Source: Cyclobacteriaceae bacterium
GTDB lineage: Bacteria > Bacteroidota > Bacteroidia > Cytophagales > Cyclobacteriaceae
Direction: 5' to 3'
NCBI GenBank assembly: GCA_009885605.1
Contig: VFKK01000053.1
Coordinates: 1 to 32,400, forward strand
DNA: 32,400 nt
Part shown: one piece after another, positions 1 through 32,400 of the stretch
Numbering within the stretch: position 1 is the stretch's first letter
How the letters are laid out: each line of letters begins with the position of its first letter
Translations under genes and position numbers: made by a program
The notes under the pieces: generated by a model
Told to the model about the DNA's origin: nothing
Database searches by the model: none
Seen by the model: the letters and a program-made list of their open reading frames with translations, nothing else

Positions 1-430
1 CAGTCCCTTCTACGTTCACAATGGTCTTATCAGCCTCGATGATGATCTCAGGTCGAGTGGCTTTTACAGTCACTTCCTCGAGGCCCGTCATCTCGTCTTC
101 GATAGTCAGGGATCCCATGTTTTTTTCCAGACCGGGTGTGAGGTCGAAAGACTCCGATTCAAATTGCTTAAATCCGATAGAGGAAATAACAAGCATGACA
201 CTGGAGGATTTGACAGACTCGATCAGGAAATTACCATCCTCGTCGGAAACGGCCCCGTCTATGAGTCCTCCACCTTGGGCTGCAATCAAGGCGACATTTG
301 CATATGCAACCGCCTGACCTTTTTGGTCGACGACTTTTCCGGAAATCCTCGAGATTTCTTTAGCGGCGAGATTGCTTATTCCAAGGAGGTAGGTAAAAAG
401 GGTAAGAAAAATAAAGTTGGTAGTTTTCAT
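1..430 (-). CDS. TonB-dependent / outer-membrane beta-barrel receptor, N-terminal part with carboxypeptidase-like regulatory domain (truncated by window edge)
   Basis: Reverse-strand translation from ATG at 430: MKTTNFIFLTLFTYLLGISNLAAKEISRISGKVVDQKGQAVAYANVALIAAQGGGLIDGAVSDEDGNFLIESVKSSSVMLVISSIGFKQFE...LEEVTVKATRPEIIIEADKTIVNVEG. Signal peptide, CarboxypepD_reg-like domain, then the plug-start motif typical of OMP_b-brl receptors. Confidence 0.82.
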   Translation of the reverse strand, partial: MKTTNFIFLTLFTYLLGISNLAAKEISRISGKVVDQKGQAVAYANVALIAAQGGGLIDGAVSDEDGNFLIESVKSSSVMLVISSIGFKQFESESFDLTPGLEKNMGSLTIEDEMTGLEEVTVKATRPEIIIEADKTIVNVEGT

Positions 431-584
431 TGTTCAATCGACTTTGTTTAATGATACTACCCTCTAAGAGAACGAAATGCCAAGAGGCCAAATGTGCCCA
501 AAATGGCTAAAAACATTGTTTTTATTCTAAAAAGTAAAGCTTGGTGTTACGAAAACGTACAGTTTTTTCGTTCGTTTTTCGCAC

Positions 585-616
585 AAAAAAATCCCCGCAC
601 GTTTCTGTCCGGGGAT
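585..616 (-). terminator. Rho-independent terminator downstream of sodA
   Basis: Reverse strand reads ATCCCCG-GACAGAAACGTG-CGGGGAT followed by a T-run; 7-bp stem 591-597/610-616. Confidence 0.75.
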
Positions 617-638
617 CAATTATGATTTTTTTAGGAGC

Positions 639-1244
639 TTACTTAGCAACAGAAAAACGCTGGGTTACATCTTCCCAATTCACCAGATTCCAGAAAGCTG
701 CAACGTAATCAGCTCTTCTATTTTGATAATGAAGATAATAGGCGTGCTCCCACACATCCAGTCCAAGAATTGGTGTTCCCGGACACTCAGCAACATCCAT
801 CAAAGGATTGTCTTGATTTGGAGAAGAGCACACACAGAGCTCTTTATTAGTGTCTACGCAAAGCCAAGCCCAACCTGAACCAAATCTGGTCATACCTGCT
901 TTGTTGAATGTTTCTTTAAATGCATCAAATGATCCGAATTTAGCATCGATTGCTGCTGCCAATTCTCCAGTCGGTGCACCTCCACCATTAGGAGAAAGGA
1001 TTTGCCAAAAAAGACTGTGATTGTAGTGGCCTCCACCGTTATTTCTTACAACGGTATTTTTCCCGGCAACTTTCATAAGTTCCTCCAGAGATTTGCCTTC
1101 AAGGTCTGTCCCTGCGATGGCAGCATTCAGATTGGTTACGTAGGCATTGTGGTGCTTACCATGGTGAATTTCCATGGTTTTTGCATCAATGTGCGGTTCA
1201 AGTGCAGTAGTTGCGTAAGGTAATGATGGGAGTTCGAAAGCCAT
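639..1244 (-). CDS. sodA: Superoxide dismutase (Fe/Mn family)
   Basis: [68 protein letters not shown]: classic Fe/Mn SOD motifs. Confidence 0.97.
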
Positions 1245-1344
1245 TTTATTAAAGTTTAGGTTTTAGATTAGATGAAATCAAATAAAGAATCTGTCTAACC
1301 AACCAAGGCTGACCAGAAAAGGTTCTTTAGACTTAAAATTGGTT

Positions 1345-1788
1345 CTATTTTCTCAATTTTTTAAAAAATTCCTGCAAAAGATGCTCAGACTCTATCGCCA
1401 TGATTCCCGAAAAAACCTTTGTTTTGGGGTGAAGGGAATTAGGGGCAGACAAGTGAAATCCTCTCTTAGGATCTGCAGCACCAAAATGTATCTCCCCGAT
1501 TTGTGACCAAAATAATGCTCCGGCACACATTACGCAGGGCTCGAGCGTAACATAAAGCCTGCAATCCGGCAGATATTTCGCCCCCAGATGATTCGCTGCA
1601 GAAGTGATCGCGATCATCTCTGCATGTGCCGTCACATCGGTTAGTTTTTCTGTTTGGTTATAGCCTTTGGCAATGATCCGGTTTTTGGATACAATGACTG
1701 CACCCACGGGTATTTCTCCTTCTTCGAAAGCGATTTTGGCCTGTTTAAAGGCCTCATTCATGAAATACTCGTGGGTGAAAACGTCCAA
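1345..1788 (-). CDS. tadA: Nucleoside deaminase, tRNA-specific adenosine deaminase type
   Basis: HAEMIAI and PCVMCAGAL zinc-deaminase motifs, 147 aa. Confidence 0.88.
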   Translation of the reverse strand: MDVFTHEYFMNEAFKQAKIAFEEGEIPVGAVIVSKNRIIAKGYNQTEKLTDVTAHAEMIAITSAANHLGAKYLPDCRLYVTLEPCVMCAGALFWSQIGEIHFGAADPKRGFHLSAPNSLHPKTKVFSGIMAIESEHLLQEFFKKLRK

Positions 1789-1796
1789 GGAGATTA

Positions 1797-2927
1797 TTAA
1801 AACATGTCAAAAATTTCTTTTCTAACTCCATCGTTAATAACAATGGCAAGAATTAGGGAAACTATTAAACCAGCAAGTGCTTTGAAAATATCTTTTCTCG
1901 CCAAACGAAATCCATTTAAAAGCCACTCTTTTCGCTGCTTAGGTTTCCCTTCTTTTCCTAAAGCAATTGCCAGCTCTCTACCAGCGAGCAAACCAATAAA
2001 TACCCAAGTGGTACTCATTGGGAAGTCGTTGTACATTTTGAAATAGAATAAAATTACCGCATATACCAAGTCAACCAAAGTAGCTGCTCTTACGTCCGTA
2101 ACATCCGTCTTTTCATTTATAATGTCCTGGATTTTATCTCCTTTCAGGAAGAAAATAAGCCCCAAGCCCAAAAATACAAAACCGGTATAAACAATAAATT
2201 CAGTTACATCTAGCTGGCGAGGCAAAAACACAGCAATATTAGCCGCATCCTGCATGATCCATACTGCCCAAAGGATACCTGATGTAATCCATTGCAAAAC
2301 CATCCAATAGGGCTTTGCTTTTCCTTTCAAATAACTCCGAACAAACCGCTCCAAAATAAACCAAACTATAATTGCGAGAACGAATGCCAGGACATATCCA
2401 AAAAAACTTTTTGACATTACAGAAACGATCGTTCCTGCTTTGTAGGTAAAAACGTTTAGAAGCAAAAATGTCGTGGATACCGGCATTCTCATTCTGGTCA
2501 TTACTAATAAGACTATTGGTGCAGCTAATTGGAGGAAAACAAAACTTTCCGGCGCCTTTTCTAATCCGGGAACTGATAATAGTTTAAAACTTACGTCTCC
2601 ATTAAATGTAAACCAGCTGTAGCTAATGGTTGCAACCCAAATCAAGCCAATAAACAACCATAGCCAATACCATTTTTGTTTTTGGTTGGAAGCAATGAAT
2701 GTTCCTATTGTCTGAATACTGTCGTTTGCAATGGCAGAATAGGCCGCCAAAGCAAACCCAAACCACATGGCAGCGTATGTGTATTCTGTTATGAACCCCG
2801 CAATGGAAACCAGAATACAAATGATTATCAGGAAAATCCTTTCCTGCTTGGCCAAATCAAAAATCGAATACGTTTTTTTTGTTAAAATATCCTGATTGAT
2901 GTTTTGATCTATGGGCTTTTTGGCCAT
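1797..2927 (-). CDS. Polytopic membrane protein, divergent PiT/PHO4-like inorganic phosphate transporter
   Basis: Many hydrophobic segments; ANDSIQTIGTFIASN resembles the PiT GANDxxN...GT signature, and MPVSTTFLLLN / PMSTTWVFIGLLAGRE resemble the PiT PVSTTH...G repeats. Confidence 0.6.
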   Translation of the reverse strand: MAKKPIDQNINQDILTKKTYSIFDLAKQERIFLIIICILVSIAGFITEYTYAAMWFGFALAAYSAIANDSIQTIGTFIASNQKQKWYWLWLFIGLIWVATISYSWFTFNGDVSFKLLSVPGLEKAPESFVFLQLAAPIVLLVMTRMRMPVSTTFLLLNVFTYKAGTIVSVMSKSFFGYVLAFVLAIIVWFILERFVRSYLKGKAKPYWMVLQWITSGILWAVWIMQDAANIAVFLPRQLDVTEFIVYTGFVFLGLGLIFFLKGDKIQDIINEKTDVTDVRAATLVDLVYAVILFYFKMYNDFPMSTTWVFIGLLAGRELAIALGKEGKPKQRKEWLLNGFRLARKDIFKALAGLIVSLILAIVINDGVRKEIFDMF

Positions 2928-3159
2928 AAGTAGGATTAGAAATTATTTGGCAAACTTATAGAAGTATATTAGGTATGCATGTTAACAAATTGTTAAGTAA
3001 GCCAATATCATACTCCCAAGAATGATTTTTCACTTGCATTTCGCAAAAAAAAATCAACTTTTGCCTCAAAATTTGGATTCTCTGTAGTTTGAATTGAGAG
3101 ATGCCATTTTGAATATTGGTTCAAAATCACTAAAAAACAGTGCTTTTTAAGAGCAAAGA

Positions 3160-4269
3160 ATGGAACAATTGGAAGAAGAAAATAGCAAGATGAATAAAGC
3201 AACGAGTTATGTACTCATGCTTTTGGCACTCTTTTTATTCATTTTTGCAATTGATATGCTGACGGTTTCGATGAGTCAGTTGAATAATTCCGTCGCAAAT
3301 GACATCCTTCAGGCTACTAAAAATCCATTCGTCAGCTTATTCATTGGATTACTTTTAACCGCCTTAATTCAAAGTAGCTCCACCGTCACATCTAGTGTGG
3401 TAGCGATTGTTGCAGCAGGAAATCTCTCCCTCGAGCAGGCAGTCCCATTAGTGATGGGAGCAAACATTGGAACAACTCTTACTTCCACCTTGGTTTCTTT
3501 TTCCTATATCATGAAAAAAGGAGCATTCAAAAAGGCGTTGTCAGCAGGAATTGTTCATGATTTTTTCAACATTCTTACTGTAGTGATTTTACTTCCTTTA
3601 GAATTGTATTTCAAGTTTATATCCCGACTCTCTGAAAAAACAGCTCACTTTTTTGCATCAGATGCTTCCTATTCAGAGCCTATGGTCTACCACAAAATGA
3701 TCACAAGGCCACTTTCGGATTGGATCAATACCACAATTGAAATTCCTTTTCTAACAATGGTGCTTTCCATTTTTCTAGTATTTCTGGCGATTAAGTTACT
3801 TTCGAGTTCTGTCTTCAAGGCATTAGAACTGGGTTCTTCCAATGATTTTAATAAATACATTTTCAAAAACACGGGCTTGTCCTTTTTCTATGGAACATTT
3901 TTTACAGCAGCAGTGCAATCAAGTTCCGTAACCACCTCTTTGGTTGTTCCCTTGGTTGCTGAGGGGAGGGTAACCTTAAAAAAAGCATTTCCCTTTATCA
4001 TTGGGGCAAATATCGGCACCACAATCACTGCAGCTATTGCAGCTATCTATAAAACTGAAGCTGCAATTGCACTTGCACTCGCCCACTTCTTTTTCAATTT
4101 AATAGGTGCATTGATTTTTCTTCCATTTCCGGTCATTCGAAATCTTCCGGTTTTACTGGCTATTTACATGGGGGAAAAATCGGCTCAAAACAGAATAATT
4201 GGCTTTGCCTATATCCTGCTTACCTTCTTTATCATTCCCTTTTTCCTCATTTACTTCAACAAAGATTAG
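3160..4269 (+). CDS. Na+/Pi cotransporter family protein (NptA/PF02690-like), no C-terminal PhoU-like extension; start may be at 3190
   Basis: Two internally repeated QSSSTVTSSVVAIVAAGNLSLEQAVPLVMGANIGTTLTS / QSSSVTTSLVVPLVAEGRVTLKKAFPFIIGANIGTTITA motifs. Confidence 0.9.
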   Translation: MEQLEEENSKMNKATSYVLMLLALFLFIFAIDMLTVSMSQLNNSVANDILQATKNPFVSLFIGLLLTALIQSSSTVTSSVVAIVAAGNLSLEQAVPLVMGANIGTTLTSTLVSFSYIMKKGAFKKALSAGIVHDFFNILTVVILLPLELYFKFISRLSEKTAHFFASDASYSEPMVYHKMITRPLSDWINTTIEIPFLTMVLSIFLVFLAIKLLSSSVFKALELGSSNDFNKYIFKNTGLSFFYGTFFTAAVQSSSVTTSLVVPLVAEGRVTLKKAFPFIIGANIGTTITAAIAAIYKTEAAIALALAHFFFNLIGALIFLPFPVIRNLPVLLAIYMGEKSAQNRIIGFAYILLTFFIIPFFLIYFNKD

Positions 4270-4931
4270 GTTCTTGTTTTTCTCCAGTCATCCATCAGCG
4301 CTTTCGCAGAACTGGTTCCTATACGATCGGCTCCGGCCTTTATAAGTTCAAAAGCTGATTCAAGCGTCTTGATTCCTCCACTGGCTTTGATTCCAATTTG
4401 CGAAGGAAGTATTTCTCTCATGAGCAAAATGTCTTCAACTTGAGCCCCCTTAGGAGCATAACCCGTAGAGGTCTTGACAAAATCTGCCCCCGCATCCACG
4501 CAAATCATACAAGCTTCCCGGATTTGATCAGGACTTAGATAGGCTGTTTCGATAATTACTTTCAGAATTCGCTCTTCATCATGGCAAATTTTGGCAATTT
4601 GAGCTATTTCTATTTTCGGCCAATTCATTCCAGAATGGAAAGCTGTCTGAGACCAAACAAGATCCAGTTCATCTGCTCCCTGTTTGATCGACTCTTTAGT
4701 CTCAAAGACTTTGCTTGCAGTATCTTGATATCCAAAAGGAAATCCAATCACGGTAACTATCTGAATATTTTCTTCTCCCAATTCTCTTTTTACTTTCTTC
4801 ACCCAAAAAGGCGGGACACATACCCCGATAAACTGCTCATCGATGGCATCTCTGATCAAATCATCAACTTCTGCTCCGGTCATTGTTGGTCGAAGAAGGG
4901 TAGATTCTAAAAATCTATTGAAATTATTCAT
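4266..4931 (-). CDS. deoC: Deoxyribose-phosphate aldolase
   Basis: VIGFPFG...K, ELDLVW, LKVIIETAYL, ADFVKTSTGYAPKGA, IKASGGIKTLESA: DeoC motifs. Confidence 0.95.
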   Translation of the reverse strand: MNNFNRFLESTLLRPTMTGAEVDDLIRDAIDEQFIGVCVPPFWVKKVKRELGEENIQIVTVIGFPFGYQDTASKVFETKESIKQGADELDLVWSQTAFHSGMNWPKIEIAQIAKICHDEERILKVIIETAYLSPDQIREACMICVDAGADFVKTSTGYAPKGAQVEDILLMREILPSQIGIKASGGIKTLESAFELIKAGADRIGTSSAKALMDDWRKTRT

Positions 4932-6132
4932 GAGGATAGACGTAATCTGTTAAATGCATAAACTCCAACGTAAGATCACCATCCCGGGCGATGGTAGCCC
5001 GCTCCAAAATCGGCGCATTCTCTTCAAATAAGGAAGGCAGAACCCATTTTTCCAGCTGCCCGCAAAACTCTATACTGGATTCTCTGGGTAGCTCGCAGGG
5101 CAAATTATCAATTGCCATCACCGATATGCTCGTCTGACTTCCAAATGGAGCAATTTCTTTCCCGGTCGATCTGTCAATATCGTACACAGGATCAAGGATG
5201 GTGCTGGCCCGAATGGTAGTTGGAATTGAACCATCAATATCACAGGTCACATCGGCAATAACTGATAATGAAAAATCCTCATCAGCCAGATCTTTTAATT
5301 CAAACAACCTGGGAGCGGCGGGATCCCAATAAGCCGCTGCAATCAGGATTTCTCCCGCTTCAGCGAATTTTAGGAAATTGCTTTCATACAGTTCGGGATT
5401 CGCATAAAACTCAGCTTTGTCAAACCCTCCATCAGATTTTCGCCTGTTGTAATCTCCCGAATGAAGCACAACGAAAACTGACTCTTCAAAATAATAATGG
5501 AGAAACTCATGCGCAGAAACTTGCCTGATTTCCAATCTATTTAGGATTTCCAATACTCCTCCACCAACTCTTCCTTCACCAACTACCACAATTTTGACCG
5601 GAGGAAGCTGAACCTTCTTAAGCTCTATATTCAATTCCTCCAGGCCGAAACATTCATACGCCCTTTTGATATCAAAAAGTGCTGTTTTTTTTCCGTAGGT
5701 CCAGAGTGCATTATATGCTCCCACAATACCGGCCCATCTTCCAAAAGCTACAACCCTATTTCCCGATTCATCTTTTAGCACTTCGTAATCAATCAAGCGG
5801 ATATTCTTTGCCAAAATCGCCTGAAGAAGTTTTCTGTTTCTTGATTGCTTTTTAATCGTGTGAGAGAAGAAAAAGTACGTTTTCTCCGGAATAAGTTGGG
5901 CGATGGGGATTTCTTTAACTCCAAAAAGCACATCGCAATCAGAAATATCTTCTACTACCTCAATCCCTGCTTCGATATATTCCTCATCTGAGTAACATCT
6001 GAAAGGACTGGACTCCACATAAAAACTCAACCTGTCTGCATAATGACGGGTCAAATTTTTCAACTGGTCCGGAGTAAATGGGGTTCTTTTATCTGGCGGG
6101 TTTTTTCCTTCACGGATAATTCCGATTTTCAT
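4924..6132 (-). CDS. AlaDH/PNT-fold dehydrogenase, saccharopine dehydrogenase (lysine-forming, Lys1)-like
   Basis: MKIGIIREGKNPPDKRTPFTP N-terminus; FGVKEIPIAQLIPEKTYFFFSHTIKKQSRNRKLLQ; AFGRWAGIVGAYNALWTYG; IADVTCDIDGSIPTT. Confidence 0.75.
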   Translation of the reverse strand: MKIGIIREGKNPPDKRTPFTPDQLKNLTRHYADRLSFYVESSPFRCYSDEEYIEAGIEVVEDISDCDVLFGVKEIPIAQLIPEKTYFFFSHTIKKQSRNRKLLQAILAKNIRLIDYEVLKDESGNRVVAFGRWAGIVGAYNALWTYGKKTALFDIKRAYECFGLEELNIELKKVQLPPVKIVVVGEGRVGGGVLEILNRLEIRQVSAHEFLHYYFEESVFVVLHSGDYNRRKSDGGFDKAEFYANPELYESNFLKFAEAGEILIAAAYWDPAAPRLFELKDLADEDFSLSVIADVTCDIDGSIPTTIRASTILDPVYDIDRSTGKEIAPFGSQTSISVMAIDNLPCELPRESSIEFCGQLEKWVLPSLFEENAPILERATIARDGDLTLEFMHLTDYVYPHE

Positions 6133-6167
6133 AAAAATTAGGTTATATAGGGTAATCTAGACAAACC

Positions 6168-6755
6168 ATGGATTATATAGTACTCGCCTTGAGTTGGGCA
6201 ATCTTCTACAGCATCCATAGCATACTGGCTGCTTCCAAGTTAAAAAGAATTTTGGAGGTGAAACTGAGAAAGGATTATAAATGGTATCGCCTTTTTTATA
6301 CTTTTCTATCTACCTTCTTATTTCTGGGAATAGTAATTCAATCCTTATTCATTCCGAGTCAAATTTTAATAGAAAAATCTCCTGTTTTGAACTACGTTGG
6401 TTACATGATGGCAGCATTGGGAACCATCATTTCCTTAAAGGCAACCAAGGAAATATCCATATTATCTTTCATCGGGATCAATCCTGACCACCTAATAAAA
6501 ACGCGTGAGAAACTGATCACAACAGGCTGGCATGCCCGAATGCGTCATCCTCTATATTTCGGAATGATTCTGATTTTTTTGGGATATTTCTTGGTAGCCG
6601 GCACGATAACTTCCGGAATTCATCTTTTATGCTTGCTGCTTTATTTACCTTTTGGGATTTTCTATGAGGAGAGAAATCTGATTGCTTTTTTTGGAGATGA
6701 TTATGGGGAGTACCAGAAAAATGTCCCTTCTATTTTCCCAAGATTTAAAAAGTAA
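6168..6755 (+). CDS. Isoprenylcysteine carboxyl methyltransferase / NnrU-like integral membrane protein
   Basis: Multiple TM segments; TTGWHARMRHPLYFGMILIFLGYFLVAG and FYEERNLIAFFGDDYGEYQKNVP resemble the ICMT/PEMT C-terminal signature. Confidence 0.72.
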   Translation: MDYIVLALSWAIFYSIHSILAASKLKRILEVKLRKDYKWYRLFYTFLSTFLFLGIVIQSLFIPSQILIEKSPVLNYVGYMMAALGTIISLKATKEISILSFIGINPDHLIKTREKLITTGWHARMRHPLYFGMILIFLGYFLVAGTITSGIHLLCLLLYLPFGIFYEERNLIAFFGDDYGEYQKNVPSIFPRFKK

Positions 6756-6778
6756 AAAGGGAGCCTAGGCCCCCTTTT
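6754..6778. terminator. Bidirectional terminator between convergent genes
   Basis: AAAAGGGAGCC-TA-GGCCCCCTTTT, an 11-bp stem with one mismatch, flanked by A/T tracts. Confidence 0.7.
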
Positions 6779-6791
6779 CTATTTTCTGTTC

Positions 6792-7346
6792 TTAATCAAT
6801 TCCTCTGAAATTTACATCAAAAACCAAAATTGAATTTGGCGGAATGCGTTCGTTGTTATCTTGATCTCTGTATCCAAATGGCGAAGGAATAATAATCTTT
6901 GCCTTGCTGCCTGGTCTCAATCTGCGAAATCCAATATCCCAACCCGTTATGACGTTACCGCCTCCTACCAGAAAACTGAAAGTAACATACTTGTTTGCTT
7001 CAACATAGATGTTATTGTCGCGAGCGACTGACTCAATACTTGTATCGAAAACGGATCCCGTCTCCATTAGAGACCCGGTGTAATCCGTGTAAACAATACT
7101 TCCACTAGTTGGTCGGCTTCCGTTTCCTTCCTTCTGCACTATCACCACAACTCCACTTGGATCATGGATTCTATACAAACTATCAATCTCAGCTTTTGCT
7201 AGAAATTCATTAATCTTGACCCGATCTATCGCGAGGTTTGCCTCTGAATCGTATTTCGGCCCTGTATTGAAAGGATTGGTCGGTTCACAACTTGCCAGAG
7301 CAAAACCAACCAAAATTAATCCGAGACTTAATTTCTTCATTCCCAT
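6792..7346 (-). CDS. FKBP-type peptidyl-prolyl isomerase lipoprotein
   Basis: MGMKKLSLGLILVGFALASCEP lipobox; VVVIVQKEGNGSRPTSGSIVYTDYTGSLMETGSVFDTS...VITGWDIGFRRLRPGSKAKIIIPSPFGYRD...IPPNSILVFDVNF. ATG at 7346 follows the upstream gene's stop by 1 nt. Confidence 0.9.
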   Translation of the reverse strand: MGMKKLSLGLILVGFALASCEPTNPFNTGPKYDSEANLAIDRVKINEFLAKAEIDSLYRIHDPSGVVVIVQKEGNGSRPTSGSIVYTDYTGSLMETGSVFDTSIESVARDNNIYVEANKYVTFSFLVGGGNVITGWDIGFRRLRPGSKAKIIIPSPFGYRDQDNNERIPPNSILVFDVNFRGID

Positions 7347-7347
7347 C

Positions 7348-7899
7348 CTATTTCTGAGGCCCATCTTTGACATCAACAAGATTAAGTTCGAAAATTAAAG
7401 GAGAATTCAGGGGTATCTCTCCACTAGAATTTTTTCCGTACCCGAAAATAGACGGGATAAAGACAGTTGCCTTATCTCCTTTTTCCATTTGACTTACTCC
7501 ATATTCAAACCCAGGTATCAATAATCCCCTTCCCAATGGAAATTTCAAGGGCACGTAAGATCTTCCGCTTGAAAAAATCCCGGCTGTTCTTGCAATTGAT
7601 TCGATTGAAGTATCAAATATTTTATTGGTAAGGAGTTTTCCGGTATAATCAACTCTTAGAGTATCACCGTCTTGCACTTTAATGCCACTTTTAGAAACCT
7701 CCTGCCAAATAATCTTGATACCGGATATCGGATCTTCGAATTGCTTGACACTAACCAACGTGTTCTTTTTCAGGTAGTCTGCAATTGCTTCTTTGTCTTT
7801 AACCAGAAGTACCTCATCAGTTTCCTGCTTATCTATACAGGAAACCAAACCTACTGAGGCTAGAAAGAGAGCAAATAAGAATGATGGTTTAAATTTCAT
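7348..7899 (-). CDS. FKBP-type peptidyl-prolyl isomerase lipoprotein
   Basis: SVGLVSCIDKQ lipobox; DTLRVDYTGKLLTNKIFDTS...LIPGFEYGVSQMEKGDKATVFIPSIFGYG...IPLNSPLIFELNLVDV. Confidence 0.9.
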   Translation of the reverse strand: MKFKPSFLFALFLASVGLVSCIDKQETDEVLLVKDKEAIADYLKKNTLVSVKQFEDPISGIKIIWQEVSKSGIKVQDGDTLRVDYTGKLLTNKIFDTSIESIARTAGIFSSGRSYVPLKFPLGRGLLIPGFEYGVSQMEKGDKATVFIPSIFGYGKNSSGEIPLNSPLIFELNLVDVKDGPQK

Positions 7900-7943
7900 G
7901 GGGTGTTTTGATTAAAAGTAGTTGGTGAAAGAATGATCAGAAA

Positions 7944-8873
7944 TTATTTCTGAACATCCGTCACTTCTACGTCAAATACCAAGATTGAGTTTGGTGGGAT
8001 CATAGCTCCGGCTCCATTTTCTCCATATCCAAGCGGAGAAGGAATGATGAATTTACCTTTGGATCCTTTTTTCAACAACATCAGTCCTTCGTCCCATCCC
8101 GGGATTACCTGGCCCATTCCGACATTTACAGGAAGTGCTTCGTAAGTCCTTGCAGCATCGAAGATATTATTTGCTTTAGCGACATCAGGCATTGAAGTAT
8201 CGAACAGCGTGCCATCCAACAAGTAACCTGCATAGTTCACATACATCGTGGTACCCGGTGTAGTTGCTTCTCCAGTTCCTTCCTGCTCGATTACATAATA
8301 TAATCCGCTTTCAGTTTTAGAAGCCGTAAGTCCTTTCTCCTTGATGTAAGCTTCAATAGTTTTGCCTTCTTCTGCCACCAATCCAACTGCTCTTTCGGCT
8401 TTTTTCTTATCTTCAGCTTCCATGGTGGAATTGAAGAAAGCTTCAATTGCAGCCTGATCCATTATTTCGAATGCACCCAACTTCACTTTTACCATGTCCT
8501 CTGCCTTCATGGAAGGAGGGAAATTCTCTCCAAAAATTACTTTCGCAGTCGATTCGAATTGAATGCTATCGCCTTTTCTCAGAGTAAGGAAAATCTCATC
8601 CATGCCGTTTGTTGGAGGGAGGGAATCATTTGCCATCAGATAGCCTGGAAACGGCTGCTCTGCGGTAGAATAAATCACTGAATCCGTAGCCGTAGCGATT
8701 TCAAGATTGTAAAGGAGGAAGCTGCCATTGGGAGCAGATTCAGTTCCTTCTTTGATATAAGTGTATTCAATTCCGTCTTTTTCAGTGACTTTGGTCTTTT
8801 TCTGACAAGAGGACATGAAGCTTGCTCCCGACATGAGAACAAGGATTGCCAAAAGGCTTTTTTGGTTTTTCAT
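7944..8873 (-). CDS. FKBP-type peptidyl-prolyl isomerase lipoprotein with extra N-terminal FKBP-like region
   Basis: Start MKNQKSLLAILVLMSGASFMSSCQKK at 8873; C-terminal VYVNYAGYLLDGTLFDTS-like...VIPGWDEGLMLLKKGSKGKFIIPSPLGYGENGAGAMIPPNSILVFDVEVTDV. Confidence 0.9.
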   Translation of the reverse strand: MKNQKSLLAILVLMSGASFMSSCQKKTKVTEKDGIEYTYIKEGTESAPNGSFLLYNLEIATATDSVIYSTAEQPFPGYLMANDSLPPTNGMDEIFLTLRKGDSIQFESTAKVIFGENFPPSMKAEDMVKVKLGAFEIMDQAAIEAFFNSTMEAEDKKKAERAVGLVAEEGKTIEAYIKEKGLTASKTESGLYYVIEQEGTGEATTPGTTMYVNYAGYLLDGTLFDTSMPDVAKANNIFDAARTYEALPVNVGMGQVIPGWDEGLMLLKKGSKGKFIIPSPLGYGENGAGAMIPPNSILVFDVEVTDVQK

Positions 8874-8919
8874 AAAGGTTAGGTGATTTTTCAAATTATT
8901 CGGATCAATGAGAAAGCAA

Positions 8920-9954
8920 TCAGTGAGTGGTGATTTGATCATTTTGAAACAACTCTTCCTGGTTTTGATCTACGAGGGTTTCAAATCTCTCGACTGTTTC
9001 TTTCAGGGTTAACATTGATTTGCCTCCGGCGGCATTTTTATGCCCTCCTCCATTGAAATAGGTTGTTGCAAATTTATTAACTGCGACTTCTGTTGATGAT
9101 CTGAAGGAAATTTTAATTCCGTCCTCACGCTCCGAAAACAAGGCCGCAAGCTTGATTCCGTCCAAAGATAAAGCATAATTGACCAAACCTTCTGTATCAC
9201 CGGTTTGGCTTTGATATTTTTTAAGATCTTTTTTGCTGATCGCAAAATAGGCCATCTGCAAATCTTCCCTTACTACCAGCCTGCGACTGATCGCGAAACC
9301 AATAAATTTCAATCGATTTACAGAATTTGAATCGTAGATCCAATTTGCAATCTGAGAGCAGTTTGCGCCTATCCCAATCAATTCTGCAACAACCAAGTGC
9401 ACATTTTTGGTGGTGTTAGGATGACGGAAACCTCCTGTATCTGTCATAATTCCTGCATAAAGACACTCTGCGATATCCCTATCTATCAGGTCCTTATCTC
9501 CCAAATCAACAATGAGCTCGTAAAGAAGTTCACAAGTCGCTGCAGCTTTGGTGCTCCAAATGCGATAGTCAGCAAAATTTTCAGGCTCCTGATGGTGGTC
9601 AATATTTACTATGAAAGCCTCTGACTTTCTGATCATTTCCCCCAGTTCATTGACCCGCTCGAGAACTGAAAAGTCAAGGCAAAAAATCACATCTGCCTGT
9701 TCCAGTTTCAAAGTAGCCAAGGGAATATGCTCAGGATTAGAAAAGTCAAGCACCTGATCAGTTCCTTTCATCCAATCCAGGAAGGAGGGATAATCTGATG
9801 GCGTGACCACTGCTACATCATGCCCTTTTTTGATCAGGTAATTAGCCAGGCCAAGAGAAGATCCCAATGCATCTGCATCAGGCTTGACATGTGTGGTAAT
9901 GAATATTTTCTTGGGTGATGAAATCTCTCTCTTAAATGAGGCTAATGCTTCCAT
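8920..9954 (-). CDS. nrnA: DHH-family phosphoesterase, NrnA-like oligoribonuclease / PAP phosphatase
   Basis: ITTHVKPDADALGSSLGL, NIDHHQEPENF, ATCELLYEL, GGFRHPNTT, FNGGGHKNAAGG: DHH-DHHA1 motifs. Confidence 0.9.
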   Translation of the reverse strand: MEALASFKREISSPKKIFITTHVKPDADALGSSLGLANYLIKKGHDVAVVTPSDYPSFLDWMKGTDQVLDFSNPEHIPLATLKLEQADVIFCLDFSVLERVNELGEMIRKSEAFIVNIDHHQEPENFADYRIWSTKAAATCELLYELIVDLGDKDLIDRDIAECLYAGIMTDTGGFRHPNTTKNVHLVVAELIGIGANCSQIANWIYDSNSVNRLKFIGFAISRRLVVREDLQMAYFAISKKDLKKYQSQTGDTEGLVNYALSLDGIKLAALFSEREDGIKISFRSSTEVAVNKFATTYFNGGGHKNAAGGKSMLTLKETVERFETLVDQNQEELFQNDQITTH

Positions 9955-10139
9955 TTTATAGAATCAACTGCACTTTGGCTCTAGTAGCCCGCAAAGGTCA
10001 GTAAATTTTTGACAAATCCCAACATACTCACTTTCCTGATTATGAAGAGCATAACCGATAAATAACTCAGATTCCTCGGAGAATGATTCGAAAACTCCTA
10101 CTTTTGCACCCGATTTAACCAACATAAAAACTAAAACAC

Positions 10140-10562
10140 ATGGCAACAAACAGAACATTTACTATGATTAAGCCTGATGCTTTCGAAGCAGGAAACACAG
10201 GAGCCATTTTGAAAATGATCGAAAACGCAGGCTTCAAAATCATGGCCATGAAAGCTACCCAACTGACACCTCAGCTTGCCGGTAAATTCTATGAAGTTCA
10301 TAAAGAAAGACCTTTCTACGCTGATCTGTGCGGATATATGTCTTCAGGACCTATAGTGGCAGTGATATTGGAAAAAGATAACGCTGTTGAAGATTTCAGA
10401 ACTTTGATCGGTGCCACAAACCCTGCAAATGCAGCAGATGGAACTATCCGTAAGATTTTCGCAAAGTCGATAGAAGCTAACGCTGTACACGGATCTGACT
10501 CAGACGAGAATGCTGCTCTTGAAGGTAATTTCTTCTTCTCCCAAGCAGAAAGAGTCTCCTAA
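10140..10562 (+). CDS. ndk: Nucleoside diphosphate kinase
   Basis: [77 protein letters not shown]. Confidence 0.97.
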
Positions 10563-10583
10563 TCTTTCAATTTAAAAAGAATC

Positions 10584-10611
10584 AAAAAAGCACCCGATCG
10601 GGTGCTTTTTT
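10584..10611. terminator. Perfect palindromic terminator after ndk, also facing the 3' end of the convergent TPM gene
   Basis: AAAAAAGCACCCGA|TCGGGTGCTTTTTT, a 28-nt perfect palindrome. Confidence 0.85.
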
Positions 10612-10629
10612 GATTTATATCATTTTAGA

Positions 10630-11442
10630 TTACCAGCTTCCGCCTGCTCCGCCCCCGCCGAAGGAGCCGCCGCCAAAGCCTCCGAATCCACCGCCTCCAC
10701 CACCAAAGCCTCCTCGTCCAGAGGAAAAATCTCCAAATTTTCCTCCATTTCCTCCTTTGAGAAGATTGGCCAGCATGATGGTCGTGAGAAGGTCAATTCC
10801 TCCTCCTTTACCTCCCATGTGGTTATTATTATCTTTTCGATTTTTGATCATTGGCAAAATCACGAAGAAAAAGACAAAGAGAAGAATGAGGAAAATCCCT
10901 CCACCACTTTTACCCTTGGACTCCACTTGCTCAGCATCATATTCACCTGATGCAAGTTTGAAAATCATATCGGTAGCCTGATCAAAGCCCTGATGATATT
11001 GCTGCATTTTGAAATTGGGAAGAATCAAATTCTCCACGATTCGTTTGGCCAATGCATCAGGAACGGACCCCTCCATTCCGCGGCCTGTTGCGATAAAGAC
11101 TTTTCGGTCAGTCATCGCTGCCAAAATCAAGATTCCATTATCCTTTGAGCTTCCGATTCCCCAATTCTCACCCAGTCTTTGGGCATAATCGGCTATCTCA
11201 TAATCTCCGGTCGACCTCATGATCACAATAGCAACCTGAGTGGAAGTGCTATCATTGTAAGCCACAAGTTTTTGCTCCAGCTGACTTATTTCAGAGGAAG
11301 AAAGAGTCTGGGTAAAGTCATTCACCAATTTTGGCGGATTTGGAAGCGGAGGAAATTCCTGGGCGAAAAGCCTGCTTCCAACTACCAGGAACAAACAAAT
11401 GAATACCAGACTGTGGATTTTTTTATCCAAAAGAAATTTCAT
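10630..11442 (-). CDS. TPM (YgcG-like) domain membrane protein with glycine-rich C-terminus
   Basis: FPPLPNPPKLVNDFTQTLSSSEISQLEQKLVAYNDSTSTQVAIVIMRSTGDYEIADYAQRLGENWGIGSSKDNGILIL...GGFGGGSFGGGGAGGSW. Confidence 0.92.
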   Translation of the reverse strand: MKFLLDKKIHSLVFICLFLVVGSRLFAQEFPPLPNPPKLVNDFTQTLSSSEISQLEQKLVAYNDSTSTQVAIVIMRSTGDYEIADYAQRLGENWGIGSSKDNGILILAAMTDRKVFIATGRGMEGSVPDALAKRIVENLILPNFKMQQYHQGFDQATDMIFKLASGEYDAEQVESKGKSGGGIFLILLFVFFFVILPMIKNRKDNNNHMGGKGGGIDLLTTIMLANLLKGGNGGKFGDFSSGRGGFGGGGGGFGGFGGGSFGGGGAGGSW

Positions 11443-11857
11443 CCGATAGTTCATTATTGTCTGACTCGCCTTGATAAGGAAAATGTGATCTCAATTGTTC
11501 ACCTGCCATCTGAATGCCGTCAATTAATCCCTTTGTGAAATTCCCCGCGCGAAACTGATCTGCCATGTGGTCTTTAATTTTGCCCCAGAAATCCTCCGGA
11601 ACTACTTGATTGATCCCTGCATCCCCCAGAATTGCAAAGCGATGATCTACTACTGCCAAATAAAACAAAACACCGTTTCTGTCCTTTGTCTGGTACATTT
11701 TAAGAGTTTCGAATAATTCGGCTGCCCTGTCGAGAACGTCTCCCTTACAGTGGTTTTCGATGTGAACCTGGATTTCTCCTGAGGTTGACTTTTCAGCGGA
11801 CCGAATGGCGGCTATGATGGCCTCCCGGTCCGCAGTTGAGAATAATTTCTCAGCCAT
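11423..11857 (-). CDS. TPM domain protein (short, cytosolic-type)
   Basis: IRSAEKSTSGEIQVHIENHCKGDVLDRAAELFETLKMYQTKDRNGVLFYLAVVDHRFAILGDAGINQVVPEDFW. Confidence 0.9.
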   Translation of the reverse strand: MAEKLFSTADREAIIAAIRSAEKSTSGEIQVHIENHCKGDVLDRAAELFETLKMYQTKDRNGVLFYLAVVDHRFAILGDAGINQVVPEDFWGKIKDHMADQFRAGNFTKGLIDGIQMAGEQLRSHFPYQGESDNNELSDEISFG

Positions 11858-11866
11858 AATTATTTA

Positions 11867-12457
11867 TTAAAACTGTACTGTAGGTGCATTCTCCGCTCCG
11901 GCCGATGCCTGGAAAGTGCCTTTGATTTCAAAGCCATACCATCCTGCAAAAATGTTATTCGGGAATGTTCGAATGTTAGCATTATAGGTCACCACCGACT
12001 CATTGAAGTTTCTTCTGGCTACCGCAATTCTATTTTCAGTTCCTTCCAGTTGAGCCTGGAGCTCCAGGAAGTTTTGATTTGCCTTCAGGTCAGGATATTT
12101 TTCAACTGTCACCAGCAATCGGCTCAATGCTCCGGAGAGTTGATCCTGAGCTTGCTGGAATTCGGCAAGTTTTTCGGGAGTCAGGTTTGTAGGATCGATT
12201 GTCATCGAGGTTGCCTTAGACCTTGCTTCGATTACTCCTGTAAGAGTCTCTTGCTCAAATTCAGCATATCCTTTGACAGTGTTGACCAGGTTTGGAATCA
12301 GATCAGCTCTTCTTTGATATTGAGTTTGTACTTCAGCCCACTGACCGTTGATTTGCTCCTCGGTTTGTACAAACTGATTGTAGGTTCCCACAGCCTTAGT
12401 GTAAACGAAAATGCCCACTACAGCGATAATCAGGATAGGAATCAGAAATTTTTTCAT
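11867..12457 (-). CDS. lemA: LemA family protein
   Basis: YNQFVQTEEQINGQWAEVQTQYQRRADLIPNLVNTVKGYAEFEQETL...RRNFNESVVTYNANIRTFPNNIFAGWYGF. Confidence 0.96.
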   Translation of the reverse strand: MKKFLIPILIIAVVGIFVYTKAVGTYNQFVQTEEQINGQWAEVQTQYQRRADLIPNLVNTVKGYAEFEQETLTGVIEARSKATSMTIDPTNLTPEKLAEFQQAQDQLSGALSRLLVTVEKYPDLKANQNFLELQAQLEGTENRIAVARRNFNESVVTYNANIRTFPNNIFAGWYGFEIKGTFQASAGAENAPTVQF

Positions 12458-12577
12458 TTGTGCATTTGGTTTTAGAAAACTGGAATAATCACGTATTTCA
12501 AAAAAAGATGTTTAAAATCCGTTGATCGATTTAAAATCAAAATTATTTAATTTATCCGGATCCATATCAGAATTGGC

Positions 12578-13831
12578 TTAAATCTGTTTTTTAAGAACAA
12601 ACTTGAACTGCAAATCTTCATATTTTGTCAGGTCCATTCCTTCATACCTTCGGATTTTCATTTCGATTTCCTTCCCTTCTTCTGATCGTAAGAGCTTGAC
12701 CACTTCAGGCATTTCCCATATAAATGTTGGGATCTTATTAATCGATAGAATCTCGTCGAAGGGCAAGACCCCTGCTCCTTCGGCTGGAGAATTTTTTCTC
12801 ACGATCGAAACATACATCCGGTTTTCATCATTTGGAATCTTTTTGACAACAATCCCACTCATATCAAATTGAAAAGGCAGATAAAAATCCTCTCCTTTTT
12901 TCACAAGAAGTCGATTTCGTGGATAATCAAATATCAATCGGGTCCGACCCAAAACTTCAGAACCAAGACTTCCTTGTCTTCCTGACTTTTTGAAGATGTA
13001 GCTGTAAGCATTCTCTTCCGGGTAAGAGGTGAGAACTTCTGTCATTTTCAATCCGGCAAACCTGAGAGAACTTAACCTTCCGATAAATCCATACAAAACT
13101 CCGCCCAGGCTCTGCCCCAATTCTGTTTCTATAGTTAGCGGAGGAAGAATAATCTCTTTCGAAGTTTCTCTGTTCAGCAATACTCCGTGGTTTGCTCCGG
13201 TATCAATCAAGAGTTTAGGGCCAATGACTGATCCATTCTTTTGTTGAATTTTTGCATAGATATAGGGCTTTTCTTCCTCTACCGACATTTCAAGTTTACG
13301 GTAAAAAAGAGGCCTCCACCTAACCGCGTCCCGCTTGTAAAAGTCTATCAACCCGTCATCGTAATTAATTTTGATCGGGTTATTTTTGAAAAATTCATGT
13401 CCGATGATTCCATAAATGGGAATACCAATAACCGCTTCCAGTTCTAAAAAATCTTCTTCCAGTACCAACAAGTTTTGAAAAACTCCCTCCAAGGGCCCTA
13501 AATCTATGGTATTTAAAGGAGAAATAAACGCGGGCAAGGTGGTAGTGCCATCCGCCCCCATGAGATTGATTTTCCTGGTATAGCTTAGCCCCAGTGCATC
13601 TCCTAGTTTTTTACTGAAAAGAATATTTGCCCTTACTCCGGTATCTACTAAAAAATTGAGGGGGGTATTTCCGTTGATGGAAACAGGAACTATAATCAGG
13701 CTATTCGAAGAGTAAAAAGGGATAATTACTTTCCTTTTTTCCTCTTTCATGAAAAATCCAGGCACCTGCGCAAAGCAGGAAATCTGGAAAAACACCAGAA
13801 TTGAAAGAACGAATCCGAACCTTAATTGCAT
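12578..13831 (-). CDS. Retropepsin-like aspartyl protease with two DTG lobes and a C-terminal PDZ domain; signal peptide
   Basis: NFLVDTGVRANILFS and PKLLIDTGANHGVLLN; PDZ-like ENRMYVSIVRKNSPAEGAGVLPFDEILSINKI. Confidence 0.85.
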   Translation of the reverse strand: MQLRFGFVLSILVFFQISCFAQVPGFFMKEEKRKVIIPFYSSNSLIIVPVSINGNTPLNFLVDTGVRANILFSKKLGDALGLSYTRKINLMGADGTTTLPAFISPLNTIDLGPLEGVFQNLLVLEEDFLELEAVIGIPIYGIIGHEFFKNNPIKINYDDGLIDFYKRDAVRWRPLFYRKLEMSVEEEKPYIYAKIQQKNGSVIGPKLLIDTGANHGVLLNRETSKEIILPPLTIETELGQSLGGVLYGFIGRLSSLRFAGLKMTEVLTSYPEENAYSYIFKKSGRQGSLGSEVLGRTRLIFDYPRNRLLVKKGEDFYLPFQFDMSGIVVKKIPNDENRMYVSIVRKNSPAEGAGVLPFDEILSINKIPTFIWEMPEVVKLLRSEEGKEIEMKIRRYEGMDLTKYEDLQFKFVLKKQI

Positions 13832-14048
13832 ATTTTGTTGGACTACTTCGTGTCCAAATAAGTTAGCGCTTTTTTGAAAATTGTACTATCACGAGTATAA
13901 ACAGATAATGGGGTTCATAATGTTTCATGAGATTTAAAAATCTCTCACCTAATTTAGATTGAAACCAAATTAGAATAGAGAATCGATTGCTGGTTGCCAA
14001 AAAATCAAGAATACTTCATCTTTATTCTCAAATCTTTTTTTAATCCCC

Positions 14049-14519
14049 ATGGCAGATAAGGCTCTAATCGAAAAAGCAAAAAAAATCTTTGAAAACTTCC
14101 TCCTCAAGCAAGGAAGCAGGAAAACACCTGAGCGGTTTTCAGTGATCGATGAATTGTATTCTCTTCCCGAAGATGAGCACATGGATGTGGAGGGATTATT
14201 CCTGAGTATGAGAAACAAAGGCTACACCATCAGCCGCGCCACTATTTACAACACACTTGATCTTCTTGTAGAAAGCGGATTGGCCGTCAAGCACCAATTC
14301 AAGGATAAAGTCGCACTCTATGAGCAAGCCCTTACCTACAAACATCACGATCACCATGTCTGCAATCAATGCAGGAAAATCCGGGAGTTTTCTGATCCAA
14401 AAATTAATGAGATAAAAGAGGAAATTGGAAAGTCATTTCAATCCTCCATCAAAACTCACTCACTCGTATTATATGGTGATTGCCAGATCGCGAACTGCGA
14501 AAATCTGATTCACGTCTGA
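14049..14519 (+). CDS. Fur-family (Fur/PerR/Zur) transcriptional regulator
   Basis: RKTPERFSVIDELY, ISRATIYNTLDLLVESGL, HDHHVCNQCRKI, YGDCQIANCENL: winged helix plus two CxxC-type metal-site pairs. Confidence 0.92.
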   Translation: MADKALIEKAKKIFENFLLKQGSRKTPERFSVIDELYSLPEDEHMDVEGLFLSMRNKGYTISRATIYNTLDLLVESGLAVKHQFKDKVALYEQALTYKHHDHHVCNQCRKIREFSDPKINEIKEEIGKSFQSSIKTHSLVLYGDCQIANCENLIHV

Positions 14520-14959
14520 TCAGACCGCTTGAAAACTTTTTTGTAAATCGGGATCCGATAAGCAAACTGAAGCAACATTGCCGGATAAAGCAAAATCGAT
14601 AAAAGCCCAAAAGGAGCGGAATACTCAATTTCATCCCGGATGATGGCATCATTTCCGCTTCGGATGATGCGATGCTTATGATCCCAGCTTTTCAGGAAAA
14701 AGGGCAATTCGACTCCCTTATCTATGAAGTAAAATTCTTGTTCATCAGTCTTATCTTCAATAATCCTGCTGGTCCACTTCTGCTTAAAAAGCACAAAATT
14801 CAATTCCAGCGTTACCAAATCGCCTTTAGTCGAGCCATCAAATCTGAGAAGTTTTACCGGTGGAAACGGAGGACTTAGCTTAGTGAAAAGGGATTCCGTG
14901 AATCCTTCCTTCACTTTCAGATAGTTTTCCTCAACCTTGGTTTCGATGGTTAGTTTCAT
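14510..14959 (-). CDS. SRPBCC-family (START-like ligand-binding) protein
   Basis: KLTIETKVEENYLKVKEGFTESLFTKLSPPFPPVKLLRFDGSTKGDLVTLELNF...WDHKHRIIRSGNDAIIRDEIEYSAPFG. Resembles cell-division-inhibitor-like SRPBCC ligand-binding proteins. Confidence 0.7.
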   Translation of the reverse strand: MKLTIETKVEENYLKVKEGFTESLFTKLSPPFPPVKLLRFDGSTKGDLVTLELNFVLFKQKWTSRIIEDKTDEQEFYFIDKGVELPFFLKSWDHKHRIIRSGNDAIIRDEIEYSAPFGLLSILLYPAMLLQFAYRIPIYKKVFKRSDQT

Positions 14960-15051
14960 CTGTTTATAATTTGCTTTTTAGCGGCCAGATGGAATCTCGC
15001 ATTCCCCATAATCATTTCAGTGTGTGTCGCTTGCATCATGCTTGATTTCAT
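14956..15051 (-). CDS. Putative 31-aa small ORF between the cox3-like and SRPBCC genes
   Basis: Reverse-strand ATG 15051 to TGA 14956: MKSSMMQATHTEMIMGNARFHLAAKKQIINR. Stop overlaps the SRPBCC start codon (ATGA); start is 6 nt past the cox3-like stop. No homology evidence. Confidence 0.35.
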   Translation of the reverse strand: MKSSMMQATHTEMIMGNARFHLAAKKQIINR

Positions 15052-15057
15052 AATTTC

Positions 15058-15672
15058 TTAAAAGCTCAGGACAAAAAGGGCAAATAAAATTAGCCAAATC
15101 ACATCCATAAAGTGCCAATAAACGGTGAAAAGGCGAATTCTCATTTTTTCAAAAGGATTGATCAATAAAATGAGATTTCGAACCTCATCTTGTTGATTTT
15201 TCCGAAGCTGAACCAATAAGATCAAGGCAAAAATCATTGCTCCCAATAAATGGAAAATATGAATTCCTGAAAGCAAATAGAGAAAACTTCCACTCGGAAT
15301 TCCGGTAAAATTGATTCCCATGAGTTCCAATTCTTTCCAGCCGATAATCTGCAGAATGGTAAATATCGCGCCTAGCCAAAATGTATTCCGTAGAGATGAA
15401 ATAATTTTTTCAGTATTCTCTTCCTGATAGTGCAATCGCATTTTGGTTACAGTGTATCCGCTGAAAATCAATAAAAGCGTTGAAATAAGGAAGGAAACAG
15501 GGATTTTATGGTTCAATCCCTCCAGCTGATTCCAGCCGGAAGACATGAATGCCGCCACCAAAAACAAGAATATAAGCCCGCTTCCCAGCATTCCCAGATA
15601 TAGGAGGGTTTCGTATGGATGCAGCCGCTCGACCCGCTGGAACCATGTAAGTTGTTCTTTTGTCTTACTCAT
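15058..15672 (-). CDS. Heme-copper oxidase subunit III (cytochrome c oxidase subunit 3-like)
   Basis: Start MSKTKEQLTWFQRVERLHPYETLLYLGMLGS at 15672; SGIHIFHLLGAMIFALILL and RLFTVYWHFMDVIWLILFALFVL are subunit III motifs. Confidence 0.88.
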   Translation of the reverse strand: MSKTKEQLTWFQRVERLHPYETLLYLGMLGSGLIFLFLVAAFMSSGWNQLEGLNHKIPVSFLISTLLLIFSGYTVTKMRLHYQEENTEKIISSLRNTFWLGAIFTILQIIGWKELELMGINFTGIPSGSFLYLLSGIHIFHLLGAMIFALILLVQLRKNQQDEVRNLILLINPFEKMRIRLFTVYWHFMDVIWLILFALFVLSF

Positions 15673-15799
15673 CGAAGGGTAAACATTTTGGAGGGGCGTA
15701 GGTTCACAAAACTGCAAAACAACTTGCAAAGCTCATTCTAAGAACTCAGAATACTCTAAATTTGGGCTTCCAAACCCAATTCTCTCAAACCACATCATT

Positions 15800-18700
15800 T
15801 TGGATCGCCAGGCTTTTATTTCCCTTTATCAATCAGACCCGATTTTTCAAACGCTAGCTTACGAGATTTTAGGTCCCGAAAAGGTAAACTATCAGCTCAA
15901 AGGACTTGCAGGCAGCCTTGATATGGTCGTTTTTTGTTCATTGTATTCAAGCAAAGGAGGATTTCACCTGATCATCGCACAGGACAAAGAAGAAGCCGCT
16001 TATCTCAATACGGATATTCAGAATTTACTGGATACGGAGGATCATATGATTTTTCCTTCCAGTTTTAAGCGGCCTTATCATTACGATGAAGTGGACAATG
16101 CAAACGTCCTGATGCGCGCTGAAATCCTGAATCATGTTCTGGAAAGTAAAGGAAAACCGGGAATCATCATCACGTACCCGGAAGCTCTTTACGAACGTGT
16201 CATCAACAAGCGATCTCTGATCGAAAACACTTTTTCGGCACGAGTAGGAGAAGCGGTGGACATGGAATTTGTCTCTGAGATCTTGAGTAGTTACGATTTC
16301 GAGCTAACAGATTTTGTCTACGAACCAGGTCAATATGCAATTCGAGGGGGTATTCTGGATGTATTCTCATTTTCGAACGAATATCCTTATCGACTTGAAT
16401 TATTCGGAAAAGAAATCGAAAGCATCCGGACATTTGATCCGGAAACTCAGCTTTCGATTGCGAGCGTAGAAAAAATTTCCCTGATTCCAAACGTCCAAAC
16501 CAAGCTTTTGCAGGAAGTCCGACAATCATTTTTGGGATTCTTACCTGAGTCAACGATTGTTTGGATCAAAGATTATCAGCTCACCCTGGATGTCATGGAT
16601 GAATGCTTTCACAAAGCAGATAAGGCTTTTGATGAAATTGTTTCCAAAACTGCAAACGATAAATTGCTTCTGAAGCCGGGAGATTTATTTGACAAAGGGG
16701 CTAACTTCTCCGAACTTTCAAGAAGCTTTACCCGGGTTGAATTTGGGAAACAATATTATTTGCCAAAGGCGAAAATATTCCAATGGAATAGTCAGTCACA
16801 GCCTTCTTTCAACAAGAATTTTGATTTGTTGGTGACCCATTTGGCAGAAAATGAAAAAGGTGGCCAAGTCAATATTCTGACTGCAGAAAACGAAAAGCAA
16901 ATCGACCGGCTTTTGGGAATTTTTCATGAACTGGATCCCACGCTCCGGGTACAGAGCATGCTTTTAGGATTGAGAGAAGGCTTCGAAGATCGACAGATGA
17001 AGCTGGTATGCTATACCGATCACCAACTTTTCGAGCGATTTCACCGGTACAAAACCCGCAAAAAGGCCAGCAAATCCAAGGCGTTGACGCTGAAAGAACT
17101 TAAAGCTCTTCATCCGGGAGATTACATTGTTCACGTGGATTATGGCGTGGGGCGATTTGCCGGATTGGAAAAAGTGGATATCAGCGGCAAAATGCAGGAA
17201 GCTGTCCGACTCATCTTCCGGGATGACGATTTGCTATATGTCAATATCCATTCCCTTCACAAGATTTCGAAGTATTCTGGCCAGGAAGGCTCGACACCTT
17301 CCATGTCCAAACTGGGTTCTCCCGAATGGGAAAACAAGAAGAGCAGGGTCAAAAAGCAGGTTAAAGACATTGCAAAAGACCTTATAGCACTTTATGCGAA
17401 GCGCAGGTCTGCAAAAGGATATGCTTTCACCCATGACTCTGTTTTGCAGATAGAACTGGAATCTTCTTTCATCTACGAGGACACACCGGATCAGGCTATT
17501 GCCACAGCTGATGTGAAGGCTGACATGGAAAAAACCTATCCGATGGACAGATTAGTCTGTGGAGATGTGGGATTTGGAAAAACTGAGGTGGCCATTCGTG
17601 CAGCATTCAAAGCTGTAAACGACCGAAAGCAAGTTGCCGTGTTGGTACCAACCACTATTCTGGCAATGCAGCACTTTCATACTTTCACCGAAAGACTGGA
17701 AAATTTTCCTGTCAAAGTGGAGTACATTAATCGCTTTCGATCCGCCAAAGAAATCAAGGATATTATCTCTCAGGTAAAATCAGGGGAGATCGACATTCTA
17801 ATCGGTACCCATAAAATCGTCAACAAAGACATTGAATTCAAAGACCTGGGCCTTTTGGTCATAGATGAGGAGCAAAAATTTGGAGTGAAAGTAAAAGACC
17901 AACTTAAAAATCTCCGGGTAAACGTCGACGTACTGACACTTACCGCAACTCCGATTCCCCGAACGCTTCATTTCTCGTTGATGGGAGCCCGGGATCTTTC
18001 GGTGATCGCCACCCCTCCGCCAAATCGGCAGCCAGTGACTACAGAAATTCAAACTTTCCGCGAAGAAGTAATCAGGGATGCCGTGGCTTACGAACTTCGA
18101 AGAGGCGGACAGGTTTTCTTTGTGCACAACAGAGTGGGAGAGATCGATAGTATAGCCAATCTGATTATGAAGTTGGTTCCGGATGCGCGAGTAGCGGGAG
18201 CACATGGTCAAATGGATGGTAAAAAACTGGAAAAAGTAATGGTTGACTTTATCAACCATGAATATGATGTGCTGGTATCAACTAATATCATCGAATCCGG
18301 ACTCGATATTCCTAACGCCAACACAATCATCATCAACCGGGCGCATATGTTTGGTTTGAGTGATCTTCACCAAATGAGAGGCCGGGTAGGAAGGAGCAAT
18401 AAAAAAGCTTTCTGCTTTTTATTGACAAGTCCAATGTCAGGATTAACCGCTGAGGCGAGAAAGAGACTTCAGACATTAGAAGAATTTTCTGATCTGGGAG
18501 ACGGATTCAAAGTGGCAATGAAAGATTTGGATATTCGCGGTGCGGGAAATCTATTGGGAGCTGAGCAAAGCGGATTTATAACTGATCTGGGTTTTGAAAT
18601 GTATCATAAGATCTTGGACGAAGCTGTTCAGGAATTGAAAGAAAACGAGTTTGCAGCTCTTTTTGAGATCGATTTGGAGGAGAAAGTAAAAGTTCTCGTG

Positions 18701-19153
18701 CAGGATTGTACAATCGAGACGGACCTGGAATTGCTTATTCCCGAAGGATATGTAAGCAATATCAGCGAGCGACTTGGTCTTTATTCCAAGTTGGATGCGA
18801 TCAAAGATGAGGAAGAACTCGGGAAATTCTCCACTATGCTTTTGGACCGGTTTGGACCGCTTCCTGATTCTGTAAAGGATTTGATGGAGACCGTAAGGCT
18901 TCGATGGACCGCTGAAAAGTTGGGAGTCGAAAAACTGGTTCTCAAAGGAAATCAGATGAAATGCTATTTGCTTCCTTCCAGCCGGGATGATTTTTATTCC
19001 TCCGTTGTTTTTCAAAAAATCATGCGATTTGCACAAATTCACTCGAAGCAATCCAAAATAAAGGAGCATAAAAACCGTTTGATACTTACTCTTGAAGGAG
19101 TTTCATCCATCACAAAAGCTCAAAACAAGCTGAAGGAAATGGATTTAGCATAA
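15800..19153 (+). CDS. mfd: Transcription-repair coupling factor (TTG start in the supplied ORF)
   Basis: [116 protein letters not shown]. Confidence 0.98.
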   Translation: [1117 protein letters not shown]

Positions 19154-19193
19154 ATTTTACAAAAATTTAACTGGCATAAATATTGCAGTTTTG

Positions 19194-19264
19194 GGTATAA
19201 AAATTGTCGAATTTCTGGCTTTTAGCCTGTTTTTGAAGTTTATACCAAAGAAGGCTTTAGCCTT
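19194..19264 (+). promoter_or_regulatory. Structured intergenic leader upstream of the gldJ-like gene
   Basis: GGTATAAA (19194-19201) / TTTATACC (19239-19246) enclosing GGCT-TTT-AGCC (19217-19227), followed by AAGGC-TTTA-GCCTT (19251-19264). Confidence 0.35.
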
Positions 19265-19331
19265 TACCTTTGTAAGTACCTAGTATTGATTATATATTAG
19301 CACGTTGAATTAGGCCTAAAATTCATAAAAT

Positions 19332-20555
19332 ATGCGTTTGAGTAATAAAAATTTTGGATTGTGGATGGGAGTTTTCCTGATCGCGTCCGCCTCGATTTTA
19401 TCTTCTTGTAATAAAACTCCAGGCTACGGCAGAAGAACCGCCGACAATCCCGGAAAGAACAGTGCCACTACTGGAGCAGAATTTAACTTCGATGATAAAG
19501 ACACTACCCAATTTTTCGTGTCTAAAAATGCTGAGCAGATTCCGGGACCAAACCTGAAATTTATTCAGGGAGGTAGAGCGGTTCTGGGTTCTCAGGAAGA
19601 AGACGTAATGGCTTTCAGAGACAACTTGGAGCGAACTGTGAGTATTTCCAATTTTTACATGGATGAAACCGAAATCACGAATAATGACTTTCGCGAATTT
19701 ATTTTTGACATGAAGAAAAAAGTTAGTGCTGATTCACTTTTGAAATTAGAACCTTCTGAAAATGTCTGGACCGGGGCAATGTCTTTCAACGACATGTATC
19801 AGTCTTATTATTTCAGATTCCCAGGTTTTAACTTTTATCCCGTAGCTGGTGTATCATGGTCTCAAGCTCATACCTATTCAAAATGGAGAACTGAATACGT
19901 TCAGGATCTGATCAGAAAGGAAAGAGAATTAGATTCAACCTTCACCAAAACTCAATTAATCGAACGTGGCGTTGCATTAGCCGATTACCGTCTGCCTACT
20001 GAGGCTGAATGGGAATATGCTGCCAAAGCAATGATTGGAACACAATATCTGGATGAAAATCAGGAATACGGCCGAATTTATCCTTGGGATGGCAGAGGTG
20101 TACGTAATCCATACAATGTGAAGAGAAAAGGTAAGCAGGGAGATTTCCTTGCAAACTTTAAAAGAGGTCGTGGTGATTACGGTGGAATATCAGGTAATCA
20201 AAGAAATGATGGTGAAATCATCCTTACAAACGTATATGACATGGCTCCTAATGATTTTGGCCTATATCACATGGCCGGGAACATGAATGAGTGGGTACAG
20301 GACGTTTATCGACCGCTATCTTTCATGGATTTTGACGACCTGAATCCGGTAAGAAGAGATGGTGTACTTGACGATATTTCAAACTATGAAACTTCTGTGC
20401 TAAGTGATGACCTTCGAGTGTACAAGGGAGGAAGTTGGAAAGATGTAGCTTATTGGCTTGCACCAGGTACTCGCAGATTTATGCACCAAGATTCATCTAC
20501 AAACAATATTGGCTTTCGTTGTGCCATGATTTCCATTGGAGAAAAAGGAAAATAA
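19332..20555 (+). CDS. gldJ: Formylglycine-generating-enzyme-fold (FGE-sulfatase) lipoprotein, GldJ-like
   Basis: Lipobox SASILSSCNK; GPNLKFIQGGRAVLGSQEEDVM; VSISNFYMDETEITNNDFREFI; RLPTEAEWEYAA; HMAGNMNEWVQDVYRP; GGSWKD...NIGFRCA. Confidence 0.75.
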   Translation: MRLSNKNFGLWMGVFLIASASILSSCNKTPGYGRRTADNPGKNSATTGAEFNFDDKDTTQFFVSKNAEQIPGPNLKFIQGGRAVLGSQEEDVMAFRDNLERTVSISNFYMDETEITNNDFREFIFDMKKKVSADSLLKLEPSENVWTGAMSFNDMYQSYYFRFPGFNFYPVAGVSWSQAHTYSKWRTEYVQDLIRKERELDSTFTKTQLIERGVALADYRLPTEAEWEYAAKAMIGTQYLDENQEYGRIYPWDGRGVRNPYNVKRKGKQGDFLANFKRGRGDYGGISGNQRNDGEIILTNVYDMAPNDFGLYHMAGNMNEWVQDVYRPLSFMDFDDLNPVRRDGVLDDISNYETSVLSDDLRVYKGGSWKDVAYWLAPGTRRFMHQDSSTNNIGFRCAMISIGEKGK

Positions 20556-20572
20556 TTCTTTATACTATTTTC

Positions 20573-20613
20573 AAAAAGCCTTGCTCGGATCTAATCTAAG
20601 CAAGGCTTTTTTT
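20573..20613 (+). terminator. Rho-independent terminator after gldJ-like gene
   Basis: AAAAAGCCTTGCT-CGGATCTAATCTA-AGCAAGGCTTTTTTT. Confidence 0.85.
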
Positions 20614-20682
20614 ATTTTGTCAAGCTGAGGAAATCCGAAAATTATTTCCGATAATTTTCAATGGGACCTCATTCCTATTAGT

Positions 20683-21258
20683 CTAAAATTTCAGCTTAAC
20701 TCCCATATTGCCATAGAACCCGTTTGTTTTTCCAAAATCAATGTTTGCGAAACTTGTCTGAATGTCTGTAACTGACCACTCGTATGACAAATCGATAAAA
20801 AGAAGCCAGATGTCAATCCCGGTTCCTGCGTAAACTCCCCATGCTGGCGAGTTGATTTCAGCTGGATCCAAATCTTCTCCCACACTAGTTACAAAAAATC
20901 CCGATGCCCCGCCGAATGCACGCCAGGAAGCCAGAGTTTCGGAACTCCCGATCAAATACATTCCCAGAGTAAGAGGAATCCTAATTCCATTGAGGTCTGC
21001 TTCAAAATCAACCGGATTTACTACAGAAGGATCTGTGAATTCTGCACTTTTTGAAATATAAAAAATACCTGGCTCCACGTACATCTTTTCACCAAAAGCC
21101 AAACTTGCCCCAATTTGCCAACCATTTTTCCCTTGGCCAATTTCCTTATTGACTGTTAAGTCGGTAAAATTAAAACCAACCGTCGGCTTGAAAGTCTGGG
21201 CAGGAAGGCTCGAAAATATCGAACCTGAAAGGATTAAAGTAAATAAGATCATCTTCAT
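20683..21258 (-). CDS. Outer-membrane beta-barrel (porin-like) protein
   Basis: Signal peptide MKMILFTLILSGSIFSSLPAQT from 21258; amphipathic strands (KMYVEPGIFYISKSAEF, IRIPLTLGMYLIG) and terminal GFYGNMGVKLKF. Confidence 0.75.
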   Translation of the reverse strand: MKMILFTLILSGSIFSSLPAQTFKPTVGFNFTDLTVNKEIGQGKNGWQIGASLAFGEKMYVEPGIFYISKSAEFTDPSVVNPVDFEADLNGIRIPLTLGMYLIGSSETLASWRAFGGASGFFVTSVGEDLDPAEINSPAWGVYAGTGIDIWLLFIDLSYEWSVTDIQTSFANIDFGKTNGFYGNMGVKLKF

Positions 21259-21468
21259 AATTAGGAGTGGATTACAAGTGAAAATAGGAAATTTTGGCAA
21301 GTCATTAGATTGACCCCTCTCGTTTTTGTTTTTATTCTCGAAAGCAATCTTAAATTTCTAAGATCCATTTACCAGACTGCTTCAGATTGGTTAAAGACCA
21401 TTGATCTATTCTTGAAAGAAATTTCTGTTCAGTTGTTTTATCTTGAGATCATATTGACCCGAATAAAC

Positions 21469-23904
21469 ATGATACTAAAATTTACCAGGACCCTCATTCT
21501 CGCATTCTGCATTCTGACCGAATTTTCTGTTGCTCAGGCTCAAACAAGCTACCAAACTCCTCCTAAAGAAATTGCAGATTTGGTCAATGCCCCGATTACT
21601 CCATCGGTGGTTTTTAGCAAAAGTGGTGATTGGATGATGCTTCTTGAGCGTGAAGGTAATCCTTCCATTGGGGATTTGGCCCAGCCAGAATTGAGAATCG
21701 CAGGACTGAGGATTAATCCAGCTACGTCCGGTCCAAGCCGAAGTGGAAGTGTGGAAAACCTGAAAATCAGAATGACAAGAGGAGGGGAGGAAATCCAGGT
21801 GAAAGGACTTCCTTCTAATCCAAAGATGAGCGGTTTTTCACTTTCCAGGGATGATAAGTTCCTTGCATTTACTCAAACTGAGCCAACCGGAATCAGCCTT
21901 TGGGTCGTCGATATGACAAGTTTCCAAGCCCGGAAGCTCACAGAAAACATTCTGAATGAAGTCATGGGAGGAAGCTTTGCGTGGACTCCCGATAATCAGA
22001 TTCTGATCAATGCTGTCAACCCAACCCGAGGAGAAATACCTAAAGCACCTCCCGCTCCCGCCGGACCGATTATACAGGAAACCTCCGGAAATGCTGCTCC
22101 AAACAGAACTTATCAGGATTTGCTTGCCAATCCTCACGATGAGTCTCTATTTGCCTATTTCATAAATACCCAGATTATGCTGGTCAATCTGGATGGAACC
22201 AAGAAGCCAATTGGTCCTGCCGGAATGATCAAGTCAATGGATCTGTCACCGGATGGGTCTTACCTGATAGTTGAGACTATCAAAAAGCCTTTTTCTTATT
22301 TGGTGCCAGCCTCACGATTCCCTTACGATGTCGAGGTGTGGACTAAATCTGGTCAAAAAGTAAAGACACTTGCACAAATACCGCTGGATGAAAATCGCCC
22401 GACCGGCTTTGATGTAACAGTTGCCGGTCCAAGGAATATCAGTTGGAGAGCCGATAAGCCGGCTACATTGTATTGGGTAGAAGCTCAGGATGGCGGTGAC
22501 CCAAAAGTTGACATCTCAGAACGAGAGATCGTTTACACTATCGAAGCCCCTTTCGCAGGAGAAAAGAAGAAACTGGCAAGTACTGCCTTTCGATTTGGCG
22601 GGATTGCCTGGTCGGATGACAACTTTGCGATCATGACTGAGCGATGGTCCAAAACGAGGAAGGAAATGAAATCAGTCATTCATCCTTCCAATCCTGCACA
22701 AGCTCCAAGTGTAATCATTGATCGTTTTTCAGATGATCTTTACAATGATCCCGGAAATCCGGTTTTCATCGAAAACGACTTTGGTCAGCGGGTTTTGCTT
22801 CGCAAAGGTCATTTGGTTTTCATGACAAGCGAGGGAGGTTCGGCTGAAGGAAGCATGCCTTTCCTTTCCACTTTTGACACCAAAACCAAAGAGGAAAAAA
22901 TTCTCTGGAGATCTCAGGAACCTTTCTATGAGCGAGTGGTCAAAGTGCTGGATGAAGAGGGGACGGAGTTTATTACGTTGAAAGAGAGTACAGATATCCA
23001 GCCCAACTATTGGCTGGTCAATACCCGAAAAAAAATGGCTCCTCTTCAGGTGACCAACTTTATCCATCCCTATGAATCCATCAAAGGAATTCAGAAGGAA
23101 TTGGTCACCTACAAAAGAAAAGACGGACTCAACCTCTCAGCGGTAGTTTATACTCCGGCCGGTTATGATCCTGCTAAAGACGGAACCCTTCCCGTTCTGA
23201 TGTGGGCCTATCCAAGAGAATACAAATCGGCGGAAACCGCTTCTCAAGTTCGGGGCTCAAAATATGCCTTCACCAGAATAAGTTGGGGTTCGCCAATCTA
23301 TTGGGTAACTCGCGGCTATGCCGTCATGGATCAAACTGAGATGCCGATTGTGGGAGAGGGAGAAGAGGAGCCAAATGATTATTTCATCGAACAACTTGTA
23401 GCAAATGCGGAAGCCGCAATTGATAAGGTAGTCGGAATGGGAATTGGAGACCGGATGAGAATAGGAGTTGGAGGACATTCGTACGGTGCTTTCATGACTG
23501 CGAATTTGCTTTCGCATACCAATTTATTCGCAGCAGGAATCGCCCGAAGTGGCGCCTACAACAGAACGTTGACTCCGTTTGGATTTCAATACGAGCAGCG
23601 AACCTATTGGGAATCTCCCGAGGTCTACTTCAACATGTCACCCTTCTCTTACGCACATAAAGTGGAAACGCCGATTCTCTTGATTCACGGAGAGGCAGAT
23701 AACAATTCCGGAACATTCCCGATCCAATCTGAGCGGTATTACAATGCATTAAAAGGTCACGGCGTCACCACCCGATTAGTATTTCTTCCTCACGAAAGTC
23801 ATGGGTATGCTGCCAAAGAATCCATCCTTCACACGCTTTGGGAAATGGATACCTGGTTGGAAAAATATGTGAAGAATAAAAATAAGCTGGATCCCTCGAA
23901 GTAA
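21469..23904 (+). CDS. S9 family (prolyl oligopeptidase-like) serine peptidase, secreted; resembles plant chloroplast glutamyl peptidase (CGEP)-type proteins
   Basis: Signal peptide MILKFTRTLILAFCILTEFSVAQAQ at 21469 (the supplied ORF starts at 21310); LPVLMWAYPREYKSAE; GVGGHSYGAFMTANLLSH nucleophile; LIHGEADNNSGTFP; LPHESHGYAAKES. Confidence 0.9.
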   Translation: MILKFTRTLILAFCILTEFSVAQAQTSYQTPPKEIADLVNAPITPSVVFSKSGDWMMLLEREGNPSIGDLAQPELRIAGLRINPATSGPSRSGSVENLKIRMTRGGEEIQVKGLPSNPKMSGFSLSRDDKFLAFTQTEPTGISLWVVDMTSFQARKLTENILNEVMGGSFAWTPDNQILINAVNPTRGEIPKAPPAPAGPIIQETSGNAAPNRTYQDLLANPHDESLFAYFINTQIMLVNLDGTKKPIGPAGMIKSMDLSPDGSYLIVETIKKPFSYLVPASRFPYDVEVWTKSGQKVKTLAQIPLDENRPTGFDVTVAGPRNISWRADKPATLYWVEAQDGGDPKVDISEREIVYTIEAPFAGEKKKLASTAFRFGGIAWSDDNFAIMTERWSKTRKEMKSVIHPSNPAQAPSVIIDRFSDDLYNDPGNPVFIENDFGQRVLLRKGHLVFMTSEGGSAEGSMPFLSTFDTKTKEEKILWRSQEPFYERVVKVLDEEGTEFITLKESTDIQPNYWLVNTRKKMAPLQVTNFIHPYESIKGIQKELVTYKRKDGLNLSAVVYTPAGYDPAKDGTLPVLMWAYPREYKSAETASQVRGSKYAFTRISWGSPIYWVTRGYAVMDQTEMPIVGEGEEEPNDYFIEQLVANAEAAIDKVVGMGIGDRMRIGVGGHSYGAFMTANLLSHTNLFAAGIARSGAYNRTLTPFGFQYEQRTYWESPEVYFNMSPFSYAHKVETPILLIHGEADNNSGTFPIQSERYYNALKGHGVTTRLVFLPHESHGYAAKESILHTLWEMDTWLEKYVKNKNKLDPSK

Positions 23905-23937
23905 ATCTTCGAGGTCTCAAAGGTTTCGGATAAAATC

Positions 23938-23975
23938 AAAAAACCTTTCTGAAATGATTCAGAAAGGGTTTTTTT
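23938..23975 (+). terminator. Rho-independent terminator after S9 peptidase gene
   Basis: CCTTTCTGAA-ATGA-TTCAGAAAGG, 10-bp perfect stem flanked by A- and T-tracts. Confidence 0.85.
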
Positions 23976-24003
23976 AATGGTTGGCTTTTCAACAAAATAA
24001 TTT

Positions 24004-24783
24004 TTAGAGATCCGATCCCCACATAAAAATCAAAAACAAAACTCCCAGTACAATTCTATAATACCCAAAAGCGGTGAAGCCATGACTGGAAACATATTTC
24101 AGAAAAAGCTTAACTGCAATCCAGGCTGAAATGAACGCTACCAATGAACCGATTCCCAACATAATTAACTGGTCGGTGGTAAAGGCCAGATCACTTTTCA
24201 GCAGGTCATAACCTCCGGCAGCCATCATCGTTGGCACAGCCAAAAGGAAAGAAAATTCAGTCGCCTGCTTTTTATCCAATCCATTGAATACTCCTCCTAT
24301 GATGGTGGCGGCAGCTCTTGAAGTCCCGGGCACCATCGAAAGACACTGGCAGAGCCCAATGAAAAATGCATTCTTATATGACATATCCTCCACTTCGGCC
24401 AGTTTGGTTTCGGAGTTGACCACTTTCTTATCGATGAAAATCAGGAAAATTCCTCCCAAAATAAGAGAAACGGAAACCACAATCGGATTGAAAAGATAGG
24501 CTTTGATGTAATCATAGGCCAGAAAACCTATGATCGCGGTTGGAAGAAATGCTGCAAAAAGCTTCAGATAGATATCAATGCTTTTAAAAAATCGCTTGAT
24601 ATACATCATGGCAATGGCTAGAATCGCTCCAAGCTGGATAAACACCTCGAAAGTTTTGACAAATTCATTGTCATGAATTCCCATCGCTGCGGATGCCAAA
24701 ATCATGTGACCTGTGGAAGAAATAGGTAAAAATTCGGTAACTCCTTCTATAATAGCTATGATGATACTTTGCGTAATTGTCAT
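24004..24783 (-). CDS. uppP: Undecaprenyl-diphosphatase (BacA/UppP)
   Basis: IIAIIEGVTEFLPISSTGHMILA; CLSMVPGTSRAAATIIGG; ATEFSFLLAVPTM. Confidence 0.97.
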   Translation of the reverse strand: MTITQSIIIAIIEGVTEFLPISSTGHMILASAAMGIHDNEFVKTFEVFIQLGAILAIAMMYIKRFFKSIDIYLKLFAAFLPTAIIGFLAYDYIKAYLFNPIVVSVSLILGGIFLIFIDKKVVNSETKLAEVEDMSYKNAFFIGLCQCLSMVPGTSRAAATIIGGVFNGLDKKQATEFSFLLAVPTMMAAGGYDLLKSDLAFTTDQLIMLGIGSLVAFISAWIAVKLFLKYVSSHGFTAFGYYRIVLGVLFLIFMWGSDL

Positions 24784-24958
24784 TTTCTAAATCTGATATG
24801 CTGAATAATTCTCGGAGGCAAAGATATCATTCCTAACCTGGCAGGGAAAAATTGTTGAATTTTTAGTCTGTTATCAGAGACTAATAATTTCCCCTTTCGA
24901 TATGTATTTTAATAATTGGTTTGGTATTTTTAAGAAGAACTTTTAGCCTACTACAGCT

Positions 24959-25411
24959 ATGAAAAATATTTTTGATCCTCCAGCCACAGCGGAATTAATC
25001 CATCGGATCAATTCACTCAATTCAGAAACCAAGCCCCTTTGGGGAAAAATGAGTGTAGACCAAATGCTTGCTCATTGCTGCGTTGCTTACGAAATGGCTT
25101 TCACAGAAAAGCATCCCAAGCCGAATGCATTGATGCGATTTATACTGAAATCCTTTGTGAAAAATGGGGTGGTGAATGAAGTTCCGTACAAGAAGAACAT
25201 AAAAACCGCCCCTCAATTTATCATTAAAGACAGAAAAAATTTTGAGGAAGAGAAAGCCAGATTAATTAACTATCTCGATCACACTTGTAATCTTGGCAGT
25301 GATCATTTTGAAGGAAAAGAATCTCTTTCTTTCGGCCCAATGACCTCCATCGAATGGAACAATCAATTCTATAAACATCTCGATCATCATTTAACTCAGT
25401 TTGGGGTATGA
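24959..25411 (+). CDS. DUF1569 / DinB-like protein
   Basis: MKNIFDPPATAELIHRINSLNSETKPLWGKMSVDQMLAHCCVAYEMAF; GPMTSIEWNNQFYKHLDHHLTQFGV. Confidence 0.8.
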   Translation: MKNIFDPPATAELIHRINSLNSETKPLWGKMSVDQMLAHCCVAYEMAFTEKHPKPNALMRFILKSFVKNGVVNEVPYKKNIKTAPQFIIKDRKNFEEEKARLINYLDHTCNLGSDHFEGKESLSFGPMTSIEWNNQFYKHLDHHLTQFGV

Positions 25412-25776
25412 ACACATCAGCAAAGGCTATTCTACCATTTTTAGGATCAAGGAATTTTCAGGAAAGTTGCACTTTCTATGAATTACTCGGATTTGATGTC
25501 AAGCTTATTTCCAAAGGATTTGCAAGAGTCTACATCAACGGGAAAATCGGGTTTTACCTTCAGGACTATTACTCCAAAGAATGGTGCGAAAACACAATGG
25601 TATTTCTTGAAGTCGAGGGCCTCGAAGCTGAGCGGGAATCTTTCCTCAAACTTAATTTATCCGAAAAATTCCCCGGAGTTAAACTCAGCCAAATAAAGAA
25701 AAATGATTGGGGGGATGAATTTTTCTTACACGACCCTGCGGGAATCCTATGGCATTTTGGGTTTTTTCATCAATAA
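25408..25776 (+). CDS. VOC-superfamily (glyoxalase/bleomycin resistance-like) protein
   Basis: AILPFLGSRNFQESCTFYELLGFDVKLISKGFARVYINGKIGFYLQDYY; DPAGILWHFGFF. ATGA overlap with the preceding CDS. Confidence 0.82.
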   Translation: MNTSAKAILPFLGSRNFQESCTFYELLGFDVKLISKGFARVYINGKIGFYLQDYYSKEWCENTMVFLEVEGLEAERESFLKLNLSEKFPGVKLSQIKKNDWGDEFFLHDPAGILWHFGFFHQ

Positions 25777-25868
25777 TTGGAGAACTTCCATTCGGAGTTT
25801 TAGAATAAAATACACCACCTGCTCAGGAAAGAATTTTTACCTTTATGGTTATCCAGACGCAATTTTAG

Positions 25869-26366
25869 ATGAAAAAATTACTCGCTTTTCCAATTTCTCT
25901 CCTTCTTCTTTGTAGTTCCTTTTCATGTTCCAAACCCACAGAAAATCAGGTCTTGGAAGAAGAAATCAAAGTTCCAGAGATCGCTACGGATACTTTGACT
26001 GAATCAGTTTCGGGAGCTACCCATTCTACCGGCGACAACTCTATGACTTCTGTTGATTGGCCGGGTACTTATTTCGCAACTTTGCCTTGTGGCAGATGCG
26101 AAGGAATAGAAATGTGGGTAACGCTTAAATCAGACGGAACTTACGCCTTCAACACCAATTACCTGGGATTAAATGATGCGCTTGAAGAAGAATTTACCGG
26201 CAAATTCACCTGGGATCAATATGGGGGAATTGTGACTTTGGAAGGATTAAAAGGAACTTATCCAGGCAAATTCAAAGTGGGGGAAAACAGAATTTGGTAT
26301 CTGGACAAAGATGGAAACCAAATGACCGGACCACTAGCTGAACAATATATTCTGGATAAGAAATAG
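25869..26366 (+). CDS. Copper-resistance NlpE N-terminal-domain lipoprotein
   Basis: LLLLCSSFSCSKP lipobox; WPGTYFATLPCGRCEGIEMWVTLKSDGTYAFNTNYLG, the NlpE-type CxxC motif. Confidence 0.88.
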   Translation: MKKLLAFPISLLLLCSSFSCSKPTENQVLEEEIKVPEIATDTLTESVSGATHSTGDNSMTSVDWPGTYFATLPCGRCEGIEMWVTLKSDGTYAFNTNYLGLNDALEEEFTGKFTWDQYGGIVTLEGLKGTYPGKFKVGENRIWYLDKDGNQMTGPLAEQYILDKK

Positions 26367-26368
26367 CA

Positions 26369-27301
26369 TTATTTAAATCGAACGATTTTGCCGTGGGCTT
26401 TGGAGGTCATCTCAACAGGGATGGCCTCTGTTATTTCCCGGAAAAGCAATTCCACCAATTTCTGTTTCAAAAAGCTTCGGTTCAAAATGATACTGACTTC
26501 CCGTGTTGGGGACTCTCCTGCAAATGGCCTAAGGCGCGTTTTTTCTTCATCCGAAAGTTCGTAAGTCGCAAGTTCCGGCAGCAAAGTCACTCCCTGATAT
26601 CGGTTTACCATGTTCTTTAACCCTTCGAGTGATCCGCTTTCGTAGTGAAAATTCTTGTGTCCGCTGAGTGCCTGATCGCAAAGATTGATCACCTGATCCC
26701 GAAAGCAATGGCCCTGCTGGAGAATCCAAAAATCTTCCTTTTTGACTTTCTCCGGGCTGAAAAACTCATCTATAAGCAACTCATGGTCCTTTGATAAATA
26801 CGCGTAAAACTTCTCATAAAACATCGTTTTCTCTATAATCCCTGGTTCGTGAAGAGGAGTCACCACGATACCCAAATCCAGTTCATCGTTTTTGAGCTTT
26901 TTGATGATCTCTTCTGTCACCATTTCCTGGACGTCCAGCTTTACATTCGGGTATTTCTCCAGAAAATTCCGAATGAAAAGGTGAAGTAAATACGGAGCTA
27001 GGGTAGGAATAATCGCCAGTTTGATAACTCCGGAAATGTCACCTTTCAATTGAGCCACCAATTCAAAAATTCCTTTACTCTCAGAAACAACTCGCTTGGC
27101 CTGCCTGATGATTTGAATGCCGATTTCGGTCGGGATCACAGGCATTTTACTTCTGTCAAAAAGAAGAACTCCAAGTTCCTTTTCCAATTTGCCAAGTTGC
27201 GCGCTTAGCGTTGGCTGAGTCACAAAACACGATTCAGCAGCATGGCCAAAATGTCGGTGCTTATCTACCGCAATCAGATATTCGAGTTGTTGAATCGTCA
27301 T
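26369..27301 (-). CDS. oxyR: LysR-family hydrogen peroxide sensor OxyR
   Basis: MTIQQLEYLIAVDKHRHFGHAAESCFVTQPTLSAQLGKLEKELGVLLFDRSK; redox-Cys pair context LQQGHCFRDQVINLCDQ. Confidence 0.9.
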   Translation of the reverse strand: MTIQQLEYLIAVDKHRHFGHAAESCFVTQPTLSAQLGKLEKELGVLLFDRSKMPVIPTEIGIQIIRQAKRVVSESKGIFELVAQLKGDISGVIKLAIIPTLAPYLLHLFIRNFLEKYPNVKLDVQEMVTEEIIKKLKNDELDLGIVVTPLHEPGIIEKTMFYEKFYAYLSKDHELLIDEFFSPEKVKKEDFWILQQGHCFRDQVINLCDQALSGHKNFHYESGSLEGLKNMVNRYQGVTLLPELATYELSDEEKTRLRPFAGESPTREVSIILNRSFLKQKLVELLFREITEAIPVEMTSKAHGKIVRFK

Positions 27302-27483
27302 AAAAATTCCTTTTCCTTATTCTAAAGATAAAAGATCCGGAAAGAGTTTCTAAAACCAATTGCCTTAGCTGACTACCTCTGATCAAATTCAATCTTTTAT
27401 ATTTTTCTGTGGGCCGGAAAAACTGTAATTTATTTTTCCTTATTGAGTAACCAATCGCAAATAACCCATAACACAACCTATTC

Positions 27484-28791
27484 ATGAAAAAATCTTCTTT
27501 TTCCAGAAGGAAATTCCTTGGTGCTTCTATCCTTAGCACCGCTGGATTGAGTTTACTTCCACAACTCGGATTTGGCTCCCAGCCTGCTCAGTCTCCATCC
27601 CAATCTTTTGAAACAATCCGTCTTGGATTCATCGGAGTCGGCAGACAATCGGGAGGATTAATAAATAACCTGATGAAGGTTCCCGGTGTGGAAGTCATTG
27701 CGGGAGCAGATGTCTATGCGATCAAGCGAGAGCGCTTTATTTTGCGAGTAAAGAAAAACTACACTGATCAGGGCCGAACTGCACCCGAGATCAAAGTGTA
27801 TGAGGATTACAAGGAATTACTAGCCAATCCGGATGTGGATGCAGTAGTCATCGCTTCTCCGGATCATTGGCATGCAATGATGGCAATCAATGCCTGCAAA
27901 GCCAAGAAAGATATTTACCTGGAAAAGCCTCTCACTTTTACGATCAAAGAGGGTCAGGACCTTGTCAAAGCAGTACGAGCTAATGGAGTAGTCTTGTCAG
28001 TAGGAAGCATGCAGAGATCCGCTCCAAACTTCCAACAAGCTGCTGCGATGGTCCAAAAAGGAAAACTTGGAAAGATCAGTCAGGTCTTGGTTCACGTTGG
28101 AGAAAATCCCCATCCAAAACCTTACGACTTACCGGCACAGCCCATTCCTGCAGGTCTAAACTGGAAAACCTGGCTTGGTCCCTTACCTGAATTAGCATTC
28201 AACGACGAGCTAAATCCTGCAATAACTTTAAGTCCCGAGCAAAATGAGAAAGTTTGGGGAGCATGGAGATGGTACAAAGAGACCGGCGGAGGTTTGATGA
28301 CTGACTGGGGAGCACACATGATAGACATCGCCCAATGGGGTTTGAGCATGGATCGAAACGGTCCGGTTGAGGTTATTCCTGCTAGCGGCGATAAGCCATT
28401 GACCTATCGCTATGCAGATGGAGTTGAGATGTTGATCACAACTTTCGACGAAGGAAGACAAGGGGTGAAATTCATCGGAGAAAAGGGCTGGATCAAAGTG
28501 TCAAGAGGCCAATATGAAACTTCAATTCCAGAACTCGGACTGGAAAAAAAGCCGGAAAACTTTTCTTTTACCCAGCATTACCCGGATTTCATCGAATCAA
28601 TCAGAAGAAGAAAAGATCCGATTGTTCCGGTAGAAATAGGCCATAGTACCTGCACCATTTGTACGATTGGAAATATCGCTCACGAACTCGGACGTCCTTT
28701 GAAATGGGATCCGATCGCTCAGGTTTTTCCAGGAGATGCCGCTGCGAATGCCAAGCTGCATTATGAATACAAGAATGGATACACTTTGTAA
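27484..28791 (+). CDS. Gfo/Idh/MocA family oxidoreductase with Tat-type signal
   Basis: SRRKFLGASILSTAGLSLLP Tat motif; RLGFIGVGRQSGGLINNL; VVIASPDHWHAMMAINACKAKKDIYLEKPLTFTIKEGQ; DWGAHMIDIAQWGL. Confidence 0.93.
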   Translation: MKKSSFSRRKFLGASILSTAGLSLLPQLGFGSQPAQSPSQSFETIRLGFIGVGRQSGGLINNLMKVPGVEVIAGADVYAIKRERFILRVKKNYTDQGRTAPEIKVYEDYKELLANPDVDAVVIASPDHWHAMMAINACKAKKDIYLEKPLTFTIKEGQDLVKAVRANGVVLSVGSMQRSAPNFQQAAAMVQKGKLGKISQVLVHVGENPHPKPYDLPAQPIPAGLNWKTWLGPLPELAFNDELNPAITLSPEQNEKVWGAWRWYKETGGGLMTDWGAHMIDIAQWGLSMDRNGPVEVIPASGDKPLTYRYADGVEMLITTFDEGRQGVKFIGEKGWIKVSRGQYETSIPELGLEKKPENFSFTQHYPDFIESIRRRKDPIVPVEIGHSTCTICTIGNIAHELGRPLKWDPIAQVFPGDAAANAKLHYEYKNGYTL

Positions 28792-28846
28792 GGGCTATTA
28801 TTCTATTAATTTATAGCCAATTAGAATTAAGAAATATTTAAAAAAA

Positions 28847-28881
28847 GAAGTTATCCACATAAATTTTGTGTGGATAACTTC
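28847..28881. other. Perfect 13-bp hairpin whose two arms each contain the exact DnaA-box nonamer TTATCCACA (inverted)
   Basis: GAAGTTATCCACA (28847-28859) - 9-nt loop TAAATTTTG - TGTGGATAACTTC (28869-28881). Boxes at 28851-28859 (+) and 28869-28877 (-). Confidence 0.6.
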
Positions 28882-28926
28882 TCTTAATTAGAAAGGAGTT
28901 TAGCTTGTTAACCTAAATTATAACCT

Positions 28927-30138
28927 ATGAAACCCGTCTTTAAACTACCAATTGGTCTTTCCCTCGCCTTCGGAATTTGTCTGGTTTTCTCGGAATGTTC
29001 TCCGGGTCAGAAAGACGAAACCAAAACTTCAGAAATTTCGGAAACCAAATTCACCGCAAATCCGGTAGCTTTAACGGAACAGCCAGTCGGTAAGCTAAAT
29101 ATTGGGGATCAGGCTCCGCCATTCAATCTTCCGGATGTTGACGGTAATTTTCACACCCTGGAGGATTACGCTGATTCTGAAGTTTTTGTGATCAATTTCA
29201 CGTGCAATCACTGTCCCACTGCACAGGCATACGAAGATAGATTTATAAAACTGGTGGATGAGTACAACGGCAAAAAAGTAGCATTTGTGGCAATTTCCTC
29301 TAACAGCCCGATCGGTATTTTGCCCGAAGAATTGGGATACACTGATTTGAGCGATACCTACGACGAAATGAAAACCAGGTCTGTGGATAAGTCTTACAAC
29401 TTCCCTTATCTGTATGACGGGGATACGCATGAATTTTCACTTGCTTATGGCCCAACTGCAACTCCTCATGTTTTTGTTTTTGACAAAAGTAGGAAATTGA
29501 TCTACTCAGGCAGAATAGATGCTTCCGAAAAACCGGGAACTGCAAATGCTGAAGACTTGAAAAAAGCCATTGAAGCCGGACTAAAAGGTGAGGCTCTTCC
29601 GGCAGAGGAAGCTCAAACTCCGGCTTTCGGTTGCTCTATGAAATGGGCCTGGAAGAATGAATACACCATAAAAACCAATAAAGAGTGGGCCGCTAAAGAA
29701 GTGACCCTTGAGAAATTATCCCCGGACGGATTGGCAGACTTATTGAAAAACAATTCCGACGAGTTGCTTTTGGTGAATTTTTGGGCGACCTGGTGTGGGC
29801 CTTGCATCATTGAGTATCCTGAGTTTATTACAATCGAGCGAATGTACGGAGCGAGGGATTTCCGCTTTGTGTCGATTAGCATGGACAGTCCGGATCAGCT
29901 GGAAAAAGCCCTCAAATTCTTGAAAAGTAAAGAATCCGCTGTTCCCAATTACCTCATGGACACTAACGACAAGTATGAAGTAATCAACGTCGTGGGCAAA
30001 GAATGGGATGGAAGCTTACCAATTACTCTTTTGATTGAGCCAGGGGGAAAAATCGCATATCGCGTTCCGGGAACAATCGAGCCATTGGCCTTAAGAAAAG
30101 CAATCGTAGACCATCCGATGATTGGCAGATATTATTGA
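28927..30138 (+). CDS. Two-module thioredoxin-fold protein: N-terminal redoxin (CNHCP type) plus C-terminal TlpA-like thioredoxin
   Basis: IGDQAPPFNLPDVDGNFHTLEDYADSEVFVINFTCNHCPTAQAYEDRF...FGCSMKWAWK; then LLLVNFWATWCGPCIIEYPEFITIERMYG...PITLLIEPGGKIAYRVPG. Confidence 0.9.
   Translation: MKPVFKLPIGLSLAFGICLVFSECSPGQKDETKTSEISETKFTANPVALTEQPVGKLNIGDQAPPFNLPDVDGNFHTLEDYADSEVFVINFTCNHCPTAQAYEDRFIKLVDEYNGKKVAFVAISSNSPIGILPEELGYTDLSDTYDEMKTRSVDKSYNFPYLYDGDTHEFSLAYGPTATPHVFVFDKSRKLIYSGRIDASEKPGTANAEDLKKAIEAGLKGEALPAEEAQTPAFGCSMKWAWKNEYTIKTNKEWAAKEVTLEKLSPDGLADLLKNNSDELLLVNFWATWCGPCIIEYPEFITIERMYGARDFRFVSISMDSPDQLEKALKFLKSKESAVPNYLMDTNDKYEVINVVGKEWDGSLPITLLIEPGGKIAYRVPGTIEPLALRKAIVDHPMIGRYY
29382..29390 (-). 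other. Exact DnaA-box nonamer within CDS
   Basis: + strand TGTGGATAA = reverse complement of TTATCCACA. Confidence 0.45.
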
Positions 30139-30165
30139 TTCCGGGATTTGATGTAGGATTTATAA

Positions 30166-30190
30166 TTTGATCAATTTAAATTGTATCAAA
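30166..30190. promoter_or_regulatory. OhrR-box-like operator upstream of ohrR-ohr
   Basis: TTTGATCAATTTAAATTGTATCAAA: near-perfect palindrome (CAATTTAAATTG core, outer TTTGAT/ATCAAA, one-base asymmetry), resembling the Bacillus OhrR operator core TACAATT-AATTGTA; ends 13 nt before the ATG at 30204. Confidence 0.75.
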
Positions 30191-30203
30191 TCTAATATTC
30201 TAC

Positions 30204-30650
30204 ATGGCTGACTATAATTTCTCCGCCCTTCAACTTTCGCTATCCCTTTATTCTGCATCAAGGCTGCTTATTCAGCAGTTTCAAATCCGGTTGAATGAAC
30301 TACATCTGACCTATCCCCAGTATTTAGTGTTGTCGATTCTTTGGGAAGAGGATGGACTCTTGGTGAATAAGATCGGGCAAAAGCTGCATCTGGATTCAGG
30401 CACATTGACTCCCTTATTGAAAAAGCTGGAAGGGATGAATTATGTGAAAAGAAATCGGAACGAGGCAGATGAACGAACGGTTTCTATTCAACTTACCTAT
30501 CCAGGAAAATCTCTTCAATCCAAAACAGCCGAACTTCTAAAGCCTCTTGAAGCAGCTTTTTCAGTGATTGAAAACCCGGAGTTATCCACATTAAACCATT
30601 ACCTCAAAAGCTTGTTAGGAAACATGGAATCTTTTAAAAACAAAAATTGA
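30204..30650 (+). CDS. ohrR: MarR-family OhrR-like organic peroxide regulator lacking cysteine
   Basis: LYSASRLLIQQFQIRLNELHLTYPQYLVLSILWEEDGLLVNKIGQKLHLDSGTLTPLLKKLEGMNYVKRNRNEADERTVSIQLT is strongly OhrR-like; adjacent to ohr. Confidence 0.88.
   Translation: MADYNFSALQLSLSLYSASRLLIQQFQIRLNELHLTYPQYLVLSILWEEDGLLVNKIGQKLHLDSGTLTPLLKKLEGMNYVKRNRNEADERTVSIQLTYPGKSLQSKTAELLKPLEAAFSVIENPELSTLNHYLKSLLGNMESFKNKN
30582..30590 (+). other. Exact DnaA-box nonamer within ohrR-like CDS
   Basis: TTATCCACA on + strand. Confidence 0.45.
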
Positions 30651-31069
30651 TGGAAAAATTAATTGTGGATTACACTGCGTCAGCGGTTAATACAGGAGGC
30701 AGAAGAGGTCACGTAAAAACCGATGACGGACTAATCGATTTGGATGTGGCAATGCCAAAAGAAATTGGTGGCGAAGGCGGTAAAACAAATCCCGAGCAAC
30801 TTTTTGCAGCGGGTTACGCGGCCTGTTTTGGTGGTGCTTTGGCTTCGGCCGCAGGAAAGACCAGCTTGAGAGATTCTGAGATAAAAGTAAATGCGCACTT
30901 GGGTCATTACGGGCCAAGCAGTTTTGGCATTGCTGTCGATATTTTTGTGAAAATCCCTCACGCAGAATCTCTTGAAGCTGCTCAAAAAATAGTAGATGCA
31001 GCACATGAATCTTGTCCTTATTCAAAAGCAACTCGAGGAAATATTGAAGTCAATGTGAAGGCAGTTTAA
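30650..31069 (+). CDS. ohr: Organic hydroperoxide resistance protein (Ohr/OsmC family)
   Basis: ATG at 30650 overlaps the ohrR stop (TGATG); NPEQLFAAGYAACFGGALASAAGK and AHESCPYSKATRGNIEV contain the two catalytic Cys. Confidence 0.95.
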   Translation: MEKLIVDYTASAVNTGGRRGHVKTDDGLIDLDVAMPKEIGGEGGKTNPEQLFAAGYAACFGGALASAAGKTSLRDSEIKVNAHLGHYGPSSFGIAVDIFVKIPHAESLEAAQKIVDAAHESCPYSKATRGNIEVNVKAV

Positions 31070-31080
31070 TACCAAGTGCC

Positions 31081-31110
31081 GGCGCATGCTAAACACGTGC
31101 GCCATTTTTT
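31081..31110 (+). terminator. Rho-independent terminator after ohr
   Basis: GGCGCATGCTAAACACGTGCGCC followed by ATTTTTT; GGCGCA/TGCGCC stem. Confidence 0.75.
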
Positions 31111-31166
31111 ACTCCTTATCCCAAAAATTGATGAATGACATTTTTTATTCTTCAATTTTAAATTCA

Positions 31167-32144
31167 TCATTTTAGAATAATAACCCCTTTTCCCAGCATT
31201 TTTCTTTCCAATAAAGCTGTCAGGGCCTCCGGAGATTCTTCCAGCGTATACCGTTTGCTAATGTGTTGCTTAATTTTTCCCTCATGAATCCATTTGACCA
31301 ATTGGTGGATATTTTGAAAACTGGTCTTCGGTTCCAGTTTCGAAAACTGACCCCAGAAAACGCCCACGATCGAACAACCTTTCAGCAATGGCAAGTTCAT
31401 CGGGATTTGAGGAATCTCTCCGTTGGCAAAGCCGACTATCAAATACCGTCCTTTCCAGGCTATTCCTCTTAGAGCTGATTCCGTATATTTTCCGCCAACA
31501 GGATCATAAATTACGTCGACTCCTTTTCCGCCGGTCAGTACTTTAATTCTTGTTTTCAGGTCTTCAGTTTCATAATTGATAACTTCCGAAGCTCCTTTTT
31601 CCTTGCATAAAACAAGCTTTTCTTCACTCGATGCAGCAGCTATCACGGTAGCTCCCATCAATTTTCCCAACTCAACTGCAGCCAAACCAACTCCGCCGGC
31701 TGCACCCAAAACCAACAAAGTTTCCCCCGGTTGCAAATTTGCCCGGTCTTTCAGCGCATGGTAGGATGTTCCGTACGTGTAAAGGGTTGTTGCAGCGACG
31801 GTTGCCGACAAACCCGGAGGCATTGCAAAAACCCGGTCAGCATCTACAGCAACTTTCTCCGCAAATCCTCCCCAACCGCAAAGCGCAAGGACCGGATCCC
31901 CAATTTTGAATTTTTCCACATTTTCACCAATTCCGATAATTTTTCCTGCTACTTCTCCTCCCGGCGAAAATGGGAGTTCGGGCTTGAACTGATATTTATT
32001 CTGAATAAGCAGGACGTCCGGAAAATTGACCCCGCATGCCTCCACCTCGATCAGAACCTGACCTGAAGAAGGCTGAGGATCGGGAACCTCACCAACTTCC
32101 AGCGTTTCCGGCAATCCAAAATGGGAACAAATAAGAGCATTCAT
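31167..32144 (-). CDS. NADPH:quinone reductase / zinc-independent MDR-family oxidoreductase
   Basis: CGVNFPDVLLIQNKYQFKPELPFSPGGEVAGKIIGIGENV; GETLLVLGAAGGVGLAAVELGKLMGATVIAAASSEEKL; GVDVIYDPVGG. Confidence 0.92.
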   Translation of the reverse strand: MNALICSHFGLPETLEVGEVPDPQPSSGQVLIEVEACGVNFPDVLLIQNKYQFKPELPFSPGGEVAGKIIGIGENVEKFKIGDPVLALCGWGGFAEKVAVDADRVFAMPPGLSATVAATTLYTYGTSYHALKDRANLQPGETLLVLGAAGGVGLAAVELGKLMGATVIAAASSEEKLVLCKEKGASEVINYETEDLKTRIKVLTGGKGVDVIYDPVGGKYTESALRGIAWKGRYLIVGFANGEIPQIPMNLPLLKGCSIVGVFWGQFSKLEPKTSFQNIHQLVKWIHEGKIKQHISKRYTLEESPEALTALLERKMLGKGVIILK

Positions 32145-32250
32145 AGGTTAGGATTTTGAGTTTAGGCACCAAGAAAAGTGTCAATCAAAATAGGCAAATC
32201 CTTCTGAAAAGGATAATTTTGAGGCCTTTACTAAATAAAATCACCCAACT

Positions 32251-32400
32251 ATGTCAGTAGCCGCTTTTATCCAATCAAATAAAGATCGATTTCTGAACGA
32301 ATTACTGGATTTACTTCGAATTCCATCCGTCAGCGCTGATCCAAAATTCAAAAGCGATGTTTTTGCTGCGGCCAATTTTGTAAAGGAAAGTCTGGAAAAG
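32251..32400 (+). CDS. M20-family dipeptidase, N-terminal fragment (truncated by window edge)
   Basis: MSVAAFIQSNKDRFLNELLDLLRIPSVSADPKFKSDVFAAANFVKESLEK; LLRIPSVSADP is typical of M20 peptidases. Confidence 0.82.
   Translation, partial: MSVAAFIQSNKDRFLNELLDLLRIPSVSADPKFKSDVFAAANFVKESLEK

Follow-up and report, generated by a model that had tools for sequence, protein, structure and literature searches.

What becomes of an OhrR-type regulator when the cysteine by which the family senses organic peroxides is gone and the ohr gene beside it is intact? This question is raised by a 148-aa MarR protein in the stretch of DNA analysed here (the window), which comprises 32,400 nucleotides of a Cyclobacteriaceae bacterium contig (VFKK01000053.1 of GenBank assembly GCA_009885605.1). 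The relevant features of the window are:

26369-27301, minus strand: OxyR, divergent to the gfo-trx-ohrR-ohr block and carrying both regulatory cysteines (GHCFRDQVINLC; C199, C208)
27484-28791, plus strand: Gfo/Idh/MocA-type oxidoreductase, a conserved neighbour
28927-30138, plus strand: two-domain AhpC/TSA and TlpA-like thioredoxin-fold protein, probably a lipoprotein, upstream of ohrR
30165-30191, no strand assigned: operator-like palindrome ATTTGATCAATTTAAATTGTATCAAAT, separated by 12 bases from the ATG of ohrR
30204-30650, plus strand: ohrR, Cys-free OhrR-type MarR regulator of 148 aa (ORF translation, homology and model)
30650-31069, plus strand: ohr, Ohr-family organic hydroperoxide reductase (NCBIfam TIGR03561), whose ATG (30650) overlaps the stop codon of ohrR

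The initial annotation described the MarR protein as free of cysteine and as carrying Ser at the sensing position, and both observations were confirmed: the translation contains no Cys, and alignment with PDB entries 1z91 and 2pex places Ser12 (codon TCG, 30237-30239) where Bacillus OhrR has its sensing Cys15 and Xanthomonas OhrR its Cys22. The reactive N-terminal Cys (Cys15 in B. subtilis), the sensing feature that defines OhrR, is missing from the window regulator. A further statement, that the other OhrR features are retained, stood only in part. The regulator keeps Tyr16 and Tyr37 (Tyr19 and Tyr40 in B. subtilis) and the DNA-binding motif; Phe26 (30279-30281) occupies the Tyr29 position, leaving the sensor tyrosines of OhrR incomplete, and Leu13, Ser14 and Leu112 stand at the positions of Phe16, Pro17 (the residue of Bacteroidota Cys OhrRs) and Pro115.

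The nearest solved relatives in the PDB comparison were the OhrRs of B. subtilis and X. campestris, and the two top matches, 1z91 and 2pex, are engineered C15S and C22S mutants with the same Ser as the regulator. The best NCBIfam model was an OhrR model, with 118.7 bits and thus below its cut-off of 200. An AlphaFold2 monomer showed a confident MarR fold (pLDDT 92.8) that resembled operator-bound OhrR most (TM 0.80-0.81) and oxidised OhrR less (0.64-0.65). Judged by sequence and model, a winged helix with the operator-contacting residues is present, as is a palindrome in the promoter. The possibility that the protein is not an OhrR orthologue was ruled out by the phylogenetic tree and the structure comparison. 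The regulator belongs to the OhrR branch by descent, fold, ohr linkage and operator, and departs from a strict OhrR in its sensing.

The product of the overlapping ohr gene matched TIGR03561 with 152.6 bits (cut-off 88.85). It keeps all of its catalytic residues, Arg18, Glu49, Cys59 (30824-30826) and Cys122 (31013-31015), in agreement with the initial annotation's remark that both catalytic cysteines are retained. The catalytic Arg, Glu, Cys and Cys were also intact in 78 of 78 relatives and in all 58 cases linked to a Cys-less regulator.

Since the window genome is a draft that is 75% complete, relatives were examined as well. The genus of the comparison set was taken as Algoriphagus (Cyclobacteriaceae), with isolates and metagenome-assembled genomes (MAGs) that included A. 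ratkowskyi DSM 22686, A. marincola DSM 16067 and A. sp. AK58; Cecembia rubra and Mongoliitalea lutea represented two related genera. Within the genus, 53 of 54 good genomes had a relative of the regulator, one of these 53 (G005) holding a broken copy. The survey for the substitution, which had been suggested at the outset, found no Cys at the sensing position in any of the 58 intact Algoriphagus proteins, window included (50 Ser, 5 Ala, 3 Thr), and 55 of them lacked Cys altogether. Their Tyr29 position is Ile, Leu, Met or Phe. Fifteen proteins of other Cyclobacteriaceae genera have Gly or Ser for the Cys and keep Tyr29. Nine ohr-linked proteins of the family retain the Cys (L040, L048, L052, L082-L085, L087, L089); the remaining 50 Cys proteins were canonical copies, mostly at other loci, and two reference OhrRs. 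Outside Cyclobacteriaceae, Cys15, Tyr29 and Tyr40 were all present in 38 of 38 sampled relatives from the order and phylum, and in 74 of 74 OhrRs from named genomes across bacteria. A search of plasmids returned nothing relevant. Sequencing or MAG error is ruled out by the 58 Cys-less intact Algoriphagus proteins, isolates among them, and a recent oddity of a single species by the genus-wide extent of the loss. The alignments point to a zero-cysteine OhrR branch that is conserved in Cyclobacteriaceae and fixed in Algoriphagus.

The Cys-free proteins nested inside the ohr-linked clade with strong support (SH-aLRT 99 in one tree and 100/99 in another), and the regulator is placed by these trees as a descendant of Cys-bearing, ohr-linked OhrRs. 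A tree of 132 rows showed one change at the Cys position. A more careful tree, with the sensor columns removed, gave two changes, or three losses if the Cys was never regained, and a single clade of non-Cys rows was compatible with the data (AU p 0.30). A single loss was not upheld as the firm count, and the phylogenies place the number of losses in Cyclobacteriaceae at one to three. The 132-row tree puts a single loss of Tyr29 at the base of Algoriphagus. The family thus includes a phylogenetic series (Cys and Tyr29; Tyr29 without Cys; neither) in which to ask how a redox sensor is rewired or retired.

Loss of the sensor was gauged against the 34 positions whose identity reaches 95% or more across 59 Cys-bearing OhrRs. 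Eight of the 34 were lost in Algoriphagus (Gln13, Cys15, Phe16, Pro17, Tyr29, Ala111, Pro115 and Arg77), compared with only Gln13, Cys15 and Pro115 in the other Cys-free genera. Arg77 is uniformly Lys in Algoriphagus; the other DNA-binding positions of the set are kept, and Thr70, Pro73, Lys76, Glu79, Arg86, Asp92, Glu93 and Arg94 are 100% conserved. Column entropy at six sensor positions was 1.71 bits in Algoriphagus versus 0.00-0.05 in Cys proteins (recognition helix 0.24); it should be noted that four of these six positions were chosen after the data had been seen, and the 34-position count is the fairer statement. Between near pairs, the dN/dS of the regulator was 0.03-0.21. These patterns indicate that Algoriphagus lost the sensing Cys along with the other parts of the peroxide pocket, and that its DNA-binding domain stayed under strong constraint. 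The initial suggestion that the regulator is blind to peroxide at the thiol level is borne out, as the genus-wide Cys loss and the decay of the remaining sensing pocket make thiol-based sensing impossible. Because both the Cys and the surrounding pocket are lost, the regulator would be controlled otherwise or not at all.

An AT-rich palindrome lies directly 5' of each Algoriphagus ohrR start. Its arms vary by lineage and tend to stay symmetrical, with TTATACAGTTAAATTGTATAA in many Algoriphagus, AGGATTGGAAACAAGTAGATTGTATCCAATCCT in one group and the form listed above in the window. Pairing of the arms was 64% at the true centre versus 20-36% after shifts of one to four bases, a comparison that ignores kinship, and the true-centre value exceeded all 2000 arm shuffles, which likewise ignore relatedness. 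The site is weak in a few members, such as L058. In Cys-bearing relatives linked to ohr, a related site of the AATTGTNNACAATT type sits in the same place, and inspection by eye showed no such palindrome ahead of the canonical OhrRs encoded at other loci. With up to 3 mismatches allowed, the palindrome at 30165-30191 is the sole copy in the window genome (75% complete), and the ohrR site was also the single match in each of G071, G030, G006, G052 and G075; G037 had one extra 3-mismatch match, and G072 had no match to the pattern used. A genome-wide regulon read from the operator was rejected, as the window genome and these five single-match genomes gave only the ohrR site; control therefore looks local.

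In the Algoriphagus loci examined at long range, the block runs from a divergent oxyR through a Gfo/Idh gene, usually an AhpC/TlpA-type thioredoxin-fold gene, ohrR and ohr; some of these loci lack one gene or another. L264 has neither the Gfo/Idh nor the thioredoxin-like gene, and its ohrR adjoins oxyR. The AhpC/TSA and TlpA-like fusion (28927-30138) is unusual, and its place beside ohrR is old within the family. Canonical Cys OhrR paralogues of the family at L074-L079 and similar loci are preceded by a gene with, by eye, a glutathione peroxidase-like C-terminus, an arrangement reminiscent, again only by eye, of Pseudomonas OspR-gpx.

An ohr gene adjoins ohrR in 50 of the 58 intact Algoriphagus loci. 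Seven near-complete Algoriphagus genomes (G018, G030, G034, G052, G071, G072 and G075; L253-L259) have the regulator without ohr, and no ohr was found anywhere in them at E <= 1e-12. Many small Algoriphagus MAGs have ohr without the regulator, and in G005 (L080/L271) an ohrR broken by stop codons adjoins an intact ohr. These cases suggest that the coupling of regulator and ohr is looser than the window alone implies. The regulator seems to matter even without ohr, because L056 and L059, a pair from an ohr-less clade, still have a dN/dS of 0.03. The MAGs of 2.2-2.8 Mb (e.g., G059, L272) appear as a small-genome lineage in which ohr was kept and ohrR was lost.

Taken together, we consider it probable that the regulator, a Cys-free descendant of OhrR, is a maintained local repressor that thiol oxidation does not relieve. 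A dimer would bind the palindrome before its own start codon, would repress the ohrR-ohr unit and would not be oxidised off the DNA in the manner of OhrR. A maintained, thiol-blind local autorepressor is suggested by the invariant DNA-binding residues, the low dN/dS and the palindrome before the start. In Chromobacterium, the OhrR mutant C21S binds DNA and ignores peroxide, and its cells behave like an ohrA-null strain (PMC3469484). Since C21S resembles the ohrA-null state, yet the residues for Ohr catalysis are intact in every Cys-less-linked case, a tight constitutive repressor is unlikely; we infer a weak or otherwise relieved repressor, because a tight blind one would make ohr useless. The leading idea for induction is that repression is eased by a signal that needs no thiol, probably a small-molecule ligand of a remodelled MarR dimer-interface pocket. 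This step is argued from the point that an ohr gene shut for good should have been lost, and we regard it as a serious possibility that stops short of likely. That the zero-Cys subfamily is a thiol switch converted back to a ligand-operated MarR switch, still in charge of the peroxidase and sensing for example a lipid-peroxide product in place of the peroxide, is a more tentative idea and on balance unlikely.

The nearest alternative is that the blind regulator sets only the basal level of ohr and any peroxide input comes through other factors, such as OxyR; we give it appreciable weight and lean somewhat against it. In its explicit form, which we hold to be possible in the same limited degree, the regulator would be a weak autorepressor that sets a floor, and the divergent OxyR would induce the gfo-trx-ohrR-ohr block. 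A two-Cys OxyR lies immediately upstream of the block in all 15 Algoriphagus loci examined at long range, the window included, and no adjacent OxyR was found in those other Cys-less genera that were examined, which also retain Tyr29. In G059 (L272), from which ohrR and the thioredoxin-like gene are gone, only the Gfo/Idh gene separates oxyR from ohr. However, the association comes from a single branch of the tree, and the window OxyR lies ~2.9 kb and two genes from ohrR. Moreover, OxyR senses chiefly H2O2, which speaks against such a hand-over. The broken ohrR of G005, the small MAGs that keep ohr without it and the drift of the sensor face (1.71 bits vs 0.00-0.05) would all suit a relic left after the Cys loss, with ohr in effect unregulated. 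Such decay is nevertheless quite unlikely given the dN/dS of 0.03-0.21, low even in the clade without ohr, the invariant DNA-binding residues, an operator whose symmetry is kept through sequence change, and the presence of a relative in nearly all good genomes.

Two further routes would leave peroxide sensing in place. Peroxide could still be sensed through another oxidisable residue (Met or Tyr) or a metal, in keeping with the invariance of Tyr19 and Tyr40. Against this, 55 of the 58 proteins have no Cys at all, Tyr29 and Phe16 are lost, and no new invariant Met, His or Cys was seen in the column table of the regulator alignment, so that we judge the idea very unlikely. A Cys-bearing OhrR paralogue might instead sense peroxide and act through the Cys-free protein by a heterodimer or a shared operator, and canonical Cys OhrRs do occur elsewhere in, for example, G002, G015, G024, G025, G052, G072 and G075. 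This is highly improbable, as about 50 Algoriphagus genomes, including the 75%-complete window genome, have only the Cys-free protein at E <= 1e-15, and the canonical copies sit at other loci where the palindrome was not seen by eye.

The reading of a maintained, thiol-blind local repressor has consequences for annotation and for the family. A natural Cys-to-Ser state across a genus, beside an intact ohr, means that a regulator can persist without its defining chemistry, and such proteins should not be annotated as organic-peroxide sensors. In the literature searched, which most subscription papers lay outside, we found no natural Cys-less, ohr-linked OhrR and no work on ohr in Algoriphagus.

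Among known systems, the 1-Cys OhrR of B. subtilis (PDB 1z91, 1z9c) is of the same family (E 1.7e-26) and fold (TM 0.80-0.81), and shares with the regulator its DNA-binding residues, ohr linkage and an AT-rich palindromic operator. The Algoriphagus palindrome is near the OhrR operator core AATT-N-AATT (PMC3469484). The regulator differs from the B. subtilis protein in lacking the sensing Cys, Tyr29, Phe16 and Pro115, and with them any thiol sensing. The 2-Cys OhrRs of X. campestris and C. violaceum are likewise MarR-type repressors of ohr, but both of their redox cysteines are absent here; the Ser engineered into them as C22S and C21S is the natural residue of the regulator, and whereas C21S is uninducible, the Ser state in Algoriphagus is natural and maintained. 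The ligand-responsive regulators CouR and MTH313 share the MarR fold and the dimer-interface pocket and respond to small molecules without thiol chemistry, but they have other target genes, and the regulator is clearly closest to OhrR in sequence. OsbR of C. violaceum is also a MarR protein that controls the ohr system, and none of its Cys residues aligns with the one by which OhrR senses peroxide (PMC8567585). It is only distantly related, has two cysteines at other positions, dimerises in an oxidation-dependent way and works in that species beside a normal OhrR (PMC8567585). The OhrR family has been divided into 1-Cys and 2-Cys types (PMC6306002), and the Algoriphagus regulator is a 0-Cys OhrR variant beside them.
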